DNA from: Halobacteroides halobius DSM 5150
GTDB taxonomy: Bacteria; Bacillota; Halanaerobiia; Halobacteroidales; Halobacteroidaceae
Reading direction: 5' to 3'
Assembly: GCF_000328625.1 (NCBI RefSeq)
Contig: NC_019978.1
Location: 1,736,001-1,800,000, forward strand
DNA length: 64,000 nt
Shown here: positions 1 through 64,000 of the stretch, in pieces
Position numbering within the stretch: the stretch's first letter is position 1
Layout: each line of letters starts with the position of its first letter
Notes under the pieces: model-generated
Databases searched by the model: none
Told to the model about the DNA's origin: nothing
What the model saw: the letters and a program-made list of their open reading frames with translations, nothing else
Translations under genes and position numbers: made by a program

Positions 1-209
1 CCTTGTAAATCACCGGTACCTATATACTTATCTATTGCTACCTTAGTAAGATAGGGCCCCATTAGATTAGAAAAAGCTGCTACTGCCATTAACACAACCG
101 CGATCAAGACTTTAAACTTATAAGGCTTTAAATATTTCAGAAGTCGTCTAATATGATGAGGATTAAATGACTCTAATTTCTCATCTTCAAAATATCTATT
201 TCTAGCCAT
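1..209 (-). CDS. ABC exporter half-transporter, N-terminal part (runs off the window)
   Basis: Only the first 69 or so residues are present, beginning MARNRYFEDEKLESFNPHH and running into a first hydrophobic helix (about residues 34-52). The start ATG overlaps the stop codon of the upstream gene by one base (TAATG), so the two genes are translationally coupled. This layout, two adjacent fused TMD-NBD half-transporters, is typical of heterodimeric type IV exporters such as BmrCD/YheHI. The nucleotide-binding domain lies outside the window. The substrate cannot be told from sequence. Confidence 0.8.
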   Translation of the reverse strand, partial: MARNRYFEDEKLESFNPHHIRRLLKYLKPYKFKVLIAVVLMAVAAFSNLMGPYLTKVAIDKYIGTGDLQ

Positions 210-1972
210 TATGAAACCTCCAATTTCTCTTCAAAGTATCCACCATCAGCAATTAATTCCTTGTATTGTTTCTCAAAAATATTATAATACTCACCTTTTA
301 ATTTTAAGAGTTCTTCATGAGTTCCTCTCTCAGCAATCTTACCATCTTTAAGGATAATAATTTGATCAGCATTTCTAACTGATGAAATTCTGTGAGCAAT
401 AATAAATAATGTACTTTTATCATCCATTTCTTCTAGTGCTTCCTGAATTTTATGTTCTGTCTCCATGTCCACTGCCGAAGTAGCATCATCCAGTATTAAA
501 ATAGGGGATTCTTCTAAAACAGCTCGTGCTAATGATACACGCTGTTTTTGTCCACCAGAAAGACCCATCCCTCTTTCTCCTACAACTTCTTGATAACCTT
601 CATCTATCTCTTCAATAAACTCTTTAGCTCCTGCAATCTTTGCTGCTTCCTTGATTTCATCTAATGAAGCATCAGGGCTACCATAAGCAATATTATTCTT
701 TATAGTCTCAGAAAATAAAAAGACATCCTGCATAACTATACTAACTTGTTCTCTTAAATTTTTTAAATCAAAATCCTTAACATTTATATCATCTATACAA
801 ACTTCACCCTCAGTTACATCATAATAGCGAGCAATTAAATTAATTAAAGAAGATTTACCACTTCCTGTTGCTCCCATAATTGCTACTGTATCATCAGGTT
901 TAGCATGAAAATTAATATCCTTTAAAATATATTGATCATCATATCTTAAAGAAACATCTTTAAATTCTATCTCACCTTTAACTTGATCAACAGTAACTGG
1001 ATTTTCTCCATTTTCAATTTCAGATTCTGTTTCTAAAATATTAAATATTCTTTCTCCAGAAGCTATTGCTCTACTTATCATATTTACTAAACGTCCTAGT
1101 AATCTCATAGGCATGATTAACATCCATAAATAACTGTTAAATTGCATCCAAACTCCTATTGTTATCTCACCTTGAATTACTAATCTACCACCAAAATACA
1201 ATAAAAAGACTGTACTGGCCCCACCTAAAAATTCAATTATAGGGAAATACTTGGCCCAAATTTTAGCTGCTCCATAATTTTTCTTAAAATAATCATGATT
1301 CTCTTCATCAAATTTTTCCATCTCATGATACTGCTGGTGAAAGGCCTTAACTATTCTAATTCCTGATATATTTTCTTGCACAGTAGAGTTTAATTCAGAA
1401 AACTGCTCTCTAACCTCACTAAAAGCCGGTTTGATTCTTCTTGAAAGACGATAAGCAAAGAAGGCAATAAAAGGACTTGTTGCTAAGGAAATTAAAGTTA
1501 ATTGTACATTCTCTCTAATTAGAACAATCCCTACTAATAAGACATAAAAAACACATCTGATTAACTGAATCATACCCTCAGCAATAACAAGTCTAATTGC
1601 ATTCATATCACCTGTCATTCTAGACATTAACTCCCCAGTTCTATTTTCATTAAAGAAACTAAAAGATAACTTTTGTAAGTGATCATAAACTGACTGTTTT
1701 AAATCTCTAAGTGTCTTTTGCGAAAGCGCTTCAATACAGTACCTTTGAATAATAATACATAAAGATCTTAATAAAGTAACTCCTATATAAGCTACTAGTA
1801 ACCCTGTTAATAGTTGAGTTTTACCATTAGTAATAACATCATCAATGATTCTTCTGTTTAAATAACCTGGTACCATTGATGCTCCAACATTTAAAATAAT
1901 AAATATTATACCACTATAAAACAAATAGCTATACCCTCTAACATAATTCCATAATTTTTTAAATACTTCCAC
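209..1972 (-). CDS. ABC exporter half-transporter (TMD-NBD fusion)
   Basis: This is a full-length 587-residue inner-membrane exporter half. The N-terminal six-helix transmembrane domain covers about residues 15-300. The ATPase domain follows, with Walker A GATGSGKS (about 366-373), a Q-loop, signature LSGGQ (about 470) and Walker B ILILDDATSA. The start is a GTG at 1970-1972 preceded by AGAAGGTG at good spacing. It overlaps the next half-transporter by one base and probably forms a heterodimer with it. The signature LSGGQ and Walker B with D-D rather than D-E suggest a possible degenerate catalytic site, as in one half of heterodimeric exporters (inference). Drugs, lipids or peptides are all possible substrates, and nothing ties it to arabinan use. 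Confidence 0.88.
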   Translation of the reverse strand: MEVFKKLWNYVRGYSYLFYSGIIFIILNVGASMVPGYLNRRIIDDVITNGKTQLLTGLLVAYIGVTLLRSLCIIIQRYCIEALSQKTLRDLKQSVYDHLQKLSFSFFNENRTGELMSRMTGDMNAIRLVIAEGMIQLIRCVFYVLLVGIVLIRENVQLTLISLATSPFIAFFAYRLSRRIKPAFSEVREQFSELNSTVQENISGIRIVKAFHQQYHEMEKFDEENHDYFKKNYGAAKIWAKYFPIIEFLGGASTVFLLYFGGRLVIQGEITIGVWMQFNSYLWMLIMPMRLLGRLVNMISRAIASGERIFNILETESEIENGENPVTVDQVKGEIEFKDVSLRYDDQYILKDINFHAKPDDTVAIMGATGSGKSSLINLIARYYDVTEGEVCIDDINVKDFDLKNLREQVSIVMQDVFLFSETIKNNIAYGSPDASLDEIKEAAKIAGAKEFIEEIDEGYQEVVGERGMGLSGGQKQRVSLARAVLEESPILILDDATSAVDMETEHKIQEALEEMDDKSTLFIIAHRISSVRNADQIIILKDGKIAERGTHEELLKLKGEYYNIFEKQYKELIADGGYFEEKLEVS

Positions 1973-1992
1973 TTTTTACACCTTCTTATCTG

Positions 1993-2100
1993 CTAATTAA
2001 TATTACCAACATCAATTTTAGTTTGGAATTCGTTTTCTTCTACAATCCTATCTCTTAAATTCTTAGCAAAAATTATACTGCCAGCACCAATTAAAGGTAT
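1993..2100 (-). pseudogene. Remnant resembling the N-terminus of a GH4 glycosidase
   Basis: A 35-codon open stretch between two stops reads IPLIGAGSIIFAKNL and continues to a TAG at 1993-1995. The GAGS dinucleotide-binding loop followed by F-x-K-N-L matches the start of NAD-dependent family GH4 alpha-galactosidases/alpha-glucosidases. The rest of the gene is missing and no start codon precedes it, so I read it as a decayed fragment left in the gap between the GH43 gene and the ABC exporter. The family call rests on this short motif only. Confidence 0.4.
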
Positions 2101-2164
2101 TTAGCATCAGGCAACCTCATTATCCTCTTACATTCTTCACTAAAAAATTGAATTATTATTGATA

Positions 2165-3541
2165 TTAACTATTACGCTTACCCCAAATAGCTACCCCATC
2201 TTGATTTAATCCAGTAAAGACAAGAGTTGGATTCCAATTCTCCCAATCCCAAGCAGAAATCATTTTAACTTGATAATTATTTTTTTCTCTCTTATTAACT
2301 ACTAAATTAAATTTTAAGCTATAATCATCAACCTGATGCCAAGACCCACTCCCAATTTCTCCAGTTATTTTACCATTCTCTAAAAATTTTAAATTCTCTG
2401 CTTGTAATTGCTTATTTCTATCTGGATCCATAATAATTATTTCCCAATCTCCTACTACTTCTTGTTGGGGAACCTTTTGTAATTCTTCTCCAGCAAATCT
2501 TTCAGGGGATGCTACAGGCCAACCATCATCAGTCCACAGTATCTTTCTCACATGTAGATATGACCACTCTGGTTTCTTTCCTCCTCGAGCATGATGAACA
2601 ATATAATAATCATCTTCATCTTTTAAGATTGAATTATGTCCTGGTGCTTGCCAACCTTCATCATTAGCAAAAGAATAGCCACCAACAATCTTAGTTCCTA
2701 CTCTAGATTGAGGTTCGAAGTCAGTATCAGTCATACAATTACCTTGATAGTCTAGATAAGGACCAGTTATCTTATCTGCTCTTCCTACTCTAATATTATA
2801 ATCAGTAAACAAAGAATCATAGGAAACAAAGAGATAATACCTATCAAATTCTTCATTATATACTATATAAGGGCCTTCGATAGCACCTTCTACTTTAGAA
2901 CTCCTTTTAGCTATTAAATTTCCTCTATTATAATTAATTAATTTTCCTGTATTTCGATCGATCCTTGTTACATATATACCACCAAAAAAAGAACCATAGA
3001 CCATCCAAGGTTTACCGGTCTTAGAAAAGAATAGATTAGGATCAATAGCGTTAGGGGTATCACCAGAAGCATTAGGGTCATCATCAGATTTAGTTTTAAA
3101 GACCTCACCTGCTGTAGTCCAAGGTCCTGTAATAGATTTACTTTTAGCTAAACCAATTAAGGAATGATTTGTACCAAATTGAGAAGCAGCATAATAAAGA
3201 TAATAATCATCACCAAATTTTACTACATCTGGAGCCCACAGATTTTGAGCATCTGTCCAATCTTTAGCTTCTTTAGGAATACCATCTAAAGCGTAACCTA
3301 CCCATTCCCAGTCTATTAAATTCTTAGAGCGCCTAATTTGAAGTCCTAATTTAAGTGGATTCTCCTCACTACTACAGACTTTCCTATCAGTAGAAAAAGT
3401 ATAATACCAGTCTCCATCTTTAACAATTGCCGGATCATGTACATTATTGATCATCCAACCTTCTTCATCATTTACTGTAGATGAATCATAGAGAGGATAA
3501 TTAGGAGGAGCACTAGGATATTTAAATTCATAATTTTTCAT
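2165..3541 (-). CDS. Cytoplasmic GH43 arabinanase-like enzyme with C-terminal beta domain
   Basis: This 458-residue protein has no signal peptide. It has a five-bladed GH43 domain (about 30-345) and a C-terminal lipocalin-like domain ending LNQDGVAIWGKRNS, as in Bacillus AbnB-type arabinanases. The likely catalytic residues are the base D36 (VHDP), the pKa modulator D167 (NAIDP) and the acid E222 (EGPYI); the WAPD motif is intact near 102-105. It most probably hydrolyses alpha-1,5-linked arabino-oligosaccharides inside the cell. It lies downstream of the GH51 arabinofuranosidase gene across a strong hairpin, and probably belongs to the same operon under LacI-type control. Alternatives are an exo-arabinanase or beta-xylosidase activity within GH43. 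Confidence 0.85.
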   Translation of the reverse strand: MKNYEFKYPSAPPNYPLYDSSTVNDEEGWMINNVHDPAIVKDGDWYYTFSTDRKVCSSEENPLKLGLQIRRSKNLIDWEWVGYALDGIPKEAKDWTDAQNLWAPDVVKFGDDYYLYYAASQFGTNHSLIGLAKSKSITGPWTTAGEVFKTKSDDDPNASGDTPNAIDPNLFFSKTGKPWMVYGSFFGGIYVTRIDRNTGKLINYNRGNLIAKRSSKVEGAIEGPYIVYNEEFDRYYLFVSYDSLFTDYNIRVGRADKITGPYLDYQGNCMTDTDFEPQSRVGTKIVGGYSFANDEGWQAPGHNSILKDEDDYYIVHHARGGKKPEWSYLHVRKILWTDDGWPVASPERFAGEELQKVPQQEVVGDWEIIIMDPDRNKQLQAENLKFLENGKITGEIGSGSWHQVDDYSLKFNLVVNKREKNNYQVKMISAWDWENWNPTLVFTGLNQDGVAIWGKRNS

Positions 3542-3562
3542 TTAAAATCACCTCTTAATTAA

Positions 3563-3624
3563 ATAAGAATCCATAATAACTTCAAAATCTTATAATAGAC
3601 TCTTTAGATATTATGGATTCTTAT
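3563..3624 (-). other. Intercistronic hairpin, 16-bp perfect arms
   Basis: The arms 3563-3578 and 3609-3624 (ATAAGAATCCATAATA and its exact reverse complement) enclose a 30-nt loop. It sits between the abfA stop and the ribosome-binding site of the GH43 gene. It has no clean U-tract on the minus strand, so an RNA-stability or processing stem fits better than a full terminator. Confidence 0.6.
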
Positions 3625-3650
3625 ATCAGATTATACTACTTGTTATTAAA

Positions 3651-5171
<1,521 letters not shown>

Positions 5172-5244
5172 TCACTCCCTTTTTTTAATTAGATTAAGGT
5201 AACTTTCTTATTTATCTTATTCCCTTATAATCATTACTAGTTAT

Positions 5245-5262
5245 TTTCTAACCGTTTAGAAA
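5245..5262. promoter_or_regulatory. LacI-family operator, proximal site of abfA
   Basis: The palindrome TTTCTAACCGTTTAGAAA has one mismatch between its arms. It shares CTAANCGNTTAG with the sites at 5286, 26880, 26919, 28048 and 29130. Its centre is 41 bp from that of the distal abfA site. Confidence 0.7.
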
Positions 5263-5285
5263 GTAAACAAAAAAACAAATTTTTA

Positions 5286-5303
5286 TTTCTAAGCGATTAG
5301 ACT
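5286..5303. promoter_or_regulatory. LacI-family operator, distal site of abfA
   Basis: TTTCTAAGCGATTAGACT is an imperfect palindrome around a central CG. It begins about 17 bp downstream of the TATAAT at 5320-5325, where a bound repressor would block transcription start or early elongation. Confidence 0.7.
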
Positions 5304-5319
5304 AATTATAACTATTTTA

Positions 5320-5348
5320 ATTATATAAACAATAATAAATAATGTCAA
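5320..5348 (-). promoter_or_regulatory. Sigma-A promoter of abfA
   Basis: On the minus strand there is a consensus TTGACA (5343-5348), a 17-bp spacer and a consensus TATAAT (5320-5325). The predicted start lies just upstream of the LacI-type operator pair. Confidence 0.7.
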
Positions 5349-5425
5349 TGTTAATCCTATACTTTTTAGATAATTTTATACCACCTCCTTGCAGAAATTA
5401 TAAAAATGATTATATATTACTATTA

Positions 5426-7390
5426 CTACACACTAAATTTTTCTACTGACTCTTGTAATTTATTAGCCATTACAGTCATTCTTTGCGAAGAAGCAGCTAC
5501 CTCATTAGACATTTCATTGATATTTTGAGAAGTATTAAGTAAATCGTTACTATTACCAGTCAATTGTTTTGTTAAAGCAGCTGTCTCTTCAATTTGTAAG
5601 GAAGTATTCTTTATTGCTTCTCTTATCCTCTTAAATACCTCTCCAGTATCTTGCACAACTTCTTTTCCTTCTTCAGCTTTTACTTTTACACCTTTAATAG
5701 CAGTTAACCCAATATCTGATTTACTTTGAATTTCTTTAACTATATTGGCTATCTTATTAGTGGCCTGAGAAGTTTCTTCTGCTAAACTCCTAATTTCATC
5801 TGCAACAACTGCAAATCCACGACCATGTTCTCCAGCTCTAGCTGATTCAATTGCTGCATTTAAAGCAAGAAGATTTGTTTGCTCAGCAATATTAGTAATT
5901 AATTCTACTATTTGACCAATTTCTTTTGAGTCATCATTTAATTCATTAATAACCTTTACCGTTTCAGATACTTCTTGATTAATTTCTTCAATATTATTAA
6001 TTGTTTTTTCTATATTTTGATGACCAAATTTGGCTTCTAGGTCAGCCTCCTTAGATACTTCTGTTACACTTTGACTACTAGCAGAAACTTGTTTGATACT
6101 AGTTGTCATCTCTTGTAAGGTCTGATTGGTATTCTCTATCGCTGCATTACTTTCTTCAGCTGATGCTGATAGTTCTTCACTATAGGCAGAAATATCTTCT
6201 ACTGCTTCTAATAAATTAGTTACCATCTCTTTTAAGTTATTACGCATTTGATTGAGAATTTTAACTAAACCACCAATCTCATCATTAGATTTTACTTCTA
6301 AACCCTTGATATTCAAATTCCCAGCAGCAATTTCTTCAGCAAAATTCTTTGCTTTAATAATTGGATTAGTTATATACTTAACAAAACTAACCGTTACAGC
6401 TACAGCCACTAGAATACCTAATAATGAAATAACAATAAGCATATTTCTAATCTTTCCAGAAGAAGAATTGATTTTATTTACAGGAATCTTACTCACCAAA
6501 TATAAATTTGTTCCTTCAATTTTATTTATAATTTGATAATTACCTGCAACAGTTTCTTTTTTAGATACTACTTTACTTTCTATTTGCTTTAAATACCACT
6601 TGTTATTTACCTGTTTAGTCAATAAATCTTTATCTTGATGATTTAAAATAATTCCTTCCTTATTAATGAGTGAAACAGCACCATAGCTACCTAAAGATGT
6701 CTTTAAATTATTAGTAAATAAGTTTAAAGAGATACCTATAACACAATAACCATTTATCTTCTCTTTTGAACTGCCACTATAGATAGGAGTGCTTAATAAT
6801 AATAAAGGTTGGCCCTTTGTATATGCTAGTTTACCAAAGTTTAAGTTCTTATATTTACTAGCCTTTAACTTTCTACCAATGTATTTTCTCATCTTTTCTC
6901 TATTGGCCAGACTAGTTACTCTAGAATCAGCAATTACTATTCCATCAGCAGTTGTAATATAGCCTAACTTAGCAGCCTCAATCAATTCTAGTTTATTCTT
7001 TAGTTTCTTACCAGTTTTATACATAAAAGAATCATTGAATAATAATCCCTTAAAAGTAAGTGCTCCAGTAGGGGTTGTCATTTCTGCATCTGCAGATAAG
7101 TCTTTATTTTCAAATCCAGCAGCCATACTAATAAAAACAGTTATCATATCATCATCCAATAAAGAAGTAATTTTACTCTCTATCCTTTCTGTAAAGTTTA
7201 TAATATTACTTTTTTGATACTGGTTAATAGTGTTAATCTGATCATTAACTCGTTCTAAAATAGCATTTGTAGTATATATATTAACCATAAAACTAACAGT
7301 TGATATTATAGCTACTATTACACTAATTATAACTAAAGATATTTTCCATTTTAAATTTAAGTTTTTGAATTTCAACTTTAAATTATTCAA
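5426..7390 (-). CDS. Methyl-accepting chemotaxis protein (dCache-type)
   Basis: This is a 654-residue membrane receptor. It has a TM helix at about 16-36, an extracytoplasmic ligand domain of Cache type (about 40-305, with a PAS-like [11 protein letters not shown] region), a second TM at about 316-338, a HAMP segment (about 338-392) and a cytoplasmic signalling coiled coil. The invariant hairpin tip [19 protein letters not shown] is intact. It should control CheA activity and swimming. Its place between the abfA and GH-A hydrolase genes suggests it senses arabinose or an arabino-oligosaccharide, but the ligand is inference from position only. Charged and hydrophilic residues at the N-terminus precede TM1, with no cleavable signal. 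Confidence 0.92.
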
Positions 7391-7415
7391 TCTAATCCCC
7401 CTTTAATGAATACAA

Positions 7416-7853
7416 TTACTCTTGATTATTTAAACGATAAAAATATAAACTTATACTTCCAATTACTAATCCTACACTAACAACTACCCAATCTGTAAGC
7501 ATCATCTCTAAAGGAAAAGCAAGTTGATAAATCAAAATAATTAAAGGAAATAAATACATTTCTACTGCTGTAACTAAAGAAAAATTTTGGACTAAACTAT
7601 CTTTTTTAACACCTTTATCATAATAATGATAGGTAAAGAGGGCACTCCCTAACCAAACAATAGCTAATAGCAAAAAAACTGGAATACCAATATAAACTTT
7701 AGTAAATTGTATTGCACCAGCCCCCTCTAAATACCCAGATTTAAGCATTCTAATATTAACAACATTTGTTGCCATCATAAAAATAACAAAACCTATTACA
7801 TTAGAGACTATCCACAACCAAAACATAATTAATTGCTTATAAATTTTTTTCAT
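7416..7853 (-). CDS. Small four-helix membrane protein, unknown function
   Basis: I do not recognise this 145-residue protein. Four hydrophobic segments are visible at about 8-30, 52-72, 92-112 and 118-138, with a positively charged N-terminus (MKKIYKQ) and a short hydrophilic loop (YYDKGVKKDSL) after the second helix. It is 25 bp upstream of the MCP gene and 14 bp downstream of the GH-A hydrolase gene, so the three are probably cotranscribed. It carries no catalytic or binding motif I can name. A role tied to the chemoreceptor or to the hydrolase cannot be told from sequence. Confidence 0.65.
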   Translation of the reverse strand: MKKIYKQLIMFWLWIVSNVIGFVIFMMATNVVNIRMLKSGYLEGAGAIQFTKVYIGIPVFLLLAIVWLGSALFTYHYYDKGVKKDSLVQNFSLVTAVEMYLFPLIILIYQLAFPLEMMLTDWVVVSVGLVIGSISLYFYRLNNQE

Positions 7854-7867
7854 TTTAACACCCCCTC

Positions 7868-10180
7868 TTAATTAAAGAGATTATAGTATATCTCAATCTT
7901 ATCAATATCAGGAGCAAATCCAGTATCATTAAAAAAGGTTATTCTATTATCTCCAGCCTTTAATTGAACATCAACAACAGTTGTCTGATAATAGTTCCAA
8001 GCAAAAGTATTCCGGAAATAAATTCTTTTAGACCTATTTCCATTTACATTTATATCTGCAACTCTATCTACTATATCAACATTGTAATCATGACCACCTG
8101 ATTTTTCAGCATTTGCATAATAGATAACCAGCTTATAAGATCCAGCTTCAGAAACATTAACTTGATTAAAAGTCAAACTGTTTTCTGCTCCCTGTCCAAT
8201 CTTTCCTACATATTCTCCTCCTGAAGCATACTTATTCTTTTTTATTGTAGCTGTTCCTTTTAGAGTGTTAAGACTAGACTCTGCTTCATAGGCAGAGATA
8301 GGTCCTTCACCTTTTTTCAACTCAATAGTATCAACACTAGCATTACAACAAGAAATAAGATTGATACCAGCCTGCAAAAAGATAATTTGCTGATTACAAT
8401 TTGATTTTAAAACATAGTAACCATTCTCTTTAACACTTATAACAAAGCCTTGATCTTGATTAAAAGCATAACTTTCTATATAACCTACTCTAGAAAACTG
8501 ATTATTGGTATCTGATTCTAGATAAGTTAGATCAATCTTATCAAGATCTACTGATAAGTTGGCCCTACCTACTGTAGAGCTATACTTAGCAAAAGTAATA
8601 GTATGAACTCCTACTTCAAGATGAAGATTAATAGCTTTTTTACTTTCATACTGCCAATCAACAGTTGGAGGATACTTTGTTATATCCCACTTACCATCAT
8701 CAACCTTTAATAACTGTTGAGCAATATCTCCATGGCCATTACCATAGAAGATTTCCATTAAATAATCTCCTGTATCAGGCACTTCAACAGTAAATTCAAC
8801 TTGACTACCATCTCTAATAATATCTCCTACCCGTTGGCCTTGAGCATTATAATTCTGTTTAGGATTATAGAGATTAGTTCCATCAAAGTAGCCACCTGAA
8901 TAAATACTAGCATTAGTTACTTTAGCATCCTGTGCCTGATAACTAACCTGCCATGGTTTCTGATAATTAGCCCCTTCACTATTAGCAGTTATTATCATCT
9001 GATAGGCTGCTGATATATCCATATCAGGTATTCTTACTGTCAATTTGCCATCAACTACTTTGTAATTACCTGCTAATTCAAGATTTGGCCCGTTAGATGC
9101 TCCCTTTTGCCCTGTCCATTCAGTAGATAAAATCTTAACATGAACACTATCATTAAAATAAGATTTATTATCAATACCTTCAATAATTATATCAGTATCT
9201 CCATCTGCTCCACCTAGCAGTAAACGAGCTTCTTGTTTATCATTGTCTAAAGAGGCAATCCCTTGCAAGCCAGCTTCATTCTTCTGAGGAGGAGTTACTT
9301 CTACAGTATGGCCTGCCATATCACTATACCACTTATATAGCCACCATGCTCCAGTAACCTTATTATTCTCAACTGCTAAATCATCAAGCGCTCCAGCATC
9401 ATGCCAATAGGCCAGACAAGCATCAACCTTGCTATCTTCAAAACGGGCCAACCACTGAATCAATTGGCCTGGTACTGATAAATCCATAAAAGTTCCATAC
9501 TCATTAATAGCAATCTCCTTTGGGAAAATTCCTAAACTCTCTTCAATATTTCGATAAGAATTATAGTGCTTATACCAATCGACATAAAAATGAGTATCTA
9601 ATTCATGCCATGTAATAATATCAGGCAAACAATTATTTTCCTGAGCAAAAGCCATAAAATCAGCATAAAATTCTTCATTATAATAGGAATTATTCGAGCC
9701 AGCAATTAAAGCAGTAGCATCAATTTCCCGAATCTTCTCGTAAACTAATTTCCAATCATTAAAGAACTCTTCTTTTTTATCATCCATATTATACCAGATA
9801 GCATCAGGTTCATTAAAAGGAACATAGACAAATAGATCTCGGTGAGAATGGTTAGCCACTTGTTCAGCAATCTGCTCCACTTTAGTGAGGTAATCATCAA
9901 TGCCTTGATCTTCATAAGGCCAATCAGCATAAATATCTTGTAGATAAATCTGAATCTGCTTTCCACCAGCTTTCTTATACATCTCAGCAACTTCAAAAGC
10001 ATCGCCATTAGGATGTTGTAATCCTCCTGGTGGTTTTTGAGCAGCAACTTGTAAGTTTAAAGGAGCTAATACATTCTCACTAGGAATTCCATCATCACCT
10101 AAACCATATAAAAAGCCAATTCCTCCATATTTAATCTCTCCTGTATCTTTAGTTAAATCCACTTTTATTCTATCTTTCAT
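7868..10180 (-). CDS. Putative clan GH-A glycoside hydrolase with two C-terminal carbohydrate-binding modules
   Basis: This 770-residue protein has no signal peptide. The N-terminal barrel (about 15-310) carries NEPDAIW with E124 as candidate acid/base and INEYGT with E227 as candidate nucleophile; their spacing fits a retaining GH-A enzyme of GH39/GH5/GH30 type. A beta-sandwich linker domain follows (about 310-400). Two CBM6/CBM35-like jelly rolls come next (about 410-560 and 630-768), the second opening with ISAYEAESS and ending with DIDKIEIYY. Position inside the arabinan locus suggests an arabinose- or galactose-containing oligosaccharide as substrate. I cannot assign a numbered family. 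Binding modules on a cytoplasmic enzyme are unusual. The 205-bp palindromic repeat lies 34 bp upstream of its start. Confidence 0.7.
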   Translation of the reverse strand: MKDRIKVDLTKDTGEIKYGGIGFLYGLGDDGIPSENVLAPLNLQVAAQKPPGGLQHPNGDAFEVAEMYKKAGGKQIQIYLQDIYADWPYEDQGIDDYLTKVEQIAEQVANHSHRDLFVYVPFNEPDAIWYNMDDKKEEFFNDWKLVYEKIREIDATALIAGSNNSYYNEEFYADFMAFAQENNCLPDIITWHELDTHFYVDWYKHYNSYRNIEESLGIFPKEIAINEYGTFMDLSVPGQLIQWLARFEDSKVDACLAYWHDAGALDDLAVENNKVTGAWWLYKWYSDMAGHTVEVTPPQKNEAGLQGIASLDNDKQEARLLLGGADGDTDIIIEGIDNKSYFNDSVHVKILSTEWTGQKGASNGPNLELAGNYKVVDGKLTVRIPDMDISAAYQMIITANSEGANYQKPWQVSYQAQDAKVTNASIYSGGYFDGTNLYNPKQNYNAQGQRVGDIIRDGSQVEFTVEVPDTGDYLMEIFYGNGHGDIAQQLLKVDDGKWDITKYPPTVDWQYESKKAINLHLEVGVHTITFAKYSSTVGRANLSVDLDKIDLTYLESDTNNQFSRVGYIESYAFNQDQGFVISVKENGYYVLKSNCNQQIIFLQAGINLISCCNASVDTIELKKGEGPISAYEAESSLNTLKGTATIKKNKYASGGEYVGKIGQGAENSLTFNQVNVSEAGSYKLVIYYANAEKSGGHDYNVDIVDRVADINVNGNRSKRIYFRNTFAWNYYQTTVVDVQLKAGDNRITFFNDTGFAPDIDKIEIYYNLFN

Positions 10181-10213
10181 CAGACCACCTCATATTTGCA
10201 AATATTATTGAAA

Positions 10214-10494
10214 GTTGCACTTCTCAATGAAGCATTGTGTGGCTTTTTCCTTCAATAGTTTTTGTTCATTTCATTCCAGGTAAAATGAGATAAACCAAAT
10301 CATAGATTTACTTACTTATATCTATTTTACCTTTCATTCGAACCACATAAACAAAAACCATAAAATAGTCCAAAAACCTAACAATGCCTTTAATAATTGC
10401 TGGAGAGGGTTTCGCAACGACTCTTAAATTTTTCATTAATGAGTCTTAATAAACTGGAATAAAAATAAGGTTTGATTAGCTTAACCTTATTTTT
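10214..10494 (-). repeat. 205-bp near-palindromic element with trailing terminator stem, copy 1
   Basis: The core 10214-10418 folds onto itself. GTTGC pairs with GCAAC at the ends, GCATTGT with ACAATGC, TTTTTGTTCAT with a near-match, and AGGTAAAATGAGATA with TATCTATTTTACCT at the centre. The similarity to copy 2 continues past the core to a stem formed by AAAAATAAGGTT (10461-10472) and AACCTTATTTTT (10483-10494). That stem is a good intrinsic terminator for the GH43 lipoprotein gene upstream. The element could be a MITE-like insertion or a cis-acting leader. It ends 34 bp before the GH-A hydrolase start codon. Confidence 0.75.
10461..10494 (-). terminator. Intrinsic terminator-like stem in the GH43 to GH-A gap
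   Basis: A perfect 12-bp stem, AAAAATAAGGTT with AACCTTATTTTT around a 10-nt loop, ends in a U-rich arm on the minus strand. It would separate transcription of the GH43 lipoprotein gene from the hydrolase gene at 7868-10180. Confidence 0.6.
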
Positions 10495-10706
10495 ATGGAA
10501 GTAAGCTTAGACAAATTTTGAGAAATTCATCTAGTGAGAAATCCTCTTTCAGAAATCTAAAAGTTAAACTATATATCAATTAAGCCACATTTAATATTTA
10601 ATGGCTATAAGCTTAAACTAAATTAGACCTAAAGATTTATAAAATTACTTTTTCAAATAAAGCACTAAAGGCACTCACATTCCTTTTTAGCCTTCTATTC
10701 CATTGA

Positions 10707-10826
10707 TTAATTATTAAGGAAAATATGAGAATCAATAACACCAAGATAAATAGAATCACCAAAAGTTTTTTCTACTTCTTCTCTATATTCTTCATTTCCA
10801 TAATCTTTGACTAATATTCCCTTGCT
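10707..10826 (-). pseudogene. Decayed reading frame, possibly a transposase fragment
   Basis: A 39-codon open stretch between stops reads SKGILVKDYGNEEYREEVEK and then TFGDSIYLGVIDSHIFLNN. The pattern G-x-E-(E/D)-(Y/F)-x-x-x-V-E-K-x-x-G recalls the region before the last catalytic residue of IS4/IS5-type DDE transposases. It has no start codon or ribosome-binding site. The assignment is weak. Confidence 0.25.
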
Positions 10827-11027
10827 CTAAAAAGCCAAAACCAAATATGTTACATTATGTGATGAATTGATTTTTAAATTTTCTGTTTTTCCTGTCACTA
10901 GTAACTTATTAATAAAATCAACTCAAACTTTTATAAAACAAGAATTGTACTAATTGCAACCTAGAAATTTTGGTTTAATTATACAATTTATTGGTTTAAT
11001 TCATAACCTAGTGCTCATGATATAAAA

Positions 11028-12494
11028 TCATTGAGGAATCTGACTACCCCAAATTGTTACTCCTCGATTAGATAAAGCACTGAAAGTCATTACATTTTCT
11101 CTAAGACCTCTATCTAATTGTTCTAAAAATACTCCATAATAAGTATTACCATTAATGGTAATATTAACTGTATAATCACCAGTTAATTCCCAAGTTCCTT
11201 CAACTGCTCCTGTAATAGTACCATCAGCAAGCAACTTTATATTCTTAGATTTAGTTATATTCCCATCTCCAGTTTGAATATCCTTACCATGATTAACATA
11301 TTGATAAGTTCCTACTACATCGCTTTCAGAATATACTCCTACATCTTCTCCCGTATAATTATGCGGTGTAATTACGGGCCAATCTTTTGAATTCATTAAC
11401 ATTTGATGTGATCTAACCTGATGTCGCTCTCCATGACCAGGGTAACGAGTATGGAAGATAACATACATCTTGCGAGTTTCCTGATTGTAATATGCCGAAT
11501 TATGTCCTGGAGAAACATAACCAAGGTTTGATTCAAAAAATTTAAAGTTACCAATTAATTTAGCACCATATGGCTCAATTGCTTCATCATCAAAAGCAGT
11601 ATCTCCATGAGCATTAATCATATTATGACCTTGCACATCATAATAAGGACCATCAGGATTTTTAGAACGGGCAACCCTAATATTATAGCCTCCATCTGAA
11701 GCAAGTCCACCATAACTTAAGAAAAGGTAATAGTAATCTGTCTTCGGACTATATAACACATATGGAGCTTCAATTCTACTATGATTGCCACCTAATAATT
11801 TCTTACCATAACCCTGTCCGGGCTTAGGCATACCTGTTGCTGGATCGAGTTCTAAAATAAAGATTCCACCTGAATAAGAACCATATACCATCCATAGTTT
11901 TCCATTTTGATCATAGAAAACATCTGGATCAACTACATTAGGATGTTGAGTAGCATGGTATTCACCTGGATATATCTCTGCATCATAAAGAGTACCATCC
12001 TGATTATCTCCTGCCATTCCTGATTTTAATAACAACTGTTTCTTCTTATAAGGTCCATCCACATTATCTGCTACAGCTACACCAAGAGCAGATCTAGGAG
12101 AACTACCTTCACACATATTATAGTACATATAGTATTTACCGTCTGCTTTAAGTTGAATTACATCAGGGGCCCACAGAGTATTCGTCTGTGCCCAATTTAA
12201 TCCTGCACTTAACTTTTCGGTAACATTAGGAATAAGGGGATTATCATCATGAACATGACTACTGTATTGTTCCCAACTAATTAAATCATTAGAATAGCCG
12301 GAAGCTAAATGAGATCCAAAAACCCAATAGGTATTATTAACCTTAATTACTGAAGGATCATGGACAGCTGTACTATTAGGATCTAATGGTACCTTATTAG
12401 CTGTATCAGCATCATCTGAACTACAAGCTCCCAAAACACTAACTAAAGATAACAATAAACAAATAATCAATAACTTTTTGCTTAATAATTTCAT
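11028..12494 (-). CDS. Secreted GH43 endo-arabinanase, lipoprotein
   Basis: This 488-residue protein has a lipoprotein signal peptide whose lipobox LGAC puts the lipidated Cys at residue 24. The GH43 propeller (about 38-390) has candidate catalytic residues D46 (VHDP), D189 (VVDP) and E242 (IEAPY), and an intact WAPD at 108-111. A C-terminal lipocalin-like domain ends MTFSALSNRGVTIWGSQIP. It matches the endo-alpha-1,5-L-arabinanase group of Bacillus AbnB/AbnA type. Lipid anchoring, together with the porin gene nearby, suggests it works at the outer-membrane surface or in the periplasm. It resembles the two LamG-GH43 proteins encoded upstream but lacks the LamG module. Confidence 0.9.
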   Translation of the reverse strand: MKLLSKKLLIICLLLSLVSVLGACSSDDADTANKVPLDPNSTAVHDPSVIKVNNTYWVFGSHLASGYSNDLISWEQYSSHVHDDNPLIPNVTEKLSAGLNWAQTNTLWAPDVIQLKADGKYYMYYNMCEGSSPRSALGVAVADNVDGPYKKKQLLLKSGMAGDNQDGTLYDAEIYPGEYHATQHPNVVDPDVFYDQNGKLWMVYGSYSGGIFILELDPATGMPKPGQGYGKKLLGGNHSRIEAPYVLYSPKTDYYYLFLSYGGLASDGGYNIRVARSKNPDGPYYDVQGHNMINAHGDTAFDDEAIEPYGAKLIGNFKFFESNLGYVSPGHNSAYYNQETRKMYVIFHTRYPGHGERHQVRSHQMLMNSKDWPVITPHNYTGEDVGVYSESDVVGTYQYVNHGKDIQTGDGNITKSKNIKLLADGTITGAVEGTWELTGDYTVNITINGNTYYGVFLEQLDRGLRENVMTFSALSNRGVTIWGSQIPQ

Positions 12495-12691
12495 TAAATC
12501 ACTCCATAATGAAAAGTAATATAAGAATTCATACTGGGAGCAATTTTTATAAAATTTATAAAATTATACTTGCCTAACTTTGTAAATAACTAGTTAAAAT
12601 CAAAATCCAATACATCTTTAATATATGAATACAAATATTTTAACTTTGGTTTCAATTATCCAATATCAATTCTCATTTGTTCGCTTATCAA

Positions 12692-14872
12692 CTATTCTGG
12701 TATCTCACTACCCCAAATTGTCACACCTTGCTTAGATAAAGCACTGAATGTCATTACATTCTTCTTGAGTCCTCGGTCCCATTGTCTTAAAAATGCACCA
12801 TGATAAGTCTCACCATCGATAGTAATGTCAACTCTATAATCACCAGTCATTTTCCAACTACCTTCTACTGTTCCTGTAATAGAACCATCTGCATTTAATT
12901 CTATCTGCTTCGATAGATTAATATCTCCACCAGGATTACCAAAAGTAGCTTGAATATCATGGCCATGATTGACATACTGATAAGTTCCTACTACTTGCTC
13001 TGTAGAATACTTTCTAGCAGTTTCTCCTCGATAAACATGAGGAGTAATTACAGGCCAACCTCTAGAGTTCATCAGCATCTGATGTACCCTAACTTGGTGT
13101 CTTCCTCCTTGACCAGGGAAACGTGAGTGAAATACAATAAACATTTTATCTTTCACTTCATCATAAATAGCTGAATTATGCCCTGGAGAAAGATAACCTA
13201 ACTTAGACTCCTGAAATAAGAAGTTACCAATTAATTTAGCTCCATATGGCTCAACATTTTCCCAATTATGTCCATCAATATTATTTTTAACAAAGTCTAG
13301 CTCATTAGTTCCTTGATAATCACTATTGTGCCCTTGAGGGTCAGTATACGGACCATCGGGATTTTTAGAACGAAATACTCGAATATTATATCCCCCATCA
13401 GCAGCTAAAGTACCAAAAGATGCAAACAGATAATAGTACTCTGTCTTTGGATTATATTGAATATAAGATCCCTCTATTGGAGCTTCATTCCCACCTAAAA
13501 TTCTTTTACCATAACCTTGATTAGGATAAGGTTTACCAGTCTGAGAATTCATCTCTAAAATATGAATTCCACCAGCATAAGAACCATATGTCATCCATAA
13601 TTTACCTTGATCATCAAAAAATACCTGGGGATCAATAGCATTAGGATGAACATTAGGATTATGAGAGACACCTTCTAAGTTTTCTTGCCCTTTTTTATAT
13701 GATTTAATTACCAATCCTTGATATTCATAGGGCCCCTCAATATTTTTAGCTATAGCTAAACCAATAGCTGATCTTATTGCTCCCCAAGTACTAGAACTAA
13801 AGTATAGATAATATTTACCATTTAACTTGATTGGACTTTTGGCCCAAGTGCTTTCGGCATCTGGTTCAGGCCATTCTAAAGCCTCTTTTAACTCTTGTTC
13901 AGGATTAGGAATAATTGGATTATCTACAGTAAAACCATTTGAAATTGATTTCCAATGAATTAAATCATCTGACTTAGCAGCACCTAAATGAGAACCAAAG
14001 ACATAATATGTTCCTTTGTCTTTAATAATCATTGGATCATGAACTGCTACACTATTTTGATCTAACTTTACTCTAGTCTTATTTTCAACTGGCTCTTTAA
14101 TCTTTGAAGCACCCTTAGCCAATTTTTTTACTCTTTCTGCTTTAATAGCAGTATTATAAACTCGCAAATCATCTAGCTTACCTTTAAATGGAGCATCCCA
14201 GTAATTAACTCCTAAAGCAAATTTAGCTTTCTGATTAGTAAATACATCAGGAAATCCTGAGTCAGAAAATCTCTCTTGACCATTAAGATAAACTTTTACC
14301 TCACCTTGATTCACCGTAATTGTTAAATGACTCCACTGATCTGTTGGTATTTTCAAACCAGTTGGTGCATCATACCAGTCTTCTCCAGACCACAGCATTG
14401 TTTCTCCTATTGGCCCATTAGGTACAATACTAATCCATTGGTCTTTCGCTTGAGCCCCAAAGAAAGTCGTTGTAAATTGAGTAATCTTAGCAGGATTAAC
14501 CCACAAAGCAACACTATAAACATTACTAGAAATTAAACCATCTGGTAAACGAATCCCTGATTTACCATCAAAGATAGCAGCTTGATCTCGCTTCCCTTCC
14601 CCATAAGAGATTAAAGCACCATCTTCCTCATTAATTCTATTTCCAACTACTTTACCTTCTTCAAAATTACCAGTTTGATCTGTTAGCTCTTGATTAAATG
14701 TATAGTGGGCTACTAAACCTGAAGAATCTGCTTGCTCTGTTTCTATTGATTGTTCTGGTTGTTCCTGTTCTACTGGCCCAGAGGACATAGCTTTTACAAA
14801 AACAGGAGTTATGCTCAATACTAAAAGAAATGATAGCACTAATGATAAAAGTGTTTTTCTTTTCTGATTCAT
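12692..14872 (-). CDS. Secreted LamG-GH43 arabinanase-like protein, paralogue 1
   Basis: This 726-residue protein has a Sec signal peptide (about 1-28, likely cut after VKA). A LamG/concanavalin-like domain (about 50-250) comes next, then a GH43 propeller (about 268-620) and the C-terminal beta domain shared with the lipoprotein gene downstream. The candidate catalytic residues are D279 (VHDP), D414 (AIDP) and E467 (IEGSY). One oddity is that the usual WAPD/WAKD motif reads WAKSP at about 343-347, so an acidic residue conserved in its paralogue (WAKD) is Ser here. That may alter activity or substrate. The protein is very similar along its whole length to the product of 15229-17391, pointing to tandem duplication. 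The second palindromic repeat lies 47 bp upstream of its start. Confidence 0.87.
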   Translation of the reverse strand: MNQKRKTLLSLVLSFLLVLSITPVFVKAMSSGPVEQEQPEQSIETEQADSSGLVAHYTFNQELTDQTGNFEEGKVVGNRINEEDGALISYGEGKRDQAAIFDGKSGIRLPDGLISSNVYSVALWVNPAKITQFTTTFFGAQAKDQWISIVPNGPIGETMLWSGEDWYDAPTGLKIPTDQWSHLTITVNQGEVKVYLNGQERFSDSGFPDVFTNQKAKFALGVNYWDAPFKGKLDDLRVYNTAIKAERVKKLAKGASKIKEPVENKTRVKLDQNSVAVHDPMIIKDKGTYYVFGSHLGAAKSDDLIHWKSISNGFTVDNPIIPNPEQELKEALEWPEPDAESTWAKSPIKLNGKYYLYFSSSTWGAIRSAIGLAIAKNIEGPYEYQGLVIKSYKKGQENLEGVSHNPNVHPNAIDPQVFFDDQGKLWMTYGSYAGGIHILEMNSQTGKPYPNQGYGKRILGGNEAPIEGSYIQYNPKTEYYYLFASFGTLAADGGYNIRVFRSKNPDGPYTDPQGHNSDYQGTNELDFVKNNIDGHNWENVEPYGAKLIGNFLFQESKLGYLSPGHNSAIYDEVKDKMFIVFHSRFPGQGGRHQVRVHQMLMNSRGWPVITPHVYRGETARKYSTEQVVGTYQYVNHGHDIQATFGNPGGDINLSKQIELNADGSITGTVEGSWKMTGDYRVDITIDGETYHGAFLRQWDRGLKKNVMTFSALSKQGVTIWGSEIPE

Positions 14873-15228
14873 ATTTTGCCTCCTTTAGTTATAGTAAAGT
14901 GTAACTTAATTGATATATAGTTGCATTTCTCAATCAGGCATTGTGGGGCTTTTTCCTTAAATAATTTTTGTTCATTTCATTCCAGGTAAAATGAGATAAA
15001 CCAAATCATAGATTTGCTTATTCATATCTATTTTACCTTTCATTCAAAGCATATGAACAAAAACTATAAGACAGTCCAAAAACCCCATAATACCTTTAGT
15101 AATTGCTGGAGAGGGTTTCGCAACGACTCCTAAATTTTTCATTAATGAGTCTTAGTGAACTGGAATAAAAATAAGGTTTGGGTTAGCTAATTATCTATTT
15201 TTGATTAGCTTAACCTTATATATATCAA
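14873..15228. other. 356-bp gap filled by palindromic repeat copy 2
   Basis: Nearly all of this gap is the repeat element described at 14920-15218. The remaining 47 bp before the gene start hold the ribosome-binding site AAAGGAGG and no clear promoter. Confidence 0.6.
14920..15218 (-). repeat. 205-bp near-palindromic element with trailing stem, copy 2
   Basis: The core 14920-15124 has exactly the length of copy 1 (205 bp) and differs from it by scattered substitutions only. Near the end, copy 2 carries about 23 bp absent from copy 1 between AAGGTTT and GATTAGCTTAACCTTA. Its flanks are themselves inverted: TTAATTGATATATA before it and TATATATCAATTA after it. It sits between the two LamG-GH43 paralogues and close to the start codon of the downstream one. 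Confidence 0.75.
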
Positions 15229-17391
15229 TTATTTCTGAGGAAGCTGACTACCCCAGATTGTAATACCTTGGTCTGATAAAGCACTGAATGTCATTACATT
15301 TTTCTTAAGTCCTCGATCCCATTGTCTTAAAAATGCACCATGATAAGTCTCACCATCAATAGTGATAGCAACTCTATAATCACCAGTCAGTTTCCACGTT
15401 CCTTTTACTGCTCCTGTAATAGAACCATCTGCATTTAATTCTATTTTCTTCGATAGATTAATGTCTCCACCAGGATTACCAAATGTTGCTTGAATATCAT
15501 GACCATGGTTTATATATTGATAAGTACCTACTACTTCTTTTGTAGAATATGCTTTTACAGTTTCGCCATTATAACGGTGAGGAGTAATTACGGGCCAACC
15601 TCTAGAGTTCATCAGCATCTGATGTACCCTAACTTGATGAATTGATCCATGTCCAGGAAAACGAGTATGGAAAATAATATACATTTTACCACTTTGTTTA
15701 TCATAATAAGTTGTATTGTGTCCAGGAGATAGATAACCTAAATTAGACTCAGTAAATACAAAATTACCAATTAATTTAGCTCCATAAGGTTCAGCGTTAT
15801 TCCAGTTTCTACCATTAATATCCTTCTTTATAAATTTAGTCATATTATGACCCTGAGGATCAAAATAAGGTCCATCAGGATTTTTAGAACGAGCCACTCG
15901 AATATTATACCCGCCATCTGCAGCTAAAGTACCAAAAGAAAGAAATAAATAATAGTATTCTGTCTGTGGGTTATATCGAATATGAGGTCCTTCCATAGGA
16001 GCATGATTACCACCAGCGATCCTCTTACCATAGCCTTGATTTGGTTTAGGATATCCTGTGTTTGGATTCATCTCTAAAATGTACATTCCACCAGAATAAG
16101 AACCATATACCATCCATAACTTACCTTGAGCATCAAAAAAAAGATGAGGATCAATCACACCTGGATGAATAGAATTATCAAATGGCTTTCCCTTAAGTTC
16201 TTTACTTGGCTCTCCATTTTCATACTTTTTAAGCAATATACCTTTGTACTTATAAGGACCTTCTATATTATTAGATGTAGCTAAAGCAATGGCTGATCTG
16301 GCAGATTCCCAATGAGCAGTACTAAAATATAAATAATATTTATCATTTAATTTAATAACATCCTTAGCCCAAGTGGTTTCTGCATCTGGATTTGGCCACT
16401 CTAAAGCTTCTTTTAATTCTACTTCTGGGTTAGGAATTATCGGATTATCCTTACTCCAACCATTTCCCACCTGTTGCCAATTGATTAAATCTTCTGATTT
16501 AGCTACGCCTAAATGAGAACCAAATATATAATATTTTCCATTTACTTTTATTACTGAAGGGTCATGAACTGATACATCATTATTATCTAACTTTACTACA
16601 ATATCATCTTTAGCTGATTCTTTTATTTTAAGGGCTCCTTTAGCAAGATGCTTTATTTTTTCAACTGTAATAGCACTATCATAAATCTGTAAATCATCCA
16701 TCTTACCTTTAAAAGGAGCGTCCCAATAATTAACTCCTAGAGCAAATTTAGCTTTATCATTAGTAAAGACATCAGGAAACCCTGAATCAGAAAATCTCTT
16801 CTTTCCATTAACATACACTTTTACTTTACCTTGATTAACAGTAATTGTTAAATGACTCCACTGGTCTGTTGGAATTTTCAAACCAGTTGGTGCATCATAC
16901 CACTTTTCTCCTGACCACAGCATTGTTTCTCCTATTGGCCCTTTGGGTACAATACTGATCCACTGATCCTTTGCTTGAGCCCCAAAAAAAGTAGTAGTAA
17001 ATTGTGTGATTTCTTTAGGATTTAACCACAATGCTACACTATAAGTATTATCTTTAATTAAACCATCTGGTAAACGGACTCCAGATTGACCATTAAAAAC
17101 AACAGACTTACCTCGCATTCCTTGAGCATAAGAAATTGAACCACCATCTTTCTTATTGATACGATTGCCAACAACCTGACCTTTTTCAAAATTACTAGTT
17201 TTATCCATTAAGTTCTGATTAAAAGTATAATGAGCTACTAGACTTGTTGCATCTGTTTGTTTAGTCTGCTCTGATTCTTCTGATTGTTCCACTGGCCCAG
17301 AGGACATTGCATTTACAAAAACAGGAACTACAGTTATTAATAATAGCATTAATACTGTCATTGACACAGTAAAATTTAATTTCTTCTTCAT
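15229..17391 (-). CDS. Secreted LamG-GH43 arabinanase-like protein, paralogue 2
   Basis: This 720-residue protein has the same layout as the downstream paralogue: Sec signal (about 1-28, cut after VNA), LamG domain (about 48-248), GH43 propeller (about 266-610) and C-terminal beta domain ending GITIWGSQLPQK. The candidate catalytic residues are D277 (VHDP), D414 (VIDP) and E467 (MEGPH), and WAKD is intact at 341-344. It is likely to act on arabinan outside the cytoplasm, with the LamG module helping to bind polysaccharide. It may be cotranscribed with the porin gene, 86 bp upstream across a partial terminator. Confidence 0.88.
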   Translation of the reverse strand: MKKKLNFTVSMTVLMLLLITVVPVFVNAMSSGPVEQSEESEQTKQTDATSLVAHYTFNQNLMDKTSNFEKGQVVGNRINKKDGGSISYAQGMRGKSVVFNGQSGVRLPDGLIKDNTYSVALWLNPKEITQFTTTFFGAQAKDQWISIVPKGPIGETMLWSGEKWYDAPTGLKIPTDQWSHLTITVNQGKVKVYVNGKKRFSDSGFPDVFTNDKAKFALGVNYWDAPFKGKMDDLQIYDSAITVEKIKHLAKGALKIKESAKDDIVVKLDNNDVSVHDPSVIKVNGKYYIFGSHLGVAKSEDLINWQQVGNGWSKDNPIIPNPEVELKEALEWPNPDAETTWAKDVIKLNDKYYLYFSTAHWESARSAIALATSNNIEGPYKYKGILLKKYENGEPSKELKGKPFDNSIHPGVIDPHLFFDAQGKLWMVYGSYSGGMYILEMNPNTGYPKPNQGYGKRIAGGNHAPMEGPHIRYNPQTEYYYLFLSFGTLAADGGYNIRVARSKNPDGPYFDPQGHNMTKFIKKDINGRNWNNAEPYGAKLIGNFVFTESNLGYLSPGHNTTYYDKQSGKMYIIFHTRFPGHGSIHQVRVHQMLMNSRGWPVITPHRYNGETVKAYSTKEVVGTYQYINHGHDIQATFGNPGGDINLSKKIELNADGSITGAVKGTWKLTGDYRVAITIDGETYHGAFLRQWDRGLKKNVMTFSALSDQGITIWGSQLPQK

Positions 17392-17415
17392 TTTTTCCCT
17401 CCTATCATATTAAAC

Positions 17416-17445
17416 TTAAGGGACTGTTAATTAACAGCCCCTTAA
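17416..17445 (-). terminator. Hairpin between porin and LamG-GH43 genes
   Basis: TTAAGGG-x-CTGTTAA pairs with TTAACAG-x-CCCTTAA around a mismatched pair and almost no loop. The tail on the minus strand is only weakly U-rich, so this may be a partial terminator that lowers expression of the downstream arabinanase genes relative to the porin. Confidence 0.5.
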
Positions 17446-17477
17446 ATCTTTTCATTATATGCAATTGATCATACTAA

Positions 17478-18323
17478 TTAAAAGTTATAACTTACACCTG
17501 TTTTGAAGAAGACTTCTCTATAGCCAGTATTACCAGACCATGTTTCATCAAAATCTTGATATACATTAGCATCTGCTTCTAAAAGAAGACCATATCCAAT
17601 TGGTCTATTAGCATACATTCCAAACTTATAACTTTTCCAATTGTTGAGATCATCTGTATGATATCTTATTTCAGCATAAGGCTTTGCAAATATCTTTGTT
17701 CCAGAGTAATATTTAGCAAAATTTGTCCATAATCTAACCTCTTGAGAAGATAAATCATCCATACTATCTGCTAAAAATAACCCAGTTGAACTAGTTCCTC
17801 CAGCTATATCACGAGCATACATAAAATCCGCTTCAATCCATTCATTTCTTTCAGAAGCACCAGTATCTGCTCTATTAGCATATAATGCTCTTACCTGTAC
17901 TCTTGACTTATCAGTTAAGTCATATCCAACCCAACCATTTACTTTGTATTCATCCCAACCAGTTGCAGCCGCTCCATTTTTCCCTTGTACATAAATAAAT
18001 TCTCCACCATACCAACCCCAATCGGTCGTTGCATTATAACCTGGTCTAATCTCTACTCCCATCTCTCCATTATGATCTCCATTTTCTGGTCTAATTCTCC
18101 AAGATACAAAATCAAAGTTAAAACCATTCCAAGCAGGTGAAGTGAAAGTTGAATCACTCATTACCCATTTCGTATGATTATATTCCCATCCACTATCATT
18201 AGTTCTATTTACTATTTCTACAAATGTCCTAAATGTACCATTAACTTCAGCCGCCATTGATACTGTTGAGAATGCTGATACCATCAATAATACCGCCAAC
18301 AATAATCCAAGTTTCTTCTTCAT
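17478..18323 (-). CDS. Outer-membrane beta-barrel protein, likely oligosaccharide porin
   Basis: This 281-residue protein has a Sec signal peptide (MKKKLGLLLAVLLMVSAFST, cut after SMA near residue 24). It continues with alternating amphipathic strands rich in Tyr, Trp and Gly, and ends with a C-terminal Phe (VSYNF), the classic signature for BAM-dependent barrel insertion. Its size and aromatic-rich strands recall KdgM-type oligosaccharide porins, but that family match is inference. It lies between the GH51/Opp importer genes and the secreted arabinanase genes, which fits passage of arabino-oligosaccharides through an outer membrane. Its presence in a sporulating low-GC Firmicute argues for a diderm host. 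A strong hairpin and a candidate promoter lie upstream, so it may have its own transcript. Confidence 0.78.
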   Translation of the reverse strand: MKKKLGLLLAVLLMVSAFSTVSMAAEVNGTFRTFVEIVNRTNDSGWEYNHTKWVMSDSTFTSPAWNGFNFDFVSWRIRPENGDHNGEMGVEIRPGYNATTDWGWYGGEFIYVQGKNGAAATGWDEYKVNGWVGYDLTDKSRVQVRALYANRADTGASERNEWIEADFMYARDIAGGTSSTGLFLADSMDDLSSQEVRLWTNFAKYYSGTKIFAKPYAEIRYHTDDLNNWKSYKFGMYANRPIGYGLLLEADANVYQDFDETWSGNTGYREVFFKTGVSYNF

Positions 18324-18696
18324 TATTATCTCTCCTTTTATAATATTTTAATTTTCTAACACCTCTACTGTACCTTCTCAAAAACCAAACTCCCTACTAA
18401 ATTAATTAAATCTACCTACTCTAAATTATCACCCCCTTATAGGAGGAGTGATTATTAACTTGTAAGATTATAATCCCTCTCTTTATTTAACAATACGTTA
18501 AGAACTATTATAAATCTCATTGATTGTAATTTTACTAAAAAATAATTGTTATGTATTATTACACCATTTTATTATTTTTAAATTTCAGTAAATTAAAAAA
18601 ATAATAAATAAAGATACTATCTTAAGAAAAAACATTCTACAGGTTGAATAAATCAACCCGTAGATATATATATATTAAATTAAGGGGTCAACATAA
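18324..18696. other. 373-bp gap: porin promoter and leader, terminator of the abfA-2 operon
   Basis: A candidate minus-strand promoter has TTGTTA (18488-18493) and TATAAT (18467-18472) with a short 15-bp spacer. Downstream of it the leader can form a hairpin at about 18429-18453 (AUCACUCC with GGGGUGAU). The terminator at 18630-18663 closes the gene upstream. I saw no LacI-type palindrome here. Confidence 0.45.
18630..18663 (-). terminator. Intrinsic terminator of the Opp importer/abfA-2 operon
   Basis: CTACGGGTTGA pairs with TCAACCTGTAG (one mismatch) around a 5-nt loop. On the minus strand it is followed by AATGTTTTTTC, a normal U-tract. Confidence 0.7.
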
Positions 18697-20178
18697 TTAA
18701 GATAGTGATAATAAAACTACTGATTTCTCAGGTAATACTACTTCAAATCCATCTTCTGTTAAGTTAGCATTTGTAAATTCAGTAGGTTCAACTAACTCTG
18801 GATTATCAAAAGTATTATGAGTATCTAATTCAGGAGCAGTCAAAACTCGACCTGTTATATCAGCTAGATTACCTTCTACACCAGCTAATCTAGAATTGAT
18901 TTTAACCTCTTGATTAGGATTCATATTACAAATAGTTATATTAATTGTTCCTTCATCGTCTTTAGATGCAGAAGCACTTACTGCAGGAATCTCTTCATCT
19001 TTATATTTATATTCTTCAGATTGTAAGTCTAGAGATAATAAAGTAGCATCTTGGTGAACCTTATACATTTCAAAAACATGATAAGTTGGAGTTAAAATCA
19101 TTTTTTCTTTATCAGTTAAGACCATAGATTGTAATACATTTACGGTTTGGGCGATATTTGCCATCTGTACTCGATCAGAATGATCATTGAATATATTTAA
19201 GGTTACACCTGCTAATAGAGCATCACGAAGTGTATTTTGCTGATAAAGAAATCCTGGATTAGTACCTTCTTTAACTTTATACCAGCCACCCCACTCATCT
19301 ACAATTAATCCTACTTCTTTATCTGGATCATACTTATCCATAATTGTACTATGCTTTGTTAGCAATTCGTCCATGCGTAGTGTCTTCTGCATAGTCTCAA
19401 ACCATTCATCTTCTGCAAAACCTGTAGCAGCTTTCTTATTATCCCAGCCGCCTGGATGGACATAATAATGAAAACTTAAACCATCCATAAAGTCACTTGC
19501 TTCTCTCATTAAAACATCTGTCCAATTATAGTCATCAACGTTAGCTCCACAAGCAATTCTATAGATCTCGTTATCACCATAATCACGAACAAAGGTCTGA
19601 TAACGGCGATAGAGGTCAGCATAATACTCAGGACGCATAAATCCGCCCCAACCCCAGTTCTCATTTCCAACACCAAAGTACTTTAACTTCCAAGGCTCAT
19701 CTCTACCATTTTCTCTTCTCCAATCAGCCATTGGTGATTGACCATCAAATGTCATATACTCTACCCATTGTTGCATCTCTTGGACTGTACCACTACCAAC
19801 ATTACCACAGATATATGGCTCTGCTCCAAGCCTATCACATAAATCAAAAAACTCATGCGTACCAAAGTGGTTATTTTCTACTACTCCACCCCACAGAGTA
19901 TTAATAATCTCAGGTCTCTCCTCTCGCGGGCCAACTCCATCTTTCCAGTGATACTCACTAGCAAAACAACCACCAGGCCATCTTAACACAGGAATATCAA
20001 GCTTCTTTAGAGCTTCCAATACATCAGTTCTAATCCCCCCTGTATTAGGGATTTCAGAATCTTCACCTACCCAGATTCCTTTATAAATACATCTACCTAG
20101 ATGTTCTGCAAAATGACCATAAATATTTTTATTTATCTTTCCTTTTTCTACATCAGCATTTAAAATTAATTTATTCAT
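18697..20178 (-). CDS. GH51 alpha-L-arabinofuranosidase, second copy
   Basis: This 493-residue enzyme has no signal peptide and is therefore cytoplasmic. The acid/base is E173 (GNENWGWG), the nucleophile E295 (VDEWGGW), and RWPGGCF lies at 66-72. It belongs to the other main GH51 branch from the abfA product at 3651-5165: GNENWG rather than GNEMDG, and DEWGGWY rather than DEWNVWF. The two may therefore prefer different chain lengths or linkages. It is the last gene of the operon that begins with the Opp-type binding protein, 38 bp after the ATPase gene, which ties import directly to hydrolysis. Confidence 0.94.
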
Positions 20179-20216
20179 AGTTAACTCCCCTTCTTTTATT
20201 TATAGATGATAAGTTT

Positions 20217-21257
20217 CTATTGTTCCTCTTCAATGCCCTTTAGTTCATTATGACCAGATAAATCTAACTCCTCAGCATAATGACAAGAAACATAATGTTT
20301 GGAATCACCGACTTGTTTCAACATTGGTTCCTCTATTTTACACTTATCTCTAGCATAAGAACATCGTGGAGCAAGATTACAACCCTGTGGTGGATTAGAT
20401 GGATCCGGTACTGAACCTTCTAATCTAACTCTCTGTCTTGAAGAACGAGGATCACCTTCAGGAATTGATCCTAATAAAGCCTCAGTATAAGGATGAAGTG
20501 GATTTTGATAAATATCATCTACATCAGCAAATTCAACAAGCTTACCAAGATACATGACCATTACCCGATCACTTATATGCTCTACTACACCTAAGTTATG
20601 CGCTATAAATATATAAGTTAACCCCAACTCTTCCTGTAAATCAGACATTAGATTTAAAACTTGTGCTTGCACAGAAACATCTAAAGCAGAAACTGGTTCA
20701 TCACAGATAATAATTTCAGGATCTAAAGCTAATGCTCGAGCAATACCTACCCTCTGCTTTTGACCACCACTGAACTCATGAGGATAACGATTCATCTGAT
20801 AATCACTTAATCCAACCTTCTCTAATAATTCTCTTACTCGTTCAGTTCTTTCTCTTTTAGTTCCAATCTTCTGGACCCTTAAAGGTTCAGCAATTATATC
20901 ACGAACTGACATGCGGGGATCAAGTGAAGAACTAGGATCTTGAAAGATCATCTGAATATCTCTTCTCAGTTTATCTAATTTAGCTGTATCTACATCAAGT
21001 AAATCTATAGCATGACCATCCTTATAATACTTAATACTTCCAGCAGTAGGAGTTGTCAACTTTAAAAGGCACTCTCCTGTAGTAGATTTACCACATCCAC
21101 TTTCTCCAACTAAACCAATAGTTTCTCCCTTTTTAACTGAAAAATTAATACCATCTACAGCTTTTACATGACCAACTACTTTTTTTAGAAGACCTTTACG
21201 AATAGGAAAGTGTTTTTTTAGATTATCAACTTCAAGTATTACATCATTTTCATTCAT
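20217..21257 (-). CDS. Opp/Dpp-family ABC importer ATPase (OppF-like)
   Basis: This is a peptide-family ATPase with Walker A GESGCGKS, signature FSGGQKQR, Walker B IIICDEPVSALD and the C-terminal oligopeptide-type extension with Cys-rich NLAPRCSYARDKC. I place the start at ATG 21257 ([10 protein letters not shown]) because GGAAGGAGAGG lies just before it. An earlier in-frame ATG at 21311 lies inside the upstream gene without its own site. The start overlaps the OppD-like gene by 8 bases. With that ATPase it should form the heterodimeric motor. The context (GH51 next door, LacI-type operators at the operon start) points to arabino-oligosaccharides rather than peptides. Confidence 0.93.
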   Translation of the reverse strand: MNENDVILEVDNLKKHFPIRKGLLKKVVGHVKAVDGINFSVKKGETIGLVGESGCGKSTTGECLLKLTTPTAGSIKYYKDGHAIDLLDVDTAKLDKLRRDIQMIFQDPSSSLDPRMSVRDIIAEPLRVQKIGTKRERTERVRELLEKVGLSDYQMNRYPHEFSGGQKQRVGIARALALDPEIIICDEPVSALDVSVQAQVLNLMSDLQEELGLTYIFIAHNLGVVEHISDRVMVMYLGKLVEFADVDDIYQNPLHPYTEALLGSIPEGDPRSSRQRVRLEGSVPDPSNPPQGCNLAPRCSYARDKCKIEEPMLKQVGDSKHYVSCHYAEELDLSGHNELKGIEEEQ

Positions 21258-22263
21258 ATGATTCCTCTCCTTCCTCTTCAGCCAACCAGCACTTGACTGA
21301 GTGATCTTCATCTACTTTAAAGGTTGGTGGCATCTTTTTTCTACATTTATCTGTTGCCTGGGGACAACGGGGAGCAAAATAACAACCCGCAGGTAACTGA
21401 TTAAGATCAGGTACTGTACCCTCAATTGGAGTTAATCTTTTCTTTCTTCCTACCTTGGGTATAGAAGCTAATAAACCTTTAGTATAAGGATGCTTAGGAT
21501 TATAAAAGATATCATCTACTGGTGCAGTTTCCACTACTTTACCAGTATACATCACCATAATACGGTCTGCTATTTCACCTATTACATCTAAATCATGAGT
21601 AATAAACATAATTGCTGTGTTAAACTCTTCCTGTAGATCCTGCATTAAATCAAGAATCTGAGCCTCTATCGTTACATCTAAAGCGGTAGTTGGTTCATCT
21701 GCAATTAAAAAACTAGGATTACAAGATAAAGCCATAGCAATCATTGCTCTCTGGCGCATTCCACCACTTAATTCATAAGGGTATTCATCGACTCGTTGTT
21801 TTGGGGCTGGAATACCTACTTTAGCAATCATCTCAATAGCTATTTCTCTAGCCTCTTCTTTATCTACATCCTGATGCAGCAGAACAGCCTCCATAATCTG
21901 TGATCCAATAGTATAGACAGGATTTAAAGAAGTCATTGGTTCCTGAAAAATCATAGCCATTTCATTTCCTCGCATACTTCTCATATCACGACTATGAGGA
22001 TTAAGAGAAGTAATATCTACAACTCCATTTTCTGCATAATAATTAATAGTTCCTGATTTAATATAACCTTTTGGTTGAGGAACTAAATTCATCAATGATA
22101 GAGAGGTAATACTTTTTCCGCAACCACTCTCTCCAACAACACCTAATGTTTCACCACGATTTATTTCAAAGTTAACATTATCAACAGCTTTAATAGTCCC
22201 TTCTGCTGTATCAAAATAGGTGCGAAGATTCTTAACCTCTACTAATTTATTGTTACTTTTCAT
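21250..22263 (-). CDS. Opp/Dpp-family ABC importer ATPase (OppD-like)
   Basis: This 337-residue ATPase has Walker A GESGCGKS, signature LSGGMRQR, Walker [13 protein letters not shown] and a C-terminal substrate-class extension with [14 protein letters not shown]. It starts at ATG 22263, 32 bp after the permease gene. It pairs with the product of 20217-21257. Members of this transporter family import oligosaccharides as well as peptides in Thermotoga and related anaerobes (known of the family). Here the substrate is inferred from neighbours. Confidence 0.93.
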
Positions 22264-22295
22264 AAGTCTAAATCCCCCTTTCTTTACTATAAAAT

Positions 22296-23420
22296 TTAAT
22301 GATGTGGATCTGCTGCATCTCTTAAGCCATCTCCTACAAAGTTAAATGCTAATACTGTAACTACCACAAATACAGCTGGTATGAAATACCAAGGATAATC
22401 AGCTAAAGAACGTATATTTTGAGCATTCATTAATAATACTCCCCAACTGATTGCCGGAGGACGTAATCCAAGACCTAAGAAACTTAAAGCAGTCTCACCT
22501 AAAATCATCCCCGGAATTGCTAAAGTTACACTAACTAAAATATAACTCATACAGTTTGGAATCAAATGGCGAAAGATAACTGTACCTCCCTTAGCACCAA
22601 AGGACCTAGCTGCTTTAACATAATCCTCTTCACGTAAAGAGAAAATCTGACCTCTGATTGTTCGGGCTAGACCAACCCAACCAGTAATAGATAAAATAAT
22701 AGTAATAGCAAAATAAGTCTGAATAATTGACCAGTTTGGTGGAAGTGCTGCTGATAAAGCTAACCAGAAAGGAATCTTAGGAATTGCAAGTATAAATTCA
22801 ATTACTCTTTGAATAATATTATCAACTACACCACCAAAATACCCCGAAATACCTCCAATTATAATTCCTAAAACCAAGCTAAGAAAAACTCCTACTAAAC
22901 CAACTGATAACGAAAGTCTAGCGCCATATAAAGTTCGAGAAAATAAGTCCCGTCCTAAACCATCAGTACCAAAGAGAAAAACTTTTCCTTGCTCTGTACC
23001 AAAGAGATGAATATCTGTTTTAAATAATCCTAGAAATTTATACGTATCTCCTTTAGTAAAAAATTCAATAGGATATTTCTTACTTTTATCTTTCTTATAA
23101 ACCATAGATAAAGTTTCTGGATCACGTTTACTTGTAAATCCATAGACAAATGGTCGTTGTAAACCTTCTTCTCCTATAATATGAATCCCGGCTGGAGCAA
23201 TATTCGTAAATTCAGTAAAACGTTTATTAGGATCGTACGGAGAAATGAAACCACAAAATATAGCAAAGGTATACATAAGCAATAATATTCCTATCCCTAA
23301 CATGGCCAGCTTATGCTTCTTAAAATCACGCCAAATTAATTGCCACTGTGAAGCTGGCTTTTTCGGCTCTTCTACTGCAACATTATCTTCACTTACTGCA
23401 ATACTACTCTTTTCTGCCAT
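22296..23420 (-). CDS. Opp/Dpp-family ABC importer permease (DppC-like)
   Basis: This 374-residue permease has a cytoplasmic N-terminal tail, TM1 at about 37-57, then a long extracytoplasmic insertion of about 90 residues before the FGTDGLGRDLFSR motif. The core helices and the EAA-type loop (YVKAARSFGAKGG) follow, ending GDGLRDAADPHH. The TM1-TM2 insertion makes it longer than the usual roughly 300 residues; similar insertions occur in sugar-importing members of this family. It lies 11 bp after the DppB-like gene and forms the channel with it. Confidence 0.92.
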   Translation of the reverse strand: MAEKSSIAVSEDNVAVEEPKKPASQWQLIWRDFKKHKLAMLGIGILLLMYTFAIFCGFISPYDPNKRFTEFTNIAPAGIHIIGEEGLQRPFVYGFTSKRDPETLSMVYKKDKSKKYPIEFFTKGDTYKFLGLFKTDIHLFGTEQGKVFLFGTDGLGRDLFSRTLYGARLSLSVGLVGVFLSLVLGIIIGGISGYFGGVVDNIIQRVIEFILAIPKIPFWLALSAALPPNWSIIQTYFAITIILSITGWVGLARTIRGQIFSLREEDYVKAARSFGAKGGTVIFRHLIPNCMSYILVSVTLAIPGMILGETALSFLGLGLRPPAISWGVLLMNAQNIRSLADYPWYFIPAVFVVVTVLAFNFVGDGLRDAADPHH

Positions 23421-23431
23421 CTTTCTCCCTC

Positions 23432-24415
23432 CTATTCATAACGTATTCTAGGATCAACTATTGCTAATAAAATATCTGAGATTAGTGTCCCAATCACAAC
23501 TAAAGAACTTTGCATCATAATAATTGTACCTGCTAGATACATATCCTGAGATTTAAGAGCATCAAGTAGTTTAGGGCCAACAGTAGGTAGACCTAATACA
23601 ATTCCAGCAATAGTAGCTCCAGAAATAATCCGTGGTAGCATCCAACCGATTGTACTAACAATTGGATTCACAGCTATTCTAGTTACATGTTTTACAATAA
23701 CTACTAATTCAGATAACCCTTTTGCTCTAGCTGTCTGAACATATGCTTTGCGTAATTCATCTAACATTTGTCCTCTCATAACTCGAATAAGTCCAGCCAT
23801 TCCTCCAGTTCCAACAACAACTATTGGTAACCAGATATGCTTTAATAGGTCAATAAATTTACCGAAGGACCAAGGTGCTCCCATATATTCCATCGAAAAG
23901 AGTCCGCTGAGATCTGTATTAAAATACTTAACTCCAATAAACATTAATAATAATGCCAATAAAAAATTAGGAATTGAAAGACCGATAAATCCAACAAAAG
24001 TGAAGATATAATCAAAAACTGAGTACTGGCGTACAGCAGCATAGATACCAATAGGAATTGCTAAACTCCAAGTAAATAAGATAGTGCCTAGTGAAATTAA
24101 GACCGTATAACCAATTCTTTCTTTAATTATCTGGGTCACTGGCACCTCTTGTTTAAAGGACATACCAAAATCTCCACGAGGGAAACCACTAATCCATTTA
24201 AAATACTGCTTGTAGGCAGGTTGACCTAATCCATAACGCTTTTTAAGTGCACTTATTCTTGCATCTGTTACCTCTCCACCAACTCTTTCCATTTCCGCTA
24301 CATAGGTTTCCAAATAACTTCCAGGTGGTAATTTAATCACTAAAAAAGATACAATTGAAATAGCAATTAATAACGGAATAATAGTAATGCATCTTCTAAT
24401 GATGTAATTTAACAA
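23432..24415 (-). CDS. Opp/Dpp-family ABC importer permease (DppB-like)
   Basis: This 327-residue inner-membrane protein has TM1 at about 9-29, the family motif GDFGMSFKQ at about 88-96, five more hydrophobic segments and the EAA-type loop YVQTARAKGLSE. It ends SDILLAIVDPRIRYE. The start is TTG at 24413-24415 behind a strong AGGAGGGG. A 42-bp perfect palindrome separates it from the binding-protein gene upstream. Confidence 0.92.
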   Translation of the reverse strand: MLNYIIRRCITIIPLLIAISIVSFLVIKLPPGSYLETYVAEMERVGGEVTDARISALKKRYGLGQPAYKQYFKWISGFPRGDFGMSFKQEVPVTQIIKERIGYTVLISLGTILFTWSLAIPIGIYAAVRQYSVFDYIFTFVGFIGLSIPNFLLALLLMFIGVKYFNTDLSGLFSMEYMGAPWSFGKFIDLLKHIWLPIVVVGTGGMAGLIRVMRGQMLDELRKAYVQTARAKGLSELVVIVKHVTRIAVNPIVSTIGWMLPRIISGATIAGIVLGLPTVGPKLLDALKSQDMYLAGTIIMMQSSLVVIGTLISDILLAIVDPRIRYE

Positions 24416-24445
24416 TTTAACCCCTCCTTACTAAAAATTTTTAAA

Positions 24446-24487
24446 AGATATTACATGTGCTAAATTAATTTAGCACATGTAATATCT
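24446..24487 (-). other. 42-bp perfect palindrome between binding-protein and permease genes
   Basis: Two exact 21-bp arms (24446-24466 and 24467-24487) meet without a loop, and a U-rich tail follows on the minus strand (TTTAAAAATTTTTAG). It is probably a partial terminator or 3'-end-protecting stem that keeps binding-protein mRNA in excess over permease mRNA, a common arrangement in ABC importer operons. Confidence 0.7.
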
Positions 24488-24505
24488 AAAATTAAATACT
24501 TCTAA

Positions 24506-26536
24506 TTACTCATTTCTTCTCTCTTCATCTTTCCAATAGAACTGTTCCATATAAGCATTTTTGGTAGCTGCTACAGATGGGTTATCTCCGACTTTACGTA
24601 CATTACCAAGCCCTTTATTGGATACCCCTACGTGTCCAGCCATACCAACTGTTCCAATTGATAGAATCTGTTCTGCAACTTTATCTCCAATCTTAGTTAA
24701 AAGTTCTTTCTTCTTCTCTCCACTAACATGAGGTAATTTCTGTCCCCAAGTATACCAATCGATAATCTCTTGAGGTGGTTTTACAGCATTTGCATCTTCA
24801 GGAATATCTCTTACTTTTTCTTCAAATGGATTATAATAAGCTAACCAATTACCCCATTTATAATGAGTAAGATTAGTAGGAGTATACTGATCCCAAGGTG
24901 GTCTAGATCCTGTCATAAACTTAGTTATAACCTGAGTTCTACCATTTCTTTCTCTTTGCCATAAAGTAGCTTCTGCTACTGACTTAAGATTAATCTTAAC
25001 TCCTATACTCTCCCAATAATCACGAACTAATTGAGCTGTATCAACACTTAAAGCTCTACTTGAGTTAGCCGTTACATTAAGCAATAATGTCTTACCATCA
25101 GGTCTATCACGCCAACCATCTCCATTTTTATCAACTAAGCCTATCTTATCAAGCATCTGCTTAGCCTTTTCTGGCTTGAATTGAGCGTAAGAATTAGCCC
25201 ATTCTTCCTTAAAGACAGGCACTGTACCTGGAGTAAATGTTAATTGTCGTGCGGTTCCTTGGCCCATAAATACTAAATCCTTAATCTCTTTTCTATTAAT
25301 AGCTAGAGAAAGAGCTTGGCGAAACTTTTTATTTGATAAAATATCAGCCATTACTTTGTCTCCTACATACTGCTGTTGAAAACTGAAAGTAACTCTACTA
25401 GCCCACAGAGATTTTCCTATCCAAGCATTATATCCACCTGACTCTTCATTTTTCTTTAAAGTCGGATAATCTTTGAGAGATAGGAATGAACTGATATAGT
25501 CAATATTTCCTGCCAGCACCTTTAGCTTACGTGTTTCAGCATCTGGTGTAATAACAGTCTTAATCCTATCAATATAAGGTAATTGGTTACCTTCTGTATC
25601 CACCTTCCAGTAATAAGGGTTACGTTCGTAAATTCTTCCTGTAGGAGTAACCTTCTTGACTACCCAAGCCGAAAGTCTTGGTCTCCCAACAGGCTTAGTT
25701 TCAGTAAAGATTGCTGAATTTCTATTATTAAATAATTGAACCCATGAACCAAAACCTTCTTTTTTAGCTAATTTATCTGCATTAGGATTATACTTAATAT
25801 GATACTTTTTCAAATAATGGGCTGGTACGAAGAAATCCATACCTCGGTACCAATAGCCATTAATCCAATCAATAAATCCATAGTAAGGTGCTGCAAACTT
25901 AAATTCTAAAGTATAATCATCTGCAGCATTTACTTTCATTGGTTCTCCACCTGGTTTTAGCCAAGCAGGGAATATAGGACTAATATCCTTATTTTGCATA
26001 ATATCTTCAAACCAGAACATAAAATCATGAACAGTTAATGGCTCTCCATCTGACCATTTAATTCCCTTGCGTAAATGAAGAGTTAATTTCTTCCCTTTAT
26101 TAGCAAATTCCCAATCTTTAACAAAATTTCCGATAGTTTTTAGATTATTAAAATCTCTATTAAAAGTAAGAGGGGCTTCTGAATTAACATGCCCTGGAAT
26201 ACCAAGACTGTTAGCACTAAACTGTGTTAAATAAATAGTCCCTCCATACTTTCCAATCTCATTTTCTGGCTTAACTACCATTGGATTTTCTGGTAATCTC
26301 TCTTCTAGAGGTGGTAACTTACCTGCCTCTACTAATTTCTTTAACTCTGGAGCCTGGTCTAGCTTGTCAGTATTACTAACTTTATCTTTAGATTGATCTA
26401 CTTGGTTTTGTTTTTCAGCTATATCTTTTTTAGGAGCAGAATTATCTGCCGATTGATTATTTCCTCCACAACCTACAATAGCCAAAGTCAAACTTAGCAT
26501 TAAAACCAATAATATAAGACTTTTTCTTTTAAACAT
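24506..26536 (-). CDS. Opp/Dpp-family substrate-binding lipoprotein, probably for arabino-oligosaccharides
   Basis: This 676-residue family-5 extracellular solute-binding protein has a lipoprotein signal with AIVGCGGN, so Cys23 is the anchor. A low-complexity Asp/Lys/Gln linker (about 25-65) follows, and then the mature domain beginning near KYGGTIYL. The family signature around LHLRKGIKWSDGEPLTVHD is clear. At 676 residues it is longer than typical peptide-binding members (about 540), like the oligosaccharide-binding group. It heads the operon that continues into two permeases, two ATPases and GH51. Two LacI-type palindromes and a consensus promoter lie some 340-450 bp upstream, giving a long leader. 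Confidence 0.9.
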   Translation of the reverse strand: MFKRKSLILLVLMLSLTLAIVGCGGNNQSADNSAPKKDIAEKQNQVDQSKDKVSNTDKLDQAPELKKLVEAGKLPPLEERLPENPMVVKPENEIGKYGGTIYLTQFSANSLGIPGHVNSEAPLTFNRDFNNLKTIGNFVKDWEFANKGKKLTLHLRKGIKWSDGEPLTVHDFMFWFEDIMQNKDISPIFPAWLKPGGEPMKVNAADDYTLEFKFAAPYYGFIDWINGYWYRGMDFFVPAHYLKKYHIKYNPNADKLAKKEGFGSWVQLFNNRNSAIFTETKPVGRPRLSAWVVKKVTPTGRIYERNPYYWKVDTEGNQLPYIDRIKTVITPDAETRKLKVLAGNIDYISSFLSLKDYPTLKKNEESGGYNAWIGKSLWASRVTFSFQQQYVGDKVMADILSNKKFRQALSLAINRKEIKDLVFMGQGTARQLTFTPGTVPVFKEEWANSYAQFKPEKAKQMLDKIGLVDKNGDGWRDRPDGKTLLLNVTANSSRALSVDTAQLVRDYWESIGVKINLKSVAEATLWQRERNGRTQVITKFMTGSRPPWDQYTPTNLTHYKWGNWLAYYNPFEEKVRDIPEDANAVKPPQEIIDWYTWGQKLPHVSGEKKKELLTKIGDKVAEQILSIGTVGMAGHVGVSNKGLGNVRKVGDNPSVAATKNAYMEQFYWKDEERRNE

Positions 26537-26594
26537 TTTCTCCCTCCTCCTATTTTTACTACAACATCTACAAAATTCAACCTAATAAACAACA

Positions 26595-26657
26595 AATACC
26601 CATACTTAAATCATCCCTTTTATAAATGGAACAAAACGGATGTAAGTTATGGGTATT
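26595..26657 (-). promoter_or_regulatory. Hairpin in the leader of the importer operon
   Basis: AATACCCATA (26595-26604) pairs with TATGGGTATT (26648-26657), and the stem is extended by CTTA/TAAG and CATCC/GGATG across a small bulge. It lies about 60 nt before the binding-protein start codon. It could be an attenuator or mRNA stabiliser, and it fits no riboswitch class that I know. Confidence 0.45.
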
Positions 26658-26879
26658 ATAATCTTATAGTCTTATGTTTTTATTTACTAACTTATTATAG
26701 CTTATATAATTACTCTTATAACTTGTATATTATAGATTATTATCAATTATTATTTGGCCGCCTTATTATAACACATCCACTTACGCTTTTCTATATTTTT
26801 TGCAAATAAACTAAAATATATTTAATTTAAAATAATAATTAGTAAATTCCACACCCCCTTGATTATTTTTAAAACATTT

Positions 26880-26897
26880 CTTCTAAACGCTTAGAAA
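26880..26897. promoter_or_regulatory. LacI-family operator, proximal site of importer operon
   Basis: TTCTAAACGCTTAGAA is palindromic around the central CG except for one pair. Its centre is 39 bp from that of the perfect site at 26919-26936. Confidence 0.7.
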
Positions 26898-26918
26898 ATT
26901 ATAAAAAAATAAATTGTA

Positions 26919-26936
26919 TTTCTAAACGTTTAGAAA
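26919..26936. promoter_or_regulatory. LacI-family operator, perfect 18-bp palindrome
   Basis: TTTCTAAACGTTTAGAAA is perfectly symmetric and gives the consensus for this operator family. It begins about 18 bp downstream of the TATAAT at 26955-26960. Confidence 0.78.
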
Positions 26937-26954
26937 TAATCATCAACTATTAAA

Positions 26955-26983
26955 ATTATATAATTTATATTAGTTAATGTCAA
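26955..26983 (-). promoter_or_regulatory. Sigma-A promoter of the importer operon
   Basis: On the minus strand there is TTGACA (26978-26983), a 17-bp spacer and TATAAT (26955-26960), with both boxes at consensus. Transcripts from here would have a leader of about 410 nt. Confidence 0.68.
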
Positions 26984-27017
26984 CCATAAATCAACTAATA
27001 TTCGAAAAATTCTAAAA

Positions 27018-28016
27018 TTAAGTTGATTTTCTTTTAATAAGTTTTGGTATGACTTTTGTATGATATAGCTCTGATTCTTTTTTCTCCATTCTTTCAAATA
27101 ACATATCGATAGCAAGTTTAGACATTTTCTCTTTAGGTAATGCCATAGTAGTCAATTTAGGCCTGACATAAGTAGCTACACTATCATCAAAGCCTATAAC
27201 AGCTATATCTTCAGGTATATTTATCTTTAATTGATTTAATTTATCTATGACTCCTGCTGCCATTACATCATTATAGACAAAAATAGCAGTCAATTCAGGA
27301 TGATTGTTAACCAATTTCTCTGTAAGTTCAAATCCTTGTCTTCTAGAAAAACCACTTCCTAATTTAACATACTCATCATTAAAATCAATATTTGCTTCTT
27401 GTAGTGACCTTTTAAAACCAGCCAATCTTTCTTGAGTTGTCTTACTTTCTTTAACACCAATAAATCCAATTTTAGAATAGCCTTTTTTAAGCAAATGATT
27501 TGTAGCAATTCTTGCACCTTCTAAATCACCTATTGTAACAGTATCAATTCCATCAACTATTCTAGCACCAGCTAACCCAACTATAGGTATCCCTTCTGCA
27601 TTTACTGTTTCAATAAAGTTACTTTCGCTAATTTCCCAAGTTAGGGTTGTAATAATCCCATCAACTCTATTTTCTAATAAATTTTGCATATATAAATCTA
27701 ATCTATCGGCTTTACTTTCTGTATTACAAAGATAAACACTATATCCTTTTTCAAAAGCCATATCTTCAATATATTTCGCCATCTGTGAAAAAAAATTATT
27801 ATCTATTGTTGGAACAATATAAGCCAATGTGTGAGTTTCTTTTCTAGAAAGCGCTCTTGCTATTCTATTTGGTCTATAATTTAATTCTTTAACTGCTTTT
27901 TCAACTCTTTTAGTTAACCTCTCACTAACATTAACCCCAGAATCTTTATTAATAACAGCAGAAACAGTAGCAACTGAAACCCCTGCATTTTCTGCTACAT
28001 CCTTCATAGTAGCCAT
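27018..28016 (-). CDS. LacI-family transcriptional repressor of the arabinan genes
   Basis: This 332-residue protein has an N-terminal helix-turn-helix (ATMKDVAENAGVSVATVSAV) and hinge helix region (RPNRIARALSRK), followed by a periplasmic-binding-type sugar domain (about 60-330). Its gene has a TTGACA/TATAAT promoter with the operator palindrome immediately downstream of the -10, so autoregulation is likely. Five related palindromes occur at abfA, the importer operon, its own gene and the GH43 gene upstream, which defines a probable local regulon. The inducer is likely arabinose or an arabino-oligosaccharide (inference). The other LacI gene in the window recognises a visibly different palindrome. 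Confidence 0.9.
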   Translation of the reverse strand: MATMKDVAENAGVSVATVSAVINKDSGVNVSERLTKRVEKAVKELNYRPNRIARALSRKETHTLAYIVPTIDNNFFSQMAKYIEDMAFEKGYSVYLCNTESKADRLDLYMQNLLENRVDGIITTLTWEISESNFIETVNAEGIPIVGLAGARIVDGIDTVTIGDLEGARIATNHLLKKGYSKIGFIGVKESKTTQERLAGFKRSLQEANIDFNDEYVKLGSGFSRRQGFELTEKLVNNHPELTAIFVYNDVMAAGVIDKLNQLKINIPEDIAVIGFDDSVATYVRPKLTTMALPKEKMSKLAIDMLFERMEKKESELYHTKVIPKLIKRKST

Positions 28017-28047
28017 TTATTGTCCTCCTTACACCTTATTATAATAG

Positions 28048-28065
28048 CTCCTAACCGTTTAGACT
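28048..28065. promoter_or_regulatory. LacI-family operator at its own gene
   Basis: CTCCTAACCGTTTAGACT shares the CTAANCGNTTAG core and abuts the TATAAT at 28066-28071. Confidence 0.7.
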
Positions 28066-28095
28066 ATTATATCTTATAACTACTATTATTGTCAA
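28066..28095 (-). promoter_or_regulatory. Sigma-A promoter of the LacI-family gene
   Basis: TTGACA (28090-28095), an 18-bp spacer ending in ATAAGA and TATAAT (28066-28071) lie on the minus strand. The same TTGACA-N12-ATAAGA-TATAAT-operator layout recurs at 29130-29178. Confidence 0.72.
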
Positions 28096-28117
28096 ACAAT
28101 ATAACAGTGTAATAAAA

Positions 28118-29095
28118 TTACTTTTTCTCTTTATAACCAGGAACTTTAAAGTCTGGTGTTCCATCATCATTCCAGTATAACTGTTGTACTTGGGCATGAC
28201 GATTTGGATCACTAAGTGGGTCTTTACCCTCCAAAAAACCTTTATAAGGTCGCGCATGATAGACAAGAAGATCAGTAATTCCATCTTCTGCTACAGTAAA
28301 AGAGTTATGACCTGGACCATATTCACCATTTTCAACATTTGTTTCAAATACTGGGCGAGGAGTTTTAGTCCATGATTCTGGATCTAATAAATCACTATCT
28401 TCTGCAGCAGTTAAGAGACCCATACAATAATTTTCATCAGTAGCACTAGCTGAATAAGCAACAAATATTTTACCACTTCTTTTAATTACAGCAGGTCCTT
28501 CGTTGACATTAAAACCTCTTCTCTCCCAGTTATACTGGGGGGCAGCTATTTTAACTTGTCTAGTACAAATCGTCCATGGATTGCTCATTTTAGCAATATA
28601 AAGGAATGAATTAATCTCTTTTACATCCTTTTGGGCCCAAATTAAGTATCTATCACCTTGATGTTCAAAAGTTGTTGCATCAAGACTGAAGCTTTCAAAA
28701 TCTAAATTAATCTGCCCTTTTTCTATCCAATCCCCTTCTAAAGGGTTAGAATCAGATGATTCTAAAACATATGGGCGTATTGTAGATGGCCCCTTACCTG
28801 CATCTCCTGCAGCAAAATGGATATACCATTTATCATCAATATAATGTATCTCTGGTGCCCAGATATGAGATCCCATTTTTCCCCCATCATGCTTCCACCA
28901 AATCACTTTCTCATCAGCATCAGCAAGACCTGCAATAGTTTCAGATCTTCTTAAAATAATCCGATCAAAATCAGGGTAAGAACCAGTAAAATAATAATAA
29001 CCATCACTATGTTTATAAATAAATGGATCTGCTCTTTGCTCTATAAGTGGTTTAGGATATTTAATTGGTTTTGATTGCTTTTGTTCTTTAGTCAT
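28118..29095 (-). CDS. Cytoplasmic GH43 exo-alpha-L-arabinofuranosidase/arabinanase
   Basis: This single-domain GH43 protein has no signal peptide. I choose ATG 29093-29095 (MTKEQKQSKP, 325 residues) because AAGGAG directly abuts the ATG at 29104 but lies 9 nt from this one. Numbered from this start, the likely catalytic residues are the base D23 (RADPF), the modulator D139 (SLDATTF) and the acid E199 (NEGPA). The one-domain form with ADPF and WAPEIHY resembles the GH43_26 exo-arabinofuranosidase group. It probably trims arabino-oligosaccharides from one end. It has its own consensus promoter and operator and is followed by the LacI-family gene. Confidence 0.85.
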   Translation of the reverse strand: MTKEQKQSKPIKYPKPLIEQRADPFIYKHSDGYYYFTGSYPDFDRIILRRSETIAGLADADEKVIWWKHDGGKMGSHIWAPEIHYIDDKWYIHFAAGDAGKGPSTIRPYVLESSDSNPLEGDWIEKGQINLDFESFSLDATTFEHQGDRYLIWAQKDVKEINSFLYIAKMSNPWTICTRQVKIAAPQYNWERRGFNVNEGPAVIKRSGKIFVAYSASATDENYCMGLLTAAEDSDLLDPESWTKTPRPVFETNVENGEYGPGHNSFTVAEDGITDLLVYHARPYKGFLEGKDPLSDPNRHAQVQQLYWNDDGTPDFKVPGYKEKK

Positions 29096-29129
29096 CTTCT
29101 TCATCTCCTTTTTCTATTCTCAAATTTTA

Positions 29130-29147
29130 AATCTAATCGATTAGATT
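29130..29147. promoter_or_regulatory. LacI-family operator of the GH43 gene, perfect palindrome
   Basis: AATCTAATCGATTAGATT is perfectly symmetric and shares the CTAANCGNTTAG core. It lies one base downstream of the TATAAT at 29149-29154. Confidence 0.75.
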
Positions 29148-29148
29148 C

Positions 29149-29178
29149 ATTATATCTTATAATAACTAGTGCTGTCAA
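29149..29178 (-). promoter_or_regulatory. Sigma-A promoter of the cytoplasmic GH43 gene
   Basis: TTGACA (29173-29178), an 18-bp spacer ending ATAAGA and TATAAT (29149-29154) lie on the minus strand. They are nearly identical in layout to the LacI-gene promoter. Confidence 0.75.
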
Positions 29179-29199
29179 CTATACTAAGAAATGAATTAC

Positions 29200-30477
29200 T
29201 TACTCTATCTCAAATCGTGGGTCCTGCACTTGATAAAATAGAATAAGACTACCTAAACTAATCATTATAAAGGTAATCCCAAATACTACTTTATAATTTA
29301 ATAAATCAACTAATAATCCACCTAACATAGAAACACATGTCATAGTTATTCCCTTAATTGTATTGGTAATACCAATATAAGTTGGTCTTTCTTCAGCAGA
29401 ACAAAATTCAGGAATAATAGTCATAAAAGATACTCTATTTCCACCTAAAGCTATGCCAGTAAAAATAAATACTAAATAAAAAGCAATCACATTGTTAGCA
29501 AATAAAGCAATTAAAACTCCTGTAGCATTAAAAATTGCAGCAAATAAAATTACTATTTTATGACCATATTTATCACTGATATGTCCCCAAAGAATATTAG
29601 TTACAGTTTGACTAGCAATTAATAAAACTGTAAAAATACCCACAACTTGACTGGCTGTTTCTCCTTCTAATGCTAGTCGTTCTATTCCTGCTACTGTAAA
29701 TAGTCCTTTAGCCATCCCAATAAATTGAATCAAGAACACACTCAATAAATAATTACGAAAATTAATATTTTTGGTTATTAACTTAGGTAGATTTTTAAAA
29801 TAATCCACAAAAGATTTTGATTCATTTGCTATTGGATAATCTGGCTCTTTAATTAGAGTTAAACAAATATAAGAAATCATAGTTGAAATAAACATTAGAC
29901 TAAATAAAATAGTGAAGTTAAAAGGAAAATTAAAATAACTAATTATATACCCTGCAATTGAAGCTGCTATTAATTTTAAAATACTACTTAAGGTGGTTCT
30001 ATAGCCAAAAAACTTTCCTCTTCGCTCTACAGGTATCACTTTTGAAAGTAAGTCAAACCAAGCAGGTACTACTAACCCCGAACCTAGGCTATATAATCCC
30101 CAACAAAAGAAAAAGATAACTAACAACCATTGACTATGCGGTAATAAATAAGTTAGTATAGCTAATAATAACCAAGGTAATCTTTGTAATAACCCTAATA
30201 AAAGTACCGCTTTCTTCTTGTGTTCTAATCCTTCTATAATTCTAGCAGAAAATAATTGCGGTAAATTAGACGCAAACATTAAAATAGCTGTAATCATACT
30301 AACTAAAAATTTAGAACTAGTTAACTGGTGAACGAATAATGGTAAAATTGTACTTAAAGAAACAAATCCCTTTCCAAAAGCAAAAAATGAACCATCAAAT
30401 ACATTAGCATAAAAATTAGTTTTATAATTTTTCTCAACTTGTTGCTTAAATCCAATTTTACTATAACTCTCAGCCAT
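29200..30477 (-). CDS. Major facilitator superfamily transporter
   Basis: This 425-residue protein has about 12 hydrophobic segments and a cytoplasmic loop in the middle (about 205-220, KEPDYPIANESKSF). A typical MFS loop is visible as GHISDKYGHK near residue 300. The start is ATG 30477. The gene follows galM by 26 bp, so it is probably the last gene of the aldo/keto reductase-galM-MFS unit. A role in uptake of arabinose or another pentose is likely from position. Efflux of sugar or a sugar derivative is also possible, and the family does not fix direction. Confidence 0.8.
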   Translation of the reverse strand: MAESYSKIGFKQQVEKNYKTNFYANVFDGSFFAFGKGFVSLSTILPLFVHQLTSSKFLVSMITAILMFASNLPQLFSARIIEGLEHKKKAVLLLGLLQRLPWLLLAILTYLLPHSQWLLVIFFFCWGLYSLGSGLVVPAWFDLLSKVIPVERRGKFFGYRTTLSSILKLIAASIAGYIISYFNFPFNFTILFSLMFISTMISYICLTLIKEPDYPIANESKSFVDYFKNLPKLITKNINFRNYLLSVFLIQFIGMAKGLFTVAGIERLALEGETASQVVGIFTVLLIASQTVTNILWGHISDKYGHKIVILFAAIFNATGVLIALFANNVIAFYLVFIFTGIALGGNRVSFMTIIPEFCSAEERPTYIGITNTIKGITMTCVSMLGGLLVDLLNYKVVFGITFIMISLGSLILFYQVQDPRFEIE

Positions 30478-30503
30478 TTAAACTTCACCCTACCTTTAAT
30501 TTT

Positions 30504-31499
30504 CTAATCTACATAAAACCTATATTTTGTTTTAGCCTGATAAATATTATCTGGTGTATAAGTTTTAGTAGGAAAGTTATCTGCATTGATTGCATTAGGA
30601 TAATCTTGTGTTTCTAAACAAAGAGCCAATCTTCCAGCTTCAAGTTGATTCCCAGCGTAAAATACTACAACTGGCTGGTCAGTTGAGATATCTAAAGCTC
30701 TGCCAGATTCTTCTTCTTTAAGCATTATACCTTTTTTCTTCTCTTTTAGGACAAATGGATGATCATAACCACCTGTAAATTCAAGTTGTTTATCATCTGC
30801 ATCTATCTCCAGTCCAATTTCTTTAAATTCTCTAAAATCAAAAGGAGTACCTGCTACTGTCCTTAGCTCTCCTGTAGGAATTGATTCTTCATCAAGAGCT
30901 ATAAATTCTTCAGCCTCTATCATTAACTTGTGCTCTAAAATATCAGTTCCAACAGTACCTGATAAATTAAAATAAGTGTGATTAGTTAAATTAATAATAG
31001 TTTCTCGGTCAGGTTTAGCTTGATACTCTATTATTAATTCATTATCTTCTAATAAATATCTAACTGTAAACTCTACATTAGCCGGAAACCCTTCCTCTAA
31101 ATGCGAACTAAAATAAGTTAGTTCAATACCAGTCTCTACTTCTTTAACATCCCAGATTCTTTTGTCTAGACCAGTTGGGCCACCATGTAAATTATTTTTA
31201 TTTTCATTTTGAGCTAACTTATAATTCTTTCCATTAAGAGTAAACTCTGCATTACCAATTCGTCCGGCATGACGTCCTATAATTGCTCCAAAATAAGGTG
31301 ACTTTTCTTCATAATCTTCTATATTATCAAAACCTAACACTATATTCTCCTTATTTCCTGCTTGGTCAGGAGCATAAATTTCTGTAATAATTCCTCCGTA
31401 GTTAATTACATTTACTTGTAAGTTTTCATTACTTAGTAGATATTTAGTTACTTCTTGACCACTCTTTAATTTACCAAAATCTTGCTTTTCTATCTTCAT
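30504..31499 (-). CDS. galM: Aldose 1-epimerase (mutarotase)
   Basis: This 331-residue cytoplasmic enzyme of the GalM fold interconverts alpha and beta anomers of aldoses. The sugar-binding NLHGGPTG and the catalytic His in NLTNHTYFNLSG are present. A C-terminal Glu in LCLETQDYPNAIN is the expected base. Retaining and inverting arabinosidases release different anomers, so an epimerase in this locus would feed the isomerase AraA. It lies 23 bp after the aldo/keto reductase gene and 26 bp before the MFS gene. Confidence 0.92.
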   Translation of the reverse strand: MKIEKQDFGKLKSGQEVTKYLLSNENLQVNVINYGGIITEIYAPDQAGNKENIVLGFDNIEDYEEKSPYFGAIIGRHAGRIGNAEFTLNGKNYKLAQNENKNNLHGGPTGLDKRIWDVKEVETGIELTYFSSHLEEGFPANVEFTVRYLLEDNELIIEYQAKPDRETIINLTNHTYFNLSGTVGTDILEHKLMIEAEEFIALDEESIPTGELRTVAGTPFDFREFKEIGLEIDADDKQLEFTGGYDHPFVLKEKKKGIMLKEEESGRALDISTDQPVVVFYAGNQLEAGRLALCLETQDYPNAINADNFPTKTYTPDNIYQAKTKYRFYVD

Positions 31500-31521
31500 T
31501 TCTATCCCTCCTAATTAATTT

Positions 31522-32637
31522 TTAAAAAATACTATCATCTGAACCCAGTTTATAATGAGACATTTCTAACTTATCTATAATCGGTAAATCATATGGACAA
31601 TACTCTAAACATTGTTGGCATTTAGTACATGAATCTGCTTGTACTTTTAATTGTTGATATAATTCTTGAGCCAGACCATCATTACCAAACCAGAAACGAA
31701 GTCTATCTCGTAAAGCAAACTTTTCTGGATTACGAGGTTTTCCGTCTCTCATTTGACGATCATAGTAGCCTTCTAATTTAAATATTTCTTTAATGTCGAT
31801 TTCCTCTGGACAAGCATAGCATTTATCACATTGACGACAAATATAATCTCCTAATTCAGGCGCTTCACTAAATAATTTTTCTTTTTCTCTATTAGTCATT
31901 GGAGTGAAATTATTGGCTAACTCTATATCAGTTTCTAACATTTCCAGACTGTTCATTCCTGTTACTACCATTGAGACTGGTAAAGAAAATGAATAACGAA
32001 AAGCCTTCTTAGCTGAACGCCATAAAAATCCATCTGCAATTGGTTTCATACAGATAATTCCTATGTTATTATTTTGAGCCAAGGGGATTAATTCCGATTC
32101 TAGCTTAGGAAAATTAAAACGATCAAAATAATTTAAGGTAGCCATTACTACATCAAATTCATCTGTTTCTAAAGCTTTAATTAATACATCAGGTTGACCA
32201 TGCATTGAAATAGCAAGATGCCCGACTTTACCTGCAGCTTGTAATTCTCTTACTGTTTCCATTGCACCACCAGAACTTAAAATTGTTTCTAACTCTTCTT
32301 CAGTTCCCACTCCATGCATAAAGATTAAGTCTAAATAATCAGTCTGCAAATTCTTTAGACTTCTTTCAATATCTACTCTGGCACCCTGCTTATCTCTAGA
32401 ACTAGTCTTACTAGCTAAAATAACTTCTTCTCTTCTCTTAGCAATAACCTCTCCAATCTTTCTTTCTGACTCTCCATCACCATAATCAGCAGCAGTTTCA
32501 ATATAATTGCCACCTTGGTCCAAATAACGATTTAGTAATTTAGTAGCTTCTTGAGTAGGAATTTCTAACAAATGAAAACCACCAAAACCTAATATGCTCA
32601 CTTCTAAACCAGTCCTACCTAATGTACGATGTTCCAT
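31522..32637 (-). CDS. Aldo/keto reductase with C-terminal ferredoxin-like 4Fe-4S domain
   Basis: The AKR barrel (about 1-280) has the tetrad residues in ETAADYGDGE, ASKTSSRD and FMHGVG. The C-terminal part has two Cys clusters: CRQCDKCYACP, with C-x2-C-x2-C-x2-C spacing, and CTKCQQCLEYCP, with the classic C-x2-C-x2-C-x3-C-P. This is the iron-sulphur AKR type common in anaerobes. I place the start at ATG 32637 (MEHRTLGRTG, 371 residues). The longer TTG start at 32652 would read through the ribosome-binding site GAGGGGGG. It may reduce arabinose or an aldehyde derivative; the substrate is unknown. Confidence 0.87.
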   Translation of the reverse strand: MEHRTLGRTGLEVSILGFGGFHLLEIPTQEATKLLNRYLDQGGNYIETAADYGDGESERKIGEVIAKRREEVILASKTSSRDKQGARVDIERSLKNLQTDYLDLIFMHGVGTEEELETILSSGGAMETVRELQAAGKVGHLAISMHGQPDVLIKALETDEFDVVMATLNYFDRFNFPKLESELIPLAQNNNIGIICMKPIADGFLWRSAKKAFRYSFSLPVSMVVTGMNSLEMLETDIELANNFTPMTNREKEKLFSEAPELGDYICRQCDKCYACPEEIDIKEIFKLEGYYDRQMRDGKPRNPEKFALRDRLRFWFGNDGLAQELYQQLKVQADSCTKCQQCLEYCPYDLPIIDKLEMSHYKLGSDDSIF

Positions 32638-32653
32638 AAAATCCCCCCTCAAA

Positions 32654-32708
32654 AAATATTCTCAGTTGGTAATAGATATTTATTTTGATTATCTATAACC
32701 AACTGAGA
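32654..32708 (-). terminator. Intrinsic terminator after transketolase
   Basis: Perfect 19-bp arms (32660-32678 and 32690-32708) surround an 11-nt loop and are followed on the minus strand by ATATTTTTTG. It closes the ara operon. Because the next gene's ribosome-binding site follows at once, some read-through into the aldo/keto reductase gene is plausible. Confidence 0.75.
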
Positions 32709-32731
32709 TAGATTTATAATAAGCTTAATTT

Positions 32732-34705
32732 CTATTGTAATCTAGTCATTATATCCTTAGTAATCTCTTTAGCTTCAAAACCAAACTTTTGAGCCACTTC
32801 TGCTCCTGGTCCACTAGCACCAAATTGATCCATACTAACAAGATGATCTCCTTCTTGTAAGAATTGATACCAACCTTGACCAACACCAACTTCCATGGCT
32901 ACTCGTAAAATATCTTGATCGCCTAGTACTTCAGCTACATAATCACTACCTTGCGCTAAGAATTTATCTCGATCTGGAATAGATACTATTCTAGCTACCT
33001 TCCCTTCTGTTTGTAACTCTTTTGCTACTTCTACTGCTAGAGATACTTCACTACCACTAGCCATCAGTGTGACGTCAGCGTCTGCTGCTTCACTAACTAC
33101 ATAACCACCTTTATAGATTGCACTAGCATCTTCTTTTTCTATATTCGGTAGATTCTGACGAGTTAATACAAGTACTGTTGGTCCGTCAGTTCTCTCCATA
33201 GCCTGAATCCAAGCTGCTTTTGCCTCTGCTGCATCAGCTGGTCTAATTACATTTAAGTTAGGAATTAACCTTAGTGATTCTACATGTTCAATTGGCTCAT
33301 GAGTTGGCCCATCTTCTCCTACATAGATAGAATCATGGGTTAAGACATAAACTACTGGTTGCTTCATTAGAGCCGATAACCTGATTGCTCCTCTCATATA
33401 ATCTGAGAAGACAAGGAAGGTTGACACAAATGGCCTTAAGCCACCATGTAGTACTATACCATTGGCCATAGCTGCCATAGCATGTTCTCTAACTCCAAAG
33501 CGGAAATTACGTCCTTGATACTCTCCTGCTTGGATTTCATCATATTTATTTAAATACGTCTTATTCGATGGAGCTAAATCTGCTGAACCACCTACTAGAT
33601 AGTCAACTTCATCAGCAATCTTTCTTAGTGTTGCTCCAGAAGCTTTTCTTGTGGCGATCGGTGTCTCTATCTTAAGATCAGCAATTGTTTCTCTTAGATC
33701 AGCAGGTAATTCTTGGTTGTGAGCTGTATCCCATTTTTCTTTAAGCTCTGGATTAGCCTTGGCCCACTTAGTAAATTCTGCTTCCCAAGCTTTTCTTTCT
33801 TCCTTTAGCTCTTCTCTTCTCTGAGCAAAGAAATTTCTTACCTCTTTTGAGACATAAAAGTCCTTATCTACTGGTAAACCTAAATTTTCTTTCATTCCTT
33901 TAATTTCTTCTTCTCCTAATGGTGCACCATGGGCTGCACTCTCTCCTTCTTTATTAGGAGCTCCAAAGCCAATTTTAGTCTCTGCGACAATTAAACTTGG
34001 CTTATCTGTTACTTCTTTTGCTTGAGCAAAAGCTGCTTTAATAGCTTCTGGATCATGGCCATCTACACCATCAATTACATGCCAATCACAAGCTTTAAAT
34101 TTAGTTGGTACATCCTCTGTGAAGGTAATATCTGTATCTCCACCAATAGAGATTTCATTATCATCATAAATAGCAATTAATTTACCTAAACCTAGATGTC
34201 CTGCTAGAGATGCTGCTTCAGATACTATTCCTTCCATCATACCTCCATCACCTAGTAAGGTATATGTATAATGGTTTACAATCTCAAAATCAGCCGTATT
34301 GTACCTTTCAGCCAGCATTCTCTCACTAACTGCCATACCTACTGCATTAGCAAAACCTTGACCTAATGGTCCTGTTGTAGTCTCTACACCATCAGTCTCA
34401 TCACACTCTGGATGTCCTGGCGTCTTAGAATCTAACTGCCTAAATTCCTTTAAGTCCTCTAGACTTACATCAAAACCTGATAAATGTAATAATGAATATA
34501 AAAACATTGAACCATGGCCGGCTGATAATACAAATCGATCTCTATTTGGCCAATCTGACTTACTTGGATCATAACTCATTTCTGTTCCATACAATACACT
34601 GCCTATTTCAGCACACCCTAATGGTAAACCTGGATGTCCTGAATTAGCTTTTTCAACTCCATCAGCTGATAATCCTCTGATTATATTAGCTACTTCATTT
34701 AACAT
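32732..34705 (-). CDS. tkt: Transketolase
   Basis: This 657-residue thiamine-diphosphate enzyme is of full bacterial length. Conserved His residues occur at H24 (SGHPG), H64 (GHGSM) and H98 (GHPE). The cofactor motif GDGGMMEG starts near 152, and the Glu of FRFGVREHAM that activates the cofactor is present. It interconverts pentose and hexose/triose phosphates, taking xylulose 5-phosphate from AraD. It is the last gene of the ara operon, 24 bp after the transaldolase gene, and has a strong terminator behind it. Confidence 0.96.
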   Translation of the reverse strand: MLNEVANIIRGLSADGVEKANSGHPGLPLGCAEIGSVLYGTEMSYDPSKSDWPNRDRFVLSAGHGSMFLYSLLHLSGFDVSLEDLKEFRQLDSKTPGHPECDETDGVETTTGPLGQGFANAVGMAVSERMLAERYNTADFEIVNHYTYTLLGDGGMMEGIVSEAASLAGHLGLGKLIAIYDDNEISIGGDTDITFTEDVPTKFKACDWHVIDGVDGHDPEAIKAAFAQAKEVTDKPSLIVAETKIGFGAPNKEGESAAHGAPLGEEEIKGMKENLGLPVDKDFYVSKEVRNFFAQRREELKEERKAWEAEFTKWAKANPELKEKWDTAHNQELPADLRETIADLKIETPIATRKASGATLRKIADEVDYLVGGSADLAPSNKTYLNKYDEIQAGEYQGRNFRFGVREHAMAAMANGIVLHGGLRPFVSTFLVFSDYMRGAIRLSALMKQPVVYVLTHDSIYVGEDGPTHEPIEHVESLRLIPNLNVIRPADAAEAKAAWIQAMERTDGPTVLVLTRQNLPNIEKEDASAIYKGGYVVSEAADADVTLMASGSEVSLAVEVAKELQTEGKVARIVSIPDRDKFLAQGSDYVAEVLGDQDILRVAMEVGVGQGWYQFLQEGDHLVSMDQFGASGPGAEVAQKFGFEAKEITKDIMTRLQ

Positions 34706-34729
34706 TATTTCCCCTCCTGCTTTAACTAA

Positions 34730-35377
34730 TTACTCTTTTGTACTTTCCCAATCATCTAAAAATCTCTGGATTCCAATATCTGTTAGTGGATGCTTAGACA
34801 TCTTCTGTACTACTCCAAATGGAATTGTAGCAATATCTGCTCCTATTAATGCTGCTTCTTTTACATGACGAGGGCTTCTAATACTAGCTGTTATAATCTC
34901 ACTATCTAATCCATAGTTCTCTAAGATTGTGTTGATCTCATCTATTAACTTCATCCCTTCATGGGCTCTATCATCTAATCGACCTACAAATGGACTAATG
35001 AAAGTTGCTCCTGCTTTAGCTGCTAATAAAGCCTGATTAGCTGAAAATACTAATGTGACATTAGTATTTATCCCTTCATTTTCTAAAGCCTTTACTGCTT
35101 TTAATCCTTCTTCTGTCATTGGAATCTTAACTGCTACATTATCAGCCAATTTAGCTAGTTCTCTAGCTTCTTCTATCATTCCTTCTGCTTTAAGGCTAAT
35201 AACCTCAGCACTTACTGGTCCATCTACTAATTCACAAATTTCTTTGATTCGTGTGTGAAAATCAACATCTCCTTCTCGAGCAACTAGACTTGGATTAGTT
35301 GTTACTCCATCAATGACACCTAAACTTGCAGCCTTTTTAATCTCCTCTAAATTGGCAGTATCAATAAAAAATTTCAT
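34730..35377 (-). CDS. tal: Transaldolase (short TalC/FSA-type)
   Basis: This 215-residue barrel has DGVTTNPSL at 23-31 and the Schiff-base lysine K84 in VAVKIPMT. It belongs to the short transaldolase/fructose-6-phosphate aldolase family. Next to transketolase in an arabinose operon it most likely acts as transaldolase in the non-oxidative pentose phosphate pathway. Its start ATG 35377 has a normal upstream site, and a 39-bp gap separates it from araL. Confidence 0.92.
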
Positions 35378-35416
35378 CTGTTATCACTCTCCTATATATT
35401 TTAAAATAGAATAAGA

Positions 35417-36223
35417 TTATATCCTATTTCCTAACTTTTTAATTGAATCTAACACATAATCTGGATTCTGCTGACTCTCTTCTAACTGGGCCAAATCAGT
35501 TTCTCCTGTAAGAACTAGGATACTAGTTATATCAGCATTAATAGCAAATTTAACATCAGTATATAACCTATCTCCTACCATAGCTATCTTATCTTTTTTT
35601 AAATCCTGAGTGGATAATATATAATTGACCATGGCATCATTTGGTTTTCCCATGACTAAAGGTTCTTTTCCAGTTGATGCTTTTAATAAATCAATCATAG
35701 AACCACAATCAGGGATTGTCTTCCCTCCTGCTAGAGGACAGACATAATCAGGATTAGTAGCTATATATTCAACCCCTTCTAGAATCAATGTGTGAGCAAC
35801 TTTTAGCTTTTGATAGTTTAAGCTAGTATCAAATCCTAATACCACATAATCAACTGACTGATTATGATCTAACACTTCTCCTTTTGTTATAACTTCTAAT
35901 CCTATTTCTTCAAACTCAGCTTTTAAAGAATTAGTTCCTACTACATAAACCTTTGCCTCTGAATTTTGATTATAAATATAATCTGCTGTTACTTCTCCAG
36001 AGTTAATTATTTTATCTAAAGGAACACATAACCCAAGTCTCTTTAGTTTAGTTTGATAATCTCTAGAACTTTTAGAAGAATTATTTGTCAAGAATACATA
36101 CTCTTTATTCTGTTTCTCTAAAGTCTCTATAAAATCTAAGGCACCTGGTATCAAATGATCCTCTAGATAAAATGTTCCATCCATATCTAGTAAAAAACAT
36201 TCTATATTAGCCAAATCATTCAT
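35417..36223 (-). CDS. araL: HAD-superfamily sugar phosphatase AraL-type
   Basis: This 268-residue HAD-IIA (NagD-like) phosphatase carries the nucleophile motif DMDGTFYL (about 13-20), TNNSS (about 45), and the C-terminal GDRLYTDV for Mg binding. Length and position directly beside araM match Bacillus subtilis AraL, a promiscuous sugar-phosphate phosphatase in the ara operon thought to prevent build-up of phosphorylated intermediates (known of that protein). It lies 12 bp after araM. Confidence 0.88.
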   Translation of the reverse strand: MNDLANIECFLLDMDGTFYLEDHLIPGALDFIETLEKQNKEYVFLTNNSSKSSRDYQTKLKRLGLCVPLDKIINSGEVTADYIYNQNSEAKVYVVGTNSLKAEFEEIGLEVITKGEVLDHNQSVDYVVLGFDTSLNYQKLKVAHTLILEGVEYIATNPDYVCPLAGGKTIPDCGSMIDLLKASTGKEPLVMGKPNDAMVNYILSTQDLKKDKIAMVGDRLYTDVKFAINADITSILVLTGETDLAQLEESQQNPDYVLDSIKKLGNRI

Positions 36224-36235
36224 TTGTTCAGCCTC

Positions 36236-37546
36236 CTACAATTCTTCAACTAACTCTTTGGCCCACTGATCAAGATATCCTATCTGAGACAAAAGTGTTG
36301 TTACTGTATATCTATTTCTAATCTCAAAACCATATCTTATAGCTGCCTCTATCCAATCTTTATTTAGTTCATTAATATCTTTGCGCTCTAAAATACCTAC
36401 TTTTAACAGTAGATCTGGAATTTTAGTTAAGTTATGATAGACTTGATCAATCATTGCTTTAATTTCTTTTTCTTTATTTTCTAACTGACCTATATCTAAT
36501 CTATCCTTGGCCCATCTAGCAGTTAAAAGTTTTAAAATTTTGGGCGCATTTTCTTGGTAACCTTTATTTATTCTATTAATTCTTTCTTCTTTATTATAAT
36601 CAATACTTAAATCTGTAAAATCAAGTTTATATAAACGAGAATAAAATGCGGAAGAAAAATAAGTTCCCAAAGCAACTTTTATTCCATGGGTCGGAACTTT
36701 AACATTATGCAAAGCAGAATACATATCTAAAAAATGAGATATATGGTGTTCACTACCTGAAGCTGGACGTGAACTGCCCACCATTAACATTGCTAAACCA
36801 GAAGAGATCAGACCTTTAGTTAAAGTAGCTATACTCTCTTCAGTTCGGTCTTGTAGCTTGCCACCGATTTGAATTATATTCTCCAATTCTTCTTCTACTA
36901 GATTAACTGCTCTCGAACAGTAATATTCATTAAATAGTATTCGTGATAATTTCCAATCTAACAAAGAAGTCATTTTTCCTAATAAATCTCCAAAACCTGA
37001 CTGAATCATCTCCCAAGGAGCTTCTTTTAAAATATCTAAATCGGCTATAATAGCCTCTGGAGGAGTAGTTACATATGTTTTTTTTACTCCATCTATTGTT
37101 AAAGAAGAAACTGATGAAGCATAACCATCCATTGAAGGAGCTGTGGCTACCACTGTATAAGGCCGATCTAATTTAGCACTAACAAAAGCAGTTAAATCAT
37201 TAATTACTCCTGAACCACAAGCTATTATATAACCTTGGTTATCTATCTTCTCAAGAATTGCAAATAATGCCTTAGGGTCAGGAATTACATGATCTTTCCC
37301 GCCTTCTCTTAACGTAATTATCTCCACTTCATAATCTGACGCCTCTAAAATATCTACTAGTTGATTACCAGCCACAGCAAAAGTGTTTTGATCACCAACT
37401 AAAAAGATTTTGTCTTCATCAGTCAACTTATCAATTAAATTAGGAACCTTTTTTAAAGCATTATCTTCTATTATAACCTCTTTAATTGGAACCTTGTGTT
37501 CTCGACCACAGTCACACTTGAATTTCTTATTTAAATAATTATCCAT
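36236..37546 (-). CDS. araM: Glycerol-1-phosphate dehydrogenase-type protein AraM
   Basis: This 436-residue member of the iron/nickel-dependent polyol dehydrogenase superfamily has the NAD-binding GSGVINDL at about 123-130. Metal-ligand candidates are visible in GSEHHISHFLD and THGIKVALG. The N-terminal extension has CDCG (about 10-13), and the whole is somewhat longer than Bacillus AraM (about 394). Bacillus AraM is a Ni-dependent sn-glycerol-1-phosphate dehydrogenase within the ara operon (known of the family). Its role in arabinose use is unclear. A nickel importer and NikR lie 13 kb upstream. Confidence 0.88.
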   Translation of the reverse strand: MDNYLNKKFKCDCGREHKVPIKEVIIEDNALKKVPNLIDKLTDEDKIFLVGDQNTFAVAGNQLVDILEASDYEVEIITLREGGKDHVIPDPKALFAILEKIDNQGYIIACGSGVINDLTAFVSAKLDRPYTVVATAPSMDGYASSVSSLTIDGVKKTYVTTPPEAIIADLDILKEAPWEMIQSGFGDLLGKMTSLLDWKLSRILFNEYYCSRAVNLVEEELENIIQIGGKLQDRTEESIATLTKGLISSGLAMLMVGSSRPASGSEHHISHFLDMYSALHNVKVPTHGIKVALGTYFSSAFYSRLYKLDFTDLSIDYNKEERINRINKGYQENAPKILKLLTARWAKDRLDIGQLENKEKEIKAMIDQVYHNLTKIPDLLLKVGILERKDINELNKDWIEAAIRYGFEIRNRYTVTTLLSQIGYLDQWAKELVEEL

Positions 37547-37565
37547 TTCAAATCACCACTATTGA

Positions 37566-39173
37566 TTATTTTAAACATTCAACAGCTGCCCTTTCTACAG
37601 GAAGACATTCTTTATATCTTTTCATAAAAGTTTCAAAGCCTTTAACATCTTCAGATTTAGGTTCGATAATTTTCTCATTTTGCTCTGTAAAAATATATTC
37701 ATTTAAAAAGTCTTCTAAACTTTCCTCATCCTTTTTATTCAAACGATAAGATGCTAAAAGAGCAATTCCCCAGGCACCACCCTCACCGGCTGTCTCCATC
37801 ACAGAAACTGGTGCATTAACTGCTGCAGCCATTAAACGCTGGGCAACACCTTCTGTCTTAAACAAACCACCATGACCAAGCATCTTATCCAACTTGACAC
37901 CCTCTTCTTTTAAAAGAATATCCATTCCCATTTTCATAGCACCTAAAGAACTCTGTAGGTTAACACGCATAAAGTTCGCTAAATTAAAATTACTATCAGA
38001 AGACCTGGCAAATAAGGGACGACCTTCTTCAAAACCTGTTATATGTTCTCCAGATAGATATCCGTAAGCTAAAAGACCACCACAATCTTTATCACCTTCA
38101 AGTGCTTTGTTGAATAAAGTTTCATACAGAGTTGTCATATCTACATCAAAACCTAGAGCAGTCGTTACTTCTTTAAAGAGATTAATCCAAGCATCTAAAT
38201 TAGAAGCACAGTTGTTGGAATGAGCCATAGCAACCAATTTTCCTGATGGTGTTGTTACTAAATCTAGTTCAGGATGAGCTTCGTCTAGATTATCTTCAAG
38301 AACTACCATTGCAAAAACAGATGTACCAGCTGATACATTTCCTGTACGTTCAGCAATACTGTTGGTAGCTACCATACCTGTTTCAGCATCTCCCTCTGGT
38401 GGACACATTAAACTTCCTGCTTCGAGTTTTCCAGAAGGATCAAGAAGTTTGGCCCCTTCTTCAGTCAATGTACCTGCATCTTCACCAGCAACTAATGCTG
38501 TCGGAAGAATATCTTCTAGTTCCCAAGAAAAATTCTTATCTGCTATTAAGTCACTAAACTGCTCTAGCATTCTCTCATTATAAGAAGTTGTTTCAATATC
38601 AATTGGGAACATTCCTGATGCTTCTCCTATACCTAATACTTTTTCACCCGATAATTTCCAATGAACATAACCAGCCAAAGTAGTCATATAATTAATATCA
38701 GCTACATGTTTCTCATCATTTAAAATAGCTTGATACAAATGGGCAATACTCCAGCGTTGTGGAATTGGATAATCAAAAAGATCCGTTAATTTCTCACTTG
38801 CTTTTTCGGTAAAGTTATTACGCCATGTTCTAAAAGGGACAAGTAGATTATTGTCTTTATCAAAAGGCAAGTACCCATGCATCATTCCACTAAAACCAAT
38901 AGAAGCAATTCTTGTTAGTTCAACCTCATATTTGGCCTTAACATTCTCTGCCATATCTCTGTAACTGCTCTGAACCCCTGCCCAAATCTCTTCCAGGCTA
39001 TAGGTCCAAACTCCATCTGTATAACTATTTTCCCAGTTATGACTACCTGCAGCAATTATTTCATTATTTCCATCAAGTAAGACTGCTTTAATCCGGGTTG
39101 AACCAAATTCAATACCTAAAACAGTATCTCCCTTATTAATCATTGCTTGCCTTTCTTTTTTTTCTGTACCCAT
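37566..39173 (-). CDS. FGGY-family kinase, probable L-ribulokinase (clostridial AraK type)
   Basis: This 535-residue FGGY carbohydrate kinase has the N-terminal phosphate loop [15 protein letters not shown] and a C-terminal nucleotide site around [14 protein letters not shown]. It lies between araD and araM, where L-ribulose phosphorylation is required, and no other ribulokinase gene is present. It resembles the ribulokinase described in Clostridium acetobutylicum rather than classic AraB. The start at ATG 39173 follows CGGAGG at good distance. A xylulokinase-like side activity cannot be excluded. Confidence 0.87.
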
Positions 39174-39206
39174 AAATAAACCTCCGTTCTTAATTATTTT
39201 TACTGG

Positions 39207-39896
39207 TTATCCTTGCCCATAATAAGCATCCTCTCCATGTTTCCTTAAGAAATGTTTATCTAGTAAAACCTGATCAATAGCTCCAATCTCTGGAGTTAAC
39301 TTTACAGTTCGATAAGCCATTTTTGCTACTTCTTCCATCACAACTGCATTATGAACAGCATTAGTAGCATCTTCCCCCCAAGAAAAAGGACCATGATTAT
39401 TAACTATAATACCTGGTACATAAGAAGCTTTTTTATCAGCAAAGGTTTCTACTATTACATTGCCAGTTTCAACTTCATATTCTCCTTGAATTTCCTCTTT
39501 ATTCATTTTTCTAGTGCACGGTATCGCACCATAGAAATAATCAGCATGAGTAGTTCCTAATGCAGGAATTTCTTTGCCAGCTTGCGCCCAACTAGTAGCC
39601 CAAGGAGAATGTGTATGAACTATTCCACCAATTTTAGGAAAGTTATTATATAAAACTAAATGGGTTGCCGTATCTGAAGATGGATTTAATTCACCTTCAA
39701 CTTTATTTCCTTCTAAATCTACAACAACCATATCCTCTACAGTCATTTCTTCATATGGTACACCACTTGGTTTAATAACCACCAATCCTTTTTTTTTATC
39801 AATTCCACTTACATTACCCCACGTATAAGTTACTAATCCACGTTCAGGCAACTCCAAGTTAGCTTGTAGTACTTCCTCTTTTAAATTTTCTAACAT
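39207..39896 (-). CDS. araD: L-ribulose-5-phosphate 4-epimerase
   Basis: This 229-residue class II aldolase-fold epimerase converts L-ribulose 5-phosphate to D-xylulose 5-phosphate. Zinc ligands H94 and H96 (VHTHS) and H168 (NNHGPF) are visible, as are GNVSG at 27-31 and SSDTATH at 73-79. It starts at ATG 39896, 23 bp after araA, and is followed by the kinase. Confidence 0.96.
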
Positions 39897-39919
39897 ATTA
39901 TCCTCCTTTCTTAATGTAA

Positions 39920-41419
39920 TTAATCATTAAGTTTATAATAAATATCGTTCCACTTAAGTTCTTTCTTGAAGTCTGGTAACTTAGTTTCATCATCAATTAA
40001 TAAGCACTCTAAATCTGCTATTTCTGCAAAATCTCGTAGATGCTCAACAGTCAATGCTTGACTAAATCCAGCGTGATGTGCTCCTCCAGCATGAATCCAA
40101 GCAGAAGCTGCAGTTTGTAAGTTAGGTTTTGGTTTCCATAATACTCTTGCTACAGGTAGATTTGGTAAATCTTCTTCAGGTTCTTCTACATCTACCTCAT
40201 TAATAATTAAACGGAATCTATTCCCCATATCTACTACTGAAGCATTTACTGCTGACCCACTTGCTGTATCAAATATTAATCTAGCTGGATCATCTTTCCC
40301 ACCAATTCCTAATGGATGTACATCTAAAACTGGTTTATCAGCAGCAATAGTTTCACAAACTTCTAGCATATGAGCTCCTAAAACTTTTGTATCCTGTTGA
40401 TCAAGATGATAAGTGTAATGCTCCATTAAAGAAGTTCCACCTTCAAGCCCAGCATCCATTACCTTCATAGCTCTAACTAAAGCAGCAGTCTTCCAATCTC
40501 CTTCCGGGCCAAATCCATAACCCTCAGCCATTAATCTCTGCACTGCTAGACCTGGTAGTTGTGATAACCCGTGTAAATTCTCAAAAGTTGTGGTAAATCC
40601 TTTAAAGTCACCATCTTCTAAGAAAGAACGCATTCCAATCTCAATTCTAGCAGCATCTCTAAGAGATTGATGTTGCTCCCCACCAGCTAGAAGTTCATCA
40701 GCCACAACATACTCTTCTTGATATTCATTAATTAGCTCATCAATTTCTGCTTTACTAACTTCATCAACATACTCAACAAGATCTCCTACAGCATAACCAT
40801 TAACTTCATAACCAAATTTCATCTGAGCTTCAACTTTATCGCCTTCTGTAACTGCTACTTGACGCATATTGTCACCAAATCTAGCTATCTTGGCCCCTTG
40901 TGCATCAGCCCATGCAGCAGCTGCTCGCATCCAAGTTGCAAGTTGATCAATAACTTCATCATCTTGCCAATGACCAACAATTACTTTTCTATTTTTCTCC
41001 ATTCGAGAAGCAATAAAACCAAATTCACGGCCTCCATGAGCTGACTGGTTAGTATTCATAAAGTCCATATCTATTTCAGACCATGGTATTTCTCGATTAA
41101 ATTGAGTATGCAAATGAGCAAATGGCTTCTGTAAAGCTTTTAATCCTTCAATCCAGGTTCTAGCTGGAGAAAAGGTATGCATCCAAGTAACTAATCCAAT
41201 ACAATCCTGAGCAGCATTAGCTTCTAAACATAATTGCTTAATATCTGCTGATGTTGTTAATACAGGCTTATAAACTACTTTTACAGGTATTTTTTCTGAT
41301 TTTGAAAATGATTCAACAATCTCTTTTGAATGCTCAGCAACCTTTTCTAATACTTCCTCACCATATAAATGTTGACTTCCAGTAACAAACCAAATTTCAA
41401 ATTCTTCTAGATTTTTCAT
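39920..41419 (-). CDS. araA: L-arabinose isomerase
   Basis: This 499-residue enzyme converts L-arabinose to L-ribulose. The Mn-binding set is intact at the positions known for the E. coli/Bacillus enzymes: E306 (GPEGDW), E333 (LMEHY), H350 (LGAH) and H449 (GGAHHAGF). It is the first gene of the ara operon. The region upstream holds AraR-type boxes, and the araR gene follows in the same direction further upstream. Confidence 0.97.
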
Positions 41420-41520
41420 TATTTGACCTCCCTTTTTATTTTGTAACTATTTGGTCTTCTTTTCTAGTATAATAAAAAACAAAACATATTCTAGCATTTA
41501 CTTTCCAAATATAACATACG

Positions 41521-41534
41521 GTTGTACATACAAT
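41521..41534. promoter_or_regulatory. AraR-type operator, proximal to araA
   Basis: GTTGTACATACAAT has half-sites of ATTGTAY type arranged as a palindrome, close to the Bacillus AraR box (ATTTGTACGTACAAAT pattern). Confidence 0.6.
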
Positions 41535-41596
41535 AAATAATAAATAATTATCTTTTATAATTAATCTTCTACTCACAATAGAGCAATTATTGTACT

Positions 41597-41610
41597 ATTG
41601 TGCAGACAAT
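41597..41610. promoter_or_regulatory. AraR-type operator, distal to araA
   Basis: ATTGTGCAGACAAT is palindromic at its ends (ATTGT/ACAAT). Its centre is 76 bp from that of the proximal box, a spacing that would allow cooperative binding or looping. Confidence 0.55.
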
Positions 41611-41783
41611 AATTATAAATAATAAAACCACAGACACCTTAACCAGCAAATTAAATTGCTTTTAAAATACTGTGGATTGTTATAAATATTATCTTCTTAT
41701 AACCACCTATTATACTTATTTTATAATTGCTATTGGTTATCTAAATTATAAAATAAATCTGTAAAATTGTCAAATCAAATTAT

Positions 41784-42884
41784 TTAATTTAAATCTAATA
41801 CTGATTCTCTTTTAATTAATTTTGGTGTAAAAACAATATTTTCATTAAATTGTGAAGTTGACCCTTCAATATTTTCTAAAATAATCTTAGCAGCTTTCTC
41901 TCCAGCTTTTTCTTTTGGATGATCAATAGATGTAATTGAAATATTATTTAACCTAACTAAATCAGAATTATCAAAACCAATTATAGATATATCTTGAGGA
42001 ACTTCTAACTCTAAATCATTCAATATTTCTTTAACTAAGATAGCAATTTGATCATTAAAACAAAAAATAGCTGTAGGTGGCTCTTGATACTCCATTAGCT
42101 CTTTTGTTAAATCAAATATTTCTTCCTCAAACTTTTCTCTTTTCTCAAATTCTGAAATATGATATTTTTTCACATAATCATTATAAACTGGTATCTCTCT
42201 CTCTTCTAAAGCTTTTTTATAACCTTGAAAACGATTAATAGAAGGTTTATGCAATTCCTTGTATATTATAGCAACATTATTATGTCCTTTATCTAAGAAA
42301 AATTCTGTAGCTAGATATCCTCCTTTTTCATCATTTACAGTTATATAATTAAACTTATCATTTCTAAATTTACTATCTAAAATTACTACTGGTATATAAT
42401 TATCTACAAAACGTTCTAATAAAGCCATATTTTGATAATCATGAGCACTTTTAGCTGGTTCAATAATTAATCCATCTATATTTTTTTCAAGAAATTTCTC
42501 CAAAATTTCCTTTTCTCTTAATTGACTATCTTTAGAATTACCTAATAATATCTGATAACCTTCTTCGTGAAAAATATTATCAACACCATTTAAAATATCA
42601 GCAAAGATATAATCATGTAAGCTAATACTGATAAATCCTATATTACCTGTTTTTACCTTAGTATTTTCTTTTAGAAAAGTTCCTACACCTTGCTTTTTGT
42701 TTAAAAGTCCCTCTTGATTTAATATATTTAATGCTTTTCTAACAGTATGTCTACTTGCATCGTATTTTTTAGTTAACTCATTCTCTGTTGGTAATTTATC
42801 ACCTGGTTTTATCTGCCCTTGATTGATAGATTCCTTGATTTTATTTCTAATCTTAACATACTTTGGCAAATAATCTTCCTTCAT
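41784..42884 (-). CDS. araR: Arabinose repressor AraR (GntR DNA-binding domain fused to LacI-type sensor domain)
   Basis: This 366-residue protein has an N-terminal GntR winged helix (about 8-70, with KLPTENELTKKYDASRHTVR). A LacI/PBP1 sugar-binding domain (about 75-360) follows, beginning GNIGFISISLHDYIF. This chimeric layout is characteristic of Bacillus/clostridial AraR, which is released from DNA by L-arabinose (known of the family). The gene has a consensus promoter with an AraR-type box just downstream, suggesting autoregulation. Its main local target is araA. Confidence 0.93.
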   Translation of the reverse strand: MKEDYLPKYVKIRNKIKESINQGQIKPGDKLPTENELTKKYDASRHTVRKALNILNQEGLLNKKQGVGTFLKENTKVKTGNIGFISISLHDYIFADILNGVDNIFHEEGYQILLGNSKDSQLREKEILEKFLEKNIDGLIIEPAKSAHDYQNMALLERFVDNYIPVVILDSKFRNDKFNYITVNDEKGGYLATEFFLDKGHNNVAIIYKELHKPSINRFQGYKKALEEREIPVYNDYVKKYHISEFEKREKFEEEIFDLTKELMEYQEPPTAIFCFNDQIAILVKEILNDLELEVPQDISIIGFDNSDLVRLNNISITSIDHPKEKAGEKAAKIILENIEGSTSQFNENIVFTPKLIKRESVLDLN

Positions 42885-42929
42885 AAATTATCATCCTTCA
42901 CTTATATTATACTTGTTCTATTTATCATG

Positions 42930-42943
42930 ATATACGTACAAAT
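42930..42943. promoter_or_regulatory. AraR-type operator at araR
   Basis: On the minus strand it reads ATTTGTACGTATAT, the closest match in the window to the Bacillus AraR box. It lies just downstream of the araR -10. Confidence 0.68.
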
Positions 42944-42954
42944 ATTATATTTAA

Positions 42955-42983
42955 ATTATAAACTGAATTTATATTAATGTCAA
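42955..42983 (-). promoter_or_regulatory. Sigma-A promoter of araR
   Basis: TTGACA (42978-42983), a 17-bp spacer and TATAAT (42955-42960) lie on the minus strand, upstream of the AraR box. Confidence 0.7.
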
Positions 42984-43137
42984 GCCAGATTGAAAATTAT
43001 ACAACTTATCTTCATTTTATAATAATCAGCATGTGCATTAACAAAAGTCCACATTTGAAATCCTACAACTGAATTACTTCCTGAATCCTCTTTTATCATC
43101 CCCAAAACTCCAAAAAGCATTTGCAAAGTTACTTATT
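42980..43137 (-). pseudogene. C-terminal gene remnant, unidentified
   Basis: About 50 open codons end at TGA 42980-42982, reading MIKEDSGSNSVVGFQMWTF and then VNAHADYYKM. The run V-V-G-F-x-x-W-T-F loosely recalls the end of the catalytic barrel of GH2-type hydrolases, but I do not claim the family. It has no start and is cut off by a stop upstream. Confidence 0.2.
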
Positions 43138-43202
43138 ATATTACCTTATTGAATAATTAACTTAATAAATTTCCCAGAAATCACAAGTTAGATTTTTAAC
43201 TG

Positions 43203-43770
43203 CTATTTAGTAATCAGAATATATCTATTCCAAGGAAATTTATTATCTGCTATTTCATTTTCTTTATCAACCAACTTTTCGATTAAATAAAGTAAAATAA
43301 TCCACATAACGTGAAATTTATATTTTTTGAAACTATATAACCTAAGTGATTCTAAATTATATCGTTACTTTAAAATTAAAAATAATCTTTCAACAATTAA
43401 TCTGTTTTTATACATTTGTTCTCCCATAGGATAATTGAAATAAATACCACTTTATATTCTACATTGATCATTAAAATCATATATAGAATCCGCATTTTTA
43501 TAATTCATATCTGTTAGCATATTAAATCTAGATCATTTTTAGAGCTTCTTAAAACTGTCTCATCAGTAGATGTAATTCTAATATTAGGATTTAACTTTTT
43601 AACAACTAATTGAAAAAGTATATTAAACTTTGTTTTTTCAAGTTGTTTAAATCTAATAGCAAAAGTAAAGTGATCAGGAACTTCATTAAATCCAATAATT
43701 CCAAGAGCTCATAGGTCATCTTTAAGTTTAGACTCTAATTCTCTAAGACAATAAATTTCATTTAGCTAGA
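43203..43770 (-). pseudogene. Broken IS4/IS5-type DDE transposase
   Basis: Pieces in more than one frame read, in order, VPDHFTFAIRFKQLEKTKF, STDETVLRSS (where the DDE domain is expected to place a catalytic Asp), YKNRLIVERLFLILK-stop-RYNLESLRLYSF and KFHVMWIILLYL, ending at TAG 43203-43205. The V-E-R-x-F-x-x-L-K-x-R-Y-N-L-E pattern is typical of the C-terminal region of these transposases. There are several stops and frame changes, so the gene is dead. Confidence 0.65.
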
Positions 43771-43824
43771 ACTAATTTAATAGAAGGTGTTTTCTTTTAT
43801 TTTTTCAAGTGATATAATTATTAT

Positions 43825-43892
43825 TAGTTGCTCCTTTCTAGTCTAGTTTTAAGATTTGATCACCTATACACTACTAGAAAAGGAGCAACTTT
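43825..43892. repeat. 18-bp inverted repeat, possible IS end or terminator
   Basis: AGTTGCTCCTTTCTAGT (about 43826-43842) is repeated inverted at about 43873-43891 with one extra base, around a 30-nt spacer. It lies between the broken transposase and the GH127 gene. It has no U-tract on the minus strand. Confidence 0.5.
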
Positions 43893-43946
43893 TCCTTTTT
43901 AAAATTGGATTTTTTTATTCAACAACCTATATTTTAAAATGTTTTT

Positions 43947-45914
43947 TCATTTAGACCTAATCCAAACTCTCATTTTACCAGATTCACGATGATCCCATAA
44001 ATGATAAGGAATAGCTTTAAATTCTACAGAACGAAAAGTAACTTCATTTACATTTTGATAAAGATGATTTTTCCATCCCATCATATCTGGCACTTCGCTT
44101 TCTCCTTTTATAACTCCCGCTCCCTCTAAAAAATCTGGCTTATAATAAAATTCTAGTTCTTCTTCAGCAGGCAATAGAATATCATCTAAAGAAGCTAAAT
44201 TATCCATTTCCTCTAAACAATAAATAATTGGACCCCTTTTCAAAGCAACCTTATCTTTATTTTGAGTAACTAATGGATGTGCTGTTACTTTTTCAATAGG
44301 CATAGCAAATTCTAATCTTATCTGATCTCCATTCCTCCATTTACGCCTTATTTGTGCATAACCATTATCATTAATAATAGACTCAATTTCAAGTGATTGA
44401 TTGTTTATTTGAAGTGATGCCTCTTGGCACCAATCAGGTATTCGAAGACTTAAAGTAAATTCAGATGGATTCTTCAAATTAATTTTTATATTTACTTTAT
44501 CATCCCATGGATAAGCAGTATCCTGTCTGATTATTACTTCTTCCTCTGCAATAGATACTTTTCCTTTTCCAGAGATATACTGATTAATAAAGATACAATC
44601 TTCATTCTTTAAGTAGATATACTTCTCAAGAGAAGCGAGAAAACGAGCTATATTAGGTGGACAACAAGAAACTTTAAACCAACCTTTACGATGATGAGTA
44701 CCATCACTTTCTAACGGATTAACATAAAAGAATTTATCTCCCGTTAAAGATACTCCAGAAAGAAAACCATTATATAAAGTTCGCTCAATAATATCAGCAA
44801 AACAAGCTTCACCAGTTAATTTTAGCATCCGCTGATTCCACATCATACTTCCTACTGCAGCACAAGTTTCAGCATAAGCTGTATCATTTGGAAGATCATA
44901 ATCTGCAGTGAAGCCTTCATTATGATGGGCAGAACCAATACCACCAGTTACATACATTCTTTTTTTAGTCATGTTTGCCCATAAATTTCCTAATGCTTGT
45001 ATTAATTCATGATCTTTAGTTTCCATAGCTACATCAGCCATTCCACAATATAAGTACATAGCACGCACTGCATGACCTACTACTTTATCTTGTTCCCGAA
45101 CTGGAAGATGATCTTGAGCATATTCTCCAGCATAATTATCATTTTCATCTAAATAAAGTTCCTGATACAGTTCATCTGCACTAGGATTACCATAGTTCTC
45201 AATATCTTCTCTGAATTGATAGCCCGCTATTGATTCTAAATTATTTAATTCTTGTTTAAAGGGAGAATTCACTTGACCACGGTTATCAATAAAATACTGA
45301 GCTAATTCAAGATATTTTTTAGATTTTGTTACTTGATAAAGTTCTATTAAAGCCAACTCGATCTCCTCATGCCCTGGAATACCTTTCTTCTTATTCCTTA
45401 TAAATACTTCATAAATATGGTCAGCAAATTCACAGGCAATATCTAATAAAGATTCTTGATTAGTTGCTTGATAATGAGCCACCGCTGCTTGAAATAAATG
45501 TCCCGCACAATATAATTCATGCATCATCCCAAAATTAGTCCATTTTTTATCTGGTTCTTCCAATGTAAAGTAAGTATTAAGATAACCATTTTCTTCTTGT
45601 GCATCATCAATAATAGAGATTACTTTATCTATTCTATTTCTAAGCTTTTTATCTGAATAATTTGCTAATACATAACTAGCTGCCTCTAACCATTTATAAA
45701 CATCTGAATCATTGAAAAACATCCCTTTATAATCTCCACCTTTTTTACCAGCTGCCTTAAAAAAATTATCAAGGCGTCCACTACTTTCTAAACGTTCATA
45801 TTGATGCTTTAATGTAACTTCTCTATTAACTTGTAAACGATGATTCCAAAATTCATCATTAATCTCAACTTCTGTTATTGATAAATCTTGGATTCTATTA
45901 TCTGCAATTCTCAT
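43947..45914 (-). CDS. GH127 beta-L-arabinofuranosidase
   Basis: This 655-residue cytoplasmic protein has an (alpha/alpha)6 barrel followed by C-terminal beta domains. The zinc/cysteine site of Bifidobacterium HypBA1 (E338, C340, C417, C418) has clear equivalents: E349 and C351 in YAETCAAVG, and C417 and C418 in SCCPPN. It should release beta-L-arabinofuranose, as found on hydroxyproline-rich plant glycoproteins. It is the last gene of the CUT1 importer operon, 50 bp after the second permease. ATG 45914 follows GGAGGG. This shows that the locus uses beta-linked as well as alpha-linked arabinose. Confidence 0.9.
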   Translation of the reverse strand: MRIADNRIQDLSITEVEINDEFWNHRLQVNREVTLKHQYERLESSGRLDNFFKAAGKKGGDYKGMFFNDSDVYKWLEAASYVLANYSDKKLRNRIDKVISIIDDAQEENGYLNTYFTLEEPDKKWTNFGMMHELYCAGHLFQAAVAHYQATNQESLLDIACEFADHIYEVFIRNKKKGIPGHEEIELALIELYQVTKSKKYLELAQYFIDNRGQVNSPFKQELNNLESIAGYQFREDIENYGNPSADELYQELYLDENDNYAGEYAQDHLPVREQDKVVGHAVRAMYLYCGMADVAMETKDHELIQALGNLWANMTKKRMYVTGGIGSAHHNEGFTADYDLPNDTAYAETCAAVGSMMWNQRMLKLTGEACFADIIERTLYNGFLSGVSLTGDKFFYVNPLESDGTHHRKGWFKVSCCPPNIARFLASLEKYIYLKNEDCIFINQYISGKGKVSIAEEEVIIRQDTAYPWDDKVNIKINLKNPSEFTLSLRIPDWCQEASLQINNQSLEIESIINDNGYAQIRRKWRNGDQIRLEFAMPIEKVTAHPLVTQNKDKVALKRGPIIYCLEEMDNLASLDDILLPAEEELEFYYKPDFLEGAGVIKGESEVPDMMGWKNHLYQNVNEVTFRSVEFKAIPYHLWDHRESGKMRVWIRSK

Positions 45915-45964
45915 TCTATCCCTCCAAATAAAGATTTTTTATCATTATTAAATATTACTTTTTG

Positions 45965-46810
45965 CTACTTTACGGAACCACTTGTCAAGCCAGCAACAAA
46001 ATACTTCTGTAAAAAAGCATATAATATCATCATAGGAAGAATACTAATTATAACTCCTGCAGTTAATAATCCCCAGCTTGTTCCATACTTCCCAACTGCT
46101 AACACACTTAAACCTACATTTAAAGGTCTCAATTCATTTGATGTAGCAAATATCAAAGCCACTATAAAATCATTCCAAGTTCTATAAGCTGCATACACAG
46201 CAGTTGTAGCTAATCCTGGTAATCCTAGTGGTAAATATACTTTTAAAAAAGTCTCCAATTCATTTGCTCCATCTAAAAGTGCTGACTCTCGTAAGCTACT
46301 AGGTACTGAATCAAATGAATTAGTCATCATAAAAACTCCAAAGGGTAAGAAAAATGTAACATATATGAAAACTAACGCAATACGAGTATTTAAAATCCCT
46401 AAATCATCTATTAATGAATATAAAGGAACTAACAATGTTTGAAAAGGAATCATTAAAGCCAGTAAAATTAACATTTTAAATAAATTTCCAAAAGGAATAT
46501 CCAATTTAGAAAAACCATATCCAGCTAATGCTGAAATTACTACCACAAGGGATACGGTCAAAGTTGTTAGCAATACACTATTTATAAAATAGGTTGAAAA
46601 AATTCCATTTTCAAAAGTAAATATCTTTTTATAATGATTCAAAGTGATATTCTCAGGAATCCATTCTGGAGGCAATTGAGTAATATCATTTGTTGGTTTT
46701 AGAGAAGTACTTATAGTCCAACCAATTGGCAATAGAAATGCCACAACAAGGATAATATTAATTAAATATTGCAATTTATGCTTTTTTATACTCCTAATTA
46801 AATTATTCAA
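45965..46810 (-). CDS. CUT1-family ABC importer permease (MalG-like)
   Basis: This is an inner-membrane permease of about 281 residues with six hydrophobic segments. The EAA loop reads ESALLDGANELETFLKVYLPLG, and the protein ends VAGLTSGSVK, typical of MalG. I prefer the TTG at 46810 (MNNLIRSIKKHKL) because AAAGGTGGTGAT precedes it. The longer GTG start at 46822 would lie within that site. It forms the channel with the permease encoded upstream. No ATPase gene is present in this operon, so a shared MsmK/UgpC-type ATPase encoded elsewhere is needed. Confidence 0.9.
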   Translation of the reverse strand: MNNLIRSIKKHKLQYLINIILVVAFLLPIGWTISTSLKPTNDITQLPPEWIPENITLNHYKKIFTFENGIFSTYFINSVLLTTLTVSLVVVISALAGYGFSKLDIPFGNLFKMLILLALMIPFQTLLVPLYSLIDDLGILNTRIALVFIYVTFFLPFGVFMMTNSFDSVPSSLRESALLDGANELETFLKVYLPLGLPGLATTAVYAAYRTWNDFIVALIFATSNELRPLNVGLSVLAVGKYGTSWGLLTAGVIISILPMMILYAFLQKYFVAGLTSGSVK

Positions 46811-46835
46811 ACTAATCACCACCTTTTTTATAATA

Positions 46836-47762
46836 TTAATATTCAGCTGAAGTAAACTTTATTTGAAGCCAGCTTAAACATGATTGGATCATTAATAATA
46901 CAACAGTCATTGCTGCACCGTATCCTAATTTAAAGAACTTAAATGATGTTTTATATATCCAATAAACAATTGTTGTTGTACTGTTAGCTGGCCCCCCTTT
47001 AGTCATTACTACAAATTGCGAAAATGCTAATACCGACCCTATAACTGAAATAACTAAGGCAAGACCTATAGTTGGTTTAAGCATAGGCAAGGTAATATAT
47101 CTAATCTTTTGCCAAAAATTCGCACCATCCATTCTAGCAGCTTCATATAGCTTATCTGATATTCCTTGCAGCCCAGCTAATAAGATTACCATTGTAAATC
47201 CAGTCATTTTCCAAACTATCATAAATGAAATTGCTGGTAATGAAGTGTCTGGTTGACCCATCCAAATAATTGAATTTTCAATAATCCCAAATTGCATAAG
47301 ATAATAATTTAAAATCCCATATAAATCATTATAGATCCATAACCAAACCAGACTACAAGAAACCATAGAAATAACAACTGGTAAAAAATAAATTGACCTA
47401 AAAATAACTGTTCCAGGTAACCGATTTTTTACTAATAAAGCTAAGAAAAAAGCTATTATAAACATAGGGGGAGTTACCATCAATGTATATTCGAAAGTAA
47501 ACCCTAAAGCACTCCAAAATATAGGATCATAAAGCAATTCAAGATAATTTTGTAGACCAAGAAAAATCTTTCTTCCTAATACTGGCCATTTATGAAATGA
47601 CATGAAGACTACTCGTATTAAAGGATACATAAAGAAAATTAAATTTAAGATAAGAGCTGGTAAAATAAAAGCAATATGACTAATCTTTATATTTTTTATG
47701 AAATTTAATAATTTGTTTTCATCTTTTACTCTCGATAATTTACTTTTACCTTTTAGTTGCAT
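46836..47762 (-). CDS. CUT1-family ABC importer permease (MalF-like)
   Basis: This permease has a hydrophilic N-terminal tail, six TM segments (first at about 33-53) and the EAA loop YEAARMDGANFWQKIRYITLP. The start is placed at ATG 47762 (MQLKGKSKLS, 308 residues) behind AGGAGG at 8-nt spacing. The TTG at 47768 is too close to that site. It pairs with the MalG-like protein downstream. Confidence 0.91.
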   Translation of the reverse strand: MQLKGKSKLSRVKDENKLLNFIKNIKISHIAFILPALILNLIFFMYPLIRVVFMSFHKWPVLGRKIFLGLQNYLELLYDPIFWSALGFTFEYTLMVTPPMFIIAFFLALLVKNRLPGTVIFRSIYFLPVVISMVSCSLVWLWIYNDLYGILNYYLMQFGIIENSIIWMGQPDTSLPAISFMIVWKMTGFTMVILLAGLQGISDKLYEAARMDGANFWQKIRYITLPMLKPTIGLALVISVIGSVLAFSQFVVMTKGGPANSTTTIVYWIYKTSFKFFKLGYGAAMTVVLLMIQSCLSWLQIKFTSAEY

Positions 47763-47839
47763 CAGCAATTCCTCCTAAAATAAATTAAAGTAAGATGAGC
47801 CAAATAATTATTTATAACTCATCTTACTTTTGAATATAA

Positions 47840-49123
47840 TTAATTCTTCAAAATTTGGTTAACTCTAGTGTCAAATTTAGAAAGCGCTTCTTTAGTAGTT
47901 GTTTTCCCATTAAGTATCATCTGAACAGTAGTTACAAGAGGATTAATTAACTGTCGATATCTAATAGTTTTTGGAGTATTAGCTACTGTTAAAGCCTTAG
48001 TGAACACTTTATATACTGGATTTGCTTCAAAATATTTATTATCAAAGAAATCCTTCCGTACTGGAATGGTGCCATTCTTAGCAAAATAATTAACTTGAAC
48101 TTTCTTTGATAAAGCATATTTAATAAATTTCCAAGCTGCTTTTGGATAATCAGAGTTTTTAGGAATAGCAATTAACTCTCCACCAGCAAATGATGAATGA
48201 CTGCCATCTTCAGACTTAGGAAGTAAAGCAACACCAAAATCAAGATTAGGATACTTCTTATTTAAAAGAGAAACCATAAAGTTTCCACTAGGATACATAC
48301 TAACTTTGCCTGATGTAAATGCACCTTGAGCTTGTACCCAACCATAACTAACTGAACCAGGAGGAACAACCTTATTTTCTAATAAATTTTTATATAAATT
48401 AAATGCTTCCCTTGTTTCTGGAGAATTAAATATTGATTTTGTTTTACTATTATTTAAAATTTGTCCTCCATTACCCCAAACATAAGGCATAAAGGTAAAC
48501 ATCTGAGCTCCTCCATTAGCACCAGAAAACCCATAACCATAATGCTCTTTAGTTGTTAATTTTTTGGCATATTCACGTAATTCTTCCCATGTTTTTGGAG
48601 GCTTTTCTGGGTCTAAACCAACTTCTCTAAAATGGTCTTTATTATATAATAAAGCGGACACATCTGAACTAAATGGTAATGCATACTGTCGTCCTTTATA
48701 CTTACCTAATCTAACCATGTTATTAACAAGTTGATTTTTAAACTTTAGCGAATTATATTTCTCAGTGATATCTTTAAAAGCATTCACTGAAGAAAAGTAA
48801 GGAACCAATACTAAATCAATTGAAACAATATCTGGGGCTGAGCCTGAGGCTAAAGCTGTAGCAAACTTATCGGCAAAATTACTTTGTGGAATTGAAGTTA
48901 ATTGAATTTCAATATTTTTGTTTTTGGTATTAAATTCTTTAATTGCTGGCTTAATTACTTGAGCACTAACTTCTCTCGTCCACATTTCTAAAACCTTTTC
49001 TTGATTCTTTTCTTCATCATCACCAAAAATCCACCATGCATCAACAAAAGCATTTGTTGAAAATAAAAATCCTACTACTAAGACTAATACTAATGATAAC
49101 GAAATCTTTTTCTTATTAAACAT
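47840..49123 (-). CDS. CUT1-family sugar-binding protein (no lipobox)
   Basis: This family-1 solute-binding protein starts at ATG 49123 (MFNKKKISLS, 427 residues). The preceding TTG frame would read through the ribosome-binding site GGAGGGG. The signal peptide reads LVLVLVVGFLFSTNAFVDA and has no Cys at the cleavage region. The mature protein, beginning WWIFGDDEEK, is therefore predicted to be soluble in a periplasm, unlike the lipid-anchored Opp-type binding protein. The mature fold shows typical motifs (LASGSAPDIV, YPKAAWKFIKY). With GH127 as the last gene of the operon, the ligand is probably a beta-arabino-oligosaccharide. Confidence 0.88.
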   Translation of the reverse strand: MFNKKKISLSLVLVLVVGFLFSTNAFVDAWWIFGDDEEKNQEKVLEMWTREVSAQVIKPAIKEFNTKNKNIEIQLTSIPQSNFADKFATALASGSAPDIVSIDLVLVPYFSSVNAFKDITEKYNSLKFKNQLVNNMVRLGKYKGRQYALPFSSDVSALLYNKDHFREVGLDPEKPPKTWEELREYAKKLTTKEHYGYGFSGANGGAQMFTFMPYVWGNGGQILNNSKTKSIFNSPETREAFNLYKNLLENKVVPPGSVSYGWVQAQGAFTSGKVSMYPSGNFMVSLLNKKYPNLDFGVALLPKSEDGSHSSFAGGELIAIPKNSDYPKAAWKFIKYALSKKVQVNYFAKNGTIPVRKDFFDNKYFEANPVYKVFTKALTVANTPKTIRYRQLINPLVTTVQMILNGKTTTKEALSKFDTRVNQILKN

Positions 49124-49242
49124 ATTACCCCTCCACAATTTATTTGATAATTAAAATAAGAAGAAAAATACTCAAACTAAATAACAATAGATTTATAATC
49201 CTTTATTTATCACCTCCTTTAGATTTGCATAACATTCTATTG

Positions 49243-49258
49243 TCTTAATCGTTTAAGA
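49243..49258. promoter_or_regulatory. Second-class LacI operator, proximal to CUT1 operon
   Basis: TCTTAATCGTTTAAGA is palindromic with one mismatch and shares CTTAAWCGTTTAAG with the site at 50648-50669. Confidence 0.65.
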
Positions 49259-49384
49259 TACTGTTCTTAAAAATTGTCAATTATAGCTATAAACACATTA
49301 TTCCTCTTAGTAAATCTTATAACAGATCATTGCTATACTAAATAATACTGTATTCTCTATCTTTTAAAGTAAATAACTAGTAAT

Positions 49385-49402
49385 TTATTAATCGTTTAAG
49401 TA
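49385..49402. promoter_or_regulatory. Second-class LacI operator, distal to CUT1 operon
   Basis: TTATTAATCGTTTAAGTA is an imperfect palindrome around CG with the same GTTTAAG right arm. Its centre is 143 bp from that of the proximal site. Confidence 0.55.
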
Positions 49403-49411
49403 ATACATATA

Positions 49412-49486
49412 AATAATTCCCACTATAATATATATTTGCAAGGGCCTGACCCCTTATTATAATAAATGATATTAGCGGGAATTATT
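49412..49486 (-). terminator. Long imperfect hairpin downstream of the second LacI-family gene
   Basis: AATAATTCCC (49412-49421) pairs with GGGAATTATT (49477-49486). The inner parts, rich in A and T, also pair, and the tip contains GGGCCTGACCCC. It is likely to end the regulator transcript before the sugar-binding protein gene. It lacks a clean U-tract. Confidence 0.45.
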
Positions 49487-49580
49487 AAAGTATTATTCTT
49501 ATAACCACTTTATATTTTGAATTTTCTACACAAAATTACTAAAATAATCTTATACGATCCTAATATTATACTCTATCAAA

Positions 49581-50621
49581 TTAAATAATTCTTGATACTG
49601 AATCACGTTTAATTAGCTCACATTTAAGATTTAAAGGAGCAGTTTCTTGAATATTATTTTCAATTATATCAATTAATATTTCAGTTGATTTCTCTCCCAT
49701 TTGATCCAATGGTAAATCTATTGTAGTTATTTGAGGTTGGTAATAAAAACTAAACTCCCTATTATCAAACCCAATCACTGAAAGATCTTGTGGAACTTTT
49801 AATCCTCCATCTTTAGCAGCTTTAATTACTCCTACAGCCATTAAATCATTCATTGCTAAAATTGCTGTTGGAGAATCCGAATCTGAAAGAAATTCTTTCA
49901 TCTTTATATAACCAGACTCACGTGTCCAACCCCCAGTCTTAGTATATAAAGGATTATAAACTAAACCATTGTCAATAAGAGCTTTCTGATAGCCTACAAG
50001 TCTTTTATGTGAAGGAATAGAATTTATCGGTCCACTTATTACTCCTATTTTTTTATGCCCATGATCTATTAAATACTCTGTTGCTTCATAAGCAGCTAAT
50101 TTATCATTATAATTAATTGAATGATTTGACTTCTCTTGATCATTATAACAATAAGTATAAACCATTGGCTTATCAGTTTTATCAATAAGATCACTTACAT
50201 CTCTTGTATGATGACCTACATAAATAATCCCTTCAACTTGCTTGCTTAATAGAATATTTATTACTTCATTAATTTCCTTTTTATGCTTTAATACAGCAGA
50301 AAAATCCCTTCCTTCTTTTTTAATTAGTCTTAAGTTTTCTAAAATAATATGATATCCTGCTTTTTCTGCATACTTATTGATACCATTAATTATATCTGGC
50401 GTATGAAAGCTTGTAATATCTTCTACAACCACTCCAATAGTTTTTGTACTCATAGTCCTTAAACTCTTAGCTACACTATTAGGCTTATAATTCATCTCTT
50501 TAGCTATTTTTAAAATCTTTTTCTTAGTTTCATTGTTAATTTGTGGACTATCATTAAGAGCATAAGATACAGCTGCATTTGATACACCAGCTCTTTTAGC
50601 AATATCATTAATTGTTACCAT
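49581..50621 (-). CDS. LacI-family repressor of the CUT1/GH127 operon
   Basis: This 346-residue regulator has an N-terminal helix-turn-helix (TINDIAKRAGVSNAAVSYAL), a hinge region (KPNSVAKSLRTM) and a sugar-binding domain (about 60-345). The gene sits directly upstream of the sugar-binding protein gene. It has a perfect palindrome behind its own promoter and two related sites before the CUT1 operon, so it probably represses both. Its operators differ from those of the other LacI gene by TTAA in place of CTAA arms. The inducer is likely a beta-arabinofuranoside or its product (inference). Confidence 0.9.
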   Translation of the reverse strand: MVTINDIAKRAGVSNAAVSYALNDSPQINNETKKKILKIAKEMNYKPNSVAKSLRTMSTKTIGVVVEDITSFHTPDIINGINKYAEKAGYHIILENLRLIKKEGRDFSAVLKHKKEINEVINILLSKQVEGIIYVGHHTRDVSDLIDKTDKPMVYTYCYNDQEKSNHSINYNDKLAAYEATEYLIDHGHKKIGVISGPINSIPSHKRLVGYQKALIDNGLVYNPLYTKTGGWTRESGYIKMKEFLSDSDSPTAILAMNDLMAVGVIKAAKDGGLKVPQDLSVIGFDNREFSFYYQPQITTIDLPLDQMGEKSTEILIDIIENNIQETAPLNLKCELIKRDSVSRII

Positions 50622-50647
50622 TACAAATCTCCTTATGATAAATTTAT

Positions 50648-50669
50648 TAAACTTAAACGTTTAAGTTTA
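50648..50669. promoter_or_regulatory. Second-class LacI operator, perfect 22-bp palindrome
   Basis: The centre reads ACTTAAACGTTTAAGT, and symmetry holds for 11 bp on each side. It lies just upstream of the regulator start and one base from a TATAAT (50671-50676). Confidence 0.75.
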
Positions 50670-50694
50670 TATTATAACAACTTATTCTATTTAT

Positions 50695-50723
50695 ATTATA
50701 ATCATTTTTTATAAAATTATCAA
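50695..50723 (-). promoter_or_regulatory. Sigma-A promoter of the second LacI-family gene
   Basis: TTGATA (50718-50723), a 17-bp spacer and TATAAT (50695-50700) lie on the minus strand. A second TATAAT at 50671-50676 abuts the operator. Confidence 0.6.
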
Positions 50724-50815
50724 GTGTTTTATTATATTAATTACATTAAAATAAAAAATATTGCTTATAAGTTGTAAATAACTACTGAATACTCTTTTTT
50801 CACTGATATATATAC

Positions 50816-51223
50816 TTACAGTGCTTCATTTATAGTTGTCACATTTAAATTACCATGTTTAACTCCCTTTAATCCAATTAACTTATTAGCCACTTTTTGC
50901 AATTTAGCCCCTTGGCCCTTAACAATGATTACTTCAAGACAGTAATCATGTGTCATATGAAGATGAAGATTTGATTTAAATAAATGATGATAATCATGTT
51001 GAATATTAAGCATCTTATCATTTAATTGTCGCTGGTGATGATCATAAATTAAAGTTAATATCCCTATAACTTCCTCAGTCTCCTGGCACTTCTTTTCAAT
51101 AATCTTATTTCTAATCAAATCTCTAATTGCTTCAGAACGATTATCATACTCCCCTTTGATTAAATCTTCAAATTCTTGTAATAATTTATCTTCAATAGAG
51201 ATACTAAACCGATTTAAAGACAT
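50816..51223 (-). CDS. nikR: Nickel-responsive regulator NikR
   Basis: This 135-residue protein has a ribbon-helix-helix DNA-binding domain (about 1-45, RFSISIEDKLLQEFE) and an ACT-type nickel-binding domain. The high-affinity site residues H76, H87, H89 and C95 fall at exactly the E. coli NikR positions. It is the last gene of the nikMNQO-nikR unit, 18 bp after the ATPase gene, and should repress that operon when nickel is sufficient. Confidence 0.95.
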   Translation of the reverse strand: MSLNRFSISIEDKLLQEFEDLIKGEYDNRSEAIRDLIRNKIIEKKCQETEEVIGILTLIYDHHQRQLNDKMLNIQHDYHHLFKSNLHLHMTHDYCLEVIIVKGQGAKLQKVANKLIGLKGVKHGNLNVTTINEAL

Positions 51224-51241
51224 GACTTCCTCCCTTCCTAG

Positions 51242-52051
51242 CTACTTTAATAATTTATTTAGTAATTTCTTAGCTTCTTTAATAGTTAGAGGTAATTTAT
51301 CATCTGGTACAACCTTTTTAAAAACTTGGGAGACTAAAGGCAAATTATCCCCAAAAACAGCCTCCTGCTCTTTTAGAACTCTCTTATCTCCACTAGCAAC
51401 CAATTCTCCCGCATCAAGTACCAAAAACTTCTCTCCCCATTCAGCAGCAAAGTTTAAATCATGCGTAGCAACTAGTAGTGTCTTTCCTTGGCTAGTAAGT
51501 TGCTTCATAATCTCAATCAAGAGTTGTTGGCCTGGCGGGTCAAGAAAAGCTAGCGGTTCATCTAAAAAAATTAATTCTGGATCAATAATCAAGGCCCCTG
51601 CTAGGGCTACCCTTCTCTTTTCACCATAACTTAAATGACGAGGATTACGGGCCAACAGATGACTGATCTGTAATAACTCTACTACCTCTTCTAATCTCTT
51701 TTCTTGCTCTTTAGCTGGTAAACCAAATTGAATTGGCCCAAATAAGATATCCTCCTTTACAGTTGGAGCAAATACCTGGTCATCAGGATTTTGAAAGATA
51801 TAAGCTACCTGTTGGCGTAGTTTATCCTCTTCTATTTCCTCTAAAGATTGCCCCTTAAGATAAATCTGACCTTTATCTGGTACTTCAAGATTTAATAAAT
51901 TAAAGATTAATGTAGATTTACCGGCTCCATTGGGTCCTAGAAGTACAGTAGGTTCATTCCGTTGGATACTAAAAGAAACCTCTTTTAATATCTCTTGAGT
52001 TCCAGTATAGCTAAAAGTTAAATCTCTAACCTGCAAAATATTTTCTTTCAT
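51242..52051 (-). CDS. nikO: Nickel ECF transporter ATPase (NikO/CbiO)
   Basis: This 269-residue ATPase has Walker A LLGPNGAGKST, signature LSYGEKRRV and Walker B LIFLDEPLAFLDP. The LSYGEKRR form is typical of energy-coupling factor ATPases. It overlaps the end of the nikQ gene by one base. With NikM, NikN and NikQ it powers uptake of Ni2+ or Co2+. NikR in the same unit favours nickel. Confidence 0.92.
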   Translation of the reverse strand: MKENILQVRDLTFSYTGTQEILKEVSFSIQRNEPTVLLGPNGAGKSTLIFNLLNLEVPDKGQIYLKGQSLEEIEEDKLRQQVAYIFQNPDDQVFAPTVKEDILFGPIQFGLPAKEQEKRLEEVVELLQISHLLARNPRHLSYGEKRRVALAGALIIDPELIFLDEPLAFLDPPGQQLLIEIMKQLTSQGKTLLVATHDLNFAAEWGEKFLVLDAGELVASGDKRVLKEQEAVFGDNLPLVSQVFKKVVPDDKLPLTIKEAKKLLNKLLK

Positions 52052-52740
52052 TAAAAAATCGCTCCCCTATCTAATAACAAAAATCCTGTTGCGATAACTA
52101 TTGTTATTGCTACTACTTGCCAATCCTGTCTTAATCTATTGTGATTACTGATTAAAGTCTCTATCTGTAAGCCCCTTAATTTCATTGCTTGATAGACTCT
52201 ATCTCCTTGTTCTAAAGAATGAATTAATCCAGCTCCAATAACTTGGGCCAAAATCAAATATTCTTTAATATTAAACCAATCATAGCCTACTCTAGCGCCC
52301 CTTATCCGCCGTGAGATAAGAAGCTGCTTTATTTTCTCCTGTAATAAGCTACGATATCTAAAAATAAAGAAAATAACTATAGTAATCAACCTAGGCATAT
52401 GCAATTGATCCATACCAACTACTAGCTGACTCTCATTAAACCCAGCAAAGATTATACTATTCCATAAAAAGATGATCATTAATCTAAGCACTAATTTACC
52501 TGTAAAGTACCAACCACCTTGATGAAAAAAACCTAACAAAACTGTGGTTAATAAGAAAGGAAGAAAAAAATAAAGTTTCTGATATAAGTTAGTTATATTT
52601 TTCTTTATCACTACTATACCTAATAATAAACTACTAACCATAAGTAAGCCAATATATTGATCTAGTAATAATACTGTTAAAACCCCAATTAAATAGATCA
52701 ATAATCTAGTCCCTGGTTCAATATTCAACTCAATATTCAA
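52051..52740 (-). CDS. nikQ: Nickel ECF transporter transmembrane coupling protein (NikQ/CbiQ)
   Basis: This 229-residue membrane protein has about five hydrophobic segments. The coupling-helix motif of the T component is seen in SRRIRGARVG (about 143-152) and in AMKLRGLQ near the C-terminus. It connects the ATPase to the metal-binding NikM. It overlaps nikO by one base and follows nikN by one base. Confidence 0.9.
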   Translation of the reverse strand: MNIELNIEPGTRLLIYLIGVLTVLLLDQYIGLLMVSSLLLGIVVIKKNITNLYQKLYFFLPFLLTTVLLGFFHQGGWYFTGKLVLRLMIIFLWNSIIFAGFNESQLVVGMDQLHMPRLITIVIFFIFRYRSLLQEKIKQLLISRRIRGARVGYDWFNIKEYLILAQVIGAGLIHSLEQGDRVYQAMKLRGLQIETLISNHNRLRQDWQVVAITIVIATGFLLLDRGAIF

Positions 52741-52741
52741 C

Positions 52742-53029
52742 TCAAGCTTCTCCCTTCTTATTAGTTACTAGCTTACCAATCCCTACTAAAGTAAAATAGG
52801 TAAGTAACACACCTAACAAACCTGCTAGCCCACTACTTACCAATTGATTCCCTATAGGAAGCTTATATCCAGCAAGAATGGAAAAACTATCTCTAGCTTG
52901 CTTCATAAATTCTAAATTCTCTGCTACCCGCTCTAAACCATCAGGATAAGAAGATGCTAAAATAGAATTAAAAAAAGCCAGACAACTAATAATACCAACT
53001 ATTAAACCCAAATTTTTTTTAGTTAACAT
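52742..53029 (-). CDS. nikN: Nickel ECF transporter small subunit (NikN/PDGLE domain)
   Basis: This protein of about 95 residues has two TM segments (about 7-26 and 65-85) around an extracytoplasmic loop holding YPDGLERVAEN, the PDGLE signature of NikN/CbiN-type subunits. I place the start at ATG 53029 (MLTKKNLGL), because the GTG at 53038 is part of the ribosome-binding site AGGTGA. It overlaps the nikM end by 11 bp. Confidence 0.88.
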   Translation of the reverse strand: MLTKKNLGLIVGIISCLAFFNSILASSYPDGLERVAENLEFMKQARDSFSILAGYKLPIGNQLVSSGLAGLLGVLLTYFTLVGIGKLVTNKKGEA

Positions 53030-53669
53030 AAGAATCACCTGCTTTATAATCTATAAAGTCTAATCTTTTGGGAATTACCCGTTTAAGATAAACCACAACA
53101 AGTACAGTAATCAACCCTTCCAGCAAACCAATTAATAAATGCCACCCTACTATAGCAGGTATTACTATCCTTAAGCTAACAGTTCCTGAAAAAGCTAGCT
53201 CCAAAGCCGCAAAAACTGAAGAGATTATAGTAGCCAGACATGCTGTAATAAACACATTTACTTTAAAAGAATTAATAACTTTATCTAATAATTGATAGAT
53301 TAAGTAACTTCCAACTACCTGGACTATTGCTATATTAAATATATTGGCCCCTAGCACAGCTATTCCACCATCCATAAAAATAACAGCTTGAATAATAAGA
53401 ATTGCAGACATAACTATACTCGCTGCCCACGGGCCAACCACTAACATAGCTAACACACCACCTAATAAATGACCAGAAGTTCCTCCTGCAATTGGCAAAT
53501 TAATCATCTGCGCTGCAAAAATAAAAGCACCTAACAATCCTAATAAAGGTATCTGCTCTTCACTAAACTTCTTTTTTAACTGCTCTAAGCTAAACTTTAG
53601 AGAAGCACCTGCAGCTAGATAAGTAGTTACACAAGTCTTAAGATCCAAAAATCCATCTGGTATATGCAC
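53019..53669 (-). CDS. nikM: Nickel ECF transporter substrate-binding membrane protein (NikM/CbiM)
   Basis: This 216-residue S component begins MHIPDGFLD. In the CbiM/NikM family this N-terminus, with Met1-His2, forms the metal-binding loop. The conserved GTSGHLLGG (about 69-77) adds further ligands, and about six TM segments are visible. It is the first gene of the unit. ATG 53669 follows GGAGGGG, and three direct repeats lie upstream as a candidate NikR target. Confidence 0.93.
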   Translation of the reverse strand: MHIPDGFLDLKTCVTTYLAAGASLKFSLEQLKKKFSEEQIPLLGLLGAFIFAAQMINLPIAGGTSGHLLGGVLAMLVVGPWAASIVMSAILIIQAVIFMDGGIAVLGANIFNIAIVQVVGSYLIYQLLDKVINSFKVNVFITACLATIISSVFAALELAFSGTVSLRIVIPAIVGWHLLIGLLEGLITVLVVVYLKRVIPKRLDFIDYKAGDSYVN

Positions 53670-53704
53670 AAATTCCCCTCCTAAATAATACTTTTTTTAA
53701 AAAA

Positions 53705-53752
53705 ATAACACTATAACCTAAAAAAATAACACAAAATTAATTTTTGTAACAC
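53705..53752 (-). promoter_or_regulatory. Three direct RTAACAC repeats, candidate NikR operator
   Basis: ATAACAC (53705-53711), ATAACAC (53726-53732) and GTAACAC (53746-53752) are spaced 21 and 20 bp start to start, that is two helical turns. The half-site equals that of GTGTTAC-spacer-GTAACAC NikR operators known in several anaerobes, but here all copies have the same direction. It lies 36-83 bp before the nikM start. Confidence 0.5.
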
Positions 53753-53795
53753 TATATCTTTTCTTCTCCTACTAACCTTAGATTCCTTCATAAAT

Positions 53796-54686
53796 TTATA
53801 CTTTTTGCTCTGATTCTTGTCTGCGACGATAAATACGAGTTGTTGGATAAGCTAAGTTAATCTCTGACTCTGAATTAAATTTATCTAAAATCCTTTCTTG
53901 AATTCTTTGGTCAACCATCCGTCTTTGTCTAACAGATGCCAGATACCGAACAACAATTTCTACCCCACTTTCTTTAATATTCACGTATGTAATCGGGGTA
54001 AAAACACCATATTTAATCATATAATTTTTACTCATTTCTTTAATCCTTCGTTTTGCCTTCTCTTCTATGTTTTCTTCCATTTCATCCTTAGCTATCGTCA
54101 ACATTAACTCTTTTGCTTTCTTCCAATTACTCTCGAAAGTAACCAAAACTTCTGTTTCATTCCAGACACAACCAAATCCCTTAGTATAATTATATAATGG
54201 TGCTTTAAATACAGTACTATTCGGTATTCTAACCAATCTTCCTGTGCTTTGGTCACCTCTTACCCACTCTCCAACTTCTAATAAAGTAGTATAAAAAACT
54301 CCTATATCAATCACATCACCTTGAACATTATCCCATTCAATCCTATCTCCTAAACTAAATGGTCGATTTATAATAACTACTAACCAACCTGCTATATCAA
54401 GCACAACTTGATGTAAAGCTAAAGTTAATCCAGCAGATAAAAATCCAATATAAGTAGTTAAAGAAATAGTTCTTTTAAGCCAAATAAAAATTAAAATAAT
54501 TATAGTTATAAAAAAAAGTAGATAATATGTCCACCGGCGTGCAGAATGACGCAGTTTGAAATTATCTACCCGTTGATTAATTAACTTGATTATAATCCAA
54601 GTTAAAAAATAATTAAAGATAACAACTCCTAGAGAAAAAAATATTTTATTAGATAATATTCGATTAACTTCAGTAATTAAATCCAT
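53796..54686 (-). CDS. Small-conductance mechanosensitive channel (MscS family)
   Basis: This 296-residue protein has three or four TM helices (about 13-35, 50-70 and 73-105) and a pore helix region LSAGLTLALHQVVLDIAGW in the place of TM3. The MscS beta domain (RPFSLGDRIEWDNVQGDVIDIG) and a cytoplasmic alpha/beta vestibule follow. It should open under hypo-osmotic shock. A halophilic host would fit this, but the family is general. It lies 19 bp after the polyprenyl synthase gene. Confidence 0.9.
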   Translation of the reverse strand: MDLITEVNRILSNKIFFSLGVVIFNYFLTWIIIKLINQRVDNFKLRHSARRWTYYLLFFITIIILIFIWLKRTISLTTYIGFLSAGLTLALHQVVLDIAGWLVVIINRPFSLGDRIEWDNVQGDVIDIGVFYTTLLEVGEWVRGDQSTGRLVRIPNSTVFKAPLYNYTKGFGCVWNETEVLVTFESNWKKAKELMLTIAKDEMEENIEEKAKRRIKEMSKNYMIKYGVFTPITYVNIKESGVEIVVRYLASVRQRRMVDQRIQERILDKFNSESEINLAYPTTRIYRRRQESEQKV

Positions 54687-54704
54687 TCTCCCCCTCCTCT
54701 CTAA

Positions 54705-55652
54705 CTAAAAATTTCTTTCTAAAACTTGATTAGCTAAAAAAAGTAATCGCTCTCGATTATAATCAGATGGCATACTATTAAGCTCAGCTTTAGCCTGTTG
54801 AATATAATTTTTAGCAACTTCAGATGTATAATCTAAAGCACTAGTATCCTTAATAATCTTTTCAATCGCTTCTTTATTACTTATTGGGGCTTCTAATAGT
54901 TCTTCTAATTGGGCTGCACACTTAGTTTCTTTTAGTACATATAGAATAGGTAGCGTATAAACTCCTTGAGTAAAATCATTGGCCCCTGGCTTCCCTAACT
55001 TTGCAATTGACTCAGTAAAATCTAATAAATCATCAGTTACTTGAAATGCCATCCCTAAATATCTTCCATATCTCGCTAGGTTATCTTGATTAGATTGCCT
55101 TATTTTTCCCAGCTCAGCACCTAAAGTACAACTAGTCTCAAATAATATAGCAGTTTTATTTTCAACCCTCTTAAAGTAATCCTTATAAGTAAGCTCCACA
55201 TTATATCGATCTTGATACTGCTTAATCTCTTCTTCACAAATCAATTTTATCACCTTAGAAACTAAACCTAAATGTTTATTAATCGTATGTTCAGATAAGA
55301 TATTAAAAGTCAAACTAAATAAATAATCACCTGTAAATACAGCTATATCTTTTCCACAACGAGATTGTACAGTTTTGATTCCTCTTCTTAAATTTGAACT
55401 ATCAATAATATCATCATGAACTAATGTAGCCATATGAAGCAATTCAATTGCTGCTGCAACAGGCCAAACTTTTTCTTTTTTATAATCTCCAAACTGGGCA
55501 GTAATTATCACTAATAACGGTCTAATACGTTTCCCTCCAGCATTAGCTAACTCGATAATTGATTCTTGAATCAATGGTTGTCCACTAACTAAGAATTTGT
55601 GCAAATATTCTTCAAAATCATCTAATTCATCAGTTAATTGATCCCATGACAC
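54705..55652 (-). CDS. Polyprenyl diphosphate synthase (heptaprenyl/octaprenyl type)
   Basis: This trans-isoprenyl synthase has both Asp-rich motifs, VHDDIIDSSNLRRG and TDDLLDFTES, plus GGKRIRPL near the N-terminus. I choose GTG 55652 (read as MSWDQLTDEL, 315 residues) behind TAGGTGGTGATAAGA. The GTG at 55664 lies inside that site. It makes a long-chain prenyl diphosphate, either for menaquinone or as a general lipid carrier. Chain length cannot be fixed by eye. Confidence 0.88.
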   Translation of the reverse strand: MSWDQLTDELDDFEEYLHKFLVSGQPLIQESIIELANAGGKRIRPLLVIITAQFGDYKKEKVWPVAAAIELLHMATLVHDDIIDSSNLRRGIKTVQSRCGKDIAVFTGDYLFSLTFNILSEHTINKHLGLVSKVIKLICEEEIKQYQDRYNVELTYKDYFKRVENKTAILFETSCTLGAELGKIRQSNQDNLARYGRYLGMAFQVTDDLLDFTESIAKLGKPGANDFTQGVYTLPILYVLKETKCAAQLEELLEAPISNKEAIEKIIKDTSALDYTSEVAKNYIQQAKAELNSMPSDYNRERLLFLANQVLERNF

Positions 55653-55687
55653 TCTTATCACCACCTATATTCTATTGTTTAACTATA

Positions 55688-55716
55688 GAAAAGAGAGCAC
55701 AAAATGTGCCCCCTCT
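55688..55716 (-). terminator. Terminator-like stem after the 100-residue protein gene
   Basis: GCACA pairs with TGTGC around a 3-nt loop, the stem is extended by AGAG/CTCT across mismatches, and UUUUCU follows on the minus strand. Confidence 0.5.
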
Positions 55717-55720
55717 TGAA

Positions 55721-56023
55721 TCATCTAACTACTACTTGCTGGTTTGAATCCTTAGGATTTAGTTTTTGCACCCAAGCCTCATCGTATTCATCAAAGATAT
55801 CTTGAGGGATTAAATATATCTCATTATCAAGATTAAAGACTATATAAGTATTATTAACTCCTTTTTTGGTTCCTTTTTTCTTGGCCCCAGCTGATACTAA
55901 ATACTGATGAATCCTTTGATACCTCATCTTCTCTGGTAAATTATAGACCAATCGCTCATCCATCCCAAATAAATCTACCATTATTTCAGTTGTAGTCATC
56001 ACTTCATCAGCTAATACTTTCAT
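55721..56023 (-). CDS. Conserved-looking 100-residue protein of unknown function
   Basis: I do not recognise this protein. It is soluble, with no TM segment. It has an acidic-rich N-terminal half (MKVLADEVMTTTEIMVDLFG), a basic middle (AGAKKKGTKKG) and a C-terminal strand-rich part (NTYIVFNLDNEIYLIPQDIF). ATG 56023 has AGGAGG-type sequence before it. It lies 25 bp downstream of sigE and upstream of a terminator, so it is probably cotranscribed with spoIIGA-sigE. In Bacillus the gene at this place is sigG, which is not seen here. A sporulation link is inference from position. Confidence 0.65.
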   Translation of the reverse strand: MKVLADEVMTTTEIMVDLFGMDERLVYNLPEKMRYQRIHQYLVSAGAKKKGTKKGVNNTYIVFNLDNEIYLIPQDIFDEYDEAWVQKLNPKDSNQQVVVR

Positions 56024-56048
56024 TTACAGTCCTCCTTAATTCTCTTCT

Positions 56049-56786
56049 CTACTTCATTTTTTTTACTCTATTCTTTAACTTTTTAATTATTCTCTTCTCT
56101 AACCTAGAAATATACGATTGTGAAATACCTAATATATCAGCTACCTCTTTTTGAGTTAATTCTTTTTTCTTATTATTAAGCCCAAAGCGTAAAATCATAA
56201 TCTTACGCTCTCTTTCAGTTAAGTATTCCATAGCTTCTACTAATAATTCTTTATCAACCTCTTCTTCAATATACTTATAGATTAAATCAATCTCTGTCCC
56301 TAATACATCAGATAGCTTAAGTTCATTACCATCCCAATCAATATTTAGGGGCTCATCAAAAGAAACTTCAGATTTTTTCTTATTATTCTTTCTTAAATAC
56401 ATTAAAATTTCATTCTCAATACAACGAGAAGCATAAGTAGCTAGCTTAATATTCTTACTAACATCAAACGTATTGACTGCTTTAATTAAGCCAATTGTTC
56501 CAATTGAAACCAAATCTTCAATATCAATCCCCGTATTATCATATTTACGAGCAATATACACCACCAACCTAAGATTCCTTTCAATTAATACACTCTTAAC
56601 TGTTTTGTCTCCATCAGCTAACTTAGCTAATAAAAACTTTTCTTCTTGATTAGATAAAGGAGGTGGTAAAGCTTTACTACTGCCTACATAAAATACATTT
56701 TTAGTTTTATGCATCCCCAAAGTCTGTAGCAGCTTAATTATGCCTAATTTAACCTTCCATTTTGCTTGCAACAACACCCTTTCCAT
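56049..56786 (-). CDS. sigE: Sporulation sigma factor SigE (made as pro-protein)
   Basis: This is the mother-cell sigma-70 factor. From ATG 56786 ([10 protein letters not shown], 245 residues) it has an N-terminal pro-sequence (about 1-35) that contains [13 protein letters not shown], matching the pro-SigE cleavage region of Bacillus. Region 2 follows ([26 protein letters not shown]), then region 4 ([23 protein letters not shown]). The ATG at 56801 is rejected because GAGGAGGG lies between the two. It sits directly after spoIIGA, whose protease product processes it. Confidence 0.96.
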
Positions 56787-56801
56787 TTTATCCCTCCTCA
56801 T

Positions 56802-57707
56802 TTAGTTAGTTGCTCTAAAAACCTGTGGATTTAATAAGGCCTGATATTCATCATTATCTAAAGACCTGCTTTGTAAGGCAATTATAACATCACTAGTAGT
56901 AAATACTTCATCCTCTGCTTTAATAGTTACCTTATCTGGCCTAAACCCTACCAACATTCCATCCTGCTTCCCTATAGAAGAAAAAGGAATTAACCTAAAC
57001 CTATTGGCCCAGCAAGTATCAATCATCTCATCTAATAATTGATCACTATTGTAATTATATTTACAAAAAGCGTCTTTTATTCTTTCTGGTAATATTTCTA
57101 ATAGTACTTCTACCTCAACAATAATCACAGGTGTTTTAGTTAATGGATCCTCAAGCTGATTTCCTGTATCTACCAAGGCCTTTATCTGCTGTGAATCCCC
57201 ATCAAAATCAATACTTATTAAAACGCTAAATATATTAGGAAATAACTTCTGGCGAATAAGCATCCAACCAAACTTTCCAATGATAATTATTAATATAAAG
57301 CCATAAATAATTATCCATAAATTATCCGGTGAAATATTCAATACTAAAGCTAAACTATTCAATGGTGAACCACCAGTTAAATTATACAGGGCCAAAATAG
57401 CCCCTGCAGTAACAAAAGTAATTAGGTATAAATAACCAAGTGCTTTAAAAAAAAGTCTATAATCTAGAGGTGCAAAAGAAACAAATATCATTAAAACAGA
57501 TAATAAGAAATGAATCGGAATCTGATTTAAATAGCTAAACTGAGGTAGTATAATTAAAACTGTATATATAGTTCCTAATAACGAAGTCAAAAACAACCTC
57601 CATATTTTATAATTCAATTCTGCCAATTTAGCTGTAGCCCACAATAATAAATAATTCATTACCAGATTAACTGCAGCTAACAAATCTAAATAAACAACTA
57701 ATTCCAT
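56802..57707 (-). CDS. spoIIGA: Sporulation sigma-E processing aspartic protease SpoIIGA
   Basis: This 301-residue protein has five N-terminal TM helices (about 6-155) and a C-terminal aspartic protease-like domain. The catalytic Asp is in ALVDTGNQLEDPLT (about residue 185), and SIGKQDGMLVGFRPD occurs later. It cleaves pro-SigE on signal from the forespore. Upstream lie two Spo0A-type boxes and a TATAAT, so the operon should be switched on at sporulation onset. The stop TAA is immediately followed by the ATG-AGGAGGG leader of sigE. Confidence 0.94.
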   Translation of the reverse strand: MELVVYLDLLAAVNLVMNYLLLWATAKLAELNYKIWRLFLTSLLGTIYTVLIILPQFSYLNQIPIHFLLSVLMIFVSFAPLDYRLFFKALGYLYLITFVTAGAILALYNLTGGSPLNSLALVLNISPDNLWIIIYGFILIIIIGKFGWMLIRQKLFPNIFSVLISIDFDGDSQQIKALVDTGNQLEDPLTKTPVIIVEVEVLLEILPERIKDAFCKYNYNSDQLLDEMIDTCWANRFRLIPFSSIGKQDGMLVGFRPDKVTIKAEDEVFTTSDVIIALQSRSLDNDEYQALLNPQVFRATN

Positions 57708-57739
57708 TTGGAAGTATTCACTTCCTCTCTCTTATGAGC

Positions 57740-57745
57740 ATTATA
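57740..57745 (-). promoter_or_regulatory. -10 element of the spoIIGA-sigE promoter
   Basis: A consensus TATAAT lies about 33 bp before the spoIIGA start codon. No good -35 is present at normal spacing, as expected for a promoter activated by Spo0A. Confidence 0.45.
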
Positions 57746-57799
57746 TTTTTTTAAGATCAAAAATATAACTTAAAAATCAATTACTATAAAATTTATCTT

Positions 57800-57806
57800 T
57801 TCGACA
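57800..57806 (-). promoter_or_regulatory. Spo0A box 1 upstream of spoIIGA
   Basis: TGTCGAA on the minus strand is the exact core of the Spo0A-binding consensus. It lies about 55 bp upstream of the -10. Confidence 0.6.
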
Positions 57807-57849
57807 TTCTATGTAGCATAAAATTTTTTTATCACTCAGTGTTATTCTT

Positions 57850-57856
57850 TGTCGAA
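57850..57856 (+). promoter_or_regulatory. Spo0A box 2 upstream of spoIIGA
   Basis: TGTCGAA on the plus strand, next to the ftsZ terminator, is 50 bp from box 1 and in the opposite orientation. Confidence 0.5.
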
Positions 57857-57889
57857 TAAAAAAATCTCGATACCCCTAGGCATCGAGAT
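57857..57889 (-). terminator. Intrinsic terminator of ftsZ
   Basis: ATCTCGAT (57864-57871) pairs with ATCGAGAT (57882-57889) around a 10-nt tip that also pairs partly. The stem is followed on the minus strand by TTTTTTTA. Confidence 0.8.
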
Positions 57890-57894
57890 CAAGA

Positions 57895-59004
57895 TCAAAT
57901 ATCTTTATTTTTCCTTAAAAAAGCTGGTATATCCAGATCATTGTCATTAAATGGTTGAATATTAAAATCATCTTCCGTTTGTTTCTCTTCCTTTTGATCT
58001 GGAGTCTCTTCTTGAATTGAAGCAGTTTCTTTAGATGAAGAGGTTTGTTGACTATTAAATCCTGTAGCAATTACTGTTACTTTAACCTCATTTTCAATTT
58101 CTTCATCTACAACCGATCCTAAAATAATATTTGCTTCTGGATCGGCTACTTCTGAAATAACTTTAGCAGCCTCATTAGCTTCATGTAAACCTAAATCAAC
58201 ACCACCAGTAATATTAAGTAATACTCCCTTGGCCCCCTCTATAGAAGCTTCCAATAAAGGAGAAGCAATAGCTGCTTTAGCTGCATCAACTGCTCTTTCA
58301 TCACCTGCTGCTTTACCAATACCCATTAAAGCAGATCCTGCATCAGTCATAATTGTTTTTACATCTGCAAAATCAAGATTTATTAAACCAGTAATAGTTA
58401 TTAAATCAGAAATACCTTGTACCCCCTGGCGTAATACATCATCTGCAGTTTTAAAGGCATCAACCAAACTAGTTTGCTTCTCTACTACATCTAATAGTCT
58501 ATCATTAGGAATAATAATTAAAGTATCAACCTTTTCCTTTAACTTTTCTATACCTTTTTGAGCCTTGGACATCCTTTGGCGTCCCTCAACAGTAAAAGGC
58601 TTAGTTACAACCCCTACAGTTAAAGCTTCCGTTTCTTGTTTAGCGATATTAGCTATTACGGGGGCAGCACCAGTTCCAGTACCTCCTCCCATACCAGCTG
58701 TAATAAATACCATATCTGCCCCTTGTAGAGCTTCCTTAATCATTTCTCTACTCTCTTCAGCAGCATTAGCACCTACTTCTGGATTAGCTCCAGCTCCTAA
58801 GCCATCTGTTAAATCTTCTCCAATCTGTAAAGTAACCTCTGCTCGAGAAGAAACTAAAGCTTGACCATCTGTGTTGACAGCAATAAACTCTACTCCGTTT
58901 AATCCAGATTCAACCATCCGGTTAACAGCATTATTGCCACCACCACCTACTCCAACTACTTTTATATCAGCAAATTGTGGCTCTTCTGAACCAAATTCAA
59001 ACAT
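57895..59004 (-). CDS. ftsZ: Cell division protein FtsZ
   Basis: This tubulin-like GTPase has GGGNNAVN near residue 20, the signature [10 protein letters not shown] near 105-114 and a variable Gln/Glu/Lys-rich linker. The C-terminal partner-binding peptide is [10 protein letters not shown] choose ATG 59004 (MFEFGSEE, 369 residues) behind GGGGGGG; the TTG one codon earlier is less likely. It forms the division ring and follows ftsA by 20 bp. Confidence 0.97.
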
Positions 59005-59024
59005 CAAGACCCCCCCTAACTAGC

Positions 59025-60317
59025 CTAAAGAATATTTTTAAACCACTTCCTCATTTTATCAAATAAATCCTCAACAATCTGTTCTTCATCTCTATTTGTT
59101 TTTGCAGTAGTTTTATCAGTCATATTTTCAGCTCCATAATAACCTAATCCAACTCCTGTAGAAAAAATAGCACCATTCTCACCAGAAAAACTAGAATACT
59201 CTTCATCAAGATCATAAATAGAACCTTCTACACAATCAAGTAAAGAGTCAATATTTTCCGGAGCACCAATTCTAACAGGCATATCAAGCTTTTCAGAAGC
59301 TAATTTAGAGACTCCTTCTAATAAAGATCCTCCTCCAGTTACAACAGCTCCTGCTGGAACTAAGCCTTTATAACCAGCTTTTTCAATATCTTCTTTAACT
59401 AACGAAAAGATTTCATCAATTCTAGGTTCAATAATATTGCATAATACCTTCCGAGAAATAGTCCTTTGTTGTTTTCCACTGGTATCTAATATATTTATCT
59501 TTTCATTTTGACCAATTAAATCAGCTTTAGCACAGCCATGTTTAATTTTAATCTTTTCAGCGATATCTCGAGGAGTACGCATCCCTACAGCAATATCATT
59601 TGTCACATGATCCCCACCCACAGGTAAAATAGAAGTATACCAGATACTTCCTTCCTTAAAGATGGCAATATCTGTGGTGCCTCCTCCCATATCCACTAAT
59701 AATACCCCTAAATCTTTTTCACTCTCAGACAAAACAGCCTTACTTGCGGCCAAAGGCTGTAATACAATCCCTTCTACTCCTATATTTACTTCTTTAACAC
59801 TTTTTACTAAATTTTGAATTGAAGTCACTGAACCTGTAACAATATGAGCTTCAGCTTCTAATCTAACTCCAGACATTCCTAAAGGGTATTTAATATCTTT
59901 ACAACCATCAACAATAAACTCTCTAGGAATAACATGTATTATTTGCCGTTCAGGTGGCATAGAAATAATCTTAGTAGCATCAATCACCCGATCAATATCA
60001 TTTCTGGTAATCTCTTTATTCTCACCAGTAACTGCTACTACTCCATGTCTATTTGTAGAAGAAATATGCGAACCAGCAATCCCTACAAATACCGACTCCA
60101 ATTCTACCCCAGCCATTCTTTCAGCTTTAACAACAGAATCCTCTATAGAATTAACAGTATCATCTATATCAACAACCATACCTTTCTTTAAACCAGTAGA
60201 AGGGCTAGTACCAACTCCTATTACTTCAATAGTTCCGTTATTATTAACCTCAGCTATTATTGTACATACCTTCGTTGTTCCTACATCAATTCCAGCGACT
60301 ATATTACGTTGTGTCAC
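59025..60317 (-). CDS. ftsA: Cell division protein FtsA
   Basis: This 430-residue actin-like ATPase has AGIDVGTTKVCTIIAE as phosphate loop 1, LLVDMGGGTTDIAIF as phosphate loop 2 and VVTGGGSLLEG as the adenosine motif. A C-terminal amphipathic, basic helix (DLFDKMRKWFKNIL) serves as membrane anchor. It tethers FtsZ to the membrane. The start is GTG 60317 behind GGAGGG. Confidence 0.96.
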   Translation of the reverse strand: MTQRNIVAGIDVGTTKVCTIIAEVNNNGTIEVIGVGTSPSTGLKKGMVVDIDDTVNSIEDSVVKAERMAGVELESVFVGIAGSHISSTNRHGVVAVTGENKEITRNDIDRVIDATKIISMPPERQIIHVIPREFIVDGCKDIKYPLGMSGVRLEAEAHIVTGSVTSIQNLVKSVKEVNIGVEGIVLQPLAASKAVLSESEKDLGVLLVDMGGGTTDIAIFKEGSIWYTSILPVGGDHVTNDIAVGMRTPRDIAEKIKIKHGCAKADLIGQNEKINILDTSGKQQRTISRKVLCNIIEPRIDEIFSLVKEDIEKAGYKGLVPAGAVVTGGGSLLEGVSKLASEKLDMPVRIGAPENIDSLLDCVEGSIYDLDEEYSSFSGENGAIFSTGVGLGYYGAENMTDKTTAKTNRDEEQIVEDLFDKMRKWFKNIL

Positions 60318-60421
60318 TAAATGCCCTCCTTTCTAAAAAGCACAAATAGCCCTGTTTTTAATACCTTCCTAGTGATAAATTCAATAATTATAACTAATTT
60401 CCTTTTTTTATTTGAGAAAAT

Positions 60422-61132
60422 TTACTTTATTTTTAAAAAAGCGTTTCCTTTAGACCTTAAATCTATATACTCTACATCTAAATTCCTAGATTTAACATCT
60501 TGATAAATCAAATCTAGCATTTTGGCTTTACGTTCAATATCAAATTTATTACCCAGTTTAACTTCTCCCCCTTGCTTTAAAAACAAAAGAAACTGACCTT
60601 GAGATGTAACATGCACTTCAGTTATCTCCACCAGTGTTTTTTTAGATAACTTACTTAAGTAACTAATAGCAATTTCAATATTACCACTTAAATTTATCCT
60701 TTTCTCTTGAGCCTTAATATTAACTCCTGTAATCAATGGTAAATTCCAATTAAATAAATTATTACTTACTTCTAAAATCCAACCTTGAGCATCAATTACT
60801 TGATAAGAAGATTGAAAAGGGATGATAGCTATTGGACGTCTTTCTTGAATTTCTATTACTACTATATTGGGTAAATCACGTCTAACTTCTACTGATTTTA
60901 ATTGAGATAGTTTTAGTAATTTATCTTCTATATTTTCTGGGTCAATAGCAAAGATACTATCTTTTTTATTAACTTTACTATAATTAAGTACATACTGATC
61001 GGATAATAAATGATTACCTATAATCTTTATTTCTCTAATCTGAAAATAATTTGAATAAATAATATTTACAGTTGCCAAAACTATTAAGAGTCCAATCATA
61101 ATTAAAATAGTTTGCTTGTCCAAAAAAATCAC
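60422..61132 (-). CDS. ftsQ: Cell division protein FtsQ/DivIB
   Basis: This 236-residue bitopic membrane protein has a TM helix (about 8-26) followed by a POTRA domain (REIKIIGNHLLSD) and a FtsQ beta domain (VEVRRDLPNIVVIEIQERRPIA). It is a little short, as is usual in this group, and lacks a long cytoplasmic tail. It lies between ddl and ftsA. A perfect 24-bp palindrome precedes it. Confidence 0.9.
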   Translation of the reverse strand: MIFLDKQTILIMIGLLIVLATVNIIYSNYFQIREIKIIGNHLLSDQYVLNYSKVNKKDSIFAIDPENIEDKLLKLSQLKSVEVRRDLPNIVVIEIQERRPIAIIPFQSSYQVIDAQGWILEVSNNLFNWNLPLITGVNIKAQEKRINLSGNIEIAISYLSKLSKKTLVEITEVHVTSQGQFLLFLKQGGEVKLGNKFDIERKAKMLDLIYQDVKSRNLDVEYIDLRSKGNAFLKIK

Positions 61133-61157
61133 CCCTTATACTAAAAATAAAACTAAC

Positions 61158-61181
61158 CAGGGCAATAAATTTATTGCCCTG
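61158..61181 (-). other. 24-bp perfect palindrome between ddl and ftsQ
   Basis: Two 12-bp arms, CAGGGCAATAAA and TTTATTGCCCTG, are followed on the minus strand by a U-rich stretch (GTTAGTTTTATTTTTAG). It may be a partial terminator between the mur/ddl and fts parts of the cluster. Confidence 0.6.
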
Positions 61182-61203
61182 AAATATTATATAATAAAGG
61201 GAC

Positions 61204-62148
61204 TTATTCATTTAAAGCTAACTTTAAAATTCTTACTACTAATTCTTGAAAATCAATCCCTATAGCCGCTGCAGCTTGAGGTAACAAACTAGTCTCAGTC
61301 ATTCCAGGGATAGTATTTACTTCTAAAACATATGGCTTACCTTGAGGAGTAACTCTTAAGTCTACTCTTGATACTCCACTACATTTTAAAACTTGATGTG
61401 CTTGCAATGCTAATTGTTGGGCTTGATTATAGACTTGTTCATTTAGATTAGCTGGCACATCAAATTTAGTCATTCCTTTAGTATACTTAGCTTCAAAATC
61501 ATAAACACCTTCTTGAGGCATAATCTCAATAATCGGTAAAACCATTGGATCTTCATCTCCTAATAAACCAACCGTAATTTCACGCCCCGGGATATATTCC
61601 TCAATTAATACTTCTCTATCATATTTAAAAGCATTTTCAATACTATCAATTAGCTTCTCTTCTTCTTCTACAATAGATAATCCTATACTAGACCCTTCTA
61701 AAGCAGGTTTAATCACTACCGGTAACTTTAGTTCTTTTCTTATATCAGATTTTAGTTGTTCATCTTCCTCTTTAAAATCTTTCTTTGAAACAGAAATAAA
61801 CTGAGGTGTAGTAACTTCTATCTGCTTAAATAGTCTCTTAGAAGTAACCTTATCCATAGCTAAAGAGCTAGCTAATACTCCGGAACCAGTGTAAGGGATA
61901 CCCTTTAGTTCTAATAATCCCTGGATTGTACCATCTTCCCCAAAACGACCATGTAAAGCAATAAAAGCAACATCTATTTTTTCAGCAGATAAAGCTTGAT
62001 ATAAATCATCATTAGCAGGATCTAAATCAATTGTTTGAAAGCCTTGTTTTTTTAAAGCAGCTAAAATAGCTTTTCCTGTTTTAAGAGAGACCTCTCGCTC
62101 CTTAGATTTTCCTCCTCTTATAACAGCAATTGTTTTATCTTCTAACAT
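61204..62148 (-). CDS. ddl: D-alanine--D-alanine ligase
   Basis: This 314-residue ATP-grasp enzyme joins two D-Ala for peptidoglycan. Visible motifs are GGKSKEREVSLKTG at the N-terminus, HGRFGEDGTIQGLLE (about 65-79), KPALEGSSIGL (about 142-152) and the C-terminal VLEVNTIPGMTETSLLP. It lies 12 bp after murA. Confidence 0.96.
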   Translation of the reverse strand: MLEDKTIAVIRGGKSKEREVSLKTGKAILAALKKQGFQTIDLDPANDDLYQALSAEKIDVAFIALHGRFGEDGTIQGLLELKGIPYTGSGVLASSLAMDKVTSKRLFKQIEVTTPQFISVSKKDFKEEDEQLKSDIRKELKLPVVIKPALEGSSIGLSIVEEEEKLIDSIENAFKYDREVLIEEYIPGREITVGLLGDEDPMVLPIIEIMPQEGVYDFEAKYTKGMTKFDVPANLNEQVYNQAQQLALQAHQVLKCSGVSRVDLRVTPQGKPYVLEVNTIPGMTETSLLPQAAAAIGIDFQELVVRILKLALNE

Positions 62149-62160
62149 CTGACTACCTCC

Positions 62161-63411
62161 TTACTTCACTCGTATAATATTTGCACCAAGTTTAGTTAAC
62201 TTATCTTCGATATTTTCATAACCACGATCAATATGATAAATATTATCAACTTTAGTTTTACCTTCAGCTGATAAACCAGCTAAAATCAAAGCAGCTCCTG
62301 CTCTTAAATCACTTGCTTCTACTCTTGTTCCAGACAATTTGGCTACTCCATTAACAATAGCTGAACTATTATTAACTTCGATATTAGCTCCCATTTTATT
62401 TAGTTCTTTAGCATGTTGTAAACGATTATCAAAAATAGTTTCTGTAATTACACTTCTACCTTCTGCTATAGAAAGAAAAGTCATAAACTGAGGTTGCATA
62501 TCAGTTGGAAATCCAGGATATGGTAGGGTCTTAAGCTGAACACCTTGCCAATCTTCTACTCCTGTTACCCTTACTTTATCATCTATAGTCTCTACTTTAA
62601 CGCCTGTTTCAGATAATTTAGCTAATATTGATTCAATATGTACAGGGATAAGATCTTTAGCAATTACTTGCCCCCCTGTAATTGCTGCTCCAATTAAAAA
62701 AGTACCTGCTTCAATACGATCAGGAATAACTCGATAATCTATAGCATGTAACTTCTCTACTCCTTTAATCTTAATTACATCTGTTCCTGCTCCCTTGATA
62801 TTTGCCCCCAATTTATTTAAAAAATTCTGCAAATCAACAATTTCAGGTTCTCTAGCTGCATTATAAATTTTTGTTAAGCCTTTAGCTTTAGTAGCAGCCA
62901 TCATGATATTTTCTGTAGCTCCTACACTAGGAAAATCAAGGTGGATTTCTGCTCCTTTTAATTCATCAGCTTTGCCTTTTAAAGAGTTCTCATCTTCAGT
63001 AAATTCTACCCCCAAAGCCTCTAATCCTTTCAAATGTAAATCAATTGGTCGAGAACCAATGCTACATCCTCCAGGTTGAGAAATTTCAACTTGACCAAAC
63101 CTAGCTACTAAAGGCCCCATCAAAAAAACACTAGCCCGCATCTTTTGCATCAATTCTTGAGGAATCTCACAACTATCTACATCTTTAGTATCTATAATCA
63201 TTTTACCTGGCTTATCTTCAACTTTAGAACCCAATAGAGTTAATACCTCTTTCATAACTCTAACATCTCTTAAATTAGGAACTCGACTAATTACAGATTG
63301 CCCTTCTGCTAATACTGTACCAGCTAAAATTGGTAATACAGCATTTTTAGCCCCATTAATGTCTATCTCTCCTTCTAAAGGTTTACCACCTTCAATCACA
63401 AATCTAGCCAT
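62161..63411 (-). CDS. murA: UDP-N-acetylglucosamine 1-carboxyvinyltransferase MurA
   Basis: This 416-residue enzyme transfers enolpyruvate from phosphoenolpyruvate to UDP-GlcNAc. K22-N23 (GAKNAVLPIL) and the fosfomycin-target Cys C116 in QPGGCSIGSRPID are intact, as is GFPTDMQPQ. It is the first committed step of peptidoglycan synthesis and lies 14 bp after murB. Confidence 0.97.
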   Translation of the reverse strand: MARFVIEGGKPLEGEIDINGAKNAVLPILAGTVLAEGQSVISRVPNLRDVRVMKEVLTLLGSKVEDKPGKMIIDTKDVDSCEIPQELMQKMRASVFLMGPLVARFGQVEISQPGGCSIGSRPIDLHLKGLEALGVEFTEDENSLKGKADELKGAEIHLDFPSVGATENIMMAATKAKGLTKIYNAAREPEIVDLQNFLNKLGANIKGAGTDVIKIKGVEKLHAIDYRVIPDRIEAGTFLIGAAITGGQVIAKDLIPVHIESILAKLSETGVKVETIDDKVRVTGVEDWQGVQLKTLPYPGFPTDMQPQFMTFLSIAEGRSVITETIFDNRLQHAKELNKMGANIEVNNSSAIVNGVAKLSGTRVEASDLRAGAALILAGLSAEGKTKVDNIYHIDRGYENIEDKLTKLGANIIRVK

Positions 63412-63425
63412 TGGCCTTCACCTCC

Positions 63426-64000
63426 TTAAAATAATATCTCTAGTTCTCGATTTAGTTTAACTCCAAATTTTTTATAAACTGATTTTTCTACTTGCCCCAT
63501 TAAACTCAATACATCTTCCGCTGTTGCTTCGCCTATATTGACAATAAAATTAGCATGTTTATCAGATACTTGAGCTCCACCAACAGTTAACCCTTTACAT
63601 CCAGCTTCATCAATTAATCTACCAGCTGAATCAGAAGGAGGATTCTTAAAAACACATCCAGCATTAGGTAATGATAGTGGCTGTTTTGCCTTTCGCTTAG
63701 CTAAATGCTCTTTCATTCTACTTTTAATTAACTGGGGTTTTTTAGGATTTAACTCTAATTCAACACCTAAAACAATTTCATCTTTATCCTGAAAGATACT
63801 TTTTCTATATTTAAAATCTAAATTAGAGTAAGTTTTTAGTTTACCTGTAGAAGATAAAGTCTCTACTTTAGTTATTAATTTTCCTATTTCTTCTTCTTTA
63901 ACTCCTGCATTCATTACTACTGCTCCTCCCACAGTAGCAGGTAATCCAACTCCAAACTCTAGACCACTTAAACCTTTTTTAGCAACTTTCTTAGCCAATA
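63426..64000 (-). CDS. murB: UDP-N-acetylenolpyruvoylglucosamine reductase MurB (5' end outside the window)
   Basis: About 190 C-terminal residues are present. The frame stays open to the window edge, and the apparent TTG start there is just an internal Leu. GVGLPATVGGAVVMNAG is the typical FAD-domain motif. GCVFKNPPSD carries a Cys where E. coli MurB has the proton-donor Ser, and LNRELEILF is the usual MurB end with the catalytic Glu. It reduces the MurA product to UDP-MurNAc. Confidence 0.95.
   Translation of the reverse strand, partial: LAKKVAKKGLSGLEFGVGLPATVGGAVVMNAGVKEEEIGKLITKVETLSSTGKLKTYSNLDFKYRKSIFQDKDEIVLGVELELNPKKPQLIKSRMKEHLAKRKAKQPLSLPNAGCVFKNPPSDSAGRLIDEAGCKGLTVGGAQVSDKHANFIVNIGEATAEDVLSLMGQVEKSVYKKFGVKLNRELEILF

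Follow-up and report, generated by a model that had tools for sequence, protein, structure and literature searches.

The window (the whole stretch of 64,000 nucleotides of the Halobacteroides halobius DSM 5150 chromosome that was analysed) contains two similar palindromic segments, each lying ahead of a gene that the first-pass annotation took for a hydrolase gene, and the question that they raise is whether they are MITE-like insertions or form a structured leader RNA through which these genes are controlled. Both cores (10214-10418 and 14920-15124) are present, are 90% identical and, as first described, each closely precede a minus-strand start (10180 and 14872, respectively). When all copies were aligned with their flanks, the 205-bp core proved to be only the right-hand part of a unit of ~400 bp, which starts with ATTGATATATAGT and ends with ACTATATATCAAT, a perfect 13-bp inverted repeat. 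Being too short for a transposase gene, the unit contains none. We consider, with a probability of roughly 0.82, that the repeat represents a lineage-specific, non-coding, MITE-like mobile family of ~400 bp, in which 13-bp terminal inverted repeats enclose two long imperfect palindromic arms. Of the two options first offered it is the insertion that is favoured, on the grounds of dispersed copies, terminal inverted repeats, TA flanks and lineage restriction; a leader RNA dedicated to these genes is not supported, as unrelated downstream genes, both orientations, decayed forms and a lack of covariation all tell against it.

The features of the two window copies and their neighbours are collected in Table 1. 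Copy 1 has 31 differences from the consensus, which makes it the most diverged among the full copies; ~23 bp of the loop of arm 1 are deleted and the right terminal repeat has decayed. Copy 2 is intact in its right part, but its left arm has a deletion of about 80 bp that runs from the terminal repeat to AAGGTTAAGC. The LamG-GH43 protein predicted from the gene following copy 2 was confirmed, but for the gene following copy 1 Pfam gave CBM35/CBM6 only and no GH-A domain. In this part of the window (11028-17391) there are three tandem GH43 genes, all on the minus strand and two of them with LamG, and the repeat lies between both LamG-GH43 paralogues.

Table 1. Positions in the window of the two repeat copies, their parts and the adjoining genes
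Feature	Position	Strand	Basis or remark
Copy 1 of the repeat, 378 bp	10203..10580	(-)	alignment, boundaries, blastn of consensus vs window
Copy 1, left terminal inverted repeat ATTGATATATAGT	10568..10580	(-)	TA before it on minus strand
Copy 1, arm 1 (P2)	10395..10557	(-)	consensus fold columns 24-209, column arithmetic on alignment A1, inverted repeats
Copy 1, arm 2 (P3), long imperfect hairpin within 205-bp core	10230..10389	(-)	consensus fold columns 215-374; covariance-model match at genome 1746230-1746396
Copy 2 of the repeat, about 322 bp	14909..15230	(-)	alignment, blastn of consensus vs window, fold z -5.8
Copy 2, right terminal inverted repeat ACTATATATCAAT	14909..14921	(-)	followed by TA on minus strand
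Copy 2, arm 2 (P3)	14936..15095	(-)	covariance-model match at genome 1750936-1751102, consensus fold
Copy 2, left terminal repeat remnant	15220..15230	(-)	sequence; adjoins TAA stop of upstream gene
Gene downstream of copy 1, 770 aa, C-terminal CBM35/CBM6 domain	7868..10180	(-)	neighbour, outside element
Gene downstream of copy 2, LamG, GH43, GH43_C	12692..14872	(-)	neighbour
Gene upstream of copy 2, LamG, GH43, GH43_C paralogue	15229..17391	(-)	TAA stop overlaps element boundary

A census of the single-contig chromosome (2,649,255 bp) excluded a unique pair, since ~14 copies or pieces are scattered through it. The whole 205-bp core is kept in 12 copies (10 near full length and the two window copies with their deletions), a centrally deleted copy at about 977978-978326 belongs to the his operon, and a 3' fragment is found at 1059265-1059335. 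Direct reading of the sequence added a decayed version of ~100 bp at 2095575-2095674, beside an apparent thrS, and further fragments near 320983, 2043199, 2022332 and 2487622. A covariance model of arm 2 recovered the same 13 loci in this genome and no others. Among 60 relatives, a set from which the same genus is absent, there was no credible match by DNA search or by the arm 2 covariance model, and the BLASTN-type count proposed at the outset gives multiple dispersed copies in the host genome and no credible one in these relatives; weak 28-bp matches in two class-level relatives (DNA search) were discarded as chance. The exact 25-mer core is absent from GTDB contigs and viral contigs, distant searches of plasmid and phage sets gave no match, and searches of the published literature did not find the repeat described. 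The family is apparently restricted to one lineage and previously undescribed.

The copies are intergenic or at gene ends, mainly between co-directional genes. Their tie to hydrolase genes is incidental: besides the genes for the CBM35 and LamG-GH43 proteins in the window, the genes downstream include thiC (after thiD), one of O-acetylhomoserine sulfhydrylase type, hydE, bioB (after queG) and lpxC, and the centrally deleted copy sits within the his operon. These downstream genes have no common pathway, which argues against a dedicated leader RNA. Nine of the 12 core-bearing copies are in sense orientation directly before a start codon, which speaks for such a leader, but reversed copies exist (L014, L020, L021 and L022, a set that includes the his-operon copy and the 3' fragment), and on these counts no orientation bias can be claimed. 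Two further observations concern individual loci. A TPP riboswitch (RF00059, L010:610-713) lies upstream of the thi cluster that carries one copy. At L020 one copy is adjoined, from about 2141, by the sequence GGACCAGCCTCACGGCTGGGACC, which has ~15 further occurrences in the genome and is followed there by an ORF that by eye resembles a group II intron reverse transcriptase.

Two of the operon gaps were compared with those of relatives. The HydG-HydE gap is 646 nt in this genome, the element and an 82-aa ORF included, against 18, 18 and 28 nt in three order- and class-level relatives, and it is intermediate in same-family relatives (124 and 270 nt); a HydE search of GTDB contigs returned distant relatives only, and these were left out of the comparison. 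The thiD-thiC gap of relative G002 (L104:1058-1506, 449 nt) has its own end-paired palindromic element (TAGTAATAAAGC...GCTTTATTACTA, MFE -166.9) with no similarity to the repeat studied here, and a short part of this element is found again in the HydG-HydE gap of G002, before hydE (L080). An unrelated palindrome in the same thiD-thiC gap suggests that such gaps are tolerant of different palindromes and, judging by the two junctions examined, operon gaps in this bacterial family seem to collect unrelated palindromic repeats.

The consensus is predicted to fold as a three-way junction that is closed by pairing of the terminal repeats (columns 5-22 with 380-397) and from which two long arms extend (columns as in Table 1). 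With an MFE of -135.8 kcal/mol it is far more stable than shuffled sequences (mean -74.2, z -11.1), and the antisense strand folds equally well (-132.8). The folding noticed in the cores was upheld for the full window copies, with z values of -5.4 for copy 1 and -5.8 for copy 2 relative to shuffles. A very stable conserved fold speaks for a leader RNA; against one, terminal pairing is lost in copy 1 and most of one arm in copy 2, and Rfam covariance models gave no match, either around the window copies (threshold E = 1) or over the element in L009, L010 and L016. The terminator-like stem into which the similarity was said to continue does exist (about 10458-10496) and is the tip of arm 1. A terminator scan gave no terminator-like sites, and in a promoter scan promoter-like sites were at or below the shuffle mean.

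Substitutions were analysed in alignment A1 (11 copies, columns 14-388), that is in paralogous copies within one genome. Changes are 2.4-fold rarer in stems (38 at 266 paired sites versus 37 at 109 unpaired sites); the rate is lower in stems than in loops for each of the four base classes, and when the structure was shifted circularly, all 374 shifts gave a weaker contrast. This lower rate counts against the mobile family that we favour, as simple post-insertion drift cannot account for it, and is a point for either a leader RNA or the co-option of some copies. The first-pass annotation had claimed that changes between the copies tend to leave the stems pairable, and this is not above chance: among stem transitions pair-keeping changes occur at 13 of 137 possible sites and pair-breaking changes at 10 of 129 (p=0.67), and compensatory (two-sided) change is limited to a single one of the 142 pairs. 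The covarying stems for which it had proposed a search are not seen among the paralogous copies, covariation as proof of RNA function is rejected, and the low rate of change in stems does not bear the mark of preserved pairing. Possible causes are biased mutation or conversion in palindromes and a constraint that acts on the mobile form.

The flanks of the copies do not align, i.e. the flanking sequences are unrelated. TA stands before the left end in 9 and after the right end in 11 of the 12 readable copies, counted by eye and allowing two offsets (an edge shift of one base) that were chosen after inspection of the data, for which the background rate is 0.21 (0.11 per position). TA at the flanks fits a TA-target transposase but does not amount to proof of a target-site duplication, a point against the mobile family. 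Genes for DDE_3 and DDE_Tnp_1_2 were not found in the genome, and with no DDE_3 match the IS630 transposase partner that marks RUP-like MITEs is missing. The DDE_Tnp_1 loci are without element ends; the best matches to the 20-base ends were 13-16 of 20, which we rated as chance level without a formal null. The suggested search for parent IS ends thus found none that match among these three families, and for this reason the repeat is labelled MITE-like. The parent transposase is either missing from the genome or outside the DDE_3, DDE_Tnp_1_2 and DDE_Tnp_1 families. Shared ends with a host IS are not strictly defining for a MITE, whose parent may be lost, and other features of MITEs are present: the terminal inverted repeats ATTGATATATAGT and ACTATATATCAAT on multiple dispersed copies, unrelated flanks and no internal transposase gene. 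At 400 bp the repeat exceeds the length of most known bacterial MITEs; like the failure to find parent ends, this counts against the reading.

The positions, number and limits of the copies, their inverted ends, their decayed derivatives and their predicted fold are established above; for the mechanism of transposition, transcription and effect on expression we infer the following course. The spread of the repeat was most likely by cut-and-paste transposition, driven in trans and directed to a TA-type target, the mobilizing transposase having probably since been lost from the genome, and copies would persist chiefly in intercistronic gaps, where they do little harm. As either strand is predicted to fold as the three-way junction, a copy in a transcribed host operon would give the mRNA a strong fold ahead of a gene or between two, and such a fold could alter processing or stability of the transcript. 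Elements of the ERIC, Correia and BOX families are described as acting on mRNA (PMC3049150, PMC10969869), and by analogy with these an effect of the present repeat is plausible.

Several known families share part of this architecture. BOX elements of Streptococcus pneumoniae (PMC3049150) are likewise modular and intergenic, with terminal repeats that pair in the transcript and size variants arising via internal modules, but in BOX the boxB modules are repeated and ISSpn2 has been proposed as the parent, whereas the present repeat has single arms and no parent was found; the likeness is one of architecture and no sequence relationship is claimed. ERIC is also a long imperfect non-coding palindrome in transcribed intergenic gaps with TA at its termini, but is about 127 bp long, forms one hairpin and belongs to enterobacteria, in contrast to a three-way junction of 400 bp. 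RUP of the pneumococcus (mobilized by IS630-Spn1; PMC2229807) resembles the repeat in its terminal inverted repeats, TA-containing target sites and non-autonomous nature, and differs in having a known IS630 partner, where this genome has no DDE_3 match. The folded transcript of CIR of Caulobacter (PMC2229807) similarly consists of two long arms and a linker, but is without 5'-3' end pairing, whereas the present repeat is closed by its terminal repeats. QMITE2 of Coxiella burnetii (PMC10969869) is a MITE whose transcript likewise folds very stably, and differs in its 7-9 bp direct repeats, terminal repeats of 23-29 bp and smaller core.

Among alternatives, it is conceivable, if unlikely, that some copies of a mobile repeat have been co-opted by their host operons for the processing or stability of RNA or as promoters, which would be compatible with the MITE-like family but would add a function to it. 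Positions in or before operons (e.g. thiD-thiC and lpxC), the scarcity of changes in stems and the precedents of ERIC, Correia and BOX (PMC3049150, PMC10969869) point in this direction, but the promoter and terminator scans and the lack of a pairing-preserving bias do not. We hold it equally doubtful that the repeat is a mobile structured RNA or DNA module in which the three-way junction itself is selected, as a transposition substrate or a co-opted mRNA processing signal, with each genus of this bacterial family evolving its own repeats that fill the same operon gaps. A structured leader RNA that specifically regulates the genes downstream, in the manner of a riboswitch or by processing, has the fold, the mostly sense position before start codons and the low rate of stem change in its favour, but we regard it as highly improbable in the face of the unrelated downstream genes, the reversed and truncated copies and the stem substitutions. 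Mobilization as single-stranded DNA, as for repeats of REP/RAYT or IS200/IS605 type, would suit the large palindromic arms and the absence of a provable target duplication, but with perfect 13-bp terminal inverted repeats and TA on both flanks in most copies there is hardly any likelihood of it.

As a MITE-like family the repeat adds an apparently undescribed group of unusually large, three-armed elements to those already known, and it illustrates that regulatory-looking palindromes before genes can be mobile debris. The thiD-thiC gap, with unrelated palindromes in different genera, offers a natural test of the tolerance of operons for structured intercistronic RNA.
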